DNA from: Telluribacter humicola
GTDB taxonomy: Bacteria; Bacteroidota; Bacteroidia; Cytophagales; Spirosomataceae
Direction of reading: 5' to 3'
DNA: 64,000 nucleotides
Assembly: GCF_017355935.1 (NCBI RefSeq)
Contig: NZ_JAFIQT010000006.1
Location: 62,001-126,000, forward strand
Shown here: piece by piece, positions 1-64,000 of the stretch
How the letters are laid out: every line of letters starts with the position of its first letter
How positions within the stretch are numbered: the first letter of the stretch is position 1
Position numbers and translations under genes: made by a program
Notes under the pieces: generated by a model
What the model was told of the DNA's origin: nothing
What the model saw: the letters and a program-made list of their open reading frames with translations, nothing else
The model's database searches: none

Positions 1-79
1 AACCAAAGACCTAATTGTATCATCTTCTTAAAGAAAGGTTTAGGATAGGCAAAGTCTTATTTTTTACTCTACTTTTTAG

Positions 80-88
80 TAAATTTGC
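80..88 (+). promoter_or_regulatory. Bacteroidota -7 promoter element for the ABC-F gene
   Basis: TAAATTTGC matches the Bacteroidota consensus TAnnTTTG exactly and sits 30 nt before the ATG at 119. I see no convincing TTG at the expected -33 distance, so only the -7 half is supported by sequence. Confidence 0.6.
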
Positions 89-103
89 ACTTTCATACAT
101 TAA

Positions 104-1747
<1,644 letters not shown>

Positions 1748-1772
1748 TACTAGCAGAGTATATATCCAAAGC

Positions 1773-1805
1773 AAACGGGGACCTACTAAGGTCCCCGTTT
1801 TTATT
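1773..1805. terminator. Bidirectional terminator between convergent genes
   Basis: A perfect 12-bp stem (1773-1784 with 1789-1800, arms AAACGGGGACCT/AGGTCCCCGTTT) with a 4-nt loop is followed by a T-run on the plus strand and an A-run before it. It ends the ABC-F transcript and, on the minus strand, lies directly past the TAA stop of the CHU_C protein at 1801-1803. Confidence 0.9.
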
Positions 1806-3255
1806 TTAGAAGTAGTATAGTGCCGGTTTTCTGGTAGTCTTTACCCCTGGCATCCTTATACCGGATCAGGTACGTGTAGTGTCCGGGGGGGAGAGGCGTT
1901 CCTTTACTACTTCCGTCCCAGACCATAGCCGGATTGGTGGTATGATATAGTACACTTCCCCACTGGTTGAATATCGATAGTCTAAAATCAGCGGGTAGTT
2001 CACCTTTAATCTCGAAGTAGTCATTGATCCCATCATTATTCGGGCTAAAAGCCTCGGGAATATATAAGGGAGAGGAAGTACTACAGAAGGTAAGGGGAGT
2101 TTTGCGGCAATGGATAGGAGATGTACTTACAGTGGAAGCCGTAGTGATGCGTAACTGATAACAGTGCTCTGTGTTACAGCTTAGTTCAGCATCATTCAGC
2201 TGATTAGATGTTCCCAGGGCAGAAATATCTTTCCAGCTCTTCCCATCTTTCCAAAGCTCTATCTTCATTGTAGGTCCGGCTTGCTCTGTATGCCAGGCAA
2301 GTCCATTTCCTTCCGGCTGATCAGTAAGTGTCAAGGTGGCTGTACATGCCACTTCTGATTGATACAAGCCCGCCAGGCACGCATCCGAGGTTTCCAGACG
2401 AAAGCACGCGGACTGAGACGAATATTGAGGCACAGTTACCCGACCTGTTGCCTCCTGAGTCCGCAGTCCAGTGGGCTCAAATGTACCATCCTGGGCCTGT
2501 TTCATAACCAGGAGTTCCAGGGCCAGTGGATTCTCCGTAACAAGCTCTACCTGATTAGAAGGGGTAGATGTTAGTTCGCGGATTTGGGGCTTGGCGGAAG
2601 GTGGTTCGGGTTTGTATTCTATAAAAGCAGTACTTCCTTTACAGGTACCTAGCCTTTGTACTCCCCACACGGCTATGGTATGAGGTGTTGTGTTATCTAA
2701 GTAGCCATGATTGGTAGCTCTGAGATGTACTGGTACTTCTGAAATAGTACCATCTCCCCAGTCCACCCAGTAGGTATGGTAGCTGGAGGGTTGTTTGGCA
2801 TCAAAAGTCACCTTTATGGTACCATCCTGACAGGTGATCAACTTTACCTTCGGGGGGAGCGTATCATTAACTACTACTCTGGAGCAGCCGATCAATTTGA
2901 CACCCTCTTTTTCCGATAGTTGTACAAGGGTATAAGTACCCGGTTTGGTATAGGTATGAATAGAATCAGTTTTCAGGCTATCAGGGTGCAAAGGGCCACC
3001 GAGGTAGTTAAAGATTGTCCGGATGTTGGTTGCTCCATCCAGGGTAGGCCGGGCTTTGATGGTACGAGGCAGGCATTCTTCAATATCTATAACAGCCGTA
3101 GTACCCGTACCATAGCTATACAGGTCGGGAATCGAAGTAGGGCACTGGGCCACACAAAAAGACATTCCTAAACAAAGTGCAGACCATGTATAACCAGCTA
3201 TTGCGAGTAATCGTAATAGAATCCACTTTATATCTATTTGTAACCTTGCCGTCAC
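1801..3255 (-). CDS. Secreted T9SS cargo-like protein with CHU_C C-terminal domain
   Basis: An exported surface or extracellular protein of unknown specific role. It starts with a hydrophobic signal-peptide-like segment (about residues 10-36, ending near CVAQC). The middle contains PKD/Ig-like beta segments, for example 'WVDWGDGT' near residue 183. The last 86 residues (399-484) are a gliding-motility-associated C-terminal domain: 'AFSPNNDGINDYF', then 'IFNQWGSVLY' and 'WDGSSKGTPLPPGHYTY'. This domain class directs export by the type IX secretion system. The start is GTG at 3253-3255; a near-consensus -7 element (one mismatch) lies at 3285-3292. No enzymatic domain is recognised, so adhesion or a structural role is possible but unproven. 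It stands alone between two terminators. Confidence 0.8.
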   Translation of the reverse strand: MTARLQIDIKWILLRLLAIAGYTWSALCLGMSFCVAQCPTSIPDLYSYGTGTTAVIDIEECLPRTIKARPTLDGATNIRTIFNYLGGPLHPDSLKTDSIHTYTKPGTYTLVQLSEKEGVKLIGCSRVVVNDTLPPKVKLITCQDGTIKVTFDAKQPSSYHTYWVDWGDGTISEVPVHLRATNHGYLDNTTPHTIAVWGVQRLGTCKGSTAFIEYKPEPPSAKPQIRELTSTPSNQVELVTENPLALELLVMKQAQDGTFEPTGLRTQEATGRVTVPQYSSQSACFRLETSDACLAGLYQSEVACTATLTLTDQPEGNGLAWHTEQAGPTMKIELWKDGKSWKDISALGTSNQLNDAELSCNTEHCYQLRITTASTVSTSPIHCRKTPLTFCSTSSPLYIPEAFSPNNDGINDYFEIKGELPADFRLSIFNQWGSVLYHTTNPAMVWDGSSKGTPLPPGHYTYLIRYKDARGKDYQKTGTILLLK

Positions 3256-3303
3256 TGCTACCTACACCAGGAAAAGTTTTTGTGCAAATAAACAATGAAA
3301 GTA

Positions 3304-3338
3304 TACAAAAAAAGCGGAGAATGTAAATTCTCCGCTTT
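3304..3338 (-). terminator. Terminator of the GMC/small-subunit operon
   Basis: A perfect 12-bp stem (3311-3322 with 3327-3338, AAAGCGGAGAAT/ATTCTCCGCTTT) with a 4-nt loop is followed on the minus strand by a run of Ts (rc of 3304-3313). It lies 31 nt past the stop of the gene at 3369. Confidence 0.9.
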
Positions 3339-3368
3339 GAATAGGATATAAGGTAAGAGTAATTATCA

Positions 3369-3998
3369 CTAATAGCTAACACCGTACTGCTTCAGAACAT
3401 CAGCCGGTACACCTTCCCATTGATTAGGAGTGTTGCCCATGTAGCCAATGTCCTTGATGCCTATCTGGCTGGTATAGAAGCCAGTGGCCGTAAAGTTGCG
3501 CATGATATTAAAAAAGGCAACTCCCTGGCTCATCTCCGGCTTTGCTTTTTCGGGATAGGCGATGTCATCTACCAGTTCAATCTGCTGGGCCTTGGTAACA
3601 GCCGTAAAGGGCTTATTGAAGCGCTTGCGCGACTCGACATCCAGCCACCGAAGACCACCACGGAAAGGTGTCTGCCATTGCGGCTGGTCTTTCATCATGA
3701 ACTCGATAAAAGCAGGTACGCCGGCCTGGGTAGCACTACCTGACTTACTATCTGCCGGGATGATGATATCTGCCAGTACAGTAATGGTAGCCAGTTCCTG
3801 AGGGGTAAAAAACTTCTCCTTCATGAGTTTGGCGTCACGAATAGCTTCTTCCTTTAAACGGCCACCAGGTATTTTTATGGGATCATCAGCGAGTGCGGTT
3901 TCCAGCGCTCTTTGCTCGGCCAGTGTCTCCTGAGGGTTAAGTCCTACCACTCCCAGTGAGCTAATGGTAAGGGCTTTTAATGAATCTCTGCGTTTCAT
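3369..3998 (-). CDS. Gluconate 2-dehydrogenase subunit 3 family protein
   Basis: Small partner subunit of a membrane- or periplasm-associated GMC-type sugar/alcohol dehydrogenase. The N-terminus has a Tat-like twin-arginine signal (KRRDSLK, residues 2-8) followed by a weakly hydrophobic stretch ending near ETLA. The body (about 45-195) matches the gluconate_2-dh3 family, with 'TPQELATITVLADIIIPAD' and 'GVPAFIEFMM'. It is encoded 37 nt downstream of the GMC oxidoreductase on the same strand, so the two are one transcription unit. In this family the small subunit is exported with the flavoprotein by the Tat route, which fits the flavoprotein having no signal of its own. Substrate is unknown. 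No cytochrome c subunit is adjacent. Confidence 0.88.
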   Translation of the reverse strand: MKRRDSLKALTISSLGVVGLNPQETLAEQRALETALADDPIKIPGGRLKEEAIRDAKLMKEKFFTPQELATITVLADIIIPADSKSGSATQAGVPAFIEFMMKDQPQWQTPFRGGLRWLDVESRKRFNKPFTAVTKAQQIELVDDIAYPEKAKPEMSQGVAFFNIMRNFTATGFYTSQIGIKDIGYMGNTPNQWEGVPADVLKQYGVSY

Positions 3999-4035
3999 TT
4001 TTTATATGATTTAGAATAGCTCAACCAAAGTGATA

Positions 4036-5778
4036 TTACAAGTTCTTCTGTTTTACCTGATCTATGATGTAGTCAGAAGCACGCATCGATAGAGCCAGGA
4101 TTGTCCAGGTTGGGTTTTTGTCGGCCTGTGATACGAACGATCCACCGTCCACTACGAACACGTTCTTGGCGTCGTGAGCCTGCGAGAACTTGTTGAGAGC
4201 TGAAGACTTGGGATCGTTACCCATACGCGAAGTACCTACTTCGTGAATGATTCGTCCCGGAGCGGCCAGACCATAGTTGCTTTCAGGACCCGGTTTGTTG
4301 CCTGATAGTATGCCACCCATTGCAGTAAGGATTTCTTCAAACGTATCCTGCATGTGCTTAGCCTGCTTTATTTCGTAGTCAGACCACTTATAGTTGAAGC
4401 GCAGGACCGGGATACCATACTTGTCTACTACATTAGGATCAATCTCACAGTAGTTGTCGGGAGAGGCAACGGCTTCACCACGACCTGACATACCTACGTA
4501 GGCACCATAGAAACGACGATAGTCTTCTTTCAGTGAAGCACCATATCCTCCGGCTTCCTTCTTACGGCCATCCGAGGTTGGGTACTTACCATTCATGCCT
4601 TCAATGCCCCAGCCAAATCCGTAGCTAGGCATACCCATACCACCCCAGTACTCGATGTGGTAACCACGTGGGAAGTCCAGTTTTTTGTTGTCAAGCCACC
4701 AGGGCGAGTATACGTGGGCTCCACCTACACCATCTTCGTTGTACCGTTTGCGATCCATGAGGCTAGGCATAAAGGCACTGCGGGAGGCACCGGTTGAGTC
4801 GTGCAGGTACTTTCCAACTACTCCACTTGAGTTAGCCAGACCATTCTGGTGATACGCCGACTTCGAGTTGAGGAGCAGACGCGCCGACTCACCGGCACTA
4901 GCCGCCAGAATAACGATTTTGGCTTTAACAGTATGTTCTGTTAGTTTTTCTTTATCAACGTACGATACACCCGTAGCCTGTCCGGTAGACGGATCGGTAA
5001 GTACTTCTCTCGCCATGGCATTGGTAAAGAGAGTAACATTTCCTGTCTTAAGAGCAGGTATTACCAGTACCGACGAAGCTGAAAAGTCAGCGTAGGCCTG
5101 GCAACCGCGGCTACACTGGCTACAGTAGAAGCACTGTCCACGCTCGTTGTTAATGGCTTTGGTCAGAATAGAAAGACGCGAAGGAATAACCGGTACATTT
5201 ACCTTCTGAGCGGCGTTCTTAATGAATAGCTCGTGCAGACGAGGCTTTGGAGGGGGCAGGAACAAGCCATCCGGCTCATTGTGTATATTCTCTACCGAAC
5301 CGAATACCCCAACCAGCTTATCTACCCGGTCGTAATATGGTTTTACATCGTCATAAGTAATAGGCCAGTCTTCTCCTAAGCCATCGATACTTTTACGACG
5401 GAAGTCATCCGGGCCAAACCGGAGGGAAATACGTCCCCAGTGGTTGGTGCGGCCACCAAGCATACGTGAGCGGAACCAGTCAAACTGGGTACCATTCTTA
5501 CGAGTATATGGTTCTCCTTCAATTTCCCAGCCACCCCAGGCAGCGTCGAAATCGCCAAAAGGACGGGTCGTGCTGGCGCCACGGCGAGGTGATTCCCATG
5601 GCCATTTTAGCTGTGTGATGTACTTAGGATCGGCGGGGTCAAAGTATCCGCCAGCCTCTAGTAAGGCAACTTTTGCACCTGCTTTTGAGAGCTGATAAGC
5701 GGCCATACCACCTCCGGCACCGGAGCCAATGATGCACACATCAAAAACAGCTGGCTGTTCTTTTATCTGAAAACTCAT
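4036..5778 (-). CDS. GMC family oxidoreductase (FAD-dependent sugar/alcohol dehydrogenase type)
   Basis: FAD-dependent dehydrogenase, probably acting on a sugar or alcohol in the periplasm together with the small subunit downstream. The FAD-binding motif GSGAGGG is at residues 18-24 and is followed by 'LLEAGG'. The C-terminus has the GMC_oxred_C pattern 'HEVGTSRMG', 'VVDGGSF' and 'NPTWTILAL', carrying the usual His and Asn. A compact cysteine cluster, Cys216, Cys219, Cys222 and Cys226, lies in the middle and resembles the region that binds an iron-sulfur cluster in bacterial FAD glucose dehydrogenases. I chose ATG at 5778 (MSFQIKEQPA); an in-frame TTG at 5817 would add 13 residues of no recognisable character. 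The 580 aa length fits the family. Confidence 0.88.
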   Translation of the reverse strand: MSFQIKEQPAVFDVCIIGSGAGGGMAAYQLSKAGAKVALLEAGGYFDPADPKYITQLKWPWESPRRGASTTRPFGDFDAAWGGWEIEGEPYTRKNGTQFDWFRSRMLGGRTNHWGRISLRFGPDDFRRKSIDGLGEDWPITYDDVKPYYDRVDKLVGVFGSVENIHNEPDGLFLPPPKPRLHELFIKNAAQKVNVPVIPSRLSILTKAINNERGQCFYCSQCSRGCQAYADFSASSVLVIPALKTGNVTLFTNAMAREVLTDPSTGQATGVSYVDKEKLTEHTVKAKIVILAASAGESARLLLNSKSAYHQNGLANSSGVVGKYLHDSTGASRSAFMPSLMDRKRYNEDGVGGAHVYSPWWLDNKKLDFPRGYHIEYWGGMGMPSYGFGWGIEGMNGKYPTSDGRKKEAGGYGASLKEDYRRFYGAYVGMSGRGEAVASPDNYCEIDPNVVDKYGIPVLRFNYKWSDYEIKQAKHMQDTFEEILTAMGGILSGNKPGPESNYGLAAPGRIIHEVGTSRMGNDPKSSALNKFSQAHDAKNVFVVDGGSFVSQADKNPTWTILALSMRASDYIIDQVKQKNL

Positions 5779-6182
5779 AAATGATGGTTTATGTAAATAG
5801 GGTTTGACTTTGAGCAATAAATATAAGTTACCTGAGAGGTATATCTACTATTGTAGTAGTCGTATTTTAAAAAATATTAATAATTGAGGTGCAGCTTATG
5901 CAGAATGCTGTTACAGCTTACCAGGACCTACTTTATCATTAGTAATGATATAACGCTGTACAGGCTGGATGTACATACAATGAAGGCATTTATTACTTAT
6001 AAAATATGTGCCTGAAATACATTGAGGAGTTATATCCATAGCATGGGTAAAGAAATACGCTTTTTAAATTACAAAAAAATGTTATTACAGTACAAAAAAT
6101 AGTGAGGAATAGGTTTTGTAGACACCATTGCGGGATTATGAAACTCCCTTGTACTTATTCTTAAACAAAACCTTTATTAACA
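5779..6182. other. Non-coding interval, AT-rich, with an operator-like palindrome
   Basis: About 400 nt between divergent genes (GMC operon leftward, small Gln-rich gene rightward). It is AT-rich and carries stops in the frames I checked. The only structured element I see is the palindrome at 5934-5950, listed separately. No exact TAnnTTTG element is obvious for either gene. Confidence 0.6.
5934..5950. promoter_or_regulatory. Operator-like palindrome (8-1-8)
   Basis: TATCATTA-G-TAATGATA is a perfect 8-bp inverted repeat around a single central base, with no T-run and little hairpin potential because the loop is one base. It resembles a site for a dimeric regulator. It lies 156 nt upstream of the GMC start and 233 nt upstream of the small gene at 6183; which gene it would control is unknown. 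Confidence 0.4.
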
Positions 6183-6455
6183 ATGGCAACTAACCAGAAC
6201 AGCGGAAACCGTGGAGATAAAAGCGGTCAGCAGAACCAGTCAGGACAAAAGTCAGGCCAACAAAATCAGGGCGGACGTCAGGGTTCACAAGCCGATCAAA
6301 GTCAACGCGGTGGTAGCCAGCAGGGATCAAAAGATCGCGGCATGGACGAGGAAAAAAGAAATCGTGACATGATGGAAGATGATGATAAGCAGCAAAGAAG
6401 TGGCTCCCAGGGAAAAGATAAAGGAACAACTACTTCAGATCGAAACTCATATTAG
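6183..6455 (+). CDS. Small Gln/Gly/Ser-rich disordered protein
   Basis: A 90-residue, strongly hydrophilic protein with almost no hydrophobic residues; the first half is dominated by Gln, Gly, Ser and Asn in short imperfect repeats (QSGQKSGQQNQGG), the second by charged residues (DRGMDEEKRNRDMMEDDDK). It has no signal peptide or membrane segment. Composition alone predicts an intrinsically disordered protein, like small stress- or desiccation-associated hydrophilic proteins of Bacteroidota, but I recognise no family. An isolated gene: its own upstream region and a strong 16-bp hairpin 27 nt after the stop argue that it is real and separately transcribed. Confidence 0.7.
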   Translation: MATNQNSGNRGDKSGQQNQSGQKSGQQNQGGRQGSQADQSQRGGSQQGSKDRGMDEEKRNRDMMEDDDKQQRSGSQGKDKGTTTSDRNSY

Positions 6456-6482
6456 CTTAACGCTTTTATATAGTTGATTAAC

Positions 6483-6528
6483 CCAAAAGCGCTCAATGAA
6501 CAGTTATCTGTGCATTGAGCGCTTTTGG
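6483..6528. terminator. Strong hairpin after the small Gln-rich gene
   Basis: A perfect 16-bp stem (6483-6498 with 6513-6528, CCAAAAGCGCTCAATG/CATTGAGCGCTTTTGG) with a 14-nt loop. There is no T-run after it on either strand, so it may stop or stabilise the transcript rather than act as a classical intrinsic terminator. Confidence 0.65.
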
Positions 6529-6643
6529 TAGTATATATCTACCACTAACGAGCTGAATATCGAACATACATAACTTTACATCTTCTACTAGCCGACATCT
6601 GATAGCAGTAAATGGTGTATATACTATGAGTAGCGCTTTTTCG

Positions 6644-6652
6644 TACCTTTGT
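6644..6652 (+). promoter_or_regulatory. -7 promoter element for threonylcarbamoyl-AMP synthase
   Basis: TACCTTTGT matches TAnnTTTG. It overlaps the most upstream in-frame GTG (6651), which therefore cannot be the translation start if this promoter is used; the leader would begin at about 6658. Confidence 0.55.
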
Positions 6653-6674
6653 GGTCCAAAAAGTACTGACTACC

Positions 6675-7631
6675 TTGGCTATCACTGGAATAGATACTGA
6701 ATTAGCAAAATCCTACCTGGAGAGGGGACAACTAGTCGCCATCCCAACCGAAACCGTGTACGGACTTGCCGGCAATGCGCTGGACCAGCAGGCGGTACTA
6801 TCGATATTTGAGGTAAAGAACCGTCCCTCTTTTGATCCGCTTATAGTTCATATTGATTCCTTTGAGAAGCTGGAAGGTGTCGTAGCAGATATGCAGGAGC
6901 AGGCCCGGCTACTGGCCGAAGCATTCTGGCCCGGTCCTCTGACGCTACTGCTACCTAAGAATCCGGATATACCTGACCTGGTTACCTCTGGACTAGATAC
7001 GGTAGCTGTTCGCGTTCCTAATCATCCACTTACCTTAGCGCTACTTGGGAGTCTGGATTTCCCATTGGCGGCTCCCAGTGCCAATCCATTCGGCTATATA
7101 AGTCCTACCCAGGCAAAGCACGTCGAAACACAGCTCGGTGATAAAATCCCTTACATCCTGGATGGAGGCGAAGCCGGAGTCGGTATTGAGTCAACAATTA
7201 TAGGTTTTCCCGAAGGTATGCCGTTGGTATATCGATTAGGCGGGTTAGCTATCGAGGAAATAGAGAAAGTAATAGGCCCGGTGCAGTACCTGCCACACTC
7301 TACCTCTAATCCGCAGGCACCGGGTATGCTCAAAAGCCACTACGCACCCCGTAAGCCCTTTCAGTTGCAGGAGAAAGTAGATCAGGCGACATTAAGCTCT
7401 GACGCGCCTACGGGCTATTTGCTTTTTGACAAGTACCTGGATGAAGTACCCATTGAATACCAGCGGGTGTTATCACCGGAAGGCAACCTGTTGCAGGCAG
7501 CCCATAACTTGTTTTCGTACCTGCGCGAACTGGATGCCATGGACGTGCAGGAGATCAGGGCGGAGATGGTACCTGATACCGGACTTGGCAGAGCCATCAA
7601 TGACCGCCTTCGCAGAGCCGCTGCTCACTAG
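6675..7631 (+). CDS. L-threonylcarbamoyladenylate synthase (Sua5/YwlC type)
   Basis: Makes threonylcarbamoyl-AMP from threonine, bicarbonate and ATP for the t6A37 modification of ANN-decoding tRNAs. The YrdC-type domain starts close to the N-terminus with 'LVAIPTETVYGLAG' and contains 'PLAAPSANPFGYISPT'. The C-terminal Sua5 domain begins with 'APGMLKSHYAPRKP', so this is the long two-domain form. The frame is open from GTG 6651, but that codon overlaps the -7 element; TTG at 6675 (reading M-AITGIDTELAK) fits the family N-terminus and the promoter better. The gene converges on the helicase gene with only 27 nt between stops. Confidence 0.88.
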   Translation: MAITGIDTELAKSYLERGQLVAIPTETVYGLAGNALDQQAVLSIFEVKNRPSFDPLIVHIDSFEKLEGVVADMQEQARLLAEAFWPGPLTLLLPKNPDIPDLVTSGLDTVAVRVPNHPLTLALLGSLDFPLAAPSANPFGYISPTQAKHVETQLGDKIPYILDGGEAGVGIESTIIGFPEGMPLVYRLGGLAIEEIEKVIGPVQYLPHSTSNPQAPGMLKSHYAPRKPFQLQEKVDQATLSSDAPTGYLLFDKYLDEVPIEYQRVLSPEGNLLQAAHNLFSYLRELDAMDVQEIRAEMVPDTGLGRAINDRLRRAAAH

Positions 7632-7658
7632 GAGGTACTACAATTAATTCACTGCTTC

Positions 7659-9086
7659 CTACTTGAAGAAGTGGGGGTGGAAGTTCATCAGGAATACTTC
7701 GTCAATAGAGCGGGTGATGGCTGTGTACAACCAGCGGATAAACTCATTGTTGACCTGCTCTTCGGGTAAGTACCCCTGGTCTATAAATACCGCGCTCCAC
7801 TGTCCACCTTGTGACTTATGGCAGGTAAGGGCATAAGCAAACTTCACCTGTAGGGCATTCAGGTAGGGGTCCTTCTTAAGGGCTTCAGTACGATCCTTTT
7901 TTGATTTGATATAAAAGTACTCCTCCATTACACTCTCGTACAACTGACGGTTTTCGTCATTAGTAAGCGAAGGAGTCGCTGAATGGAGAGTATTCAGGAT
8001 AATCTTGGCGTCAAAAGAGGGCTGATCTTCATAATCGGTAAGGCGAAGCGTCGCATCCGCAAACCGGAATCCGTGTATCTCTTCAATCTTTTTTATCTTT
8101 AGCAGCTCCACAAAATCACCATTGGCAATGAATCCCGCCGGAGAGTCCTCGTCCAGCACTGAGTAGTTGTTCCTGACGATCATCAGCCGGTCACCCGCAT
8201 CCAACTCTTCTTCGCTGAAATTGATCGTACGCCGGATGTACTGATTGTACTGCACTGCTGCTTTATTGGAACGGGTAATAATAATGGTATTTTCTGTGCC
8301 ATACTTATTATAGGCGTAGCGCAGTCCCTCTTCCAGCCTATCACCCGTCATCTTGTAGATATCCCGGTAGGTCCTGGTTGTAATATTGATATCCGGTTTC
8401 TGTAGGCGTAGCTGGTCACGTAAGCCCGTGGCATTGTGCAGAATCCCCGACTGCTCATCCTGACGCATGACCTCGGTCAGCTCCTCCTGCATCACTGACA
8501 TGTAGAAGTTTTTTTCGAGGTACTCCCTGTCCAGAGCAGGGCTAAGGTCTTTTCCGACAGGTGGGAGCTGGGCCATATCACCCACAAACATCATCTTATT
8601 GCCGGGATTCTCGTAGACGTACTCGATCAGGTCGGCCAGCAGGCTACGGCTTCCAAAGTCAGCGTCGTCGCTGATCATGGAAGCTTCATCTATAATGAAC
8701 AGGGTGTACTCATGGTAATTCTTCTGCCGCTCAAAGACGAAGTTACCCGAGTAGGAGTCGGAAGTCTGCTTGTAGATCTTCTTATGGATAGTGAGGGCCG
8801 GCTTCTTCGAGTAGTTCGACATTACCTTTGCCGCCCGCCCGGTTGGGGCCAGCAATACTGCCTTATAGCCAAACTTCTTGACTGCCTTGATCAGGGTACT
8901 TATTATGGTGGTTTTACCGGTACCGGCGTATCCTTTCAGGATGAAGCAATCACGGTATCTTTCCAGGCCATCTTCTTCCAGAAGAAAGCCATCCATCTTC
9001 TCAAACAGCCTTACCTGACTATCAGTGGGCTTAAACGGAAATTTTTTTACAAGATATTGTGAGGGTGTTACTTCTTCGGCTTTCAT
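7659..9086 (-). CDS. RecD-like superfamily 1 DNA helicase
   Basis: ATP-dependent 5'-3' DNA helicase of the RecD/Dda type, probably in repair or recombination. Walker A GYAGTGKT is at residues 52-59, Walker B 'IIDEASM' at about 131-137 (D133-E134), and motif III-like 'FVGDMAQLPPVG' follows. The C-terminal UvrD_C_2-like motif VI region reads 'ALTCHKSQGGQW' then 'LYTAITRS'. At 475 aa it has only the helicase core plus short insertions; it lacks the long N-terminal domain of RecD2 and there are no recBC genes next to it. It stands alone, divergent from the CBS gene, with ATG start at 9086. Confidence 0.87.
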   Translation of the reverse strand: MKAEEVTPSQYLVKKFPFKPTDSQVRLFEKMDGFLLEEDGLERYRDCFILKGYAGTGKTTIISTLIKAVKKFGYKAVLLAPTGRAAKVMSNYSKKPALTIHKKIYKQTSDSYSGNFVFERQKNYHEYTLFIIDEASMISDDADFGSRSLLADLIEYVYENPGNKMMFVGDMAQLPPVGKDLSPALDREYLEKNFYMSVMQEELTEVMRQDEQSGILHNATGLRDQLRLQKPDINITTRTYRDIYKMTGDRLEEGLRYAYNKYGTENTIIITRSNKAAVQYNQYIRRTINFSEEELDAGDRLMIVRNNYSVLDEDSPAGFIANGDFVELLKIKKIEEIHGFRFADATLRLTDYEDQPSFDAKIILNTLHSATPSLTNDENRQLYESVMEEYFYIKSKKDRTEALKKDPYLNALQVKFAYALTCHKSQGGQWSAVFIDQGYLPEEQVNNEFIRWLYTAITRSIDEVFLMNFHPHFFK

Positions 9087-9142
9087 AACTACGAATCTAC
9101 TCTAATAGAGTATAAAAAAAAAGATGTAAAAATAGTTCTGCC

Positions 9143-9208
9143 TATACTTGCAACGGGGGCTGGACTTTTTCAAATCTATCTGATATATTAGATTCGTCGA
9201 TTGCCCCC
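9143..9208 (+). promoter_or_regulatory. Possible promoter and structured leader of the CBS gene
   Basis: TATACTTGC (9143-9151) is one base off the TAnnTTTG consensus. Just after it two nested inverted repeats could fold in the leader: GGGGGC (9155-9160) with GCCCCC (9203-9208), and AATCTA (9173-9178) with TAGATT (9189-9194). The start codon follows at 9232. Function is unknown. Confidence 0.3.
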
Positions 9209-9231
9209 AATCCTAAACCTCATCATTACTT

Positions 9232-9672
9232 ATGCTCGTACACCAGATCCTCTCTCAGAAGAGAAACGCTACCATTTGGTCGGTCACACCCGACACCACC
9301 GTGTATGCGGCTCTTGAACTCATGGCTGAAAAAAATATTGGTGCGGTACTGGTACTCCAGGAGAGCAGGCTAGCCGGTATCTTCTCGGAGCGGGACTACG
9401 CCCGGAAGGGGATTCTGAAAGGTAGGGCCTCCCAGCATACCCTTATCAGTGATGTCATGACTGGTGAAGTCATAACCGTTGAGACTGAGCAACGAATAGA
9501 GGAATGTATGCAGATCATGTCAGACCGGCACATCCGGCACCTGCCCGTTACTTTTAAGAGTGAACTGGTTGGTATTATATCTATTAATGATATAGTAACG
9601 GCTATCATCACCGAACAGCGGCACCAGATTCACTCCCTCGAAAACTACATATCGGGCGGTACTTACCAGTAA
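9232..9672 (+). CDS. CBS-domain protein
   Basis: A 146-residue protein made of a tandem pair of CBS domains, which bind adenosine nucleotides or related ligands and act as regulatory modules. The first repeat covers about 8-62 ('VYAALELMAEKNIGAVLVL' then 'GIFSERDYARKGIL') and the second about 75-130 ('IEECMQIMSDRHIRHLPV' then 'GIISINDIVTAII'). There is no fused catalytic domain. It is related to the stand-alone CBS proteins often called inosine-5'-monophosphate dehydrogenase-related, but it has no IMPDH activity domain. Its ATG is preceded by a leader with potential hairpins; the Nudix gene begins 61 nt after its stop with a separate promoter. Confidence 0.88.
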   Translation: MLVHQILSQKRNATIWSVTPDTTVYAALELMAEKNIGAVLVLQESRLAGIFSERDYARKGILKGRASQHTLISDVMTGEVITVETEQRIEECMQIMSDRHIRHLPVTFKSELVGIISINDIVTAIITEQRHQIHSLENYISGGTYQ

Positions 9673-9711
9673 AAATACATGGGGTATCCTACTGAATCTT
9701 ATTCGTTGGGT

Positions 9712-9720
9712 TATATTTGC
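9712..9720 (+). promoter_or_regulatory. -7 promoter element for the Nudix-DUF3822-coaD operon
   Basis: TATATTTGC matches TAnnTTTG exactly. The ATG at 9734 is only 13 nt beyond it, so the transcript would have a very short leader of roughly 7-9 nt. Confidence 0.65.
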
Positions 9721-9733
9721 ACTCCAAAAACGA

Positions 9734-10231
9734 ATGACATCATTGGACCCAGCAAGACAGGAAGTTTTCAGGCTGTACGGGAATCGCCTCCGTACGAGAG
9801 TCTGTGGTATATGCATTATTGATGACCGGCTGTTGATGGTCAGGCATAAAGGTATCGGACCTACCGATACTTTCTGGTGTCCGCCCGGTGGAGGTATTCA
9901 GTTCGGTGAGAATGCGTTGGATGCACTCAGAAGGGAGTTTCTGGAAGAGACAGGGCTGGTCATTGAACCCGGTGAGTTACTTTTTGTTAATGAGTTTATG
10001 CAGCCTCCATTGCATGCCATGGAGCTGTTCTTTACGACCCGGATCGTATCCGGTGATGTAAAGCTGGGAATAGATCCGGAGATGACAGATGGTAACCAGA
10101 TCATCTATGAGGTTAAACTCATGACGATGGAGGAAATTAAGTCATTTCCTCAGAAGGAGGTACACCATATGTTTACGTATTGCAACGCACTGGATGATAT
10201 ATTTCATCTGAAAGGATATTTAGAACATTAA
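9734..10231 (+). CDS. Nudix hydrolase
   Basis: Hydrolyses a nucleoside diphosphate linked to another moiety; the actual substrate cannot be told from sequence. The Nudix box is complete at residues 53-75 (G-x5-E, then REFLEETGL), so the metal-binding glutamates are present. At 165 aa it is a single-domain enzyme. It is the first gene of an apparent operon: 20 nt separate it from the DUF3822 gene, which is followed by coaD 17 nt later. The very short leader from the -7 element at 9712 suggests initiation without a Shine-Dalgarno. Confidence 0.88.
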   Translation: MTSLDPARQEVFRLYGNRLRTRVCGICIIDDRLLMVRHKGIGPTDTFWCPPGGGIQFGENALDALRREFLEETGLVIEPGELLFVNEFMQPPLHAMELFFTTRIVSGDVKLGIDPEMTDGNQIIYEVKLMTMEEIKSFPQKEVHHMFTYCNALDDIFHLKGYLEH

Positions 10232-10251
10232 TACTTAATTATACACCCCCG

Positions 10252-11157
10252 TTGGCACTAATCGAAACCATAGCTAAGGAGATACAGCCCACCGTCAAGG
10301 TGGCTGACGAGTCGTTTGGAGTAAAGGATACGCAGCTTTGTTCGTTAAGTATCGAGATTGACGAGTTGAGGTTCCGCTTCTGTGCGGTTCAGGAAGATAA
10401 CAGGCAATGTCGGTGGCTGGAAGATTATGCATCGGATACCTTTCTCAACCAGGGCGAACTTCTTGAAAAACTCAAGCAGATCTCGGCCGAGCATGCCTTC
10501 CTGAATTCGGATAGCTGGAAAAGCATCAGCGTTACAGTCAATACCAATGCCTTTACCCTGGTACCTGCTCCGCTCTTCAGAAAGGAATATGCGGCTGAGT
10601 ACCTGCATCTGGTATTGGGCAAAAATGTACAACCCGAGGACCGGGTTATGCACCACTACCTAGCCCAGATTGATGCTTACAATGTATTCACGATACCGTC
10701 GGACTGGGCCGAGTGGTTAATGGGGCTGTACCCCTTTCAGACAATCGAGTTTTGTCACCTGACCAGCCCCCTGATTACGGGCGCTCTGGCCAGCCACAAA
10801 GAGTACAACGAACCCCGTATCCTGTCGGCCTGCTTTGAAGAAGAGTACGTGACGCTGCTATTCACCGAGAGTGGCAAACTTATATTCTGCAACCGGTTCA
10901 GGTACAACAATGCGCAGGAGCTGACATACCTTATACTCTTTACCCTGAACCAGATCAATTACCAGCCGGAGAATGTAAAAATGTATCTGTACGGTGAAAT
11001 AACGCCCTACGCAGATACCTTTACCGAACTGGCGCGTTTTATACCTCACCTGCATTTCGGACAGAACCCCGGAGCCCTGGACTATACTGCTAATTTTGAA
11101 GATATACCCGGTCACCGTTACTTTGGGTTGTTGAATACCTGTCTGATGCCCCGCTAA
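10252..11157 (+). CDS. DUF3822 family protein
   Basis: A 301-residue soluble protein of the Bacteroidota DUF3822 family, which has an actin/hexokinase-like fold but no assigned activity. Visible family segments include 'ILSACFEEEYVTLLFTESG' (about residues 188-206) and 'YLYGEITPYAD' near 245. The start is TTG at 10252, preceded by an in-frame sequence without a better codon. It sits directly before coaD, an arrangement I recall as common in Bacteroidota, so a link to coenzyme A synthesis or to a neighbouring RNA methyltransferase seen in other genomes is possible but unproven. Confidence 0.8.
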   Translation: MALIETIAKEIQPTVKVADESFGVKDTQLCSLSIEIDELRFRFCAVQEDNRQCRWLEDYASDTFLNQGELLEKLKQISAEHAFLNSDSWKSISVTVNTNAFTLVPAPLFRKEYAAEYLHLVLGKNVQPEDRVMHHYLAQIDAYNVFTIPSDWAEWLMGLYPFQTIEFCHLTSPLITGALASHKEYNEPRILSACFEEEYVTLLFTESGKLIFCNRFRYNNAQELTYLILFTLNQINYQPENVKMYLYGEITPYADTFTELARFIPHLHFGQNPGALDYTANFEDIPGHRYFGLLNTCLMPR

Positions 11158-11174
11158 CTGTTGTTCTTTATTCC

Positions 11175-11645
11175 ATGAAGAAAATTGCTTTGTTCCCCGG
11201 ATCCTTTGATCCTTTCACCAAAGGCCATGAAGACATTGTCCTGCGCGGATTGAATTTGTTTGACGAGGTAGTGATTGGGATAGGGAAAAACGCCAGTAAG
11301 AAGCGCTACTTCCCGCTGGAGATGATGAAAGAGCTTATAGAGGAGACCTTTTCAAACCAGGAAAATGTCAAAGTAATCGCCTATGAGGATCTGACCGCTC
11401 GAATAGCCCGGGAGGTAGGAGCTAAGTTCCTGCTGAGAGGATTAAGAAATACGACCGACTTTGAATATGAGAATGGTATCTCGCAGGTCAACCGATATGT
11501 ATATGAGGAAATTGAAACCGTTTTTCTGATTACTTCTCCGCAGCTGGCTCCCATCAGCTCGAGTATTATCAGGGATTTGCATCGATACGGGCAGAACGTG
11601 GATGACTTTCTGCCTTACAACTTACCCAAACCAACTATAGCCTAA
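11175..11645 (+). CDS. coaD: Phosphopantetheine adenylyltransferase
   Basis: Transfers AMP from ATP to 4'-phosphopantetheine, giving dephospho-CoA, the fourth step of coenzyme A synthesis. The nucleotidyltransferase motif 'FPGSFDPFTKGHEDI' is at residues 7-21, and the C-terminal 'SSSIIRDLHRYGQNVDDFLP' contains the ISSTxxR-like ATP loop. The length (156 aa) is normal. It is the last gene of the Nudix-DUF3822-coaD unit. Its 3' end overlaps the convergent DUF983 gene by 11 bp. Confidence 0.96.
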   Translation: MKKIALFPGSFDPFTKGHEDIVLRGLNLFDEVVIGIGKNASKKRYFPLEMMKELIEETFSNQENVKVIAYEDLTARIAREVGAKFLLRGLRNTTDFEYENGISQVNRYVYEEIETVFLITSPQLAPISSSIIRDLHRYGQNVDDFLPYNLPKPTIA

Positions 11646-12045
11646 CTACATCAGGTTTATTGTTCCGGGCCTTCTGCCGGTTGTACCGTACGAATATATT
11701 GATCCAGATCAGGCGTGCGGTACGAAAAGATACCGGCAGTAAAAAAACGAACGCTGGTAGAAGTACGTAAAGAACCCGAAGTTCGTCAAAGCCAAGTAGC
11801 ACTACAAACAGCACAAAGGTAACTACGGTCAGGGCCGTAGATAAAGCATAGCTGATGTACATGGAGCCGATGTAAAAGCCGGGCTCCCTTGTAAAGTTCT
11901 CGTTGCAGTGCTGGCAGCGGTCATGGAGCTTATCAAAGTTCCGGAGGTCGTACGGGTTGTGAGTCTGGAAGAAATCGCCTTCGTGACACCGGGGACACTT
12001 GTTAGCCAGGATGCTATAGATCTTGGTTCCTTTGAGCAGTGGCAT
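11635..12045 (-). CDS. DUF983 family small membrane protein with zinc-ribbon-like cysteines
   Basis: A 136-residue protein with two CxxC pairs near the N-terminus (CPRC about residue 18 and CQHC about residue 43), likely a small metal-binding knuckle. Two hydrophobic segments follow (about 58-80 and 84-106, 'ALSTALTVVTFVLFVVLLGF' and 'VLYVLLPAFVFLLPVSF'), so it is probably anchored in the inner membrane. This layout is that of DUF983 proteins, whose function is unknown. Downstream of trxA on the same strand with 55 nt between them; 11 bp of antisense overlap with coaD. Confidence 0.82.
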   Translation of the reverse strand: MPLLKGTKIYSILANKCPRCHEGDFFQTHNPYDLRNFDKLHDRCQHCNENFTREPGFYIGSMYISYALSTALTVVTFVLFVVLLGFDELRVLYVLLPAFVFLLPVSFRTARLIWINIFVRYNRQKARNNKPDVVRL

Positions 12046-12091
12046 TGTAAATTACAGAGAGAGGAAAGGTAGTACGGAAAAAATGTAAATG

Positions 12092-12117
12092 AGGTAGCTA
12101 TCAGGATGTAGCTACCT
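12092..12117 (-). terminator. Hairpin across the trxA stop codon
   Basis: A perfect 9-bp inverted repeat (AGGTAGCTA 12092-12100, TAGCTACCT 12109-12117) with an 8-nt loop covers the last codons and TGA of trxA on the minus strand. A T-rich stretch (rc of about 12077-12084) follows after a short gap, so termination may be partial. Confidence 0.5.
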
Positions 12118-12403
12118 TTTGTATGACCTGGTTAAGCTGCCTGGCATCCATATAGCCTGACTGTCTCCACTTGATCTGTCCCTTCTGGAATATCATCAGG
12201 GTAGGTACTCCCTGAATACGATACTGAGCCGCCGCTTTGGGATTCTTATCTACGTCGACTTTGAGGATACGGATTTTGTCTCCCCACTGCTTCTGAAGAT
12301 TCTCCAGTACGGGCTTCATCATCTTACAGGGACCGCACCATTCCGCAAAAAAATCAACCAGAACAGGCTGATCGGATTCTATAATTTCTTTGAAGTTTGA
12401 CAT
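12101..12403 (-). CDS. trxA: Thioredoxin
   Basis: Cytoplasmic disulfide reductase that passes electrons from thioredoxin reductase to target proteins. The active site WCGPC lies at residues 22-26 and the cis-proline segment 'QGVPTLMIF' follows; there is no signal peptide. At 100 aa it is a standard single-domain thioredoxin. The preceding Asp/Lys pattern ([13 protein letters not shown]) is typical. It is followed by a hairpin across its stop and then by the DUF983 gene on the same strand. Confidence 0.94.
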
Positions 12404-12493
12404 ATCTGTTGTAGTTTATATTTATCTATCTCTTTATTTATAACAACAGATAGCTCCCTTTTGTGCACCTCCAGCCCTAAAAATGGAGTACTA

Positions 12494-13186
12494 CTACAGG
12501 CGTTCCGTAACGTTTTGCATTTTCATCAGACATTCCACGACGTATCGGATCGAGCTATATGAGTTGACTAGTACCGACTGAGACTCACGCGGCGACAGCC
12601 ATTCCAGCTTTTCAATATCTTCTTCGGCCTGTGGTACCATCTTCGCATCGTCGGTGCAGTCAAGCAGGTACCACTTGGTACGCTTCAGGATACGACTGTT
12701 GTTGAAGGTATACGTATGCCAGGTAGTACAGATCCGGTCACGCAGTACGGCCTTTACTCCGGTTTCCTCTTCTATTTCCCGAATAGCAGCATCCCGTGAT
12801 TTTTCGCCTTTGTCCAGCTTACCTTTAGGTAGGTCCCACTTTTTGCGGCGGTACATGAGCAACCACTTGTCTTTCTTTACGACTACTCCACCCGCAGCCT
12901 TTATTACTTTAAACAGTCCCTTAATCTTTTCGACTACACCTGCTTTGTCGCGGGTAGCCATCGTGATGGATAAAAGCTCATCCGGCGGCGCGGTCTGTAG
13001 TATCTCGATGATCTGCAAGGCTACTGTACTGGTCGTGTTGAGCAATAGTACGTGTCCGGTCAGGTACACAGAGCGTAGTTTAGTAAGACGAATATCAATG
13101 ATATGGTCAAAATGGGAAGTATCCGACTGGTTAAGTTCGTTGGTACGAACAATAGTCACCGGGCGGTCATCAAAAAATATAATCAT
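12494..13186 (-). CDS. Nudix hydrolase with N-terminal extension
   Basis: A 230-residue Nudix protein. The box is intact at residues 122-144 (G-x5-E then REIEEETGV), after 'KWDLPKGKLDKGE'. The first ~95 residues form a separate extension with no family I recognise. Substrate is unknown; family members with this C-terminal pattern act on dinucleoside polyphosphates or sugar nucleotides. The frame is open up to TTG at 13213, but that codon overlaps a -7 promoter element, so I take ATG at 13186. The gene is divergent from the CNNM/HlyC gene. Confidence 0.87.
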   Translation of the reverse strand: MIIFFDDRPVTIVRTNELNQSDTSHFDHIIDIRLTKLRSVYLTGHVLLLNTTSTVALQIIEILQTAPPDELLSITMATRDKAGVVEKIKGLFKVIKAAGGVVVKKDKWLLMYRRKKWDLPKGKLDKGEKSRDAAIREIEEETGVKAVLRDRICTTWHTYTFNNSRILKRTKWYLLDCTDDAKMVPQAEEDIEKLEWLSPRESQSVLVNSYSSIRYVVECLMKMQNVTERL

Positions 13187-13210
13187 GTATGAAGCAGGGG
13201 TTGCGGTTGA

Positions 13211-13218
13211 CAAAATTA
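13211..13218 (-). promoter_or_regulatory. -7 promoter element for the Nudix gene
   Basis: On the minus strand this reads TAATTTTG, an exact TAnnTTTG match, 24 nt before the ATG at 13186. It covers the upstream in-frame TTG (13211-13213), which supports the shorter reading frame. Confidence 0.55.
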
Positions 13219-13254
13219 AGTAAAGAGTTTATCTTAGACAGTAAGTATTATTGA

Positions 13255-13263
13255 TAAATTTGC
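13255..13263 (+). promoter_or_regulatory. -7 promoter element for the CNNM/HlyC-pyrE operon
   Basis: TAAATTTGC matches the consensus exactly and lies 22 nt before the TTG start at 13286. An ATG at 13278 lies between them but reads into a stop after five codons. Confidence 0.65.
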
Positions 13264-13285
13264 ACCGACATCAATCCATGATTAC

Positions 13286-14590
13286 TTGGAACTAATTATC
13301 ATATTCATATTGGTGCTCCTCAACGGCGTTTTTTCGATGTCGGAGATTGCACTGGTATCTTCCCGAAAGTCCCGCCTTGAGGCTTACCTGCGCAATGGGA
13401 ACAAGAAAGCCAAAGCAGCTCTGGACTTAGCCAATTCCCCTAACCGGTTCCTTTCCACTGTTCAGATAGGTATAACACTGATCGGTATCCTGACCGGTGT
13501 TTACAGTGGTGATAAACTTACTTCCGACCTGGAGGCTTCTCTGGCATCAGTTCCCTTATTACGTCCATATAGTCACCCGATGGCCGTGACACTGGTGGTA
13601 CTACTGATTACGTACCTGTCGCTGGTACTGGGCGAACTGGTACCTAAGCGGATCGGAATGGCCAAGCCGGAGATCATAGCCATGAGCCTGGCCAAGCCCA
13701 TGAATATTCTCTCTAAGATAACTATGCCGTTCATCGCTCTGCTGAGCTTTTCAAACGACCTGATCATCCGGATCCTGAATATTAAGCCCAGCGAGAACTC
13801 GGTGACCGAGGAAGAAATCAAGAGCCTGATCCAGGAAGGTACCACCGGAGGTGTATTTGAAGAAATTGAACAGGAGATTGTACATAACGTGTTTCAGCTG
13901 GGTGATCGCCGAGTAACCTCGCTGATGACCAACCGGCAGGAGATCGTGTGGCTCGATATCGAGGACAGTGTAGAAGTCAATAAAGCCAAGGTCTATGAAA
14001 CCAAGCATGCGATTTACCTTTTGTGTCGCGAAACCGTAGATGATGTATTGGGACTAATCTACATTAAAGATCTTATCGGTGATAATATTGACGAAAATCT
14101 GGCCAATCTGAATGCTATTAAGCGGGAAGCCCTGTTTTTGCCCGAAAATAACCGAGCGTATCAGGCTCTGGAGCGGTTCAAGGACCAGCGTGTCTATTTT
14201 GGTGTTATCGTTGATGAATACGGCGGGGTGCAGGGCGTAGTGACTATGTATGATATTATGGATGTGCTTGTAGGGGATTTATCCGAAGCCGATGAGTTTG
14301 AAGCTGAAATCATCCAGCGTGAAGATGGCAGTTACCTGATCGACGCACAACTCGCTTTTGATGACTTCCTGCACTACTTTGATATTACCCTGCCGGAAGC
14401 CGAGCGTAAGGAGCTGGTTGGATTTAATACATTAGGGGGCTTTGTATTACATGTGCTGGAAGATATTCCAGTAACGGGGGAGAAGTTCCGTTGGAAACAG
14501 TTTGGCTTCGAGGTGATTGATATGGACAAAAGCCGTATTGATAAGCTATTAATAACAGTATATAAAGACGTAGATACCCGCGAAAAGTAA
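13286..14590 (+). CDS. CNNM/HlyC-CorC family membrane protein
   Basis: Integral membrane protein of the family once called hemolysins, now linked to Mg2+/Co2+ transport or homeostasis. An N-terminal DUF21/CNNM domain of about four hydrophobic segments (residues 1-165, for example 'LTIILVLLNGVFSMSE'-like start and 'VTLVVLLITYLSLVLGEL') is followed by a pair of CBS domains (about 195-325; 'VTSLMTNRQEIVWL', 'VDEYGGVQGVVTMYDIM') and a CorC_HlyC domain at the C-terminus (about 345-430). Start is TTG at 13286; the near ATG at 13278 is out of use. Its stop overlaps the ATG of pyrE by one base, so the two are translated from one mRNA. Confidence 0.9.
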   Translation: MELIIIFILVLLNGVFSMSEIALVSSRKSRLEAYLRNGNKKAKAALDLANSPNRFLSTVQIGITLIGILTGVYSGDKLTSDLEASLASVPLLRPYSHPMAVTLVVLLITYLSLVLGELVPKRIGMAKPEIIAMSLAKPMNILSKITMPFIALLSFSNDLIIRILNIKPSENSVTEEEIKSLIQEGTTGGVFEEIEQEIVHNVFQLGDRRVTSLMTNRQEIVWLDIEDSVEVNKAKVYETKHAIYLLCRETVDDVLGLIYIKDLIGDNIDENLANLNAIKREALFLPENNRAYQALERFKDQRVYFGVIVDEYGGVQGVVTMYDIMDVLVGDLSEADEFEAEIIQREDGSYLIDAQLAFDDFLHYFDITLPEAERKELVGFNTLGGFVLHVLEDIPVTGEKFRWKQFGFEVIDMDKSRIDKLLITVYKDVDTREK

Positions 14591-15243
14591 TGAGCGAAAC
14601 CCAAGAAACCGTGGCCCGGAAAGTAGCCGAAATGCTTCTGGATGCTAAAGCTATCAAACTTAGCCCTGATCAACCTTTTCAGTGGAGTTCCGGCTGGATG
14701 TCACCTATCTATTGTGATAATCGTGTGGCCCTGTCGTACCCCGACATTCGTACCTATATCAAGGAGGCACTGGCCGATCTGGTACGTAACAACTACCCCG
14801 AGGCGGAGGCCATAGCCGGCGTAGCTACGGCCGGTATAGCACAGGGAGCCCTGGTAGCTGATCTGCTGGATCTGCCCTTTGCTTATGTGCGCCCTGAGCC
14901 CAAGAAGCACGGTATGGGTAATCAGATAGAAGGCCGCCTGGAGAAAGGACAAAAAGTAGTACTGATGGAAGACCTGATCTCGACGGGAGGTAGCTCGCTG
15001 AAAGTAGTGGATGCCCTGCATCAGGCGGGAGTAGAGGTAGTAGGCATGATCGCCATCTTTACCTATGGATTTGATACGGCAGTTGCTAATTTTAAAGATA
15101 AAGGCGTTTCGTATAGTGTACTCAGTACGTACAACTACCTCATTGAAGCGGCTCTGGATAAGAAGTATATTACTGAAGACCAACTACTCAACCTCACTGA
15201 CTGGCGGAAAGCGCCGGATACCTGGGGACGGATAGCTGGTTAA
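14590..15243 (+). CDS. pyrE: Orotate phosphoribosyltransferase
   Basis: Converts orotate and PRPP to orotidine 5'-phosphate in pyrimidine synthesis. The PRPP-binding signature 'VVLMEDLISTGGSS' lies at about residues 121-134, and the catalytic loop 'RPEPKKHGMGNQIEG' precedes it. The N-terminal 'FQWSSGWMSPIYCDNR' is typical. The length (217 aa) is normal. The ATG overlaps the stop of the CNNM gene (TAATG). No other pyrimidine genes are nearby. A strong bidirectional terminator follows. Confidence 0.96.
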   Translation: MSETQETVARKVAEMLLDAKAIKLSPDQPFQWSSGWMSPIYCDNRVALSYPDIRTYIKEALADLVRNNYPEAEAIAGVATAGIAQGALVADLLDLPFAYVRPEPKKHGMGNQIEGRLEKGQKVVLMEDLISTGGSSLKVVDALHQAGVEVVGMIAIFTYGFDTAVANFKDKGVSYSVLSTYNYLIEAALDKKYITEDQLLNLTDWRKAPDTWGRIAG

Positions 15244-15270
15244 AGTACCGCTACGAGTTTGTTAGCCTAT

Positions 15271-15313
15271 AAGCGATAAAGGCCTGAGCGTGATGCTCAG
15301 GTCTTTATCGCTT
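15271..15313. terminator. Bidirectional terminator between pyrE and aldo/keto reductase
   Basis: Long inverted repeat with arms 15271-15289 and 15295-15313 (AAGCGATAAAG...CCTGAGC against GCTCAGG...CTTTATCGCTT), one internal G/T mismatch and a 5-nt loop. It sits between two convergent genes and can serve both. Confidence 0.85.
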
Positions 15314-15329
15314 TATAATGTAGTCGATG

Positions 15330-16352
15330 TTACTTTCGGTGGTTGTCCAGGCTGAAGTACATACTACCAAAGGCATTTTCTTTGACCCCATCGGAGCTGA
15401 GGAAGTCATGCGGAAAGCCCATCTCAATCTTACTGATATCATTAAGTTTCTGCATATGCTCATCCGGTATCTGGAACGACAGACAACCCAGGGAGTCATT
15501 GAGTTGGGTAGTAGTACGGGCTCCGATGATAGGAACCATAACCTGATCGCGCTGACGAGTCCAGTTGATAGCTACCTGAGCCGGTGTTACGCCCAGTTCG
15601 GTGGCTATATCTACAACCGCCTGAGCAATAGCCATACTTTGATCTCTCCTGCGTGCGCTGCCTTCAGTAATCCGGCCGGTTTCACCTTTCAGGTACTTGC
15701 CGGTCAATACTCCACCCCCAATAGCTCCCCAGGGCGTCACGGCCAGATCCAATGCTTTGGCCATGGGTAACAGATCACGCTCAGGAGTACGCTGGATCAG
15801 TGAGTACTCTATCTGTAGGGCTACAAAGGGAGACCATCCGCGGAAGTCGGCAATAGTGTTGGCTTGTGCTACGACCCAGGCCGGTGTATCTGAGATACCA
15901 ATGTAATGTACCAGTCCCTGACTTACCAGGTCATCCAGGGCGCGCATAACTTCCTCAACGGGCGTGGTAAAGTCCCACATATGCAACCACAGAAGATCCA
16001 GATAAGGTGTTTTAAGCCGTTTGAGGCTTTCCTGTACCGAACGGACCAGGTTTTTGCGATGGTTGCCCGCAAAGTTGAGGTCGTTGTTTCGGTCTTTGAG
16101 GGTGTACTTGGTAGCTAGTACCCAATGGTCGCGATCCGCTTCAATAAAATCACCCAGGAATCGCTCCGAAGTACCTCCGGTGTAGAAGTTAGCAGTGTCA
16201 ATAAAGTTACCTCCGGCATTACCGAATGCTTCAAACATTCGGAGGCTTTCCTCCTGGTCGGCACCCCAGCCCCATTCAGTACCGAAGGTCATCGTTCCCA
16301 GGCAAAGTTCCGACACTTTCAATCCGGAACGGCCAAGTAGCTTATATCTCAT
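15330..16352 (-). CDS. Aldo/keto reductase
   Basis: NADPH-dependent oxidoreductase with a TIM-barrel fold. The catalytic tetrad is visible: Asp and Tyr in 'NFIDTANFYTGG' (about residues 50-61), Lys in 'VLATKYTL' (about 80-87) and His in 'LLWLHMWDF' (about 123-131). The C-terminal cofactor segment 'VPIIGARTTTQLNDSLG' is present. At 340 aa it resembles the YhdN/YajO-type bacterial reductases; the natural substrate is unknown. A five-unit AGT repeat lies 11-25 nt upstream of the ATG. It stands alone. Confidence 0.92.
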   Translation of the reverse strand: MRYKLLGRSGLKVSELCLGTMTFGTEWGWGADQEESLRMFEAFGNAGGNFIDTANFYTGGTSERFLGDFIEADRDHWVLATKYTLKDRNNDLNFAGNHRKNLVRSVQESLKRLKTPYLDLLWLHMWDFTTPVEEVMRALDDLVSQGLVHYIGISDTPAWVVAQANTIADFRGWSPFVALQIEYSLIQRTPERDLLPMAKALDLAVTPWGAIGGGVLTGKYLKGETGRITEGSARRRDQSMAIAQAVVDIATELGVTPAQVAINWTRQRDQVMVPIIGARTTTQLNDSLGCLSFQIPDEHMQKLNDISKIEMGFPHDFLSSDGVKENAFGSMYFSLDNHRK

Positions 16353-16362
16353 AAGAAGTTAA

Positions 16363-16377
16363 AGTAGTAGTAGTAGT
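16363..16377. repeat. Short AGT triplet repeat (5 units)
   Basis: Five perfect AGT units directly upstream of the aldo/keto reductase start (minus strand reads ACT). It is short and triplet-based, so changes in copy number would alter leader spacing but not a reading frame. Confidence 0.7.
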
Positions 16378-16517
16378 AAAAGAAGATTTCTCCACAGTTA
16401 ACAGATCAACCCCGGAAGTAGTTTGTTAATTTTATTTTCAAACGGTAAGTTAAGTTGTCATAGACGCCAAATGTGGTTATATTGGATGAAATTTCCGTTA
16501 AAGTTTTGGCCTAACCC

Positions 16518-18659
16518 ATGATTGACGTATCTCATCCATACTTTGATAATAATCTTAGCTGGCTTTCCTATAATTATCGGCTACTGCTCGAAGCCAAGGA
16601 CGAAACTGTACCAGCCCGGGAACGTCTACGCTTTCTGGCCATTTATTCCCATCATATAGATGAATTTTTCCGGGTTCGCATCCCCTCTTTACTCGCTATG
16701 CGTGAGGTGAGTGCCGATATACTCGAGAAACTGAATCTATATCCGGAGCCCCTCCTCGAGCATATCAATGAGACCGTCGAAAATCAGCTAAGTGAGTTTG
16801 GAGATATACTGGCGTCCATGGTAGTGCCGGATCTGAGGCAGAATGGGGTACACCTGTATTTCAAGGAGAACTTTACTCCCGAGCATCAGGAGTACGTCCG
16901 AAAGTACTTTGTTGACAAGGTATACAGGTATATCCAACCGGTATTTCTTAATGGCCGCCGGAGTTCAAAGATCACAATTTTTGAGCCTAATCACCTATAC
17001 TATGTACTCAGGTTGGTAAGACGAAGCGAACCTAATGAAGTCTGGTTTGCCTACGTCAATATTCCCACCAAGCAATTGGGACGCTTTGTTGAATTGCCTG
17101 ATCAGGATGGCGCCAAGCAAGTGGCGTTTCTGGATGATATAGTACGCTTCAATCTGCCGGATCTGTTTCCGGGATATGAAATTCTTGACTGCTTTGCCGT
17201 CAGGACAGAGCGTGATACCGAGCTTTCCTTTGAAGATGATTATCCGCCGGCCATTGCTCAGAAGATTGCCAAGCAGCTGGAGAAGCGTAATTTCATACAG
17301 CCTCATCAGTTCTTTTATGAGATGGGAATGCCCCTCGAAATGAAGGAGTACCTATCTACCCGGGTGGGTATACTGATGTCAGAATTTCACGAGCGGGGCA
17401 GGTACCTGTACTACCAGGATCTGGCTACATTCCCGACTATATTCAAGAAGCTTGATTATCCGGTTCAGAAGCCTGTCAATCACGTAGAGCTGCGGAGAGG
17501 TGAATCAGTATTCGAAACGCTTCAGCGTAACGATCAGATGCTGCATTTGCCGTACCACTCGTACGATCCGGTTGTCAGGTTTTTCAGCGAGGCGGCAGTT
17601 GACCCTTACGTACGTGAGATTTTTGTTTCGCTTTATAAGATCAGCGCCAACTCCTTCATCGTTAACTCACTGATCAGTGCGGCCCGGAACGGTAAGCGGG
17701 TAGTGACCTTTGTGGAATTGAATGCCAAATTTGATATTCAGGAGAGTTTGCGGTGGGCCCGCAAAATGAAGGAGGCCGGGGTGAAGATTATTTTCAGTAT
17801 GCCCGGACTCAAAGTACATGCTAAAATAGCACTGGTAAAGCGTAAGGTCAAGAAAGGGTGGGAGCGCTATGCGTACCTGGGTACCGGCGGCTTTTACCGA
17901 CTGACTTCGCGCGAATTTGTAGATCATGCGCTCCTGACGAGTCACCGTGATATTACCAATGAGCTGGAGCTGCTGTTTGGCTATCTCAGCACCCGCGAAG
18001 AACCAAAAAAATACAAGTACCTGCCCTTTAACTACCTGCAGGTTTCGCAGTTCAATGCTATAAAGAAGCTCGTAGAGTTAATAGATCGCGAGATAACGAA
18101 CAGCAAAGCCGGGTTAAAAGCGGCTATCACCATAAAGCTGAACCAGCTGCAGGATCAGATGCTGATCGGAAAACTGTACCAGGCGGGTAGGGCAGGTGTT
18201 GAGGTAAATATCATCGTCAGCGATTGTTGTTGCCTGATCCCTGAGCTACCAACGATCAGTGATAATATCACTGTTATGCGGCTGGTGGATCGGTATCTAG
18301 AGAATACCCGTATCCTGCATTTTTTCAACCGGGGCAAAGATGAAATATACCTTTCGTCGGGTGACTGGACCTACCGTAACCTGCACCGTAGAATCGATGT
18401 AACGTATCCTATTCTAGATGAATACCTGAAATCACAGATCAGGCAGGTACTCAAAAACTACCTGACTGATAATCAGAAAGCAGTGCGGCTGGATACCTAT
18501 CAGCACAACGTACTGCTATCAACTGAGGCATCCGGTACCAAGGTAAGGGCTCAGGATGCTAACTATCGCCTGACCGAGCGTCTGGAACACCGTACACCAA
18601 GCCTTTTTCCTGAGGTAAGTCCCGGTAAGGTAGTGGTTACTGTTCCGGAGAATGTTTAG
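16518..18659 (+). CDS. ppk1: Polyphosphate kinase 1
   Basis: Reversibly makes inorganic polyphosphate from ATP at the membrane periphery. All four PPK1 regions can be followed: the N domain (opening 'DNNLSWLSYNYRLLLEA', with 'RERLRFLAIYSHHIDEFFRV'), the head domain, and the two PLD-like C domains. The autophosphorylated His is H434 in 'GLKVHAKIAL', followed by 'YLGTGGFY'. The second C domain has 'IYLSSGDWTYRNLHRRID'. Length (713 aa) is in the usual range. The SRAP gene begins 18 nt after its stop, so the two are likely cotranscribed, although no functional link is known. Confidence 0.96.
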   Translation: MIDVSHPYFDNNLSWLSYNYRLLLEAKDETVPARERLRFLAIYSHHIDEFFRVRIPSLLAMREVSADILEKLNLYPEPLLEHINETVENQLSEFGDILASMVVPDLRQNGVHLYFKENFTPEHQEYVRKYFVDKVYRYIQPVFLNGRRSSKITIFEPNHLYYVLRLVRRSEPNEVWFAYVNIPTKQLGRFVELPDQDGAKQVAFLDDIVRFNLPDLFPGYEILDCFAVRTERDTELSFEDDYPPAIAQKIAKQLEKRNFIQPHQFFYEMGMPLEMKEYLSTRVGILMSEFHERGRYLYYQDLATFPTIFKKLDYPVQKPVNHVELRRGESVFETLQRNDQMLHLPYHSYDPVVRFFSEAAVDPYVREIFVSLYKISANSFIVNSLISAARNGKRVVTFVELNAKFDIQESLRWARKMKEAGVKIIFSMPGLKVHAKIALVKRKVKKGWERYAYLGTGGFYRLTSREFVDHALLTSHRDITNELELLFGYLSTREEPKKYKYLPFNYLQVSQFNAIKKLVELIDREITNSKAGLKAAITIKLNQLQDQMLIGKLYQAGRAGVEVNIIVSDCCCLIPELPTISDNITVMRLVDRYLENTRILHFFNRGKDEIYLSSGDWTYRNLHRRIDVTYPILDEYLKSQIRQVLKNYLTDNQKAVRLDTYQHNVLLSTEASGTKVRAQDANYRLTERLEHRTPSLFPEVSPGKVVVTVPENV

Positions 18660-18677
18660 TGACTAAACAATAGGGCT

Positions 18678-19415
18678 ATGTGTTATCACAATTCCTTAGT
18701 TTCCACACCCGATGAACTGGCTAAAAGATACAAGGCAGAGGTAGCTGCTGTGCCAGATTACCAACCTACTTATCATACCAGTGGTTTTGATTTTAGAAAG
18801 TGGCCTATCCTGACCTCGGAACGGCCGGATCAGTTTCAGTACCTGCAGTGGGGCCTATTGCCGCACTGGGTCAAAGATGCTTCCAAAGCACGCCAGCTGC
18901 AAAGTAGTACCCTGAACGCCAGGTGCGAGTCTATCCACGAAAAGCCGGCTTACCGGGAGTCGTATCGGAGAGCTAGGCGTTGCCTTATTCCTTCCACCGG
19001 TTTTTTTGAATGGCAGAAGGTAGGGAAGAAGAAGTACCCTTACTACGTATCACTGACTACTACAAAGATCTTTTCGATGGCCGGGCTGTGGGATGAGTGG
19101 CCAGATAAGGAAACGGGGGAGATAATACAGACCTATACCATGATTACTATTCCGGCCAATCCGCTCATGGCTCGTATCCATAATACCAAAGTGCGAATGC
19201 CCGCCATACTTACCCCAGAAAACGAGAGGAGGTGGCTAAGTCAGGATACCCGGGAAGAAGAGCTTAAAGAGATCTTACAGCCTATTTCGGACACTGTCAT
19301 GCAAGCTTACACTGTTAGCCCGCTGGTAACATCCCATTCTGACGATAGTAATACAAAGGCAGTTATAGAGTCTTACTCATACCCGGAGCTTACCCAGCAG
19401 CAGTCGTTATTCTAG
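18678..19415 (+). CDS. SOS response-associated peptidase (SRAP/HMCES/YedK)
   Basis: Protects abasic sites in single-stranded DNA by forming a covalent thiazolidine link through Cys2. The protein begins Met-Cys2 as required, so the ATG at 18678 is well supported. The conserved 'TLNARCESIHEKPAYRES', the catalytic-Glu segment 'IPSTGFFEW' and the His/Arg segment 'RIHNTKVRMPAIL' are all present. At 245 aa it is typical. It follows ppk1 closely and ends before a strong terminator. Confidence 0.94.
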   Translation: MCYHNSLVSTPDELAKRYKAEVAAVPDYQPTYHTSGFDFRKWPILTSERPDQFQYLQWGLLPHWVKDASKARQLQSSTLNARCESIHEKPAYRESYRRARRCLIPSTGFFEWQKVGKKKYPYYVSLTTTKIFSMAGLWDEWPDKETGEIIQTYTMITIPANPLMARIHNTKVRMPAILTPENERRWLSQDTREEELKEILQPISDTVMQAYTVSPLVTSHSDDSNTKAVIESYSYPELTQQQSLF

Positions 19416-19437
19416 GCTGAAAATATCTATACATGCA

Positions 19438-19476
19438 AAAGGGCAGGAAACTAATACGCTTTCCTGCCCTTTTTTA
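19438..19476. terminator. Bidirectional terminator after the SRAP gene
   Basis: A perfect 13-bp stem (19438-19450 with 19460-19472, AAAGGGCAGGAAA/TTTCCTGCCCTTT) with a 9-nt loop and T-run; A-run on the other side serves the convergent ROK gene. Confidence 0.9.
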
Positions 19477-19492
19477 TAAGGTTAACAGTGTT

Positions 19493-20419
19493 CTACTTGA
19501 AAGTAAGCATGGCTGCACCGAATACACCGGCTGAGTCACCCAGCTTAGGCCGCAGGATGGGTGTTTCGAAGCTATGGTTAAAGACATACTTTTCGGCGCG
19601 CTTAGGTCCCTCTGTATAGAGGAGGTCAATATTGCCTACACCACCGCCCAGTACGATTGCATCGGGGTCCAGAATATTCACAATTACAGTGATAGCCTGA
19701 CCAAATCCTTCAAGTAGGCGGTCTATCGTCGCTGTAGCGTGCGGATCGTTACCTTCGTGGTATCTTTCCACGATCTGAGGGAGTTTGAGCGCAGTACCGC
19801 TTCTTTCCTGGTAGAATCGCTGTAAGGCAGGACCGGACAATACCTGCTCTACGCAGCCCTGCTTGCCACAGTAGCAGTCGTAACCGCCCGGCTCCAGTAC
19901 ATTATGGCCCCACTCGCCGCCAATCCCCTGCATACCGTTCAGCACAAATGGCTGCCCGTCATTTCCACGGAGTACTATACCCCCTCCAACGCCGGTGCCC
20001 ATAATCACACCGAACACTGATCTAAAGTTGGGAGCCACATCTTTAACCCCACCCATTAAAGCCTCGGCCAGAGCGAAGCAATTGGCGTCGTTGGCAATGG
20101 AAATAGGCATACCCAACTTGGTTTCAAGATCCCTATGCATGGGCATACCGTTGAGTGAAGTAGTATTACAGCCCTTCATAGTCTGACGGGCCGGATCTAC
20201 CGTACCGGGTGTACCAATACCAAGTACATCGGGCTTGGAGCCGGTTTCGGCCTTCATAATATCAACTAATGTAGCGATACGGCCAATAATATGCTCATAG
20301 CCTTTATATGACTCAGTGTCAATGCGGTGTCGGAATATAACCGCATCGGGCGATGGACTTGATAATATAACCCCTTCTACTTTGGTACCTCCCAAGTCAA
20401 TTCCCCAGTAAGTTTGCAT
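19493..20419 (-). CDS. ROK family sugar kinase
   Basis: Phosphorylates a hexose or amino sugar with ATP; glucokinase or fructokinase are the likeliest options but specificity is not readable. The ATP-binding start 'WGIDLGGTKVEGVIL' opens the protein, the ROK zinc motif is 'CYCGKQGCVEQ' (about residues 187-197) with 'GGEWGHN' before it, and 'IGTPGTVDP' and 'GTGVGGGIVL' follow the family. No helix-turn-helix is fused, so it is a kinase rather than a NagC/XylR-type repressor. Divergent from the broken peroxiredoxin gene. Confidence 0.91.
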   Translation of the reverse strand: MQTYWGIDLGGTKVEGVILSSPSPDAVIFRHRIDTESYKGYEHIIGRIATLVDIMKAETGSKPDVLGIGTPGTVDPARQTMKGCNTTSLNGMPMHRDLETKLGMPISIANDANCFALAEALMGGVKDVAPNFRSVFGVIMGTGVGGGIVLRGNDGQPFVLNGMQGIGGEWGHNVLEPGGYDCYCGKQGCVEQVLSGPALQRFYQERSGTALKLPQIVERYHEGNDPHATATIDRLLEGFGQAITVIVNILDPDAIVLGGGVGNIDLLYTEGPKRAEKYVFNHSFETPILRPKLGDSAGVFGAAMLTFK

Positions 20420-20536
20420 ATGTGTAGTAGTTCAGAAAAGAAAATGAAATCAGTCAGTCATAAACCATAGCCCGGTAGGGCTGGTTCTTGCATATAAACT
20501 TACGAATCATACCCAAAACACAAAAACATTTCTGTA

Positions 20537-21004
20537 ATGGCGATCAAAAAGGGCGACAAGGCTCCCTCCTTCACACTTTACAACACAAATAAAAAAGAAG
20601 TAACACTGGAAGATTTCCGTGGCAGGAATCTGATCATTCATTTCTTTCCACTCGCTTTTACCGGTACCTGTACTACTCAGTTATGTACCATGCGGGATAA
20701 TCTCTCAATCTATCAAAACCTGGATGCCGAAGTAGTAGGTATCTCGGTGGACTCACCCTTTGCACTGGCTCGCTACAAGGAAGATCAAAGCTATAACTTT
20801 GATTTACTTTCGGATTTCAATCGGGAGACAAGCCAGGCGTATGGGGCTTACTAAGATGAGTTCATGCTTGGGCTGAGAGGTATCTCCAAGCGGGCCGCTT
20901 TTGTAGTAGATAAAGAAGGAGTTATACAATATGTAGAAATTTTAGACGATGCCAGAGAGCTTCCAGACTTTGGTGCCCTCAAGGATACATTAGAGGCTAT
21001 GTGA
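20537..21004 (+). pseudogene. Peroxiredoxin (AhpC/TSA family) interrupted by an in-frame TAA
   Basis: Would reduce peroxides in the cytoplasm. The first 105 codons carry the redoxin fold start ('GDKAPSFTLYN'), the peroxidatic cysteine in 'PLAFTGTC' (C45) and C50 in 'QLCTMRD'. Codon 106 is TAA (20852-20854), right after 'SQAYGAY'. The same frame then continues without shift for 49 codons ('DEFMLGLRGISKRAAFVVDKEG' in two pieces, then 'PDFGALKDTLEAM') to TGA at 21002-21004, restoring the normal length of about 155 aa. Relatives usually have Tyr or Glu at this spot, so a single base change (for example TAT or TAC to TAA) explains it. No internal ATG suggests a functional second piece. It may be a true nonsense mutation, a readthrough site or a sequencing error. 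Confidence 0.85.
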
Positions 21005-21039
21005 TTGATACGTAGTGCTTTCTTGTAATTTTAGAGTCC

Positions 21040-21073
21040 TTTGCCACGCCTTATCAGTGTTAGGTGTGGCAAA
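21040..21073 (+). terminator. Hairpin after the peroxiredoxin gene
   Basis: A 12-bp stem with one G-T pair (TTTGCCACGCCT 21040-21051, AGGTGTGGCAAA 21062-21073) and a 10-nt loop, 36 nt past the final stop. There is no strong T-run. It lies between the peroxiredoxin and TetR genes. Confidence 0.55.
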
Positions 21074-21100
21074 TCAGCTTAAAAATAAAGGTTAACAGCG

Positions 21101-21131
21101 TTTGGAAAGCCCATCAGATTTTTTATATTTG
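21101..21131 (+). promoter_or_regulatory. Complete Bacteroidota promoter for the TetR gene
   Basis: TTTG (21101-21104) and TATATTTG (21124-21131) are separated by 19 nt, matching both the -33 and -7 elements of the Bacteroidota primary sigma factor. The ATG is at 21177, giving a leader of about 40 nt. This is the clearest two-part promoter I found in the window. Confidence 0.75.
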
Positions 21132-21176
21132 AAAGCAATTACTCTAATCCACCATCTAAAATACGAGAATTGCTGA

Positions 21177-21770
21177 ATGGGAATCATCGAACGCCGCGAA
21201 CGCCTCAAAAAACAGGTACGTTCTGACATTGTAAAAACGGCAAAAGAAATTGCCCGTGAAGATGGCTGGCAATCTGTCTCCATCCGTAAGATCGCCGATG
21301 TTATCGAGTACAGTCCCCCGATCCTTTATGAGTATTTTGAGAGTAAAGACAAGTTACTCGAAACGATACGTGCCGAAGGTTTTGCAGCGCTAAGAGATGA
21401 ATTTGAACGGATCAAGCACGTGTATCGTCAGCCCGAAAAACAGTTGGCTGAAATAGCGCAAGCTATATGGAACTTCTCGGTAGAGCAGCCCGAAGTGTTT
21501 CAGGTAATGTTTAACCTAGAAGGAGCCTACTGCCAGTCCAAGCAGGTATACATACAGGAGATGAATATCGTCAAGAACCCTGTATGGGAGATGATTGCGA
21601 CGCTTCGGCCCAAGTCTGGAGAAATGGTAACCAAGACATACTATGAGTGGTGGTGCCTTACTTATGGTTTTATAAGTATCACCATGACCACTCAGCCGCG
21701 CCATGCGATACCTCATGCCGAACCCATCTATATGGAAGGTGTAAGGCGATTTATTCGCAGCGTGATGTAA
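21177..21770 (+). CDS. TetR/AcrR family transcriptional regulator
   Basis: Dimeric DNA-binding repressor that responds to a small ligand. The N-terminal helix-turn-helix covers about residues 14-60 ('IVKTAKEIAREDGWQSVSI' then 'PILYEYFESKDKLLE'). The C-terminal ligand domain has no further recognisable family signature. Length (197 aa) is normal. It has its own promoter and a strong terminator, so it is monocistronic. Its target is not apparent; the neighbouring peroxiredoxin or the divergent/convergent genes carry no obvious shared palindrome. Confidence 0.9.
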   Translation: MGIIERRERLKKQVRSDIVKTAKEIAREDGWQSVSIRKIADVIEYSPPILYEYFESKDKLLETIRAEGFAALRDEFERIKHVYRQPEKQLAEIAQAIWNFSVEQPEVFQVMFNLEGAYCQSKQVYIQEMNIVKNPVWEMIATLRPKSGEMVTKTYYEWWCLTYGFISITMTTQPRHAIPHAEPIYMEGVRRFIRSVM

Positions 21771-21771
21771 C

Positions 21772-21807
21772 AAAAGGAAAGGGACGCATCAGCGTCCCTT
21801 TCCTTTT
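21772..21807. terminator. Bidirectional terminator between TetR and serine acetyltransferase genes
   Basis: A perfect 16-bp stem (21772-21787 with 21792-21807) rich in GC at its apex, with a 4-nt loop (ATCA), T-run on the plus strand and A-run on the other side. It starts 2 nt after the TetR stop and touches the stop of the convergent gene. Confidence 0.92.
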
Positions 21808-22739
21808 TATGCTATCTGTTGCTTTACCTCTACCTTGCTTTGGTGATAAACCTGCGAATAGGGCGGTACACTCTTAGTAAGCCAGGCATTACCACCAATC
21901 ACCGAATCGCGGCCAACCACGGTATTACCTCCCAGAATGGTCGCATTGGCGTAGACTACTACATTATCCTCAATAGTTGGGTGTCGCTTGTGTGAGGCCA
22001 GGGACTTAGCCACGTACGTGGCCCCCAGCGTTACCCCCTGGTATATCTTCACATTATTTCCAATATGGGTAGTTTCTCCGATTACTACACCCGTTCCGTG
22101 GTCAATAAAGAATGATTTACCAATCGTGGCACCCGGATGTATATCAATCCCTGTTTGTCCGTGTGCAAACTCAGTCAGCATGCGGGGGAGCAAGGGTACT
22201 TCACAGGTCATAAGCAGGTGCGCTATGCGGTACGATGCTATGGCCATAAAGCCAGGATAAATAGCAATAACCTCTTCGATACCTACGGAGGCAGGATCAT
22301 TGTCAGTAATAGCCTGAGCATCCAGCATCAGCAGATCATACGTATCAGGTAGCTGGGAAAAGAAGTCATACACGATATCTTCCCGACTACGCTCCAGCTG
22401 AGGATCCAATGGTTTAAGCAGGCAGTCCAGTTGCTTCTGTAATTCCTTATAAGCGCCTGGTAGTCCGGCCGGGTTATTAGATTCTTTACAATCCTGACAT
22501 ATGGGAAAAAGAAAATTAATAAGACGCTGTAAGAAATGTCCGCACTCGTGCCGTGACGGCAGACGGTAGCGATACTTGTGATTCTGGTCAGCTAAACGCT
22601 GAAAGAAAATCTCTTGCTGTTCAATAGTCATCTGGTGCTGCTGTAAAAAGAACTCAACCGATTCAGCTACTTTTTTTTGATAAACAAAGATAGTTGAGAA
22701 AAGATTGTTCAAAACTACGACTTTATCAGGTATACCCAT
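21807..22739 (-). CDS. cysE: Serine O-acetyltransferase
   Basis: Acetylates L-serine with acetyl-CoA in the first step of cysteine synthesis. The C-terminal half is a left-handed beta-helix of hexapeptide repeats, with the family sequence '[19 protein letters not shown]' and '[20 protein letters not shown]'. The N-terminal ~150 residues are helical. At 310 aa it is longer than E. coli CysE and resembles the EpsC-type form common in Bacteroidota. ATG at 22739. No cysteine synthase gene is adjacent. Confidence 0.88.
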
Positions 22740-23061
22740 AAATTTTAAGGCAGCTACTCTAGCCTCAGTGATAATCTAAGATAGCTGTTCGGGTAGTTGT
22801 ACCAAATTTTACCCACTAGCCACAGTTCGAGGTTTGATTTAATGCCTATTGATATGTTGAGATTCTACAAGTTTTGACCGTTTACGAAATGAAACTCTGT
22901 ACCTAGAACAAGCAATGAGTTGATTTAATGGCAATTGAGCTTTTATAGATATAGTGAGGTATGAATATTTTATATATGAAGACAAGTATTTGTAAGCCAA
23001 CCGATTTATCTGTATATTAGAGTTAATTGCGAATAGTATGTGCTTATAAAACCTAAACCGT
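22740..23061. other. Non-coding interval with a 19-nt direct repeat
   Basis: About 320 nt between divergent cysE and the lipoprotein hydrolase. It is AT-rich and without a supportable gene. The only notable element is the pair of near-identical 19-mers listed separately. No exact TAnnTTTG element was found. Confidence 0.55.
22834..22938. repeat. Two 19-nt direct repeats, 86 bp apart
   Basis: TTGATTTAATGCCTATTGA (22834-22852) and TTGATTTAATGGCAATTGA (22920-22938) agree at 17 of 19 positions. They lie in the divergent intergenic region and could be paired binding sites for one regulator, or chance in AT-rich DNA. Confidence 0.5.
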
Positions 23062-23961
23062 ATGAAGTTTTTAAAGTCTCTTTCCTTATATATCCTATTA
23101 CTCTTTACCCCTCTATTTTTAACATCCTGCTTCTCTAAATACCGGACTACCGCAAGGGAGGTAAGGAAGCATTATGCTAAGAAAGAAGTAAAGCCAAGAG
23201 TAATGTGTATCGAGAATGATACAATTTGCGTGCAGGTAGCGACAGTAGGAGCAGATACTCTTCCTATGTTGCTGCTTATACATGGAGCGCCCGGAGCGTG
23301 GTGGGGGTATATGAACTTACTGGATGATCCCGAACTCCAGAAGCGCTTTCATATCGTATCAGTAGACAGACTGGGCTATGGCAAATCAAGATGGAAAAAG
23401 AAGAGGCACGTTACATCTATTGAGATGCATGCCCGTAGCTTACTTCCTGTGCTAAAGCTTAATAAATCCAAAGAGAAAGTTGTTGTGCTGGGACGATCTT
23501 ACGGAGCACCGATTGCAGCTCAGCTTACAGTACTAGCATCAGAAGAGGTAAAGCAGCTCATCATGGTTTCGCCGGTAATAGATCCGGATAAGGAACGTTT
23601 CTATTGGTTTTCCAAATGGGGCAGAAACCCTATCGTAAAACTCTTCCTTCCCCGTGAATTCAACGCAGCCACTGCCGAGAAATATTCACATTCTGCCGAA
23701 CTACGACGAATGTTGCCTATATGGGAAAATCTCACAGTACCTACTACAGTAATCCAGGGAGGTAATGACTGGATCGCCGATCCGGCTAACATTGAATTCG
23801 CTAAAAAGCATATTCCGAGTGCTCAGGCTCAATATATATATTTGCCCAAAGCCGGTCATATGATTACCTTTTCTCACAAAGATATGATTAAGGAAATGGT
23901 GCTTAAGTCAAATATGTATGTCGACCGTACCATCACTGTTGATTTTGCTTCTGGCCGATAA
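23062..23961 (+). CDS. Lipoprotein alpha/beta hydrolase
   Basis: A membrane-anchored hydrolase of the alpha/beta fold. The N-terminus is a lipoprotein signal with lipobox LTSC (Cys at about residue 23). The oxyanion region 'LIHGAPGAWWGY' (about 73-84) precedes the nucleophile elbow GRSYG (Ser at about 144); a late Asp ('GGNDWIADP', about 233-241) and His ('KAGHMITF', about 266-273) complete a triad. Substrate is unknown; proteins of this type are esterases or peptidases. The ATG at 23062 gives the signal peptide. A terminator follows. Confidence 0.86.
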   Translation: MKFLKSLSLYILLLFTPLFLTSCFSKYRTTAREVRKHYAKKEVKPRVMCIENDTICVQVATVGADTLPMLLLIHGAPGAWWGYMNLLDDPELQKRFHIVSVDRLGYGKSRWKKKRHVTSIEMHARSLLPVLKLNKSKEKVVVLGRSYGAPIAAQLTVLASEEVKQLIMVSPVIDPDKERFYWFSKWGRNPIVKLFLPREFNAATAEKYSHSAELRRMLPIWENLTVPTTVIQGGNDWIADPANIEFAKKHIPSAQAQYIYLPKAGHMITFSHKDMIKEMVLKSNMYVDRTITVDFASGR

Positions 23962-23985
23962 CATTTCCAGATAAAATTAATAACG

Positions 23986-24016
23986 AAAACGCCAGGTAGT
24001 ATATACCTGGCGTTTT
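23986..24016. terminator. Terminator after the lipoprotein hydrolase
   Basis: A perfect 13-bp stem (AAAACGCCAGGTA 23986-23998, TACCTGGCGTTTT 24004-24016) with a 5-nt loop; symmetrical, so it can also act on minus-strand transcripts from the polysaccharide locus. Confidence 0.85.
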
Positions 24017-24102
24017 GACGTATAAAGGAGTACCTTTCTTACTTCCTGGTACCTACTGTTGTGATAGCTACCAAATAAATGATTTATGAGAGTACCATAG
24101 TA

Positions 24103-26268
24103 TTAGAACAATTGACGAGCACAGCTTGGGCTTTTCAGCTTCACCAGGCTTAGTGTTTTTTCCTGATATACAGTATCAATGTTCTCCTCAGGAACAAAGC
24201 CTTTCAGCAGGGTAAGATCATCACATAGAATATAGTCGTAACAAAAGGGCTTCTGAGCGTTTTCCAGCGTGGCTAGTTCCCTCTTGTACCGGATATAATG
24301 CATTTTGCCCGGATTCTCAAATTTTTCGTTTAGTGCACTCCAGTAATGAAAAAATCCAAGCCCCTTTTCGTACAAGACCCCAATATTACTATTGTTGTCT
24401 ATATGCTTAAGCAATGGCTCAAAGCTGTAATAGTTATCAAGATGACTTAGGAAAAGGGCCTTTACCCGGTCAGTCTTAAATACAGTAGAAGACTTAACAT
24501 CATCATAGTAGCCTAGCTGGTCCAATATGTTGAAGATCTCGGCTCGTTTCTGATAACCGGGCAGTTCTTTTAAGGGATGACAATTCTCTACAGCCGGGAA
24601 CGTATAATAGTCTTCCAGGTACTTTTTATAAACTTGTTCTTCTTTTTTGTCAGTGGCACAGATGGAGATAGGTATATGGGCTATAGCCTTACGGACCAGG
24701 TAGCTAACCGGAACAATGGGTTTGTTGGGATTACCGAAGACAAAACCAACAGAAAGAAGTAGGAGAGGGACAATCAGGTATACTGTTCTCCATCTGAGGG
24801 CTTGAGTATATAGGTAAGTAACAAGTATGGCACCTACTGCAAAAAAGGGCATTTGGGTACGCGAACTCCATAACTGAAACTTGAGCAGGGTACTAAACAG
24901 TACAAAGCCTGCTACCGCGCATAGGATAAGCCATTTAATCTTCCAGCGTCCCTTGAAAAACAGCAAACCGATAATAGACAGACCAATTAACCAGAAATGA
25001 ATGGTATTCGGCATCATATCTTCATGTACTGAGTAGCGTACCGAAAACTGATCAATACTAATAGCTGGCTCATTGATATTGACGCCGATCGATTGGTGAA
25101 GGTTAGTTATTTTATCCTGGATCAACAGGTTAACTCCTGTACTGGGAATACCCATGTGCAGGCTGGCATTCTTTATAACATTGGATATGGTAAAACTAAA
25201 AGAATGTTGGTCAGCAGGAATCTTCTCTGAAAATAGCCTTGAATTAAGCGGAGGACTGAGAATATGTCCGAATAAATTATAGTTACGTAATAAAAAAGGA
25301 GTAAAAGTCAGGAGTAGTATGGCGAGAGAAAGGAGTAGGACCTTTAATGAGTATACAAAGCCATACTGGCTCAACAGACGTACTGCAAAATAAACAGTGA
25401 ATGGAATAGCAAAGATGAACACCGTGTACTTGGTAAATCCTCCTAATGAAAGTGCAGTCAAGAATGCTACCAATGTTACCACAGATCTTTTTTCGAGCAA
25501 ATCAAAGCCAAAGTACACAAAGCAGATAAAGAAATAGCAGGCAACAAGGTCTACCTGGGCACTAGTACTCTCAAAGATTCCAATTGGTAATGTAAGTAGG
25601 AAGGTAGCGGCAAGTATCTGACCGCTTGCATTTGCACCAAATCTTTTGGCCAGGAGGCTTATGGCAGCCAGAGAGCCTACATAAGAGCCGTATTGCACTA
25701 AACCTATATATCGATCCGACTCTGAAAGCAACATCGTATCCAGAGTCACGTACTCCGCAAATACATTGAGATAGAGCTGCTGGCTAAACTGAGTAGGGAA
25801 GTGGTTTAGGTTTTCATTGTCGATCCACAGTAATACCCTGGTGAGATGGTACCAATGAGCATCGTAGTTATTGGGAGGGGAGTAAACAGCTAAAAACAAT
25901 AAGGGGAGTACAAAGAACAACAGCCCTGTATATACAATTACTTTATTGGTTTTACTGATACCGTTAAGTTTGAATACCTGCTTCAGAGAAGCTAGTTCAG
26001 CAAGCTGTATTTGTTTTTTCTGATTCAGGTACAGCAGCAGTCCAGCTAGTACGAGGTTTTCAGAAGACCAGAATAGAATAGCTGATTGAGAATTCAGGGC
26101 ATTGAAAGCAGAAAAGAGTTCATTAAAAAGAACTACTACACCGCCATTCGTTATTAATGAAAGAATAAAATATCTTCTAATATTACTATATAAGCCACTG
26201 TGCTTTGATGTTAAAAAGAAGAGGAGAAAGATTAAAATGACTGATAATGGAAGTAAAAAGAAGCTCAT
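24103..26268 (-). CDS. Polytopic GT-C type glycosyltransferase-like membrane protein (GT39-like)
   Basis: A 721-residue protein with about a dozen hydrophobic segments followed by a ~190-residue soluble C-terminal part, the layout of GT-C enzymes that use polyprenyl-phosphate sugars. After a transmembrane segment it has 'PPNNYDAHWYHLTRV' (about residues 130-144), the acidic first-loop position typical of the catalytic Asp in GT-C/PMT-like folds. A second GT-C gene at 43728 has the equivalent 'PPNEWDSMTGHLNRV', so the two are related. It is the last gene of the polysaccharide locus and may add a sugar on the periplasmic side. Exact donor and acceptor are unknown. A consensus -7 element lies at 26395-26403. 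Confidence 0.7.
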   Translation of the reverse strand: MSFFLLPLSVILIFLLFFLTSKHSGLYSNIRRYFILSLITNGGVVVLFNELFSAFNALNSQSAILFWSSENLVLAGLLLYLNQKKQIQLAELASLKQVFKLNGISKTNKVIVYTGLLFFVLPLLFLAVYSPPNNYDAHWYHLTRVLLWIDNENLNHFPTQFSQQLYLNVFAEYVTLDTMLLSESDRYIGLVQYGSYVGSLAAISLLAKRFGANASGQILAATFLLTLPIGIFESTSAQVDLVACYFFICFVYFGFDLLEKRSVVTLVAFLTALSLGGFTKYTVFIFAIPFTVYFAVRLLSQYGFVYSLKVLLLSLAILLLTFTPFLLRNYNLFGHILSPPLNSRLFSEKIPADQHSFSFTISNVIKNASLHMGIPSTGVNLLIQDKITNLHQSIGVNINEPAISIDQFSVRYSVHEDMMPNTIHFWLIGLSIIGLLFFKGRWKIKWLILCAVAGFVLFSTLLKFQLWSSRTQMPFFAVGAILVTYLYTQALRWRTVYLIVPLLLLSVGFVFGNPNKPIVPVSYLVRKAIAHIPISICATDKKEEQVYKKYLEDYYTFPAVENCHPLKELPGYQKRAEIFNILDQLGYYDDVKSSTVFKTDRVKALFLSHLDNYYSFEPLLKHIDNNSNIGVLYEKGLGFFHYWSALNEKFENPGKMHYIRYKRELATLENAQKPFCYDYILCDDLTLLKGFVPEENIDTVYQEKTLSLVKLKSPSCARQLF

Positions 26269-26596
26269 ACAAGAGGTTTTGTATAGGATACCATGGCGCT
26301 TTTCTGATTTCCTACCTGTTATCCATCGTTTTTAGTGTGTTATATTAAGAGACATGCTTCGCCCATTGAAAAGAGCCAAAGCATTTGCAATGATACAAAT
26401 TTACCAAAAAACTGACTGGATATTGCGACTCTGAATGATTTGGTTGGGATTGTGGGAAGTAGAGCAGCTCTGATTAAAACCTATGAAGGTACAATAAAAG
26501 GAAAGGCTATGTAGTCTAGCTCCACTAAATCGTAATCAATAAATAACTAACCTGATCGTGCTAGATGTGAATAGCTCTTAAAGAAGGGGCTATGCT
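26269..26596. other. Non-coding interval with promoter for the GT-C gene
   Basis: About 330 nt between the WecA-like gene and the GT-C gene, both on the minus strand. It contains the -7 element at 26395-26403. I see no hairpin terminator and no supportable gene. Confidence 0.55.
26395..26403 (-). promoter_or_regulatory. -7 promoter element for the terminal GT-C gene
   Basis: Minus strand TAAATTTGT is an exact TAnnTTTG match, about 127 nt before the ATG at 26268. It would let the last gene of the locus be transcribed separately. Confidence 0.5.
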
Positions 26597-27805
26597 TTAC
26601 AGGTCTTTCAATATCTTCTTTGTAATTGAGATGTCCTGATCCGTAAAAGACGCTGTTTGTATATATTTCTTTTTCTCCTGTCGTTCTGTTGCTCTCTTTT
26701 TAAGCATATAGGCTACACCCATGTAGATAAAGAAAAGTCCGATGTAGATGTACAGCGAGATTGTGTTGGAATAATCACCGTGAAATAGGAAAAAGAGGGT
26801 AGTATTGATGATGGTTACCATCCAGAGTGAAAAAGAAGCCTGGAAGTGGGTAAGACCATTATCAATCAGTATGTGGTGCATGTGGTTGCGATCAGCCACA
26901 AAGGGAGACCCCCCCTTGACAATACGTACGATAAAGACCCGTAGCGTATCAAAAATGGGTACAATAAGCATCACCATTACTACAATGGGCGCATTAAAGA
27001 AGGCGCTGGGATCATTGCGATAGCTGATATTGAGGCGCAGGAAAGCTATGGCAAAGAAAGACAGCATAAATCCTATTACCAATGAACCTGTATCACCCAT
27101 AAAGATTTTGCTGGTCTTGGAGAAATTAAACCGTAAAAAGCCAAGTAGTGATCCTGACATTGAAAAAGCCAGACAGGCGAAGGTATAATGCTGGTTGAAG
27201 AGGAACCAGAAGCCTAGTCCCATACCGGCGATCAGACTTATACCACCAGCCAGACCATCTATGCCGTCAATGAGGTTGATGGAGTTGATAAGCGCTATGA
27301 AGATAAAAATAGTCAGCGGAACACTCGCCCAGTCAGGGATATAGTACCAGCCGAATATGCCATATAGATAGTCAACTTTAAAGTCGCCCATCACAACCAG
27401 CGTAAGAGATGCACAGATCTGTACAAGTAGCTTTTTGGTAGAATCCAGCGCCAGTATATCATCCTTGAGGCCAAGAAAGAACAGAATTGTGAGGCCAACC
27501 ATGGAGAGGTTGGTCAGGTTTGAGTCCTTGATCTCGGCAGCATGAGGCCATAGAAAAAAGGCTATCAGGGTAGATGCATACAAGGCAATCCCTCCCAGGG
27601 TGGGGGTATCGGTGTGGTGTGAGCTTCGGAAACCCGGCTTAGCAGTAAGGTTGAGCAGTGCCGAAAGGTTGATGATAATGGGTATGGATACTATGGAAAG
27701 AAAGCAGGCAATCAGGAAAGAAAGTGCACATTGGTAAACCTCATGGTCTAAAAGGCTTACCGAAAATCCTCCAAATAATGTATCTGCTAAAATTAAATGC
27801 TTCAT
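26597..27805 (-). CDS. WecA/TagO-like undecaprenyl-phosphate sugar-1-phosphate transferase
   Basis: Starts lipid-linked glycan synthesis by moving a (N-acetyl-amino)sugar-1-phosphate from UDP-sugar to undecaprenyl phosphate. About ten hydrophobic segments are visible. Family motifs are 'GLKDDILALD' (Asp-Asp), 'NLIDGIDGLAGG', 'FMGDTGSLVIGF' and the cytoplasmic-loop 'DRNHMHHILID', the last separating WecA/TagO from MraY. It belongs to the polysaccharide locus and is the best candidate for its initiating enzyme. The 147-nt gap upstream holds a perfect inverted repeat (27831-27864), so it may have its own regulated promoter. Confidence 0.92.
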   Translation of the reverse strand: MKHLILADTLFGGFSVSLLDHEVYQCALSFLIACFLSIVSIPIIINLSALLNLTAKPGFRSSHHTDTPTLGGIALYASTLIAFFLWPHAAEIKDSNLTNLSMVGLTILFFLGLKDDILALDSTKKLLVQICASLTLVVMGDFKVDYLYGIFGWYYIPDWASVPLTIFIFIALINSINLIDGIDGLAGGISLIAGMGLGFWFLFNQHYTFACLAFSMSGSLLGFLRFNFSKTSKIFMGDTGSLVIGFMLSFFAIAFLRLNISYRNDPSAFFNAPIVVMVMLIVPIFDTLRVFIVRIVKGGSPFVADRNHMHHILIDNGLTHFQASFSLWMVTIINTTLFFLFHGDYSNTISLYIYIGLFFIYMGVAYMLKKRATERQEKKKYIQTASFTDQDISITKKILKDL

Positions 27806-27830
27806 GGCCGAACGAATGTGGTGCTATTGA

Positions 27831-27864
27831 GCACTTGTATAGCGACTTTGTTCTATACAAGTGC
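27831..27864. promoter_or_regulatory. Perfect 12-bp inverted repeat upstream of the WecA-like gene
   Basis: GCACTTGTATAG, 10-nt spacer, CTATACAAGTGC. There is no T-run and GC content is modest, so it is unlike the window's terminators. On the minus strand a near-consensus -7 (GATATTTG, one mismatch) lies immediately upstream of it, so it would fall at the very start of the mRNA: an operator or a 5'-end stem-loop. Confidence 0.6.
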
Positions 27865-27951
27865 AAATATCGGACTTTTTGTGTGTATAATTAGTATAAG
27901 CTGCCTCTAAGGATCTGAAAACTTAGTAAACGGTTGGATGCGTTTAATGAT

Positions 27952-28698
27952 TTATTTATATACGTACTGCATGACTTTCCGGATTGGCTTGAGCCAAAGC
28001 GTAAAGAAATAAGGCTTAAGATCATTAACCACCCAGGCTTTCCGGTCACTTTTGTTCGCTTTGATACGATTTAGGATATTTTGGTTACTCACACCGCCGA
28101 TTCTCATCTTTATCATAACCCGGGGGATGTAGCTAAGGTTTGCCTTCTGCTTATGAATCATCCGAAGCATCAACTCATAATCGGCTGCGCTGCCCATATC
28201 CAATCGGAAGTTACCATACTTCTGGTACCACTCTTTCCTTAAAAAGAACGTTGGATGAGGGGGCATCCATCCCCAGTTAAACAGATTCTTCCTATACATG
28301 CCGGATATCCATCTTCTCTTGATTTGGGTCAACGTCGGATCTACGTATACCAGATCTCCGTAGGCACCGTCAGTATTATCGTGGCTTACAGCAGCTACAA
28401 CATCTGAAATAGCGCTATCATACGCATACAGATCATCTGCATTCAGAATACCAATCAGGTCGCCGGTGGCATAGCTGATGCCCTTATTCATGGCATCGTA
28501 TATACCTTTGTCACGCTCCGAAACTACTCTTGCAATTTTTGAGCCATACGAGTGAATGATCTCGACTGTTTTGTCTGATGATCCGCCATCAATGAGAATG
28601 TATTCAATAGAGGGATAATCCTGTCGAAGTACCGATTCGATACTATCCCTGATTGTCTTCTCACCATTATATACGACTGTGATTATTGAAACCTTCAC
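27952..28698 (-). CDS. Glycosyltransferase family 2
   Basis: Cytoplasmic inverting glycosyltransferase of the GT-A fold. It opens with 'SIITVVYNGEKTIRDSIESV', has 'YILIDGGSSDKT' and the metal-binding 'LNADDLY' (DxD-like) around residue 85, typical for GT2. The 248 aa length is that of the WcaA-like single-domain type. Start is GTG at 28698, overlapping the TGA of the acetyltransferase upstream by a 4-nt GTGA, so translation is coupled. It adds a sugar of unknown identity to the growing repeat. Confidence 0.9.
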   Translation of the reverse strand: MKVSIITVVYNGEKTIRDSIESVLRQDYPSIEYILIDGGSSDKTVEIIHSYGSKIARVVSERDKGIYDAMNKGISYATGDLIGILNADDLYAYDSAISDVVAAVSHDNTDGAYGDLVYVDPTLTQIKRRWISGMYRKNLFNWGWMPPHPTFFLRKEWYQKYGNFRLDMGSAADYELMLRMIHKQKANLSYIPRVMIKMRIGGVSNQNILNRIKANKSDRKAWVVNDLKPYFFTLWLKPIRKVMQYVYK

Positions 28699-29261
28699 TT
28701 TTTAAATACTCTAGTTTTTATGAATTCAGCCGGATTACCACGATAAATGCTATACGCTTCCATATCTTTGGTAGCCACAGAGTTGACTGCCAGTACAGCG
28801 TGTGAATGCACTGTGACTCCCGGAGCTACTACAGATTTAGCGCCTATCCAGGCACCATCCTCCAGTACAATGGGCTTGGTGATCAGGTCAAAAGTAGTAC
28901 TGGTGAAATCATGATTACCGGTGAGAAGCATAGCTCCTTGTGATATGCAGACATTTTTACCCAGTCGTACATCCGTCAGATTATCAATCCACACATTTTC
29001 ACCAATCCAGACATAATCTTCTATGGTCAGAAACCAGGGATATTTAATATTGACCTTTGGCTTTATAGTAACTTGACTACCGATGCGGGCACCAAAAAGC
29101 TTTAAGATCATTATCTTAAGCTGGGTGGGAATAGGCAAATATGTATTTATGAATACACGGCCACATATAAACCACAGCAGCCGCTTAAAGCTGCCACCAG
29201 GCTGGTACCAGCTGTTATCATATTTTGACAGATCTGTTCGCGGCGCGAAGGTCTTTTCCAT
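28695..29261 (-). CDS. WcaF-like hexapeptide acetyltransferase
   Basis: O-acetyltransferase of the left-handed beta-helix class, most like WcaF of colanic acid synthesis. Hexapeptide repeats run from about residue 60 ('ARIGSQVTIKPKV') to 160, with 'GNHDFTSTTFDL' (the His-containing loop) and 'IVLEDGAWIGAKSVVAPGV'. The N-terminal 'DNSWYQPGG' is typical of WcaF/VatD-type family members. It likely acetylates a sugar of the surface polymer. Its 5' end overlaps the preceding GT2 gene by 44 nt. Confidence 0.87.
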   Translation of the reverse strand: MEKTFAPRTDLSKYDNSWYQPGGSFKRLLWFICGRVFINTYLPIPTQLKIMILKLFGARIGSQVTIKPKVNIKYPWFLTIEDYVWIGENVWIDNLTDVRLGKNVCISQGAMLLTGNHDFTSTTFDLITKPIVLEDGAWIGAKSVVAPGVTVHSHAVLAVNSVATKDMEAYSIYRGNPAEFIKTRVFKK

Positions 29262-30144
29262 ATTCTGTCATAAAGTGAGTAATAATATCTTCTTTGTTTT
29301 TGCCGGCCCGCTGGTATACCTCGTACACCTTGGCGTCGACCAGGAAGCGGTACCAGAACCCCTGCAGAAAGTGCCAGATGAGGCCTTTCTTCCCGTCAAG
29401 GAAGCCTAACTTTATAAAGTACCTGAACAAAAAGTACATTACCGGCCGGGTAAATAACGGCAGCGAGGCGTACCGTACCTTAAGGTATCGCTTACGCTGC
29501 TCCTGTGTTCCCCAGAAAGCCGGTGTAACGGTCTCCTTCTCATCAAAGTTATACTTAATGTTCAGTAAGTCAATCACCTCCCGTATTGCGTAATTATTAT
29601 GCTTTTGTGTCCACCAGGTCAGATTATTCAGGTTATGGTCGACAATGTCATAATCTAGATTCATAGTTTCGCCCTGCGTAAGCTTGATGTGCTCATCCAT
29701 CCACAACTCTTCACAGATACCCTGGCCATTCCGCCAGACCCTGAGTAGCCAGGTAGGGTAGTAGCCCCCGTTTTTGATCCACTTATCCATAAAAAATACC
29801 CTCCTTTTGACATACAATCCTGAGATATTGTCAGCGAGGCCGGTAAGTTTTTGGTTCAGTTCGCTGGCCAGTTCCGGGGTAAGGTACTCATCAGAATCCA
29901 TGCGCATCAGCCACTTGGTCTTGAATGGGTTTTGATGAATACCATAGTTAAACTGAAAGGCGTAGGAAACCCACGGATTCTGCACTACAACGGCCCCTAG
30001 CTGGGTGGCCAGTTGCACGGTGTTGTCGGTTGAGTAGGAGTCGACTATGAATATTTTATCGGTAACAGGAAGCAGACTCCTTATACATCGCTCAATGTGC
30101 AGGGATTCATTGTGGGTAAGAATAATCACCGATAAATCAGCCAT
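29218..30144 (-). CDS. Glycosyltransferase family 2 (WaaE/KdtX-like)
   Basis: GT2 enzyme beginning 'LSVIILTHNESLHIERCI' with 'IFIVDSYSTDNT' and the metal-binding 'RMDSDEYLT' around residue 83. The sequence pattern and C-terminal basic region resemble the WaaE/KdtX-type sugar transferases of lipopolysaccharide core synthesis. At 308 aa it is longer than the other GT2 here. The last 44 nt overlap the start of the WcaF-like gene in another frame. Donor and acceptor are unknown. Confidence 0.88.
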   Translation of the reverse strand: MADLSVIILTHNESLHIERCIRSLLPVTDKIFIVDSYSTDNTVQLATQLGAVVVQNPWVSYAFQFNYGIHQNPFKTKWLMRMDSDEYLTPELASELNQKLTGLADNISGLYVKRRVFFMDKWIKNGGYYPTWLLRVWRNGQGICEELWMDEHIKLTQGETMNLDYDIVDHNLNNLTWWTQKHNNYAIREVIDLLNIKYNFDEKETVTPAFWGTQEQRKRYLKVRYASLPLFTRPVMYFLFRYFIKLGFLDGKKGLIWHFLQGFWYRFLVDAKVYEVYQRAGKNKEDIITHFMTEYGKDLRAANRSVKI

Positions 30145-30180
30145 ACTAAGTCCTTAATTCGGGTGTGATTGGCTACAAAG

Positions 30181-31332
30181 TTATTTAGCCTTACTAATTT
30201 TCACATACTCATCCAGTAATCGTTTTGCTACGACTTGGATATCAAAGTTCTCTTTGACCATATTGAAGGCCTTTTCAGCAATTTCGGCCCGGTAACTGCT
30301 GTTCTGCAAGGTTTTTTGCAGTCCCTGGGTTACACCTTCAACCGTCAGTGGTGTAATACAGGCTGAGTCGTACTGCCTGAGGTAGTCGCCAAACCCGATA
30401 CGGTCTGAAACCAGGGTAGGTACTCCAGCCGTCATGGCTTCCAGTACAGCTATCGAAAAGCCCTCTGAATAGGAGGGCAGTGCAAACAGATCAGCGTCAG
30501 CTAGTGCAGCCTTCTTGACTTTATCCGTTAGCATACCTACCATACGGATGTAGGATTCCATTCCATTTTCGCGGATAAAAGCTTCTGTTTTATCTTGATA
30601 ACCATCATCGGGCCCCGCCAGAATCAGGATAGTATCCGGGTGCTGGCGGTTGTACTCTGCAAATGCCGGGAGCAGCAGGTCTAACCCCTTCTTGATGTTG
30701 AGCCGCCCCATAAAGAGCAGGAGCTTTTTGTCAGCAGGTACTTTGAACTGGCTTCTAAAGGTACCCTTGGGAGGCAGGTTGGTATAATCCGCCATTTTCA
30801 TACCATTGGGGACTATGACCATGTTGCGTGGACGGTAGCCCAGGTACTGGATTACATCTTCCTCTTCATCCGTATTGTTGATCTGAATAAGATCAGCTTT
30901 ACCCAATAGGTTTTTCTGATAAAGAAGGGTTACCAACTGTTTTTTCCATTGGCTATGCCGGATGGCCCAGCGGTCCAGCAAGCCATGAATGGTAATTACT
31001 TTCGGAACATGGTTGTCGATCAAAAATGGAGCAAGACTACCAAAGTGCCATATCCCGTGTATTTGGATAACATCGTAAAGGTGTATGTTCTTTTTGAGAT
31101 AAGCGTACAGTTCCAGTGAAAATTCACGATACACCTTACTTAAAAAAGGAGTGCGTTTACATTCAATAAGTCTGGCTCCTTCGGGTACGGGATAAGACTT
31201 CTCTCCTGGAGTCATTGGGCTCAGTATATCAACCTGATGGCCGTATTTGAGTACCTCTGTTGTATGATCGTAGATAATTCGGGCAGGACCACCAATAGCC
31301 CAGGTATAAGCGCAAATATTTAAAATTCGCAT
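30181..31332 (-). CDS. Glycosyltransferase family 4
   Basis: Retaining GT-B glycosyltransferase. The N-terminal part has 'GGPARIIYDHTTEVLKYGH' and the C-terminal donor-binding half has 'LLFMGRLNIKKGLDLLL' (about residue 210) and the E-x7-E motif region 'LPSYSEGFSIAVLEAM' (about 282-297). Length (383 aa) is typical. It is 6 nt downstream of another GT4 gene, so they are coupled in the operon. Confidence 0.92.
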   Translation of the reverse strand: MRILNICAYTWAIGGPARIIYDHTTEVLKYGHQVDILSPMTPGEKSYPVPEGARLIECKRTPFLSKVYREFSLELYAYLKKNIHLYDVIQIHGIWHFGSLAPFLIDNHVPKVITIHGLLDRWAIRHSQWKKQLVTLLYQKNLLGKADLIQINNTDEEEDVIQYLGYRPRNMVIVPNGMKMADYTNLPPKGTFRSQFKVPADKKLLLFMGRLNIKKGLDLLLPAFAEYNRQHPDTILILAGPDDGYQDKTEAFIRENGMESYIRMVGMLTDKVKKAALADADLFALPSYSEGFSIAVLEAMTAGVPTLVSDRIGFGDYLRQYDSACITPLTVEGVTQGLQKTLQNSSYRAEIAEKAFNMVKENFDIQVVAKRLLDEYVKISKAK

Positions 31333-31338
31333 AAAGCC

Positions 31339-32496
31339 TTACTTTGTTTCAGATAAGCTACGGTACGTATTGACCATTTCCCGCGCTATTTTAGTAGATG
31401 AGAAGGGGGCAATAATAGCCCTTGATTGCTCACCCATAGGGTTAAGTCTATCGGGATTTATGATATAATATGACATGATCTCTTCCAATTCAGCCTGGTT
31501 AGTCGGGTCGAAAAGGTGTCCGTTTACCCCCTGCTTCACCAGGTCGTCTGCACAGCCACATTTCTGGGAGACGATTACGGGCATACCACAAACCATCGCC
31601 TCATTAACAACCAGTCCCCAGGGTTCGGACAAGCTGGGAAGTACCAACACATTACTCTGAGCCAGCCACTCGGGTACTTTGTGCCAGGGGAATCCACCGG
31701 TGAAAGTAACTCCAGAAATCCCGTTTTGGTTAATATATTCAGCTAAATTGTTCTTTTCAGGGCCGTCTCCAATGAACATCAGTCCCCAGTCAGCGGTACC
31801 TTCCACCCGTTTCTTTGCTTCCTTAAAGGCTTTTATCAATAGCAGGAGATTCTTCTCCGGAGCCAGTCGACCTACGTACACAAAGTGGTAACGGGGAAGG
31901 TTGGGCAGTAATGGGCGCAGCTCCGTCCCCCGCTGGTAAGCTTTCAGGATGACCTGTTCATCAATCACTGCGGCCTGTCTTACCGCTATTTTGGAATCAG
32001 GTACGCCCAGTGATTTAAGGTACTCTGCGGAAGAACTACCAAAGCAGAAATACGCATCGGCTGAGTTAACGATCATGGCTTTCAGCCGTTCTTTGAGGCC
32101 GGAGCGGGGCCTGTCCATACTGGATGACTCAGACGAAAGTACGATCTTCACCCCCTGGGTCTTTGCATACAGCATTAGCAGGATCTGGGCCCAGTCAAAA
32201 TAGCCGGTAATATTAAGTACGGTGGGTTTATAGGCATGATAAGCTTTCAGTAGTCCTTTGAGACGGTCCTTGAATCCTACTGAGTCCAGACTGGTTTGAT
32301 ACAGTACTTCATACGGATACTCGTACCGGATACTCTCATCATCCTTCATAACGGCTCTGCTCGCTTCATGCAGAGCTATGTGAACTACCTTGAAGTCAGC
32401 CTTTGGGTGGTCATTCTTCAGGATGTTATAGATTTCGCTGAAAAGCTTTGATTTGTAATGAGCCCACAGCTGATTATGTATAATGAGTACACGCAT
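31339..32496 (-). CDS. Glycosyltransferase family 4
   Basis: GT-B glycosyltransferase with 'FVYVGRLAPEKNLLLLIKAF' (about 208-227) and 'LPSLSEPWGLVVNEAM' (about 293-308), where the catalytic E-x7-E is intact. N-terminal acceptor domain is divergent. The ATG overlaps the stop of the SGNH-like gene by one base (TGATG-type junction), and the next GT4 follows 6 nt after its stop. It presumably adds one sugar of the repeat unit. Confidence 0.92.
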   Translation of the reverse strand: MRVLIIHNQLWAHYKSKLFSEIYNILKNDHPKADFKVVHIALHEASRAVMKDDESIRYEYPYEVLYQTSLDSVGFKDRLKGLLKAYHAYKPTVLNITGYFDWAQILLMLYAKTQGVKIVLSSESSSMDRPRSGLKERLKAMIVNSADAYFCFGSSSAEYLKSLGVPDSKIAVRQAAVIDEQVILKAYQRGTELRPLLPNLPRYHFVYVGRLAPEKNLLLLIKAFKEAKKRVEGTADWGLMFIGDGPEKNNLAEYINQNGISGVTFTGGFPWHKVPEWLAQSNVLVLPSLSEPWGLVVNEAMVCGMPVIVSQKCGCADDLVKQGVNGHLFDPTNQAELEEIMSYYIINPDRLNPMGEQSRAIIAPFSSTKIAREMVNTYRSLSETK

Positions 32497-33488
32497 CAGT
32501 GTGAAGGGCTTAGGTAGTTGAGGAACAGGGGGTACAGCTGATTCGCCAGGAATAGCTGGCCACTTGAATTATAGTGTACCAGGTCACCCCGGCGGTAGTA
32601 TGCTTTGGAAGCTCCAGCCTCTAATTCTTTAATTAGGCGAATATCGTTTTGCTGAGCAAACTGAATGATTTCTTTGCCTTGATTATTATAGTCACCCTGC
32701 TCAATTTCTAAAGTTTCCGGATGCAGAAAAATAAAGAAGGGTATGTTATTCTGTTGTGCTATTTCTGCCAGTTCCATAAAGCCCGGATTAAATCCTTCAC
32801 CGTTTTTTACGATTCCCGTAGTCGGACGGTCTTTATCGGGTAGCGGGGCAAAGTTGGCGCTCCCTTCTATGTATCTAAGCAGGTTATCTAAATTTACTTT
32901 GGTTTCCCACATATATTCAATCATCCACTCGTACCGTACCCAAAGTTCCTGCAGCGCCCAGTCAAATTGCTTATCCGGTAAGTTGGGGTCTATGCCTACG
33001 ATGGGTTCATGTCCCATGATATCGTGCGCATCGTGGCTGCTGGCTACCAGGCACATCAGATCAGCATTAAATAGGCCATACTTTTTGAGGTAAGCGGCTA
33101 CATTGTCAGGACCCCACGAACCGGCCGATATATTAAGGACCCGTACCCGCCCACCCAGAGCCTGGGTCAACCTTTTTTCCAGAAGAGTAGAGGCCAGACT
33201 ATCCTGATCAGTTAGGCTTCCACCATTTACGACCGAGTCACCAACCAAAAGTACAACGGTAGTATCAGACGGATCAATGGGATCATTTCGCATGGAGTAG
33301 CTATTGGTTCGGATGGTATTGCCAAACCGTACTATCTCCTGATTAGGAGCGTAGACGTATTCATAATCAGGACTAGCGACGTATAGGGGAGCACTTAAGA
33401 AGCCATACTTGTAGCGCAAAACTACTTCTGCCGCCACCAGAGCGAGAATTAAAAAAATAATAATTCCTAAAACAATTTTCCGTACCAA
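32496..33488 (-). CDS. SGNH/GDSL-like hydrolase or acyltransferase-associated protein
   Basis: A membrane-anchored or exported protein with an N-terminal hydrophobic helix (about residues 5-20) and an SGNH-type domain: block I 'LLVGDSVVNGG' (G83-D84-S85) and block V 'DLVHYNSSG' (D302, H305) give the Ser-Asp-His set. Such proteins in polysaccharide loci act as deacetylases or assist O-acetylation. I see no fused acyltransferase-3 domain. The start codon is TTG at 33488, 29 nt after an exact -7 element. It is the first gene of the leftward unit that runs through the GT4 and GT2 genes. Confidence 0.75.
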   Translation of the reverse strand: MVRKIVLGIIIFLILALVAAEVVLRYKYGFLSAPLYVASPDYEYVYAPNQEIVRFGNTIRTNSYSMRNDPIDPSDTTVVLLVGDSVVNGGSLTDQDSLASTLLEKRLTQALGGRVRVLNISAGSWGPDNVAAYLKKYGLFNADLMCLVASSHDAHDIMGHEPIVGIDPNLPDKQFDWALQELWVRYEWMIEYMWETKVNLDNLLRYIEGSANFAPLPDKDRPTTGIVKNGEGFNPGFMELAEIAQQNNIPFFIFLHPETLEIEQGDYNNQGKEIIQFAQQNDIRLIKELEAGASKAYYRRGDLVHYNSSGQLFLANQLYPLFLNYLSPSH

Positions 33489-33516
33489 GCTTTTCTAATT
33501 TTGTGCCGCAGACACC

Positions 33517-33525
33517 GCAAATTTA
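33517..33525 (-). promoter_or_regulatory. -7 promoter element for the SGNH-GT4-GT2 unit
   Basis: Minus strand TAAATTTGC matches TAnnTTTG exactly, 29 nt before the TTG start at 33488. It lies in the 79-nt region divergent to the plus-strand GT-C gene. Confidence 0.65.
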
Positions 33526-33567
33526 TAATTACTTTTCGTTTAAGTAGCCGGGCCTAATAAATTCCCT

Positions 33568-35265
33568 ATGTTAAATACAAAAAATACCCAATTACCGACT
33601 TATCTTCTTCTTCTAGCTATTTGGATCTATACCTTTTATGTCAGCGTCGTCACCCCTCCCTTTTTCTCCTATTATACCGTTGATGAGAATTCGGTAGCTG
33701 ACTCGGGTGTGTTTATGTGGTACGGAATAACACCACGCTGTCTTGACTGGCCCGCCACACCTACTGCTTTAATATTTTTTTTAATTTATGGCATAGATGT
33801 ATTTGTTACTCTCCTTAGTAGTATAGGTTCATACGATAGTCTGATCGGAGTTTTTGAAAAATTTGATTTTACAGCTTACCAGTACCTGATTGATCGTGAA
33901 CCATATCTACTTGTAGCCCGTACTGTCCAGTTAGTTATTATAGGTCTTTTTCTTTTTTTGACAGTCCGCTTCATTTATCGTCAGGAACATCCACTCCTCA
34001 CTCCGGCTGTTAAGATTCTTCTTTCCGTTCTGATTGTGACATCGGATATGGTGTGGTTCAGTGCACCCGTTTTACGACCAGAAGGTATTTCGGGCTGTAT
34101 TTTCCTGTACATTCTGGTGCGCCTTGTATTTACCACTAACCTGTCTGCTCATAAAGCCTATATGCTTTCGGCATTATTTGCTGTTGTTATAGCTGAGCGT
34201 CTGCTCTTTTTGTTCGTCTCACCTATCTTCTTTCTAAGTATATTCTTCCTGCTGGCAGAGCATGAGCGCTGGCGAGTTGCTCTGCGGTCTGTAGCCTTTA
34301 CCTTCATGGTGTTTGTGGCGCTCTGTCCTTTTCTGCTGACCGATCCTCTGGTTGTAGCCAAGTCATTTGTAGGAGGTATCATTGCCAAAATGAACGATAA
34401 ACCAATGGAAACCCTATTTAACCAGGATTACATTGGTAGCTATTTTGATCAACCAACCAGTTACCTGATTATTATTCTTGCAGTACTGGGTACCTATGTG
34501 CTGCTTAGAGAACGAAAAATACAGTACTGGGTACTTGTGCTTAACTGGGTGTTTTTTCTTTTCCTGGTGCTGCGTTCGGCCAAGATTTACGACACCCATG
34601 TACTGCCGGCTGGAGTAATTACTTTGATTATGTCTGGTCTAGGAGTTGGTTATGTGTACCATCAAATACGTAAGGCAGGATGGGTAATAAGCTTGGTACT
34701 CGTTCTTGTCATCGCCGTGGCCAGCCAGTGGCGGTACTATGAATTTCAGGGGGTGCGTCATGAGCGTATGAATGCGTTTTCAGCCTTTGACTGGGCACAA
34801 ACGTTACCTGCTGACGTGAAAATACTGGCACCAATTGATCTGGATTTCTACCTGCAGAAATCAGAAGTTGCCCTGCTACGGAATCAGGAGCAGCGGAGAG
34901 ACACTACCCTGATGATCCGTAAGCTAAACTACCTCTTGGGTAATAAGAGTGGAAATGAAGTGGATGATACAGGGCTATCGGTAGTGGCAAAGTCATTTGC
35001 CTTTGAAGATGAAGGCCTCTATGATATACAGTACCAGATACTGCTCCGGTACAGTGATCGCAAAGAAGTGCCGAAATATGACTATGATGTGTACATGGAT
35101 AATGTGCTACTGACTAGTCACAGTGTAGAGTGGGAGAAGGCACTGCAGGACTTCAAAGATGGAAAATACAAATACTTGATTACGGAGAGATCAGTTGATG
35201 GGTATAACCCTATCAAAGTATTTGACAAAGAGGAAGGTTTAGAAATCAGAGTCTATAAAAATTAG
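33568..35265 (+). CDS. Polytopic GT-C/GT39-like membrane protein (plus strand within the locus)
   Basis: A 565-residue protein with about ten hydrophobic segments and a ~150-residue soluble C-terminal tail. The first periplasmic loop has 'YTVDENSVADSG' (about residues 32-43), an acidic position as in GT-C enzymes. The tail shows no family motif I can name. It is the only plus-strand gene in the 28-kb polysaccharide locus and is divergent from the SGNH gene and convergent with the GT87-like gene, so it has independent transcription. A polyprenyl-phosphate-sugar transferase is the best guess. Confidence 0.65.
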   Translation: MLNTKNTQLPTYLLLLAIWIYTFYVSVVTPPFFSYYTVDENSVADSGVFMWYGITPRCLDWPATPTALIFFLIYGIDVFVTLLSSIGSYDSLIGVFEKFDFTAYQYLIDREPYLLVARTVQLVIIGLFLFLTVRFIYRQEHPLLTPAVKILLSVLIVTSDMVWFSAPVLRPEGISGCIFLYILVRLVFTTNLSAHKAYMLSALFAVVIAERLLFLFVSPIFFLSIFFLLAEHERWRVALRSVAFTFMVFVALCPFLLTDPLVVAKSFVGGIIAKMNDKPMETLFNQDYIGSYFDQPTSYLIIILAVLGTYVLLRERKIQYWVLVLNWVFFLFLVLRSAKIYDTHVLPAGVITLIMSGLGVGYVYHQIRKAGWVISLVLVLVIAVASQWRYYEFQGVRHERMNAFSAFDWAQTLPADVKILAPIDLDFYLQKSEVALLRNQEQRRDTTLMIRKLNYLLGNKSGNEVDDTGLSVVAKSFAFEDEGLYDIQYQILLRYSDRKEVPKYDYDVYMDNVLLTSHSVEWEKALQDFKDGKYKYLITERSVDGYNPIKVFDKEEGLEIRVYKN

Positions 35266-35324
35266 CAGAAATAGGGTATATTTCCAGGCGGTGTAAAATA
35301 ACTATTACTGGCTGATTGATTTTA

Positions 35325-35357
35325 AAAAAAGGGGGTTAAGCGATAACCCCCTTTTTT
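35325..35357. terminator. Bidirectional terminator overlapping a stop codon
   Basis: A 14-bp stem (35325-35338 with 35344-35357, six A/T pairs plus GGGGGTTA/TAACCCCC) with a 5-nt loop and T-runs on both strands. The TAA of the minus-strand GT87-like gene (35336-35338) is inside the stem. Confidence 0.9.
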
Positions 35358-36637
35358 AGTATCCAGAGCTGAAAGGCTTTCCGGATGACGATGTAGTAGA
35401 AAACTATACAGTACCCGAGTACAAAAAGGCTACTGAAAAAAGCGTATTCAATGGTATCATCAATGAAATGCTTGTAGGCTACCGGAATCAGCATGAGAAT
35501 ACCGGCTATTCCGTAGTACCATCCCAAAATCATACCCTCTTTCTTCCACCGCATGGCCATGTATACAATGACAGGCTGCATAGCCATATTATTACGATCC
35601 AGAGAACCCGTCAACAGGGCAACACACAGAAACAGAAGTAGTATAGACAGGAGGAAAATATCGGCAGGTAACAGATTCTTTAAGAATGCGATCAGGAGCA
35701 CCAACGTAATCAGGCACAGAATCGTGGTCCGGATGGTTTGCCAGCTTTCCGGAAACGTTCGGTAGAAGATTATCCAGAGCGATGAATGATTGGGCGCATT
35801 ATCTATATCATAAAGAATCCTTTGATTGATGATTCTGGAAAAGTCACTGGCAAACGGTAGATATATGACCAGAAACAGAGCTACAGTCACGACGGTGAAC
35901 AGTACTGTCTTCTTAAGACTGGAAGTTGGAGTAAATAACTCCTTTACTAACGTCTGCCACTCCCGAACCTTTAAAAAGTTGTCTTTACCCAGTACATAGT
36001 AAGCCAGACAAATGGGAGCTATCAGAGCTCCTATAGCCTTGAATCCGATCGAGAACGAAAGGAAAATACAGGCCCAAAAGAACTTCCGGTGAATCGAAAA
36101 CCACAGAGACAGCAGGATCAGCAGGACCTGAAAACCTTTGTCTTCGGGAATAAAGGTACCATTAAGTAAAAGCGCAGGCGAAAGGCTGCTAACCAACAGT
36201 ACAAAAGCTATGGAAAAAATATTGATGGGCAGGCTGATCAGCTGAAAAAAGAACAGGGTAGTGATATAACCGATGCACGAGTCAAGAAAGGCATAGGCAT
36301 ATCGGTAGTAATACACATTCCCTTCAAAAAAGAAGTCCAGAAAACCGTTAAATAGCAAGTTGAAGGGGAGGTTATTAGCACTGTGATAATTCCAGTTGTC
36401 TTGGTTAGAACACAGCCAGTAATTATCACCAAATTCATCCAGACGCAATTTTTCTCTTAACTCTACATTATCTTCAAAATCATACGGATTGATTCCATGA
36501 CTGATCATCTGACCACCATTTACCAGGCAGGAGATATCCGCAAAGCTATTGGAACTCGGGGTAAAATTAATGATTATAACACGAGCGATAAAGCTTACCA
36601 GAAAAACAAGTAAAGCAATCTGAGAAACTCGTTTCAT
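35336..36637 (-). CDS. GT87/DUF2029-like polytopic mannosyltransferase-type protein
   Basis: A 433-residue protein with about ten hydrophobic segments. The N-terminal region has 'NFTPSSNSFADISCLVNGGQ' and 'HGINPYDFEDN', patterns typical of the GT87/DUF2029 polyprenyl-phosphate mannosyltransferases, with an Asp in the first long loop. It lies in the polysaccharide locus 41 nt downstream of the O-antigen ligase-like gene on the same strand. Sugar specificity cannot be read. Start ATG at 36637. Confidence 0.65.
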   Translation of the reverse strand: MKRVSQIALLVFLVSFIARVIIINFTPSSNSFADISCLVNGGQMISHGINPYDFEDNVELREKLRLDEFGDNYWLCSNQDNWNYHSANNLPFNLLFNGFLDFFFEGNVYYYRYAYAFLDSCIGYITTLFFFQLISLPINIFSIAFVLLVSSLSPALLLNGTFIPEDKGFQVLLILLSLWFSIHRKFFWACIFLSFSIGFKAIGALIAPICLAYYVLGKDNFLKVREWQTLVKELFTPTSSLKKTVLFTVVTVALFLVIYLPFASDFSRIINQRILYDIDNAPNHSSLWIIFYRTFPESWQTIRTTILCLITLVLLIAFLKNLLPADIFLLSILLLFLCVALLTGSLDRNNMAMQPVIVYMAMRWKKEGMILGWYYGIAGILMLIPVAYKHFIDDTIEYAFFSSLFVLGYCIVFYYIVIRKAFQLWILKKGVIA

Positions 36638-36678
36638 GTACTAAAAAGGGAAAGTGCTGGTTGTAAGTAATAACTGGA

Positions 36679-38019
36679 TCAGGCTGTTGCAGTTGCCAGA
36701 GTGCGTTGTTTGGGAGCTGCGTCCAAGTACTTAATACCCAGGAATCGTACCATTAGTATGAATGAAAACCAGTAAGTAATGTCATAAGGGCGACCTCCGG
36801 TTACCATTTGAGGGATGGTATAGATATATAAGTAAGCTACAAACAAGGCGATAATGTTAGTTTTTCTTAGTACCTCTTTATGAGTATATACTAATAAGAA
36901 GAACAAAAAGCCGTCAAAGAACAAGAAGCCCAGGAGTCCATGGTTAATAAGCGCTTCCAGAACGGGTACATCTAGAAAAGTAGCTTTATAGCCAAGACCG
37001 AAGAGCATGATCTGCGGATTGTCAATAGATTCAAAGAAAAGCTCAAAGCTAGAAACCCTACCCATCGAAGAGGCATCAATGGTAGCCTCTGCGTCAATCT
37101 GTACGCCGGTTATTGTATAGTATACATTGTAAAAGCGGGCGAACAACACGTCGCTATAATTCAGGATAATGGCATATATATCGTAGTACCTGCTAAGAAA
37201 GTAGTTGGCAACCAGGAATATAAAGATGGCAATAAGTACAGTCTTTAAGGAGAAGAAATTATAAATGGCACTACCAATCTTTCTCATTGAGAAGTTAGCA
37301 TAGATGTAAAACATCAGCATAAGGATGAGTGCCAGAAAAGTAGATTTCGTCTGGGTAAGGATAATAATAACAACGCTAAAAATGATACAGAAGTAAAAGA
37401 ACGTTTTTAGTAGCAGGCTCCTGCTTTGCCAGATCAATACACCCGAAGAAATAATACAAACGATCGCATTCCGGGCGGCAGCGTGTGGATTACCTCCTGA
37501 CTGGGCGTTTTCGTTAGCAAATGTTATGGCTGCTCGCATACCCAAGGTCCAGTTAGGGTCGACCAGAAGTGAGTAAATAAGCGAAAAGTTAGAAAGCAGG
37601 GAAAGTATAAAGATAACAGGTATAAGTGTGTCTTTAACCGTATTGGGAACCTGTATGATTAGGATCAGGTACGCAAAAATAAAGAAGTAGTTTCCAAACT
37701 CTGTTACTGTACCGGCTCCTGTCGAACCCGGTAGCATATAGTAAAAAAAGGCTAGCAGAAGGAACAGAACACTCAGGTTGAACAAGATGGCATTGGGCTT
37801 GTAAATTCGCATGAACAGCTGAGCAGGGAGCATCAGCACGAGCCCTAACATCCAGAAAGCCGCTGTAAATACGCTTGATGCCGGACCGATGCCTAAGGTG
37901 TCACGGACAAAGAAAATGATAGGGAAGCCATTGAATAGCATGTAGATACCTACGGAGTACCTGAGGTTATTAAAGTTTTTGAGTGGATTAAAAACTGATA
38001 TAAATTGTGAAACATCCAT
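36679..38019 (-). CDS. O-antigen ligase/polymerase family membrane protein
   Basis: A 446-residue protein with about eleven hydrophobic segments and one large periplasmic loop (about residues 290-350, including 'VLFARFYNVYYT' and 'ASSMGRVSSFELFFESI' in separate parts), the layout of Wzy and WaaL. 'TQTKSTFLALILML' and 'LFGLGYKATF' fit the Wzy_C/O-antigen ligase family. It could polymerise repeats or ligate the finished glycan to a lipid anchor; in an ABC-exporter pathway ligation is the more usual role. A consensus -7 element lies about 80 nt upstream. Confidence 0.82.
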   Translation of the reverse strand: MDVSQFISVFNPLKNFNNLRYSVGIYMLFNGFPIIFFVRDTLGIGPASSVFTAAFWMLGLVLMLPAQLFMRIYKPNAILFNLSVLFLLLAFFYYMLPGSTGAGTVTEFGNYFFIFAYLILIIQVPNTVKDTLIPVIFILSLLSNFSLIYSLLVDPNWTLGMRAAITFANENAQSGGNPHAAARNAIVCIISSGVLIWQSRSLLLKTFFYFCIIFSVVIIILTQTKSTFLALILMLMFYIYANFSMRKIGSAIYNFFSLKTVLIAIFIFLVANYFLSRYYDIYAIILNYSDVLFARFYNVYYTITGVQIDAEATIDASSMGRVSSFELFFESIDNPQIMLFGLGYKATFLDVPVLEALINHGLLGFLFFDGFLFFLLVYTHKEVLRKTNIIALFVAYLYIYTIPQMVTGGRPYDITYWFSFILMVRFLGIKYLDAAPKQRTLATATA

Positions 38020-38336
38020 GTTTTATCTTTTCAACCTATGATTCCTTTGTAAAAAAGTAACAATGCTGTAAGTGGTAGTCTGCTTTTGATCCAATTACAA
38101 AGATACCTATTTTAAGCTATAGTGTAGTAGCGTTACTTGCATTTATACCTCATGATAATTAGCTGCATTCAGCTGGCTATCAGTAACTAGGTGAATATAG
38201 CACCTAACTAGTAGTTGTACAGATACCTGCCCCAAACCATTACACAAACGTCCTGATTTAGTATTAGTATATACGAGTACCCAATTTTGCTCCAATGGTA
38301 CGGGCGGGCTGATCTGAGGTAGTTCTAGAGTCTTAC
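38020..38336. other. Non-coding interval with promoter for the ligase-like gene
   Basis: About 320 nt that separate the locus into two transcription segments. It contains the -7 element at 38097-38105 and a weak stem TAGGTG/CACCTA (38188-38206). No supportable gene. Confidence 0.55.
38097..38105 (-). promoter_or_regulatory. -7 promoter element for the ligase-GT87 unit
   Basis: Minus strand TATCTTTGT matches TAnnTTTG exactly, 78 nt before the ATG at 38019. No TTG at the -33 distance. Confidence 0.5.
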
Positions 38337-39299
38337 TTATTGATTTATTTCAAACTCATCTATTTGAGTAAGTACCTTTTTTAAGTTCGAGACCAGACCC
38401 TTTCTCAATTGTCGGCTTCCTTTTATATCTGGTGTTTGTCCAAAGGCAGGAGTGTTATTGACCTGGTACTTTTTATACTGTTCCAGACCTTGTTTGTACT
38501 CTCTGTACAGTTGCTCAAAGGTCCTGTTATGTTTTAAGAGCTGCTGATGATCAGACCAGACCGGATGATAGCTGGTAAGACCGGCAAAATCAGCTGTAAT
38601 AAGAGGTTTATTATTTACCTGGTACTGTCCATTGACTATATTGAGTTCTCTCTGTGCAATAGAATGTAGCCCCAGATGCCATCCCGGCAGATTGATCCGG
38701 GCAGTGTTCCGGATCCAAACAGGAGCAAAATTAAGCCACAACTGATCCATACACATCCCCTGACATAGGTCAAAGTGGGCTCGGTCATAGGTCCGCTGTT
38801 TCCACCAGTCTAGTAGCTTTTCGGCTTCGGTACCATGTTGTAGTATCCACGCTCCGGCATGGTACATGCCAATATTAAGTATCCTTTTGTCGTCCAGCTC
38901 GATAGTAAGCGGCAGCGGCTGTGTGATGTGAGGTGTCAGCTGTAAGTCCGCTTCGGGCAAATCAGTAAAGGGAATTGCCTGATACAGTACAGTAGTAGGT
39001 GACAGGAACACGAGCCTGCTGCACTCAGGATTAGTCTGCAGGATGTAGTGGGCAAACCAGGGGCGACAGGCTGCTACCAGTTCAAAGTCATAGTAGCGCT
39101 CGTACATAGTAGCCCAGCCGGGGATGGAAATAAGTTTTACCGACAAACGCAGCATCTCTTCGGGTAAGGATGGAACCGGAGCTTCATCTACCCAACCTAT
39201 GATCATTTGCGCGTCAGGATGGTATTTTTTTACTGAACTTCCCAGAGCTATGGCGTTAGGCAGTTCGGTACGATTGCATACTGTAAAAAAGATATTCAT
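38337..39299 (-). CDS. GT8-like protein lacking the DxD motif
   Basis: A 320-residue soluble protein clearly related to the GT8-like gene at 40058: both open with F-T-(V/I)-C, have a central 'P..F.HYIL/FTYFF' block and later 'DLCQGMCMDQLWLNFAPVW' against 'ALCDGLFVDQNWMNFLPLF'. Where the relative has DPD (104-106), this one has SPT (100-102, in 'FLSPTTVLYQ'), so the metal/nucleotide-sugar ligand is gone. It may be inactive as a transferase, act as a partner of its paralogue, or use another mechanism. It is last in the unit after the DUF5672 gene (27 nt gap). Confidence 0.75.
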   Translation of the reverse strand: MNIFFTVCNRTELPNAIALGSSVKKYHPDAQMIIGWVDEAPVPSLPEEMLRLSVKLISIPGWATMYERYYDFELVAACRPWFAHYILQTNPECSRLVFLSPTTVLYQAIPFTDLPEADLQLTPHITQPLPLTIELDDKRILNIGMYHAGAWILQHGTEAEKLLDWWKQRTYDRAHFDLCQGMCMDQLWLNFAPVWIRNTARINLPGWHLGLHSIAQRELNIVNGQYQVNNKPLITADFAGLTSYHPVWSDHQQLLKHNRTFEQLYREYKQGLEQYKKYQVNNTPAFGQTPDIKGSRQLRKGLVSNLKKVLTQIDEFEINQ

Positions 39300-39326
39300 G
39301 TATACTGATAATGGCGACTGGGCTAA

Positions 39327-40058
39327 CTAATCAATTCCCTGATAGGTATCTTTCTCGGTCAACCCCGTTAGAGCGAACGGCTTTACGGCCTCAAATGTTT
39401 TGGAATTTGCGTATAAGGCAAAGCGATCACGTACTATGGGGGTAGGTATCTGAAGAGAAGGCCATCCTTTATTCATTTCGGTTTCCCAGAATAATGAATC
39501 ATTTTTTAGGGATTCCGACTTGTTTCTGTATTGATAAGCCTCCCTCTTATACTTATTCAATGCTTTGCGAAGCTTTTCTACCCTTCTGAGTGATATTCCA
39601 CTTCCTTCCAGTTCCGTTACGGACCCGGCCGATAGAACTTTTGCCCGGCTTATGCTCGTTATTGAATGCCACAAAGACGGACTTCGGTCCAGGTCGGTGG
39701 GAGCGGCCTGAATAAGGTCATATCCCTGATGGCACCAGTAGCGGAGCTCGTTTCGATATACGTAACTATTACACTCAAATAACAGGATGAACTCACTCCA
39801 GTCAAAGCGTTCATAAAAGTCTTCGGTCAGGAGTAGTCTGGACAAGGCAGAACGGCTCTCGAAGTACTTGCTGTCAAAGGTATATTGAGTACAGTCGGGG
39901 TATTTTTCTTTCAGTCCGGAAAGATCAAGGTTATCTTCACTAATAAATAGTATCGGAAAACCTACCAGTGTAGCTGTACACTGTTCCAGCATTTTCTCCT
40001 CAAAGGGCGTTAATCTGCTGTTGTATACAGGTACTACCACTGTAACTAACTCTTTCAT
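39327..40058 (-). CDS. DUF5672 family glycosyltransferase-like protein
   Basis: A 243-residue protein opening 'VTVVVPVYNSRLTPFEEKML'. The segment 'FILLFECNSYVYRNELRYWC' (two parts, about residues 87-107) followed by 'GYDLIQAAP' corresponds to the DUF5672 pattern in which a D/E near Tyr-x-Phe replaces a classical DxD; 'GISLRRVEKL' and the C-terminal 'PFALTGLTEKD' also fit. Family function is unproven but it occurs in glycan loci. The ATG overlaps the stop of the GT8-like gene by one base, so the three-gene group is translationally coupled. Confidence 0.72.
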   Translation of the reverse strand: MKELVTVVVPVYNSRLTPFEEKMLEQCTATLVGFPILFISEDNLDLSGLKEKYPDCTQYTFDSKYFESRSALSRLLLTEDFYERFDWSEFILLFECNSYVYRNELRYWCHQGYDLIQAAPTDLDRSPSLWHSITSISRAKVLSAGSVTELEGSGISLRRVEKLRKALNKYKREAYQYRNKSESLKNDSLFWETEMNKGWPSLQIPTPIVRDRFALYANSKTFEAVKPFALTGLTEKDTYQGID

Positions 40059-41044
40059 CAGATGGTGTCAATTTTTTCGATCAGGTACTCTACCCGTTTT
40101 TTTAGAAACTTTCTGACCCGTTGGTACCGCAGTACTTTAGGAGGCTTAATGTAGCAGCAGGGAAACCTCCGGTAGTACTCATTTCCGTTACGGATCAGGC
40201 TGTTACGATAAATGTCGAAAAGAGGTTGCATATCCTGTCTTTCCGAGAGCTCAAATCTATCCTGGTACTTTGAAAGTATAGCTGGTTTAGCGGGATCATA
40301 CCCACTATAATGAAAAAAAACTACCGGATGGTCCTCATTAACATAGTGGATGCCATTCTGGTCTACGCTGAACTGCCGTTCGTGCAGGTTCCAGTAGGCG
40401 GCATTGTAGCCGGGATCGCGCTCAATGTAGGTATTATCAATGAACAGAGGCAGAAAATTCATCCAGTTCTGATCCACAAATAGACCATCACAGAGCGCGA
40501 TCAGACATTCATATCGCAGTTTTTCTTCCCACCATTTGATGTACTTCTCAGTCTGGGCCGTTTTTTTGAATGCTACAAAACCCAGATTAAAAACACCCGT
40601 ATTCAGGTGATGTAGCTCATTGGGAGTTTTCTGGTCTTCAATGGGCGTACACACATGGGGAGTAACTACTGCTTCGTGCGTATCAAGCGTCTGCAGCAGA
40701 TGGGTGAGTGGCTGATATACGATGATGTCAGGATCAAAGTATATGACTTTATCCGCTTCGGGGTATTTTTCAAAGAAATAGGTAAAGTAAAAGGGCTTAA
40801 CGGCTGTATTCAACTCCGTGATGTTGTACCTGTCACACATCTCCTGAAAGCCTTCTATGCCGATAGCGTGTATCTCTACTAGAGGAAAGGCCGGACGATA
40901 GGATTCATCAAAGCTAACACCTTCCAGACGGTCTACTAATCCAACAAAGTACTTGATATCAGGATTGGTGGCCGCCAGCGATTCTCCTAAAGTACGAGCC
41001 TGGGCCAGGTAATTAATAGAGCAAATAGTAAAAGCAATGGTCAT
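40058..41044 (-). CDS. GT8-like glycosyltransferase
   Basis: A 328-residue GT-A type protein with an intact DPD motif (residues 104-106, 'VIYFDPDIIVYQ') for metal and nucleotide-sugar binding, and the later 'HLNTGVFNLGFVAF' and 'CDGLFVDQNWMNF' regions of the GT8-like family. It opens 'IAFTICSINYLAQARTLGESL'. It is probably the catalytic member of the pair with the paralogue at 38337. The start overlaps the stop of the upstream GT4 gene by 4 nt. Confidence 0.8.
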   Translation of the reverse strand: MTIAFTICSINYLAQARTLGESLAATNPDIKYFVGLVDRLEGVSFDESYRPAFPLVEIHAIGIEGFQEMCDRYNITELNTAVKPFYFTYFFEKYPEADKVIYFDPDIIVYQPLTHLLQTLDTHEAVVTPHVCTPIEDQKTPNELHHLNTGVFNLGFVAFKKTAQTEKYIKWWEEKLRYECLIALCDGLFVDQNWMNFLPLFIDNTYIERDPGYNAAYWNLHERQFSVDQNGIHYVNEDHPVVFFHYSGYDPAKPAILSKYQDRFELSERQDMQPLFDIYRNSLIRNGNEYYRRFPCCYIKPPKVLRYQRVRKFLKKRVEYLIEKIDTI

Positions 41045-42261
41045 CGATCATGTGTTTCGGACAGCGGCAAAGTTAGGTACCTTTGAAGGATTGTGAGTAC
41101 TTTCTTTATGCTGGTTCGTGTGTCATGTCTCTTCAGGACTTTTTCACGGGCTATTCTTCCCATAGTCTGACGCTGGGCCGGATCAACAATAAGCTGAATA
41201 ACAGCCTCAGAGGCAGCCGAAATATCCATATAAGGTACTACAAATCCGGCGTCATGCTCTACGAGTTCAGGAGCGCCTCCGGCCTTTTCAAAGCACACAA
41301 TGGGTGTTTCATTGAGGGCTGCCTCCAGTACTACCAGTGGGTAGGGATCTTCACGTGAGGTAAGCAGCAGTACGTCAAACCGGCTGATCAGATCCAGGGC
41401 ATTGGGCGTAGGAGGGATAAGTATAATCTTATCTTCAAGCTCCATGCGCTGTATATCACTGATGAGCAGGTCATAAATAGAATGTTCAGGACCGGCACCC
41501 ACCCATACAAAGTATACCGGTAGGGGTGATGTTTTCTGCAGTACTATCCGGGCTATCCAGTTAAAAATATCATTTCCTTTGCGAAGTTCGGCATTACCAC
41601 AGCCACCAATCACGATGGCATCCTGAGGTATGTTGTACTGCGCTTCGAGCAGATGATGATCCGCTACTTTAAGGCACTTGTCAATCTGAGCGTGATCAAT
41701 AAGGGTAAAAGTACTTACTTCTTCTTCCGGAAACCCAAATTCCCTCGTGTAGTAGCTGGCTACCGCATTGGATACCGCTATCAGGTGATTGGTCTTACTG
41801 ATCAGGAATGAGAGATCAGGCTTCTCGGTATAGATCTCAGCCGACATCTGTAACTCATGCGCAAAAAGGACTACCGGAAGGTGGTGTAAACAAGTCAGTT
41901 GCTTATGGTAGATTTCAGCATTGGCAATGGAGTTTACAAACACCAGACCAATATCCAGTCCTTTGAGCTCTGCCTCAAATTGCTCCTGCTTTTTGCGCTG
42001 TTTCTGCTGCTTGATGCTCCTGTAAGCTCCAGCCTTGGAAAGTACATTGTCAAGGCGCGGATTCAGAAGTAAGTCGTCACTGCCGGGTATGACTGTGATA
42101 GGTACTACCTCTCTGAATTCAGATTCGATGTTCCCCCCGTCGCATAGCAGCAGGTGCATAGGTACTCCTTTTTTCTTGAGTAGCCTAAGCAACTGAAGCA
42201 GCAGCAATTGGCTGCCGGCTCGGTTGGCATCGTGACTTATAAATAGTACTTTCTTAGACAT
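41041..42261 (-). CDS. Glycosyltransferase family 4
   Basis: GT-B glycosyltransferase opening 'KKVLFISHDANRAGSQLLLL'. The C-terminal half has 'IGGCGNAELRKGNDIFNWIA' and the E-x7-E region 'LTSREDPYPLVVLEAAL' (D variant at the second position), typical of GT4. The frame is open to GTG at 42297, but ATG at 42261, preceded by GGAGAA, matches the family start; I use that (406 aa). It overlaps the following GT8-like gene by 4 nt. Confidence 0.88.
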   Translation of the reverse strand: MSKKVLFISHDANRAGSQLLLLQLLRLLKKKGVPMHLLLCDGGNIESEFREVVPITVIPGSDDLLLNPRLDNVLSKAGAYRSIKQQKQRKKQEQFEAELKGLDIGLVFVNSIANAEIYHKQLTCLHHLPVVLFAHELQMSAEIYTEKPDLSFLISKTNHLIAVSNAVASYYTREFGFPEEEVSTFTLIDHAQIDKCLKVADHHLLEAQYNIPQDAIVIGGCGNAELRKGNDIFNWIARIVLQKTSPLPVYFVWVGAGPEHSIYDLLISDIQRMELEDKIILIPPTPNALDLISRFDVLLLTSREDPYPLVVLEAALNETPIVCFEKAGGAPELVEHDAGFVVPYMDISAASEAVIQLIVDPAQRQTMGRIAREKVLKRHDTRTSIKKVLTILQRYLTLPLSETHDR

Positions 42262-42331
42262 TTCTCCACTTCTTACAGGGCGCTCACTTAACAACACATT
42301 ATGCAGGAGATTCTACCTGCTTCTAACACTA

Positions 42332-42991
42332 CTAGTACGCTTCGTGACTAAGCTTTCCGGGTACTTTCTTGGCAGGATTCCCAATATAAATCCCCCATTC
42401 TTCGGTATCCTTTGTTATAGCGGCGGCCATACCTACCAGGGTACCCTGTGCTATATGCGTATAATCACGAATAGTACTGTTAACACCAAAAAAGGAGTAT
42501 GGTTCAATTACACAATGTCCGGAAAGAACCACGTGCGAGGTAAAGAACACATGATCCTTGATCTGACCGTGGTGACCAATATGATTTCCACTCCAGAGTA
42601 CTACATTGTTACCAATGGTCGTAAATGGCTGAATGGTATTATCTTCCAGAATAAAGCAGTTTTCACCCACTACACTCCGATCCAGAATAGTGGCATGGGA
42701 ACTAATGTAGGAAATAAAGCTATAGCCTTTGGCTTTGGCTTCGTTATATATTTTTTCCCGGTTACGGTTCATGTTGCGACCGGTCATGGGTGCAAAGAAC
42801 TGGTACTCCTGGGGAGGGAAAATGGTTTCTACATCTTCAAATGCAACCAGAGGAAGCCCTCTGAAAGACTCTTCCTTCAGGTACTCACGATTGACGGTGA
42901 ATGCTGCGACTTCGTGCTCGGAGTCGTGCTGAAGGTAGTAGTGGGCCAGTTCGGCCGTGTCCATTATTCCGAATATAATAACTTTTGCCAT
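42332..42991 (-). CDS. NeuD/PglD-like sugar O/N-acyltransferase
   Basis: A 219-residue two-domain protein: an N-terminal Rossmann-like PglD_N segment ('KVIIFGIMDTAELAHYYL') and a C-terminal left-handed beta-helix of hexapeptide repeats ('ATILDRSVVGENCFILEDN', 'GNHIGHHGQIKDHVFFTSHV'). Relatives acetylate amino sugars (PglD) or sialic acids (NeuD). I chose ATG at 42991 (MAKVIIFG); the longer frame overlaps the WbqC gene and has an unlikely basic N-terminus. It lies 2 nt after WbqC, in a module with the DegT-type aminotransferase, which suggests N-acylation of an amino sugar. Confidence 0.85.
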   Translation of the reverse strand: MAKVIIFGIMDTAELAHYYLQHDSEHEVAAFTVNREYLKEESFRGLPLVAFEDVETIFPPQEYQFFAPMTGRNMNRNREKIYNEAKAKGYSFISYISSHATILDRSVVGENCFILEDNTIQPFTTIGNNVVLWSGNHIGHHGQIKDHVFFTSHVVLSGHCVIEPYSFFGVNSTIRDYTHIAQGTLVGMAAAITKDTEEWGIYIGNPAKKVPGKLSHEAY

Positions 42992-42993
42992 TC

Positions 42994-43692
42994 TTAGATT
43001 AGTTCGTATGCGGTTAGTAGTTCGTGTACGGTACTTACTTCGTTGAACATCAGCACGTCCAGCATGGAGAGCCAAGGTACAAAGTCATTTTTGAACTGAG
43101 GGTACGAATGGGGTAAAGATTTTATAAAATAAAGTTCAATACCTTCCCCTTCGAATTTTCTTTTGTCATATAATTCCATACCACCAATCGGATTAATGTA
43201 GCGGGTAGCATTTTCTTTTTGACAGATATCCAGTATACGATCCTGGCCTTTCAGCTCAGAATTAGCGTAAACCGTAGAAGAGGGGATGATTTCTGTTGTG
43301 ATACCCAGATACGTATTGACCTGAACCAAACCTTGAAGCGCAAGTTCAGAAATACTTTCAGTAGTATAATTGACTATGTTTTCAATTATCGGGAAAACAC
43401 CCTTAAAGCAGGGGGCCTTCTGATACGACTGCTGTATGGTCTTCAGTAATTTTTTACGCCATTGGGCATCGTCTGCCAGTGCTACTTCATTAATCAGTTT
43501 ATTCTGGCTGGCATCTTTCAGGGGGATCGTGAACAGGTGCGCTTTCCCGCCGACCAGCATATTATTCCGATTGATCCAGCCCCGGTTAATAAAGTTGACA
43601 TCATCATACATCACAAACTTATCAACTGCCTTGATGAGTTGATAATACCCAATATAGGGTAAAAAGTAAGGCTGCATGATGGCTATTGTCAT
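42994..43692 (-). CDS. WbqC family protein
   Basis: A 232-residue protein of the WbqC-like family, found in O-antigen and capsule loci and presumed to transfer an amino acid or acyl group to an amino sugar; direct biochemical proof is thin as far as I know. Family features are the opening 'IAIMQPYFLPYIGYYQLI', 'DKFVMYDDVNFINRGWINRN' and 'RYINPIGGMELYDK'. It sits directly before the NeuD-like acyltransferase and after the GT-C gene, close to the aminotransferase, supporting a role in decorating a 3- or 4-amino sugar. Confidence 0.9.
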   Translation of the reverse strand: MTIAIMQPYFLPYIGYYQLIKAVDKFVMYDDVNFINRGWINRNNMLVGGKAHLFTIPLKDASQNKLINEVALADDAQWRKKLLKTIQQSYQKAPCFKGVFPIIENIVNYTTESISELALQGLVQVNTYLGITTEIIPSSTVYANSELKGQDRILDICQKENATRYINPIGGMELYDKRKFEGEGIELYFIKSLPHSYPQFKNDFVPWLSMLDVLMFNEVSTVHELLTAYELI

Positions 43693-43727
43693 AGTACTTC
43701 TGTTTAATAAGATAATAAGTAAGCCTG

Positions 43728-45758
43728 CTATTTGAGCTTACGTAAGTAATAGTCTTCTCCTTTTACAATAAGATCATTCATGGTTGTGTCCGATCCCAGT
43801 CTGATATCGCCCGGCTGAGGCTTGATAACACTCTTTGCAAAAAATAGGTAATCAGCTTCGGGAGGAATGGGTTGTACTCCTTTCTCAAAAGGATTTATAG
43901 TAATTAGCCTGCGGGTAAGCTTATCGCCGTACAGGGGATACTCGAAGTCATCGTTGATGGTACCTAAGGCTACGGTAGCATCCTGAGGTACAATGGAGTC
44001 AAACTTTAGATAAGCAGGTGTAATATCGGGTCGGGCGAATGTCATCAGACGGATGCGATTGCCCGTAAATGCTGACTCGTGCCCATACGCTGAGATAGGC
44101 AGGGCCCGGATATTGAGGTATACAGACATAAGTGCTGATATACAGCCCATCACTACGATCAGACCTATGTATCCCTTCCATACCCAGCGGTGTGGCTTGA
44201 GTATCGACAAGCGATGGTGCGTAAAGAGCAGCAGTAAGAATAAGACTCCGAAAAGGCCAGTTTCGATAAAATATCTACCCTTGAATGGATCGTAGGGAGC
44301 TGAATAGGATATGGCTATGAAATGCAAAACAATAGCCAGTGCCAGGAACCAGTGCGGCCGGGACCAGATCACCCTGAAAAAGACAAGTAGCACCAGCGGG
44401 AGCGTCAGGGCAAACCCGTAAATACCCCAGTAGGGATTGGCATTATAGAACTCAAACCGGCGCTGGAAGGCAAAGGGAACAATCGAGAAGTCGGTTTCCT
44501 CATCAAGCCGCATGTGTAGTTTATCCTCCAGCATCACGATCGGCTTCCTAACCAGGGTATTGAGTTCGTAGCCCCACTGAGCATTCCGGATTCCATCCAG
44601 GTTAAAGAAGTCGTAGCTGTATCTTACCACGTTGCGGCTGCCTTGTTCAAAAAGGTTGCGCAGGGTTCCGGCTCGCTCAACGGATTGATGCTTCAGGGCC
44701 GTAGGGGGGCCAATAGGGTGGCCAAATACTTGTATGTTGCGTAGGTAGCCGGTGGGTAGGGTATAGATAAGCATAGCTACCAATATAGCCACACCCAATC
44801 GCCAGACCCGGTTAAAGAAGGTCTTGAAGTCCTGTGCTATGAATACTGTGTACACCATTACGGAGAATACCGATGGCAGCAGCAGCGTAAAGGTAATCTT
44901 ATGCCCATATACTACACCAAAAGCCAGACCGGCCAGGTACAGGTACTTGTTCTGACGAGTGGCATGGTACGAGAACAGGAAGTAGATCAGGCAGCTTAGA
45001 TACGCAGTAAGTACAATATCGGTTTCAGTAGTAATGGCCTGCATCAGGAAGTCAAGGAACATACTGTACGCCAGGGCACAGAAGATACTTGCTGAAAGGT
45101 TACGGCCGATCCGCTGGCTGATCCCAAAAATGGCAATGATACTGATCCAATACGCGGAATGGTGGATCAGTTTCATCGCGTTTTCAATCTCACCACTTAT
45201 TAGATAGGTGTATATCTGAATAGTAGTAACACTTTTAGGATACGTATCCATATTCCAGTTGGTACCTCCAAAGTGCGCCATAGTACCATGCTGAATGTAA
45301 CGAATCACCCGGTTGAGGTGGCCGGTCATACTATCCCATTCATTGGGGGGCGTAAATAGTACCAATAGCAGATTAGTAATAGCAATGATCGTTAAGGTAC
45401 CGAACATGGTTATGTACATAAATTTCAGGTATGGCGTGAGGTTTCTCAGCCAGGTTCTGAAAGTACGTACCCGGTCCCCAAACAAAGATCGGACAGAGTA
45501 GGATTGGGGAGTTGATACCAGCCGGGGCCACACCAGGTTATAGATAGCCAGTACTATAAAAACACCTATTAGCCAGGCCCAGGGTGTAGCCGTCAGATGA
45601 AGACCAGAAAGTATAAAACCTGTTGGTATGATGCATCCTACAAAGAAAAGAAAAGATACAATGATCCATTCTGTCAAAGAAGGTTCCGCTACTTTTTTAG
45701 CGGTATATCCAACACCTAGTACAAACGCAATAAAAGAAATCCAGTAAAGTATAGCCAT
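43728..45758 (-). CDS. Polytopic GT-C type glycosyltransferase-like membrane protein (GT39-like)
   Basis: A 676-residue protein with about twelve hydrophobic segments and a soluble C-terminal part. After its third or fourth segment it has 'PPNEWDSMTGHLNRV' (about residues 136-150), equivalent to 'PPNNYDAHWYHLTRV' in the GT-C gene at 24103; the Asp is the expected catalytic position. It lies 9 nt after the aminotransferase stop, so is cotranscribed with it. A periplasm-facing transfer from a lipid-linked sugar is the likely reaction; if that amino sugar is the one made by the neighbours is inference. Confidence 0.72.
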   Translation of the reverse strand: MAILYWISFIAFVLGVGYTAKKVAEPSLTEWIIVSFLFFVGCIIPTGFILSGLHLTATPWAWLIGVFIVLAIYNLVWPRLVSTPQSYSVRSLFGDRVRTFRTWLRNLTPYLKFMYITMFGTLTIIAITNLLLVLFTPPNEWDSMTGHLNRVIRYIQHGTMAHFGGTNWNMDTYPKSVTTIQIYTYLISGEIENAMKLIHHSAYWISIIAIFGISQRIGRNLSASIFCALAYSMFLDFLMQAITTETDIVLTAYLSCLIYFLFSYHATRQNKYLYLAGLAFGVVYGHKITFTLLLPSVFSVMVYTVFIAQDFKTFFNRVWRLGVAILVAMLIYTLPTGYLRNIQVFGHPIGPPTALKHQSVERAGTLRNLFEQGSRNVVRYSYDFFNLDGIRNAQWGYELNTLVRKPIVMLEDKLHMRLDEETDFSIVPFAFQRRFEFYNANPYWGIYGFALTLPLVLLVFFRVIWSRPHWFLALAIVLHFIAISYSAPYDPFKGRYFIETGLFGVLFLLLLFTHHRLSILKPHRWVWKGYIGLIVVMGCISALMSVYLNIRALPISAYGHESAFTGNRIRLMTFARPDITPAYLKFDSIVPQDATVALGTINDDFEYPLYGDKLTRRLITINPFEKGVQPIPPEADYLFFAKSVIKPQPGDIRLGSDTTMNDLIVKGEDYYLRKLK

Positions 45759-45767
45759 GACGGGGGG

Positions 45768-46844
45768 TCATAGGTTTTCGTTGATGATCTTACTTATTCG
45801 TTCTATGTCTTCCTGTGGCAGGCCAACGTACAACGGTAAGCTTAGAACACGCACAGAGATATCTTCTGATACCGGGCAGGCATACGTACGTGGCATAAAG
45901 GAAAGGGTATTAAGCGAAGGGTAAAAATACCGGCGTGGTATTATATCTTCGACTACCAGGGCTGCCTGTACCTTTTTAAGGACAGCTTCGGACTGGAATA
46001 CTACGGGATAGTAGGCATAGTTATACTCAATATTCTTACTTAGCTGGGGCTTGAAAAGCAAATCCCAGTTAAGTAAACTATCATACAATTCAAATACATC
46101 CTTTCGCGCCTGTATAATAGAAGGTACATGGGGAAGATTACAAAGCCCCATAGCGGCGTGAAATTCTGAGTTCTTGCCGTTGATGCCCGCGAAGCGGTAG
46201 TCTTCATCACCCCGGTGCCCAAAGTGACGCAGTAGGTGTAGCTCTTCGTGCAGCTCCGGAAGGTTAGAGATAATGGCCCCGCCTTCGATGGAGTGAAACA
46301 CCTTGGTAGCATGGAAACTGCAAGTACTGACATCTCCATAGGAGAATAGAGAACGACCTTTGTACGTTACTCCAAATGCATGCGCTCCATCGTAAATAAC
46401 GCGCAGGTTATGCTTTTTGGCAATGGCTTCTATCTTTTCTACATCGCACGGATTGCCATAGACGTGGGTAGCCATGATGGCCGATGTATGAGGAGTAATA
46501 GCCTTTTCAATTAGATCTGCGTTGATATTAAAATCAACTGGATTGATATCAACAAATACGGGAGTACAGTTTTCCCAAATAATGGAGTTGGTCGTAGCAC
46601 AGTACGAAAAAGGAGTCGTAATTACTTCTCCTGATATCTTCAGAGCCTTTAAAGCTATCTGCAGGACAACGGTACCATTAGTACAGAAATACAAATGCTG
46701 TACGTCAAGATACTCCTTAAGTTGCTTTTCGAGCTCCTGTAGTAATGGACCATTATTTGTTAGTTGTACTTTATCCCATATTTCATGGATGTATTGTATG
46801 TATTCGGCCTTATCTGGGAGAAAGGTCTTAGTGACATTAATCAT
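45768..46844 (-). CDS. DegT/DnrJ/EryC1/StrS-type sugar aminotransferase
   Basis: PLP-dependent transaminase that converts a keto nucleotide-sugar to an amino sugar. The PLP lysine is K181 in 'SFHATKVFHSIEGG', the cofactor Asp is D152 in 'IYDGAHAFG', and 'TPFSYCATTNSI' binds the phosphate region. Length (358 aa) is normal for the family, closest in pattern to FdtB/WecE-like members. It overlaps the 3' end of the Wzt gene by 8 nt. No dehydratase or ketoisomerase is nearby, so the keto-sugar substrate must come from elsewhere in the genome. Confidence 0.92.
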   Translation of the reverse strand: MINVTKTFLPDKAEYIQYIHEIWDKVQLTNNGPLLQELEKQLKEYLDVQHLYFCTNGTVVLQIALKALKISGEVITTPFSYCATTNSIIWENCTPVFVDINPVDFNINADLIEKAITPHTSAIMATHVYGNPCDVEKIEAIAKKHNLRVIYDGAHAFGVTYKGRSLFSYGDVSTCSFHATKVFHSIEGGAIISNLPELHEELHLLRHFGHRGDEDYRFAGINGKNSEFHAAMGLCNLPHVPSIIQARKDVFELYDSLLNWDLLFKPQLSKNIEYNYAYYPVVFQSEAVLKKVQAALVVEDIIPRRYFYPSLNTLSFMPRTYACPVSEDISVRVLSLPLYVGLPQEDIERISKIINENL

Positions 46845-48093
46845 TCACTACGGGTTCTGTTTGACTAATAGAAAAGTTAAGTTGTGGGCGAATAAAGCCA
46901 GGCCACTTGCCGTACCAGGTCACACCTTCGCGGTAATCTTCCACGTCGAAGCTCAAAGCCTCCTCCATGTTGTATACAACTGTACTGGTATCCTTCACAA
47001 TCATCATGGATACTACATACGAGCCATCGTTAAGGAAGTGGCCAGGGATTTCGCAGCTACCTGTCACCAGCCCTTTAGAAAAAGTCTGGGAGGTAGTACC
47101 TACGTTGAAGATACACTCGCCGGTGTAAGAGTAGAGGTGCATACTCAGGTTGAGGTTGGACTCTTCTTCCATATTCCAGAATTCAAACTGGAGCTGCATG
47201 GGAGTCCTCACATCAATATGCATCAGGTTATCCTGGTACTCCGGGATAAGCTTAAAGCTCTTGATCCGGACCTGATCGTTACCCGGGGCCTCATCGATAC
47301 TATTCCACTGGCGTTCCAGGTTTTTCTGGGATATCTTGCTGAGGTAGGTAGTTACAATATGCGTTGTATCACCCTGATCAACTAAAGTGCCTTTTTCGAA
47401 GAAGAAAGCTTTATTACACAGGGCCTGAACCGCCACCAGGTTGTGACTTACGAATAGGATGGTACGGCCACTTTCCGACACGTCTCGCATCTTTCCCAGA
47501 CACTTTTTCTGGAATTCGGCATCACCTACCGCCAGTACTTCATCAATGATCAGGATTTCGGGTTCCAGGTGGGCGGCAATGGCAAAGCCAAGTCGGACGT
47601 ACATACCGGAGGAATACCGTTTAACAGGCGTATCCAGAAATTTTTCAACACCGGCAAAGTCTACGATGGCATCAAATGATCTCCGTATTTCTTCCTTATT
47701 CATCCCCAGTATAGCTCCATTGAGATAAATGTTCTCACGGCCGGTAAGTTCGGGATGAAAACCGGTACCTACTTCCAGAAGACTGGCTACTCTACCGCTA
47801 ATCTTAACCTGTCCGGTAGTAGGATTGGTGATACGGCTTAATATTTTCAGAAGAGTAGATTTTCCGGCGCCGTTATGTCCGACTATACCTACGCGGTCTC
47901 CCTGTTCAATCTTAAAGTTGACGTCACGTAGTGCCCAAAACTCTTCTTTACCCTTACTATTTTCTTCTTTATTAGGCTTGAAAATACTATCAAATGTGTC
48001 TGACACCAAATCACGAATACTGTTCGAACGTTTCGAGCTTTTGTGATCTATGATGTATTTCTTACTTATATTTTCGGCAGTAATTACAGACAT
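46837..48093 (-). CDS. wzt: Polysaccharide ABC exporter ATPase with C-terminal Wzt-like domain
   Basis: ATP-binding subunit of an O-antigen/teichoic-acid type ABC exporter. Walker A GHNGAGKST is at residues 72-80, the signature 'RYSSGMYVRLGFA' at about 158-170 and Walker B 'ILIIDEVLAVGD' at about 180-191. The N-terminal ~240 residues are the ATPase; the remaining ~170 form a beta-rich extension as in Wzt proteins that recognise the terminal modification of the glycan. The permease gene lies 17 nt upstream, the aminotransferase overlaps downstream. Confidence 0.93.
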   Translation of the reverse strand: MSVITAENISKKYIIDHKSSKRSNSIRDLVSDTFDSIFKPNKEENSKGKEEFWALRDVNFKIEQGDRVGIVGHNGAGKSTLLKILSRITNPTTGQVKISGRVASLLEVGTGFHPELTGRENIYLNGAILGMNKEEIRRSFDAIVDFAGVEKFLDTPVKRYSSGMYVRLGFAIAAHLEPEILIIDEVLAVGDAEFQKKCLGKMRDVSESGRTILFVSHNLVAVQALCNKAFFFEKGTLVDQGDTTHIVTTYLSKISQKNLERQWNSIDEAPGNDQVRIKSFKLIPEYQDNLMHIDVRTPMQLQFEFWNMEEESNLNLSMHLYSYTGECIFNVGTTSQTFSKGLVTGSCEIPGHFLNDGSYVVSMMIVKDTSTVVYNMEEALSFDVEDYREGVTWYGKWPGFIRPQLNFSISQTEPVVND

Positions 48094-48110
48094 GCTAATG
48101 GATGTGGTTT

Positions 48111-48938
48111 CTAAATGTGGTCAACAAACGTATTTTCTTTTTTACGAAAGTACATCACCGAAAGGAACAAAGCTATTAAGGATATAACAAGTGTTGAATA
48201 CAAACTGATTGGATTGAAAAAGACTTTATCACCGAGGAGACACCAGCGGAATCCATCAATAATACCCACAAGTGGGTTTAGGTTATAGAACTTGTACCAC
48301 CAGGCGTCTTCAACCAGTCGGCTAGTGTAAGCGATAGGGCACACATAAAAGCCGATCTGTATCATAAAAGGTACTAACTGGCCAATGTCTCTGAACTTTA
48401 CATTCACTACTGAAAAAAACAAACCGAAACCCAGTGAAGTCAGGAAAGTCAGAAATATAAAAAAAGGCATGAAAATGATCTGCCAGCTGGGCGAATACTG
48501 GTACCAGAAACAAAGGCAGATAAACAACACCAGTGATATCAGAAAGTCAATAAAGCCCACGGCTACTGCACTCAAAGGCATGAGCAGCCTAGGGAAGTAT
48601 ACTTTGGATACTAAATTGGAATTAAGTACAATGCTACTACTTATCTGAGTAAAAGTATTCGCAAAGAATAACCAAATGGTGAGGCCCCCCAGTACCATAA
48701 GCGGGTAGGGGACACCCGGATCGGGTCTTAATTTGGCTACGAAGCTAAATACAAACACCATAATAAGCATGGTCATCAAAGGGCGAATAACGCTCCATGC
48801 CATACCCAAAAAAGTCTGCTTGTACCGTACAGAAATATCTCGTTTTGAAAGGATCCAGAGAAGCTGCTTATTTCTCCAGAGGTCTTTCCAATAATCTTTT
48901 TCTGATCCGTCGGCCTTTATCGTTACTGAATGAGACAT
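48111..48938 (-). CDS. wzm: Polysaccharide ABC exporter permease
   Basis: Inner-membrane permease of the ABC-2 type that moves a lipid-linked polysaccharide to the periplasm. It is 275 aa with six hydrophobic segments; 'RDISVRYKQTFLGMAWSVIRPL' is the family entry motif and 'LNPLVGIIDGFRWCLLG' the late conserved loop. It pairs with the ATPase 17 nt downstream and follows the Wzz-like gene by 10 nt. Confidence 0.93.
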   Translation of the reverse strand: MSHSVTIKADGSEKDYWKDLWRNKQLLWILSKRDISVRYKQTFLGMAWSVIRPLMTMLIMVFVFSFVAKLRPDPGVPYPLMVLGGLTIWLFFANTFTQISSSIVLNSNLVSKVYFPRLLMPLSAVAVGFIDFLISLVLFICLCFWYQYSPSWQIIFMPFFIFLTFLTSLGFGLFFSVVNVKFRDIGQLVPFMIQIGFYVCPIAYTSRLVEDAWWYKFYNLNPLVGIIDGFRWCLLGDKVFFNPISLYSTLVISLIALFLSVMYFRKKENTFVDHI

Positions 48939-48948
48939 AAGTTATAAG

Positions 48949-50022
48949 TTAGACACGTGGATCTGCCATAACATTGGCATACACATCCTTAATATATACA
49001 AAGAACAAACCAAAAATAAGACCAACCAAAAGACCGATTTTCATTCTCTGGGCGTTATCGATGTTCATATCCAGTGGCGTTTTAACGCCCTCGATAATAG
49101 TAAACAGTGGAGCTTCTCTAATGAGTGAAACTCTGGTATTCTCTACATTTCTCATCGTTTCCATATAGAGACCCTGAATAAAGGATGTATTGCGTTCCAG
49201 CTTGTTGACTGAAACCTTACCCTCTGGAACTACTACCTGAGTACTATAATCAAGTTCACGCGCCAGACGGGCTTCTGTACGACCTAGAATAACCGCCAGA
49301 GAGTCGGCACGTCTTTGTAACAGTCTAAGCGTCTTACGAGTCTTAAAGGTCTGATTTTCAGTATAAACCTCTTCTACTGTTTCAAGGAGTGTGTTTGCCC
49401 AGGTTCTGGCAAGCGTTGAGTTTTGTGAATTACTAGTAAGTTGAATAAATGACGATTTACGGTCAAGTGCAGCTACACTGGTTGCTCCTTTGGTTCTTTC
49501 TACAATCTCATTGAGTACCAGCCTTTCTTTAAGTGTTAGCTTTGTAGGGTCATTATTTGTAAATTGAAAGTTTAGCATTTCAGTTGACTCTGCTTCTGCC
49601 CAATCCTTCTTGATACCACTTGAATCAATATAAAAATTAGCGAAGAGCATCTTTTTGTTATTGATATCTACTTCCTTCATCAGCGCCCTTTCGATTACGG
49701 GACGTGATGTTACAAAGTAAAAGAAGTTTTCACCCGTAAAAATATTTGCATCGGGTGCTCCACCTCCAAGTCCTAACAATCCGGCAACCTCATTGGCCTG
49801 GCCTGAGCTTCCACCTCCCAGATTAAATACCACTGTGGCTTCATACGTGGCGGGCTCTTCTAAATAGATATCAAGCACATATCCTATACCTGCCCCCAAC
49901 ACAATGAAAAGTAGCAAGATCTTCCAGTTACGGATAAGGCTATTTTTGAATGCAATAACCTTCAGTACTATTTCCTTTGGGGAAATCTGATCTTCAGGAA
50001 CTGTCTGGATTACTTGTGACAT
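48949..50022 (-). CDS. Wzz-like chain-length determinant/polysaccharide co-polymerase
   Basis: Inner-membrane protein with one N-terminal transmembrane helix (about residues 35-53) and one near the C-terminus (about 328-346), with a long periplasmic coiled part between, the Wzz/PCP layout. The first part 'EEPATYEATVVFNLGGG' fits the Wzz domain; no C-terminal tyrosine-kinase domain is present. It is 5 nt downstream of the SLBB export gene and 10 nt upstream of Wzm, so it belongs to the export unit. It sets chain length or joins inner-membrane export to the outer-membrane channel. Confidence 0.85.
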   Translation of the reverse strand: MSQVIQTVPEDQISPKEIVLKVIAFKNSLIRNWKILLLFIVLGAGIGYVLDIYLEEPATYEATVVFNLGGGSSGQANEVAGLLGLGGGAPDANIFTGENFFYFVTSRPVIERALMKEVDINNKKMLFANFYIDSSGIKKDWAEAESTEMLNFQFTNNDPTKLTLKERLVLNEIVERTKGATSVAALDRKSSFIQLTSNSQNSTLARTWANTLLETVEEVYTENQTFKTRKTLRLLQRRADSLAVILGRTEARLARELDYSTQVVVPEGKVSVNKLERNTSFIQGLYMETMRNVENTRVSLIREAPLFTIIEGVKTPLDMNIDNAQRMKIGLLVGLIFGLFFVYIKDVYANVMADPRV

Positions 50023-50027
50023 AAATG

Positions 50028-52544
50028 TTATCGGATATTACGGAATGCTAATACTGAAAGGATGAGTGTGAATAGGGTAGATGTAATACTTACACCCTGT
50101 TGTAAGGCCTGCTGGGCAGTGATTTCGGTACCTGTTCTCATTGGAACATAAATCTCTGAACCTGGCTCTACTTTAGGATAGATATTGAAGGCTAAGAACT
50201 TCCGTGTTCTGTCAATCGAACCGTTGGGGTACTTTACATAAGCGCTTTTTCTTAGTGATTTTCTGGTAAAGCCACCAGCGTGTGAAATATAATCAAGGAA
50301 GCGCATGCCACGTGCATACTTTACAGTAGTAGGGTACAGCAGTTCGCCCTGTACCTGTACAGTTTCCAGTCTTTTAGGAATTCTGATAATATCACCTTCC
50401 TGAATAATCAGATCCTCATTAGAGCCTGGGCTTCTGAGAATTTTTTCAAGATTGATACCAATCAACTGCTCAGATGTTTGTTGTACCTGCACATCAATGG
50501 CTCCTTTCTTAACATCACTGGCAATATTCTGAAGAGTTTCGCTCTTTTGCTCAGCCTCACTTTGTGAAATGACTACTTGTCTAACGAGCGTAGCTCCATC
50601 CGGATAGGCCAGATCGGTTAATCCGCCAGCGCGCTGGATAATATCGGAGATCTTCTCATTCTTGGCGATTATACCGTAGAAGCCAGGGTTTAATATCTCA
50701 CCTTCGATTGCTACAAAAGTCTGCTCGCGGTAGTTAGGAGCCCGGCGTACAATTATCTCGTCGTAAGGTTGTAGAACAAACTCCTGACCATCTTTACGCA
50801 GGTTGAGATCACGGCTTACGTCAAATGAATAGGTTTCGGAGATCTTGGCGTCAGCGGCTAGGATGTTGATATCACGTTTTCTTCTTACTATTTCTACCTG
50901 TGAAGCTTTTGCTGACTCTTTAAAGCCACCAGCTTTCAGGATAAGATCTTCCAAAGTCATATTAGCCATGTAAGGATAAATACCCTCACCTGTGCCCGTA
51001 TTTGGTGTGTTAACTTCACCCTGTATATGTACGTAAGCCGGCTCTGCCAAATCAAACTTTGATGTAATGGCTACTACGTCCATTTTCTTAAGCTCGATAT
51101 CCTCGACAGTACCATTGATTATATCAGCTACATTGAATGAAATATTCTGAACAGAAAGGTCATCGTTGGTACGGATGATACTACCACGTCCGGTAAAGGC
51201 ATCTTCACGCAGACCATCGGCATTTTTGATTAGAGTCTTTAGGGTAGGGTTACTATCAATAGAGTACTCACCCGGCCTCATAACTGAGCCCTGAATGCTT
51301 ACCAGGTTTTCAAACCGGTCAAGTACTACCTGTACTTCTACTTCATCACCTGATTTTAGGTCAAAGCTGCCGAACCCAGGTTCACGAACCTCAATGATAC
51401 GACGTTCTCTTGGAGTAACACGGTATACTCGAACTCGCTCAGTATACGCATTATCTGAAAAGCCACCGGCATATTCCAGCAGAGTTGCCAGGTTTTCTTC
51501 AGGAAGCAGCTCAAATATACCAGGTCTTTTAACCTCACCGGTCAGGTCAATGCGCTCTTTATAAACTCCAACTATAATGTTGTCATTATCCTGAAGACGA
51601 ATATCTCCTTTGGCAGTACCATTCATGAGTAGGTCATACAGGTCCATCCGGCTCACTACTTTACCATTTCTTACTACTCTAACATCGCGGAAAGTACCTA
51701 ACTCATTAGGACCACCAGCCAGGAAAAGAGCGTTGAAAGCAGAGCTTAGTGAACTAAGCTGATAACTACCCGGATTCACCACTTCACCAGTTACGAAAAC
51801 ATTGATGCTTCTAACTCGGCCGAGTGTAACCGTCAGAGTACTCTTGGCTTGTCCATTGGAGCCAAGCAGACCCGGTATGAAAGAGCTTAGCTTGTCAATT
51901 AATATCTTACGTACTTCTTCAATGGTTTTGCCACTCACATAGATGGAGCCGGCACGGGGCAATGTGATAAAGCCATCACGATTTACTATAATGTTGTTAT
52001 ACGTAATTTGAGCGTAACCGTATACATAAATATCCAGCTCATCCTCAGGGCCAATTGTATAGTCACGTGGTGTAGCAATGTTGAGGTCTGGGTTAGGCTG
52101 GAAAGTCTTATTGGTAAATATAGAATAACCAAAAATCCGCTGGCGAAGTGCTAGCTTTTGTTGCTCAGCCTGAGTAAGTTTTTGATTGGCTTCTGACTCG
52201 GCCTGAAGCTCAGCATTTATTCTTTCCTGATTAACATTTGATTTGGCATCCTGTAGCACTTCTCCCTGCTGATTTGTGTTATTAGTAGGGGCATTGGGGT
52301 TAGCTGGATTGCCCTGGGTACCGGCTGGACCTCTGTTGTTTGTTGTTGAACCAGGTTGATTACCTGTTGTACCTGTATTACCTGTTCCGGTAGGTCCGGT
52401 ACCAGTATTTCCGGTTCCGGTGGTGCCAGTTCCTGTTGTGGGTGCGGGAGCAACTTGTGAAAATACGTTAGATAAGGATGTGGAGATAATCAGAAAAGAA
52501 ATCAATACTATTTTACTGATTTCAATCAGTTTCTTAGTGTTCAT
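50028..52544 (-). CDS. SLBB-domain outer-membrane polysaccharide export protein (Wza-like)
   Basis: A large (838 aa) Wza-family secretin-like export protein. A signal peptide (about residues 10-31, ending near FSQ) precedes a Gly/Thr/Asn-rich low-complexity stretch (to about residue 95). A Poly_export domain ('YTIGPEDELDIYVYGYA', about 157-173) is followed by several SLBB repeats, recognisable as 'V.I.GEV..PG.Y.L' patterns near residues 250, 330, 415, 520, 610 and 735. A hydrophobic C-terminal helix (about 815-835) ends the protein. There is no lipobox Cys. It is the first gene of the leftward export unit, opposite parE. Confidence 0.9.
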   Translation of the reverse strand: MNTKKLIEISKIVLISFLIISTSLSNVFSQVAPAPTTGTGTTGTGNTGTGPTGTGNTGTTGNQPGSTTNNRGPAGTQGNPANPNAPTNNTNQQGEVLQDAKSNVNQERINAELQAESEANQKLTQAEQQKLALRQRIFGYSIFTNKTFQPNPDLNIATPRDYTIGPEDELDIYVYGYAQITYNNIIVNRDGFITLPRAGSIYVSGKTIEEVRKILIDKLSSFIPGLLGSNGQAKSTLTVTLGRVRSINVFVTGEVVNPGSYQLSSLSSAFNALFLAGGPNELGTFRDVRVVRNGKVVSRMDLYDLLMNGTAKGDIRLQDNDNIIVGVYKERIDLTGEVKRPGIFELLPEENLATLLEYAGGFSDNAYTERVRVYRVTPRERRIIEVREPGFGSFDLKSGDEVEVQVVLDRFENLVSIQGSVMRPGEYSIDSNPTLKTLIKNADGLREDAFTGRGSIIRTNDDLSVQNISFNVADIINGTVEDIELKKMDVVAITSKFDLAEPAYVHIQGEVNTPNTGTGEGIYPYMANMTLEDLILKAGGFKESAKASQVEIVRRKRDINILAADAKISETYSFDVSRDLNLRKDGQEFVLQPYDEIIVRRAPNYREQTFVAIEGEILNPGFYGIIAKNEKISDIIQRAGGLTDLAYPDGATLVRQVVISQSEAEQKSETLQNIASDVKKGAIDVQVQQTSEQLIGINLEKILRSPGSNEDLIIQEGDIIRIPKRLETVQVQGELLYPTTVKYARGMRFLDYISHAGGFTRKSLRKSAYVKYPNGSIDRTRKFLAFNIYPKVEPGSEIYVPMRTGTEITAQQALQQGVSITSTLFTLILSVLAFRNIR
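52359..52439 (-). repeat. Gly-Thr repeat-coding stretch in the SLBB gene
   Basis: Residues 36-62 are an almost pure Thr-Gly repeat with a few Asn and Pro (TGTGNTGTGPTGTGN core). The codons vary, so it is a degenerate protein-level repeat rather than a perfect DNA microsatellite. It probably forms a flexible linker after the signal peptide. Confidence 0.75.
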
Positions 52545-52796
52545 AGAAAATGATTTATACTTGGAAGTTGTCTGGTAAGGATTATTTCTAAAAAATCCCT
52601 AAATTGTGCTCACTCTAATAAAAGTACAATAAACGTGTAATGGTGCTACTGAACAGCAAAGTAACGTAGATTTTTCATTTTTTTTGATAGAATCTGTTTT
52701 TTTTGGAATCTAAATGCTGTGGTTTGTCCGTTTCCTTAACGAAGCCTTCACTAAAACATTATATAAACAGTATTGTTAAAAAATTGCTAATTTTTT
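52545..52796. promoter_or_regulatory. Divergent promoter region of the export unit and parE
   Basis: About 250 nt, AT-rich with T-runs. For the leftward export unit the best -7 candidate is minus-strand TTACTTTGC (52656-52664), one mismatch from consensus. For parE no exact -7 element is visible. No gene. Confidence 0.35.
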
Positions 52797-54671
52797 ATGG
52801 CAGATAATTCAAATGTGCAATATGATGAGAGTAGTATCCGATCACTGGACTGGAAAGAACATATCCGGCTAAGGCCTGGTATGTACATCGGTAAGTTAGG
52901 TGACGGTGCCTCTGTTGACGATGGTATATATGTACTTGTCAAAGAAATCGTCGATAACTCAATTGACGAACACATGATGGGGAATGGTAAAACCATTGAA
53001 ATAAAAATTTCGGAACATCGGGTTGAAGTACGGGACTATGGCCGCGGTATTCCATTAGGCAAGGTAGTAGATTGTGTTTCCAAAATCAATACCGGTGGAA
53101 AATATGATTCTGGAGCCTTTCAGAAATCAGTAGGTCTGAATGGGGTCGGTACAAAGGCCGTGAATGCTCTTTCCAACTACTTTAAAGTACAATCTTTCCG
53201 GGATGGTAAGACCAAGTGGGCTGAGTTTGCACAGGGAGAGCTGGTTAAGGAGTCAGGGGAGGAGGATACCAATCAGAGAAATGGTACTTTAACCATATTC
53301 GAACCTGATAACCTTATCTTTAAGAACTTCCGGTACATACCTCAGTACCTGGATAACATGGTGTGGAATTACTGCTACCTTAACGCAGGACTTACCGTTA
53401 ATTTTAACGGGCAGAAGTATTTTTCTCAGAATGGTCTGCTTGACTTGCTGCGTAGCAAAACGGATGTAGATGCTATCCGTTATCCGATTATTTATATTAA
53501 GGGAGAGGACATCGAATTTGCTTTGACCCACGGTAACCAGTACGGTGAAGAGTACTATTCGTTTGTGAACGGTCAGTATACTACGCAAGGTGGTACTCAC
53601 CTGTCGGCCTTTCGGGAAGGTGTGGTGCGGGCTGTGCGGGAGCACTTTAATAAAGAATACGCTCCAGAAGATGTACGGTCTTCGATCATTGCTGCGGTGG
53701 CTATCCGGGTACAGGAGCCGGTATTTGAATCACAGACCAAAACTAAACTTGGCTCAACCAATATCTCGCCGGACCCCAATAGCCCAACGGTACGTACCTT
53801 TGTCAACGACTTCGTAAAGGAGCGCCTTGATAACTACCTCCATATGCACCCTGAGTCGCGCGACGCGCTCAAGAAGCGTATAGAGCAGTCGGAGCGGGAG
53901 CGTAAAGAGCTGGCGGGGATCAAGAAACTCGCTAATGACCGGGCCAAGAAGGCAAACCTTCACAACAAGAAGTTGCGGGATTGCCGGCTGCACCTATCTG
54001 AGACGAAGAACGAGCAACGTCTGGAGACGACCCTTTTCGTAACCGAGGGTGACTCAGCGAGTGGATCTATCACTAAGTCACGGGATGTACAAACCCAGGC
54101 GGTATTTAGTCTGCGGGGTAAGCCTCTGAACTGCTTCGGACTGACGAAGAAGGTCGTATACGAAAACGAAGAATTCAACCTGTTGCAGCACGCCCTGGAT
54201 ATCGAAAACGGTATCGAAGGCCTGCGTTATAATCGGATCGTAATTGCTACCGATGCCGATGTGGATGGGATGCACATACGCCTGCTCCTGATGACTTTTT
54301 TCCTGCAGTTCTTTCCGGATCTGGTGCGTAATGGCCATCTTTACATCCTCGAAACACCATTGTTCAGGGTGCGGAATAAGAAAGAGACGATTTATTGCTA
54401 CTCAGAAGAAGAGAAGAGGCAGGCGGTAGCTAAGTTGGGAGGTAAACCTGAGATAACCCGATTTAAGGGGTTAGGTGAAATTTCACCTGATGAGTTCGGA
54501 AAGTTCATTGGAGAGGATATGCGTCTGGAGCCTATCATTCTTCAGAAGGAGATGTCTATTCAGAAGCTGCTGACTTACTATATGGGTAAGAATACCCCGG
54601 ACCGTCAGCGATTCATCATTGATAACCTCAAGATTGAAAAGAACGTAGATGAACTGGCCCTGGTGAGCTAG
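52797..54671 (+). CDS. parE: DNA topoisomerase IV subunit B
   Basis: ATPase subunit of a type IIA topoisomerase that decatenates chromosomes. The GHKL domain shows '[13 protein letters not shown]' and '[14 protein letters not shown]'; the Toprim domain shows '[10 protein letters not shown]' and '[19 protein letters not shown]'; the C-terminal '[13 protein letters not shown]' is present. At 624 aa, without the GyrB insertion, it fits ParE better than GyrB. The partner gene parC, which I would expect right after it, is absent; pheA follows. ATG at 52797. Confidence 0.9.
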
Positions 54672-54677
54672 TTTTGC
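54669..54677 (+). promoter_or_regulatory. -7 promoter element for pheA, overlapping the parE stop
   Basis: TAGTTTTGC matches TAnnTTTG exactly; its first three bases are the parE TAG stop. The GTG start of pheA is 33 nt beyond it. Confidence 0.5.
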
Positions 54678-54710
54678 AAACCGATTTAGTACCATACCCA
54701 CTTACTTTCT

Positions 54711-55793
54711 GTGGATTTACAAGATTTAAGAAAACATATTGACTCACTTGATGACCAACTCCTCCAGCTCCTTAACGAGCGGATGGAGTTGGTCAAAAAA
54801 GTAGGAGAGCTCAAACGAGCTACCAAAACTATTATCTACCGGCCCGAGCGTGAAAAACAGATTCTGGATCGGCTGGAAAAACAAAATAAAGGGCTGCTTA
54901 GCCGTTCGGCGATCGAAGCTATCTTCCTGGAAATATTTGCGGTATCACGTAATCTTGAGCTTCCGGAGCGAATTGCCTACCTGGGTCCAGAGGGAAGCTT
55001 TACCCATCAGGCCGCCGAAAGCCGGTTTGGTGGGATGAGTGAGTACCTGGTGCTTCCAACCATCCGTTCCATCTTTGATAGTGTTGAGACAGGCCGTGCC
55101 CGATTTGGTGTAGTACCTATCGAGAATAATCAGGAAGGGGTAGTAAGTGAGACAATGGACCTGCTGCGCGAAAAGGAGCTGCTAATCGCTGCCGAGGTAC
55201 TGCTTCCGATTCACTTCTCCTTCGTATCCCAGTCAGATTCTCTGCACGATATCCGTCGAATCTACTCCAAGGATATTGCCTTCCGGCAGTGTAGTAAGTT
55301 CCTGCGGGAGTACTTTGAAGAGCTTAATGTAGAATTGATACCGGTAGAGTCTACTTCAAAGGCTGCCAAGCTGGCCGCTCAGGAGCCGGATGCCGCGGCT
55401 ATTTGTTCTCACATAGCCGCTCGGTTATTCGGTGTACCTGTACTGTTTGATAATATCGGGGATGGAGATCAGAACCGGACGCGTTTTGTGATCCTGTCTA
55501 AATCTTTTGTTAATCAGAAAAGCCAGGCCGATAAGACCACGCTCATCGCTAACTTACCCAATACCCACCGGCCTGGAGTACTTTTCGAATTTCTCAAAGA
55601 CTTCAATGATCGGGGCATTAACCTGACCAAGATAGAAAGCCGTCCCCTACGTGATGGCTCTACATTCAAGTCCTGGTTTCTGGTGGAATTTGAAGGGCAC
55701 CACGACGACCAGCCCGTGCAGGAAATTTTCCAGAAGTACGGAACGCACCTCAAGTGGCTGGGGAGCTACGTCAGGATATCAGATAGTAAATAA
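54711..55793 (+). CDS. pheA: Bifunctional chorismate mutase/prephenate dehydratase
   Basis: Carries chorismate to prephenate and on to phenylpyruvate in phenylalanine synthesis. Residues 1-85 form the AroQ-type chorismate mutase ('DLRKHIDSLDDQLLQLLNERM', 'IYRPEREKQIL' in two parts). From about 88 the prephenate dehydratase follows ('IAYLGPEGSFTHQAA', 'GVVPIENNQEGVV', 'NRTRFVIL'). An ACT domain (about 280-355, 'RPGVLFEFLKDF', 'LTKIESRP') allows feedback by phenylalanine. Start is GTG at 54711. The stop is 2 nt from the convergent ribF stop. Confidence 0.94.
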   Translation: MDLQDLRKHIDSLDDQLLQLLNERMELVKKVGELKRATKTIIYRPEREKQILDRLEKQNKGLLSRSAIEAIFLEIFAVSRNLELPERIAYLGPEGSFTHQAAESRFGGMSEYLVLPTIRSIFDSVETGRARFGVVPIENNQEGVVSETMDLLREKELLIAAEVLLPIHFSFVSQSDSLHDIRRIYSKDIAFRQCSKFLREYFEELNVELIPVESTSKAAKLAAQEPDAAAICSHIAARLFGVPVLFDNIGDGDQNRTRFVILSKSFVNQKSQADKTTLIANLPNTHRPGVLFEFLKDFNDRGINLTKIESRPLRDGSTFKSWFLVEFEGHHDDQPVQEIFQKYGTHLKWLGSYVRISDSK

Positions 55794-55795
55794 GG

Positions 55796-56725
55796 CTATT
55801 GAGTAAGGTAGGAAAGGGATTGTTCCTTGTCTGCCTTTATCTGCTGCATCAGATCATCCAGGCTGTTGAACTTGTGTTCAGGGCGGAGGTAGTGGAGCAG
55901 TTCTACCTGGAGCTTCTCTCCGTAGATCTCCTTATTGAATTCAAACAGGTTGGCTTCTATGGTACGGTTGGTGCCGTCTACAGTTGGACGGGTACCAATG
56001 TTGAGCATACCTCCGTATACAGTACCGGCATGTTTGGCCCGAATGATATACACTCCATTGGCTGGTATAAGCTTATAATTTTCTCTGACCAATACATTGG
56101 CAGTAGGAAAGCCAATGGTACGACCAAGCTGCTTCCCCTTCACAATAGTACCCGAAAACTCGTAGGGGCGCCCTAATAGCTCATTAGCTTCCTTCACATC
56201 ACCTTCAAGTAAGGCCTTGCGTATTCTGGTTGAGCTGATGGCTAGCTGGTCTATATCCTGGCGGGATATCTCTTCCACTTCAAAGCCGTATTGGCTGGCA
56301 TTCTGCTGCAGAAACTCAAAGCTCCCTTCACGGTTACGACCGAACCGGTGGTCATAGCCGATTACCAGCTTTTTGGTACCAATACGGTCCACCAGTACCT
56401 GACGGATAAAGTTTTCTGAAGACAGTTCGGAAAACGAGCGGGTAAAGGGCACTATCACCAGGTGCTGAATACCCAGCTGCGCCAGGAGTTCTGTTTTTTC
56501 TTCAATGGTAGATAGTAGCTGCAGATCCTGACTATCTTCCGAAACTACCATGCGGGGGTGGGGCCAGAAGGTAAGTACTACGGTTTCGCCTCCACTATTG
56601 GTACTTATCTCACGCAGGCGGGACAGAATCTTCTGATGACCCACGTGTACTCCATCAAAGGTACCGCTTGTCACTACGGCGTAGGGAAGCTTCTCAAACG
56701 ACTCAATGGAGTGATATACTTTCAT
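55796..56725 (-). CDS. ribF: Bifunctional riboflavin kinase/FAD synthetase
   Basis: Makes FMN and FAD from riboflavin. The N-terminal nucleotidyltransferase domain has 'VTSGTFDGVHVGHQKIL' (about residues 19-35) and 'IGYDHRFGRNREG'; the C-terminal flavokinase domain has 'GRTIGFPTANV' (about 200-210). Length (309 aa) is standard. It is the last gene of the ftsX-DUF3098-uppP-truB-ribF unit; its ATG overlaps the stop of truB by one base. Confidence 0.96.
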   Translation of the reverse strand: MKVYHSIESFEKLPYAVVTSGTFDGVHVGHQKILSRLREISTNSGGETVVLTFWPHPRMVVSEDSQDLQLLSTIEEKTELLAQLGIQHLVIVPFTRSFSELSSENFIRQVLVDRIGTKKLVIGYDHRFGRNREGSFEFLQQNASQYGFEVEEISRQDIDQLAISSTRIRKALLEGDVKEANELLGRPYEFSGTIVKGKQLGRTIGFPTANVLVRENYKLIPANGVYIIRAKHAGTVYGGMLNIGTRPTVDGTNRTIEANLFEFNKEIYGEKLQVELLHYLRPEHKFNSLDDLMQQIKADKEQSLSYLTQ

Positions 56726-57447
56726 TATTCATTTGGTAAGTCTAGCTGAGCTCTCTTTTGCTGAATATAGTCAGTAAGTGACCAGGCATCCGAAAGCTTA
56801 AATTCACCGATGCGGGTTCGACAGAGGGAGCTCAAATAAGCCCCGCTTTCTACTAACTTTCCAAAGTCCCTGACGATACTGCGTATGTAGGTACCTTTAG
56901 TACATACAATCCGGAAGGTCACTTCAGGGAATCGGGTAGTATCTATCTCGAATAACGAAATAGTGACTTGCCGGGTTTTTATTTCGGCGGTTTCGCCGCG
57001 ACGAGCTTTCTTGTACAGGCGCTCACCATCCACCCGAACAGCGGAGTAAATAGGGGGAACTTGATCAATAGTACCTGTCAGAGTTTGACGGGCTTTTTCG
57101 AGAAGATCGACATTGATGTGGTTAGTAGGGTACTCCGCATCAAACTCGGTCTCCAGGTCAATGGAGGGGGTGGTCTTGCCCAGTACCAGGGTACCGGTGT
57201 ACTCCTTTTCCTGAGCCTGGTAGGTATCTATTTGTTTTGTCTTCTTGCCGGTGCACAGTATCAGCAGGCCCGTAGCTAATGGGTCAAGTGTACCGGCATG
57301 TCCGATCTTTTTAAACTTACAGGCTCTCTTGAGCTTATTGGCAACATCAAAAGAAGTCCAGGTAAGGGGCTTGTCTATTAGAATCACTTCCCCCTCGTCC
57401 GCTGGCTGATTATCTTTATCAGGTACTTCTGGATTACTATTTGTCAT
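56725..57447 (-). CDS. truB: tRNA pseudouridine-55 synthase
   Basis: Makes pseudouridine 55 in the T-loop of tRNAs. It has '[17 protein letters not shown]' at the start and the catalytic Asp in '[14 protein letters not shown]' (about residues 51-64). The length (240 aa) is on the short side, lacking a long PUA tail, as is common in Bacteroidota. It starts 2 nt after the uppP stop and overlaps ribF by one base. Confidence 0.95.
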
Positions 57448-57449
57448 TA

Positions 57450-58229
57450 TTATACTATATCAAGCTTATAGCCGGAAGCCAGTAAGCCTAGTAATACTAA
57501 CCCGAGTATGATGCGGTAATAGCCAAACAACTTAAAACCATAGCGGGTCAGAAAATTTATGAAAAAGCGAATAGCCAGCATGGCTACGACGAAAGCAACC
57601 AGATTACCTACCAGTAGAGTTTCGATATCTTCAGGTTGGATGCTTTTGTAAGTCTTCAGGAGTTTGTAGCCTGCCGCGGCTGCCATTGTAGGTACCGCCA
57701 GGAAAAACGAAAATTCAGCCGATTGCTTCCGGGTTAAGCCCTGAAACATACCACCGATTATAGTTGCTGCCGAGCGTGACACTCCGGGGATCATAGCTAT
57801 ACACTGAAAGAAGCCGACCTTCACCGCTTCGGGATAACTTATTTCGCGGTCCTTGGGATATTCATTCGCTATTTTATCGATGAATACAAGTACAATACCG
57901 CCTAGTAGTAGAGAAATAGCAACTACCCAAACGTTTTCGAGCATGGCATCGATGTAATCATTGAGCAGAAAGCCAATAACCGCAGCCGGTAAGAAAGCTA
58001 CGAAGAGTTTGTAGTAAAAGTCACGGGTTTGTAAGAAGCGTCGGCGGTACAGAACTACTACAGAAAGAATAGCACCAAACTGGATATTAACAGTAAACAT
58101 CTTGGTGAACTCCAGGTGGCTAATCCCCATCATAGAGGACGCGATAATCATGTGACCAGTAGAGGATACTGGTAAAAATTCGGTAATACCCTCAACAATG
58201 GCGAGTATTACTGCTTGCCAAAAATTCAT
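57450..58229 (-). CDS. uppP: Undecaprenyl-diphosphatase
   Basis: Integral membrane phosphatase that recycles undecaprenyl pyrophosphate to the carrier used in peptidoglycan and surface-polysaccharide synthesis. Family motifs are '[17 protein letters not shown]' (about residues 13-29) and '[13 protein letters not shown]' (about 144-156). About eight hydrophobic segments, 259 aa. Its ATG overlaps the stop of the DUF3098 gene by one base, and truB follows 2 nt later. Confidence 0.96.
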
Positions 58230-58444
58230 TATTTATCGGAAGGTTTGCGTAGAATAGCCCAAAATTCAACGATGAAGCCGCTGATGGTAACAAGTGGTCC
58301 AATGGTAAGGCCAAGTACACCAAACCCAAACTCTTCAGAGTCGAGATTCATGATGATAAAGCCCCCTAAAATTAGCGCCAGGCCTATGAGAAGCAAGCGG
58401 TAATTAGTCGACGAAAAAGGAAATGGATTTTTAGTTGCACTCAT
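58229..58444 (-). CDS. DUF3098 family small membrane protein
   Basis: A 71-residue protein with two hydrophobic helices (about 17-34 and 43-62) separated by a short loop with '[10 protein letters not shown]'. This is the Bacteroidota DUF3098 family, of unknown function, normally found between ftsX and uppP as here. The stop overlaps the uppP start by one base, so it is translated with uppP. A link to cell-wall carrier recycling or division is inference from context. Confidence 0.88.
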
Positions 58445-58495
58445 TGAAAAGTTCTTTAGAAGTACGTGTAATTAGTTTGTAGTATAGCTAGAATA

Positions 58496-59377
58496 TCAAT
58501 AAAGATCATCGAGTGACATCCGGAGGTACCGAATAATAGACTGGTAGGTACTGGTAATGCCGATCATGATACCAAGTATGAGCACACATCCGATCAGGAT
58601 GGCGAGCTTATCATACTCCTGCAGGAGGTATAAACCTTCCACATTTCTTACAGCTACTTGCTGAAGTAGTATAAGTAGTCCGCATGCCAGGATACTGCCC
58701 ACCAGCCCCTGGACGGCACCCCGTACTACAAACGGACGTTGTATAAATCCGTTAGTAGCGCCGACTAGTTGCATACTCCTGATCAGGAAACGCTGGGAAT
58801 AAATAGCCAGCTTGATGGTATTATTGATCAGTAGTACGATAATGATAAGCATAATCAGGGCAAAGCTCGATAGGATGATATAGATCTTGGTAATGTTACG
58901 GTTGATATTGTCCGCCAGGTTTTCCTGATATACCGCTTCGTATACATTGTCTATTTTTTCCAGGTCTTCCCGGATCTGCTTTAGCTTGGCTTCTTCAAAA
59001 TAGTCTTCATGTACTTTTACCCGGTAACTATCCCGAAGTGGGTTTTCACCCAGAAAAGTAGTAAAGTCTTCTTTGGTCCCTTCGATGAATTCCTTAGCGG
59101 CTTCTTCTTTAGATACAAAAATGATAGCAGGTTCCTCAGTACTTGTCTGTAGGTAAGGCTTCTTCTGGATTTCCTGAAGGAGAGAGTCTCGTCCGGCTTC
59201 AGTGGATGTCTTCTCCAGGAAGACCCGCACCTCAATGTTCTGTCGGATGATCGACACCATCTTTTTGGACTGTATGACCAGCATTCCACAAAAACCAATC
59301 AGGAAGAGAGCTGCCGTCAGACTGACCACAATCATAGTATTGGGGTAGCTACCAATCTTCTTCTTCTTTCTGGGCAT
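58496..59377 (-). CDS. ftsX: Cell division protein FtsX-like permease
   Basis: Inner-membrane protein that with FtsE controls peptidoglycan hydrolases at division. It has four hydrophobic segments (about 16-36, 168-190, 218-240, 262-282) and a large periplasmic loop after the first; 'IEVRVFLEKTSTEAGRDSLL' is the usual start of that loop. Length (293 aa) is normal. The partner ATPase ftsE is not adjacent, which I believe is common in Bacteroidota. It is the first gene of the unit leading to ribF and has a -7 element at 59445-59453. Confidence 0.92.
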   Translation of the reverse strand: MPRKKKKIGSYPNTMIVVSLTAALFLIGFCGMLVIQSKKMVSIIRQNIEVRVFLEKTSTEAGRDSLLQEIQKKPYLQTSTEEPAIIFVSKEEAAKEFIEGTKEDFTTFLGENPLRDSYRVKVHEDYFEEAKLKQIREDLEKIDNVYEAVYQENLADNINRNITKIYIILSSFALIMLIIIVLLINNTIKLAIYSQRFLIRSMQLVGATNGFIQRPFVVRGAVQGLVGSILACGLLILLQQVAVRNVEGLYLLQEYDKLAILIGCVLILGIMIGITSTYQSIIRYLRMSLDDLY

Positions 59378-59444
59378 ACGCAGGGATAAATTGTAAGGTG
59401 ATTCAAATAGCCTCTATTGGACCATTGCTTTTGTTGTATTGGTT

Positions 59445-59453
59445 GCAAAAATA
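59445..59453 (-). promoter_or_regulatory. -7 promoter element for the ftsX operon
   Basis: Minus strand TATTTTTGC matches TAnnTTTG; a TTTG lies 23 nt further upstream (rc of 59477-59480), at slightly long -33 spacing. Leader of about 60 nt. Confidence 0.6.
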
Positions 59454-59506
59454 ACTATTAATACCATTAATAGGTCCAAATGAGTCATTCGTTAAGTATT
59501 TTTAAC

Positions 59507-59534
59507 GAAAAAAAGCGCCCGGGTATCCAGGCGC
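59507..59534 (-). terminator. Terminator after the bifunctional nuclease gene
   Basis: On the minus strand an 8-bp GC-rich stem with one T-G pair (GCGCCTGG with CCCGGGCGC) is followed by seven Ts. It lies 27 nt past the stop of the nuclease gene and just before the ftsX promoter. Confidence 0.8.
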
Positions 59535-59560
59535 CTGTAAAGTATCAGGTTGTGGTTGTA

Positions 59561-60157
59561 TTAGTTTCGACGTCCCAATTCATCCCGGATTTTGGCAGCC
59601 TTCTCGTATTCTTCGTTCTTGAGGGCTTCATCCAGCAGTCTTTGCAGTTCATCGTTTGGTAATTCTTTAAGTTGCTCCGTTAGTGTACCTTTAGGACGAA
59701 TAGTTTCGCGCACCAGGTCATCATCTTCATCTTCATCCTCAGCCATCGCACTGGATACGATACCAGCCTCAGAAAGAATGTTTTCATAGGTATAGATGGG
59801 AGCGTTGAAACGTAAACCGATAGCAATGGCATCCGAAGGTCTTGAATCAATCTCTACTTCACGCAGATCATCACTGCAAATAATCTTTGCGTAAAAAATC
59901 CCTTCCCGAAGGTCTGAAATTATTATCTCCTTGAGTTTGAAGTTTAGGGCCGTGGCAAATGACTTGAACAGGTCATGGGTCATAGGCCGGTTGGGCACTA
60001 TATTTTCAATCTGAACCGCTATGGCCTGTGCCTCAAATACGCCAATGATAATAGGCAACCTCCGGTTTCCCATTTCTTCGCCCAGTACCAGTGCAAAAGA
60101 ACCCGATTGGGATTGACTGGGGGATAATCCTAGTATTTCAAGCTTTATTTTTTTCAC
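59561..60157 (-). CDS. Bifunctional nuclease family protein (DUF151) with UVR motif
   Basis: A 198-residue protein with an N-terminal DUF151/BFN domain (about 1-130; 'GNRRLPIIIGVFEAQAIA' and 'SRPSDAIAIGLRFNAPIY' are the family hallmarks) and a C-terminal UvrB/UvrC-type UVR helical motif (about 165-197; 'LLDEALKNEEYEKAAKIRDEL'-type, seen in two parts). DUF151 proteins have reported RNase and DNase activity; the UVR tail suggests contact with a repair or protease partner. An acidic stretch (DEDEDDD) links the two. Start is GTG at 60157. Confidence 0.9.
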   Translation of the reverse strand: MKKIKLEILGLSPSQSQSGSFALVLGEEMGNRRLPIIIGVFEAQAIAVQIENIVPNRPMTHDLFKSFATALNFKLKEIIISDLREGIFYAKIICSDDLREVEIDSRPSDAIAIGLRFNAPIYTYENILSEAGIVSSAMAEDEDEDDDLVRETIRPKGTLTEQLKELPNDELQRLLDEALKNEEYEKAAKIRDELGRRN

Positions 60158-60322
60158 GATACTTTAATGAGTTTCTTACAATTTGCACAATTTACAGGCG
60201 ATGCTATCGGGTAGCTTGTCGGGTAGACGTATGTTCATTCGCCAACAATTTTTCTACTAAATTTATTCCAGACTGGTAGTGCCGGATGTAAAATTCGCAG
60301 AAATAATCTGTAAAAAGACAAA

Positions 60323-60363
60323 AATAAAAAACCTGCCCTGTATAAAAAAACACAGAGCAGGTT
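60323..60363 (-). terminator. Terminator after etfA
   Basis: A 12-bp stem with one mismatch (60330-60341 with 60352-60363, AACCTGCCCTGT/ACAGAGCAGGTT) and a 10-nt loop, followed on the minus strand by a T-rich run. It lies 18 nt past the etfA stop. Confidence 0.85.
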
Positions 60364-60380
60364 TACAGTACGTATGACGG

Positions 60381-61346
60381 TTATTTAGAATTCTCAATCG
60401 CTTTGGTTAGGCGCGGTAGTACTTCAAAAACATCCCCTACAATACCGTAGTCGGCTGCTTTAAAGAAGGGCGCCTCCGGATCTTTATTAATTACTACAAT
60501 ACATTTGGAGCCGTTGACACCAGCCAGGTGCTGTATAGCTCCCGATATACCACAGGCTATATACAAATTGGGCGCTACTTTGATACCGGTTTGGCCTATG
60601 TGCTCGTGGTGAGGACGCCAGTCCAGATCCGATACGGGCTTGGAACAGCCGGTTGCGGCTCCCAAGGCTTTGGCCAGGTCAATCAGGGGTTGCCAGTTTT
60701 CGGGACCCTTCATACCACGCCCTCCTGATACGATTATATCAGCCTCAGATAGTGATAACTCGGCATTTGACTTCTCTACATCTGTCACCTTTGCCGTAAA
60801 GCTGGCATCTTTCAGGGTAGGGTAGAAAGGTTCCACGGTGGCCGTGTTACCCGACTCAGTGACTTCAATGGCATTCTTACGAATAGCCAGTATTTTTATT
60901 TCTGAACGAATGTCTACACTCGCAAAAGCCTTGCCGGTATATATGCTGCGGGTTACCTTAAAACCACCATTGAGGTCTGGAAGGCTGGTTACTCCTGATA
61001 TAACACTGGCTTTAAGCTTGGCCGCGGCGCGCGCTGCTACGGCATCCCCCAGACCCGTTTTAGCCATTACTATGACACTGCTGCCTTCCTGTAGGGCCGC
61101 CTGAGCAAGTACATCGGCATAGGCCATGTTATTCTCCTGGGTGAGTTTTGAATCAGAGGCATGCAGCACTTTGGTAGCTCCAAAGTTGCCGGCCTGGGCC
61201 AGCGCCGACTCATCGGCCGCTCCCAGCGCTAGTACAGTGGCAGTGGCATTAGTCATGCGGGCTACCTCGGCTCCGTAGGTAATAGCCTCCTGTGATGATT
61301 TTTTGATAGAACCGTTATCTATTTCTACAAAAACTAATACTGACAT
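60381..61346 (-). CDS. etfA: Electron transfer flavoprotein subunit alpha
   Basis: FAD-binding subunit of the ETF that carries electrons from acyl-CoA and other dehydrogenases to the respiratory chain. The C-terminal FAD domain is clear: 'GRGMKGPENW', 'SKPVSDLDWRPHHEHIGQTG' and 'YIACGISGAIQHLAG' then 'INKDPEAPFF'. Length (321 aa) is normal. It follows etfB with a 42-nt gap on the same strand. No acyl-CoA dehydrogenase or ETF:quinone oxidoreductase is in the window. Confidence 0.96.
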   Translation of the reverse strand: MSVLVFVEIDNGSIKKSSQEAITYGAEVARMTNATATVLALGAADESALAQAGNFGATKVLHASDSKLTQENNMAYADVLAQAALQEGSSVIVMAKTGLGDAVAARAAAKLKASVISGVTSLPDLNGGFKVTRSIYTGKAFASVDIRSEIKILAIRKNAIEVTESGNTATVEPFYPTLKDASFTAKVTDVEKSNAELSLSEADIIVSGGRGMKGPENWQPLIDLAKALGAATGCSKPVSDLDWRPHHEHIGQTGIKVAPNLYIACGISGAIQHLAGVNGSKCIVVINKDPEAPFFKAADYGIVGDVFEVLPRLTKAIENSK

Positions 61347-61388
61347 AGTTTTTCGGGTAGTTTTAAGTTAGTGACTAGTGGAACAAGC

Positions 61389-62126
61389 TTAGAGTACCTT
61401 GGCTTCGGTACGAAGCAGCGTAACCAGCTTTTCGACATCTTCCACCGGAATCATTTTGCACTCGCCCTTTGCGGCAGGTTGTGTATACTTCTCGTTGATA
61501 GCCATATCATCGACGGCAACCGGCTCCACGACCTGTAAGGGTTTGGTACGGGCTGTCATGATACCGCGCATGTTCGGGATTTTCCAATCGGCAATGGGCT
61601 CCTGACAGCCAAATACCAGAGGTAGGGGAGCCTCCATGTATTCTTTGCCCCCGTCTATTTCACGGGCAAACTTGGCGGTACTGCCTTCAATGTCCAGCTT
61701 CATCACCGGCGAGAATGAAGGGATTCCCAGCATCTCACCAACCAGCCCGTGTACTACTCCGCTATTGAAGTCAATGGACTCCCGTCCCATCAGGATCAGG
61801 TCGTAGTTGTTTTGTTGAGCAATGTGGGCTATCTGCGAAGCGACAAAGTAGGAGTCAGTAGGCTCAGCATTGACGCGAATGGCGTCATCGGCACCGATGG
61901 CCAGCGCTTTTCGGATCTGAGGCTCACCTTCGGCTTCCCCAACATTAAGTACAGTGACAGTACCTCCGTTTTGTTCTTTGAGCTCTACGGCGCGGGCCAG
62001 CGCATAGTCATCATACGGCCCTATTATAAATTGAATACCCGTTTTGTTGAGTTTAGTATCACTTTCAGCGAAGGTGATTTTGGCAGTAGTATCGGGTACA
62101 TTCGTAATACAAACAAGTATTTTCAT
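61389..62126 (-). CDS. etfB: Electron transfer flavoprotein subunit beta
   Basis: AMP-binding partner of EtfA. It starts 'MKILVCITNVPDTTAKI' and has 'ALAIGADDAIRVNAE' and 'YDLILMGRESIDFNSG' as family blocks, with 'GREIDGGKEYMEAPLP'-type sequence (in two parts) near residue 155. Length (245 aa) is normal. First gene of the etfBA pair. Confidence 0.96.
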   Translation of the reverse strand: MKILVCITNVPDTTAKITFAESDTKLNKTGIQFIIGPYDDYALARAVELKEQNGGTVTVLNVGEAEGEPQIRKALAIGADDAIRVNAEPTDSYFVASQIAHIAQQNNYDLILMGRESIDFNSGVVHGLVGEMLGIPSFSPVMKLDIEGSTAKFAREIDGGKEYMEAPLPLVFGCQEPIADWKIPNMRGIMTARTKPLQVVEPVAVDDMAINEKYTQPAAKGECKMIPVEDVEKLVTLLRTEAKVL

Positions 62127-62221
62127 AGCAGTTTCTGAATGTTGATTCTAACTTTTCAGCAAATGGTTTGTTTTGCGAATATAAAGAAATATGTAATTAG
62201 TATGCAAGCATAATAATATTT

Positions 62222-62551
62222 ATGGACAATCCTCTACTCAAAAATCTCCTCGAATTCTATAATGAAGATCCCCACGATCCCTTCAATATCTACGCCTTAG
62301 CTCTCGAATATAAAAAATCTGATATAGGAAAATCGGAAGCATTATTTAGAAAACTATTAGCTGAACATCCCGATTATCTTCCGGCTTACTACCATGCGGC
62401 TCAGCTTTTTGCAGAATCAGGCAAATCTGAAGAAGCACATGCTACCTATAAGACAGGTATAAAGCTAGCCCAACAGCAGGCTAACACCAAAACACATCAG
62501 GAGCTGGTACGGGCTTACCGCATGTTTCAGGACGAAGAAGAAGAGTGGTAA
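62222..62551 (+). CDS. TPR-like small protein
   Basis: A 109-residue helical protein with at least two tetratricopeptide-like units ('DPFNIYALALEYKKSDIGKSE' in two parts, about 19-40; 'YLPAYYHAAQLFAESGKSEEAHATY' in two parts, about 53-77). It has no signal peptide, so it is a cytoplasmic protein-protein interaction module. Partners are unknown. Divergent from etfB, ahead of the DUF3891 gene on the same strand with 54 nt between. Confidence 0.8.
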   Translation: MDNPLLKNLLEFYNEDPHDPFNIYALALEYKKSDIGKSEALFRKLLAEHPDYLPAYYHAAQLFAESGKSEEAHATYKTGIKLAQQQANTKTHQELVRAYRMFQDEEEEW

Positions 62552-62605
62552 ACCGCTTTGGCATAAGAATTATACTATTAGTAACCAGTAATATAGTATG
62601 GTCAG

Positions 62606-63331
62606 ATGATAGTAAAAACAATTCCGGAAGGTTGGGAGGTGATTTATCAAAGAGCCCACGGACTTCTGGCCGCTCAACTGGCCAATCATTGGAAAGTAGC
62701 TGACCGCCCTCCTTACTGGACCCAAACCCTCATTGCTATTGCTGAACATGACGACGGAATGGCTGAGTCACAATCGCAGGAGAATATGACTAAAGCGGGT
62801 GCCCCCCGGCATTTCAAGCTCCTGAAGTACAGTGCCACCCAGTACCGCAATGTTATGGAAATAGCAGCCTCAAAAAGCCGTTGGAACGCCCTTATGACCT
62901 CTATGCACTTGTCTTTCCTATACGGAGACATCAAGCATGAGGATAAGGAGCTGGAAGAGTTTCTGAAAGAACAGGAACAATATCAGAAACGGCTGATGAA
63001 GGAACTGGGGGTACATAAAAAAAAGGCAGAGCTGGCTTACAAGTTTGTAGAATGGTGCGATGCATTGTCACTGCTTCTGTGTATGGATAAGATGCAATCC
63101 GAGCAGCGACGGATGGACATTAGCAAAGGACCGGATGGCACCATGTACCAGCTCTGGCAGGATACTTCGGGAGCCATGAGGGTAGATCCCTGGCCTTTCG
63201 AGAAAAATCGTTTTGACGTGGAGGTAGAGTTCCGGCATTTGCACCAGTTAAAATTTGACTCTGTTGAGCAGTTAAATTCGGCGCTTGTCAAAGCTGAAGT
63301 GAAGGTCAGAAAGTGGGAATTTATCAAATAG
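62606..63331 (+). CDS. DUF3891 family protein
   Basis: A 241-residue protein of the DUF3891 family, function unknown. Family features are the N-terminal 'YQRAHGLLAAQLANHWK' and the 'AIAEHDDGMAE' block, an HDD triplet reminiscent of metal-dependent HD phosphohydrolases but otherwise different. A helical middle region rich in Glu/Lys follows, then 'CDALSLLLCMDKMQ'. ATG at 62606. Confidence 0.78.
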   Translation: MIVKTIPEGWEVIYQRAHGLLAAQLANHWKVADRPPYWTQTLIAIAEHDDGMAESQSQENMTKAGAPRHFKLLKYSATQYRNVMEIAASKSRWNALMTSMHLSFLYGDIKHEDKELEEFLKEQEQYQKRLMKELGVHKKKAELAYKFVEWCDALSLLLCMDKMQSEQRRMDISKGPDGTMYQLWQDTSGAMRVDPWPFEKNRFDVEVEFRHLHQLKFDSVEQLNSALVKAEVKVRKWEFIK

Positions 63332-63401
63332 TTAAATAATAATAACGAAATGGGTAGGTCCCTCCACAGGCTATGGGGCTACATTTCTAAATATGCACAC
63401 T

Positions 63402-64000
63402 ATGAGCAAGGTTAAATTCAAAGACTACTGGAATATTCTTAAAACATCAGCTACGGAGTTTGTGGATGACAATGGGGTGAAGCTGGCAGCAGCGTTATCC
63501 TACTATACCGTCTTCTCACTGGCTCCCATGCTTCTGGTAATGATATGGATCGCAAGTATTTTCCTTGGCAGAGATGCCATTCAGGGCGAATTGTTTGCCC
63601 AAATTCAGGAACTGGTAGGAGGGAGCGTAGCTGCTCAGCTGCAGGATATTATACGAAATGCCGAGGTATCCAATAAATCAGGTGTAGCAGCGGCTATTGG
63701 TATAGGTACACTAGTGGTAGGTGCCACTACTTTGTTCGCCGAGATGCAGGATTCAATTAACTTTGTGTGGGCTATTAAGGCTAAGCCTAAACGCGGCTGG
63801 CTTAAATTTATCAAGACCCGTCTTATTTCATTCTCAATTATTATTACACTGGGTTTTCTGCTGATCGTTTCATTAGGTTTGAATGCAATCGTAGAGCTAC
63901 TTAGTAGCCGACTGGAGAGGTACTTCTCAGAAGTATCAGTAGTAGTGTTCTATATTGTAAACCAGGTTATTGTACTGGCTGTTATTACAGCGCTGTTTGC
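63402..64000 (+). CDS. YihY/BrkB family membrane protein (partial, runs off the window)
   Basis: The first ~199 codons of a polytopic inner-membrane protein. The family entry 'VKLAAALSYYTVFSLAPML' (about residues 26-44) is followed by hydrophobic segments at about 35-55, 98-118 and 145-168, 'GGSVAAQLQDII' and 'FAEMQDSINFVWAI'. The family was once called ribonuclease BN in error; its role is unknown. I chose ATG 63402 (MSKVKFKDY); ATG 63393 in the same frame is also possible, but it overlaps a near-consensus -7 (TAAATATGC, 63388-63396). The 3' end lies beyond 64000. Confidence 0.88.
   Translation, partial: MSKVKFKDYWNILKTSATEFVDDNGVKLAAALSYYTVFSLAPMLLVMIWIASIFLGRDAIQGELFAQIQELVGGSVAAQLQDIIRNAEVSNKSGVAAAIGIGTLVVGATTLFAEMQDSINFVWAIKAKPKRGWLKFIKTRLISFSIIITLGFLLIVSLGLNAIVELLSSRLERYFSEVSVVVFYIVNQVIVLAVITALF

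Follow-up and report, generated by a model that had tools for sequence, protein, structure and literature searches.

A single in-frame TAA in a peroxiredoxin gene of Telluribacter humicola is probably a recent nonsense mutation

A peroxiredoxin gene of Telluribacter humicola is interrupted by one in-frame TAA in a frame that otherwise looks intact. The question raised by this locus is how the codon came to be there and what becomes of the gene product. An earlier note on the window (the whole stretch of 64,000 nucleotides that was analysed) had offered a nonsense mutation, stop-codon readthrough or a base-call error. All three are sound options; the evidence described below favours a young stop or an error, and readthrough is left without positive support.

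Reading frame and interrupting codon

Translation of 20537-21004 (+) yields 105 residues, TAA, 49 residues and TGA. The frame comprises 155 codons, and its sole interruption is the TAA at 20852-20854 (codon 106). There is no frameshift, and no long homopolymer is present at the TAA site. The locus has the following parts and neighbours:

19493-20419, - strand: ROK-type kinase-like gene, the divergent neighbour (named by reading the translation, not by family search)
20537..20854, + strand: 5′ part of the peroxiredoxin gene, 105 codons and the premature TAA, containing P38, T42, C45 and C50
20852..20854, + strand: in-frame TAA, codon 106 (in 49 distinct relatives: Tyr 33, other residue 16, stop 0)
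20855..21004, + strand: 3′ remnant, 49 codons and TGA, containing the conserved Arg119 and the family C-terminus
21177-21770, + strand: TetR-like regulator gene, the neighbour on the other side (likewise named from its translation, not from a family search)

The translation bears out the earlier description of a single in-frame TAA in an otherwise intact frame without frameshift. The catalytic cysteines, placed by the note in the first part, are C45 and C50, both encoded ahead of the TAA. Resumption of the frame after the TAA, with a family C-terminus and a normal total length, was also recovered: the tail aligns to the intact gene of a sister genome without gaps (50 codons), and the interrupted frame aligns with many relatives across residues 1-155, which rules out that the tail matches its relatives by chance. 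The tail differs from the sister gene by 17 synonymous and 8 non-synonymous codon differences over the 50 codons, the terminal stop counting as one of the synonymous ones. The openness of the tail is by itself weak evidence, since among all + strand stretches of 49 codons in the window 16% are likewise open.

Protein family and active-site residues

The first part of the frame matches Pfam AhpC-TSA with an E value of 1.5e-28 (99.6 bits, cut-off 26), and the intact sister protein scores 124.1 bits against the same family. The 49-residue tail has no Pfam match; it gives two weak NCBIfam peroxidase matches (1.3e-5 and 2.1e-5), which lie far under the family cut-offs. The intact sister protein itself stays under the cut-offs of all 12 NCBIfam families that it matches. 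Its best match, PRK09437 / Bcp equivalog (NF006960), reaches 107.4 bits, below the 140 needed for membership. The ancestral gene is an ordinary AhpC/TSA-type peroxiredoxin with a Cys-x4-Cys arrangement, PrxQ/AhpE-like.

The active site of peroxiredoxins is made up of Pro, Thr, Cys and Arg. We take the PxxxTxxC motif and Arg119 to be these elements in the present protein. The motif with the peroxidatic Cys (P38, T42 and C45) is shared by the present protein and all 49 distinct relatives, C50 is kept in all 49 as well, and codon 119 specifies Arg in 48 of the 48 relatives that cover this position, the remaining one ending at residue 114. A product of the 105 codons has no active-site Arg, the residue expected of a working AhpC/TSA product, as Arg119 is encoded after the TAA. 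The position of the conserved Arg119 (codon 119) beyond the TAA had been overlooked in the earlier note.

The genome keeps a Bcp/PrxQ-type paralog with an open frame, which scores 160.5 bits against the cut-off of 140. It also has an AhpC-like paralog, of which the matched stretch alone was scored, with a result below the cut-off.

The site of the stop in relatives

Telluribacter sp. SYSU D00476 (the sister), which we assume to be a soil-type Bacteroidota, was the only genus-mate compared. It has an intact ortholog, 86% identical, with Tyr at codon 106. The gene order kinase-like / peroxiredoxin / TetR-like is the same in both genomes.

For a wider set of relatives, matches of less than 45% identity or with E values higher than 1e-20 were left out, and 11 of the 60 rows were removed because their DNA duplicated that of others. 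None of the resulting 49 distinct relatives (at least 45% identity, sister included) has a stop within the matched stretch. Checking whether relatives have a sense codon at the TAA site, as the note had proposed, gave a clear answer: at codon 106, 21 relatives have TAC and 12 have TAT, and the remaining 16 have other sense codons. A panel of 150 genomes of the family gave a similar picture. Matches at or above 50% identity occur in 81 of them, with an interruption only in the present genome; by hand count, the other 80 have no stop in the match. No match of at least 50% identity was found in 69 of the 150 (some of these genomes are incomplete), which suggests that loss of the gene is tolerated and that much of the family can do without it.

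Some further differences between the two Telluribacter genomes were seen in the window. The gene at 24103-26268 (-) encodes an apparently membrane protein of 721 aa that lacks a real counterpart in the sister over the 100 kb compared, the best match being 21% identical over half of its length; the genes flanking it are conserved at 91% and 96%. The gene at 1801-3165 (-) is 64% identical to its syntenic sister counterpart, as against about 90% or more for most neighbours, and may be fast evolving or replaced. At 54783-55793 (+) the sister frame is three codons shorter (stop at codon 334 of 336), which is ordinary end variation.

Other interrupted genes

In the window 57 sister genes were matched, and an internal stop was met only in the peroxiredoxin gene (56 of 57 free). 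On the contig as a whole, matches at 60% identity or more were obtained for 289 of 317 sister ORFs, and five had a stop in the best piece; four further sister ORFs had low coverage and no stop. A second clean, isolated nonsense codon is the TAG at codon 202 of 243 in a gene at contig positions 136796-137524, 10.8 kb past the window end. The frame of this gene is otherwise intact, and its sister protein matches Pfam Dioxygenase_C. Such codons are thus not unique to the peroxiredoxin gene in this assembly. The three other cases were rejected as isolated nonsense events, judged from the appearance of the output alone: one has three stops in one frame and is probably antisense, one has two stops in a 64% match, and one has its stop at the second-last codon. 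In the reverse comparison 285 of 291 own contig ORFs were matched, and for nine of them the sister sequence contains a stop; some of these nine may be real breaks in the sister. The first such stop lies either within codons 1-38 or among the final three codons, and three of these ORFs have two or more stops. We looked for a pattern of many broken frames across the 289 shared genes of the contig and did not find it. In our judgement two isolated nonsense codons in 289 genes fit ordinary pseudogene formation, unlike poor assembly.

Selection and age of the stop

The dN/dS ratio against the sister is 0.086 before the stop and 0.088 after it. The equality of the two values indicates that the stop, if real, is young; it would be expected of a very recent event as well as of a base error. 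With respect to dN/dS the first part ranks 48th of the 53 genes of the window for which the ratio was estimated (median 0.037; three of 56 gave no dS estimate), among the faster genes and within the range. If the tail has been under no selection since the stop arose, a rough Poisson bound under a simple model limits this time to at most about a fifth (0.19) of this genome's branch.

Residue differences from the sister were polarised with the 30 of the 49 relatives that have 155 ungapped residues, the sister excepted, and were sorted by hand. In the tail six differences appear derived here and one in the sister, with one near tie; in the first part six appear derived here and six in the sister, with one tie. 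The two sets of derived counts do not differ significantly (Fisher p 0.14 one-sided, 0.17 two-sided), and the excess of changes derived here in the tail gives a non-significant hint of what may be relaxed selection. Apart from the TAA the gene carries no marks of decay.

Origin of the interrupting codon

We consider it probable that a recent single-base nonsense mutation at codon 106 turned the gene into a young pseudogene. The stop call, the intact frame and the intact relatives are observed; that the TAA base is real and that function is lost is what we infer. On this account a change of one base would have made codon 106 of an AhpC/TSA peroxiredoxin gene TAA, and translation would stop after 105 residues, ahead of Arg119 and of the last third of the chain. 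Since this conserved Arg and the last third lie beyond the stop, the truncated product is probably inactive, with loss of function. The genome would then carry a young pseudogene alongside its remaining peroxiredoxin-like genes.

It is possible, though unlikely, that the TAA is a base-call or assembly error and that in the strain 20852-20854 is a sense codon of an intact gene. Such an error would account for one substitution in a gene in which everything else is intact, and for purifying selection along the entire frame relative to the sister. The assembly is a draft in 24 contigs, and a real mutation and a wrong base look alike in sequence. The second lone nonsense codon on the contig can be counted for this reading too, as two such codons also fit base errors. 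Against it, the site lies outside any long homopolymer, and with only two clean isolated internal nonsense codons recognised among the 289 shared genes there is no general breakage of frames. The usual error rates of consensus sequences would also weigh against an error.

That the TAA is read through to give a low level of full-length peroxiredoxin is very unlikely. The frame is open and constrained after the stop, which counts in favour of readthrough, but the signal of constraint can predate a young stop and does not demonstrate it. No suppressor tRNA was detected: the UUA anticodon is absent from the 42 tRNAs found, an incomplete set that comes from scoring 150 of the 255 initial candidates and in which no Ile anticodon is named. 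The release-factor domain occurs at three places, in open frames of 361, 344 and 139 residues; we read the first two as being of RF1 and RF2 length, so two genes of full release-factor length are present. The tRNA set, the release-factor genes and the 56 of 57 stop-free window genes lead us to reject genome-wide recoding of TAA. The fold of the RNA that starts at the stop is no more stable than that of shuffled sequence (z +0.74; 152 of 200 shuffles fold at least as well), and no Rfam family reached its gathering score in 19400-22000. A recoded or read-through gene would be expected to conserve its stop, and the stop is found in none of the 49 distinct relatives and in none of the 80 other family genomes with an ortholog. 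A more elaborate version, in which low-level stress readthrough makes the TAA tolerable and yields full-length peroxiredoxin only at times of reduced ribosomal fidelity, as a translational switch on an antioxidant gene, has no evidence to support it, and we give it next to no credence.

Re-initiation at ATG 20864 (codon 110), giving a C-terminal piece of 46 residues to join the 105-residue one, is most improbable: this in-frame ATG lies four codons past the stop where the sister has GTA, but Met at codon 110 also occurs in two of 30 intact outgroup proteins, so the ATG needs no link to the stop, and we know of no split peroxiredoxin.

With a recent nonsense mutation as the preferred reading, the significance of the case is small: it is one young pseudogene with a single nonsense codon (or an error) in a gene absent from many relatives. 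The titles and abstract openings of the papers found on Telluribacter contain nothing on this gene. The locus does carry a caution, namely that readthrough does not follow from an intact flanking frame and a low dN/dS if the stop postdates the divergence that is compared.

Comparison with known systems

The intact sister protein aligns with Bcp-type structures in the PDB, namely 3hjp (E 5.4e-35, residues 4-152), 2cx3 (7.8e-34) and 2ywn (4.3e-33), and, with E about 5e-22, with the mycobacterial 1xxu and 4x0x, which we take to be AhpE. In the three alignments inspected Arg119 pairs with an Arg. 2cx3 and 2ywn have Cys at the positions aligned to C45 and C50, whereas in the 3hjp chain Ser takes the place of C45, and C50 has no Cys counterpart. 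Unlike these Bcp/PrxQ and AhpE-type peroxiredoxins, the gene described here is interrupted at codon 106.

Belinky et al. 2021 (PMC7918605) argue that many bacterial in-frame stops are under purifying selection and may be read through, and propose that readthrough is frequent. They also trace in-frame stops to annotation artifacts, sequencing errors and pseudogenes, and remove errors by using stops common to two or more species. The genes that they treat resemble the peroxiredoxin gene in having one in-frame stop in a constrained frame. They differ from it in that their stops occur in at least two species, whereas the TAA at codon 106 occurs in one genome only.
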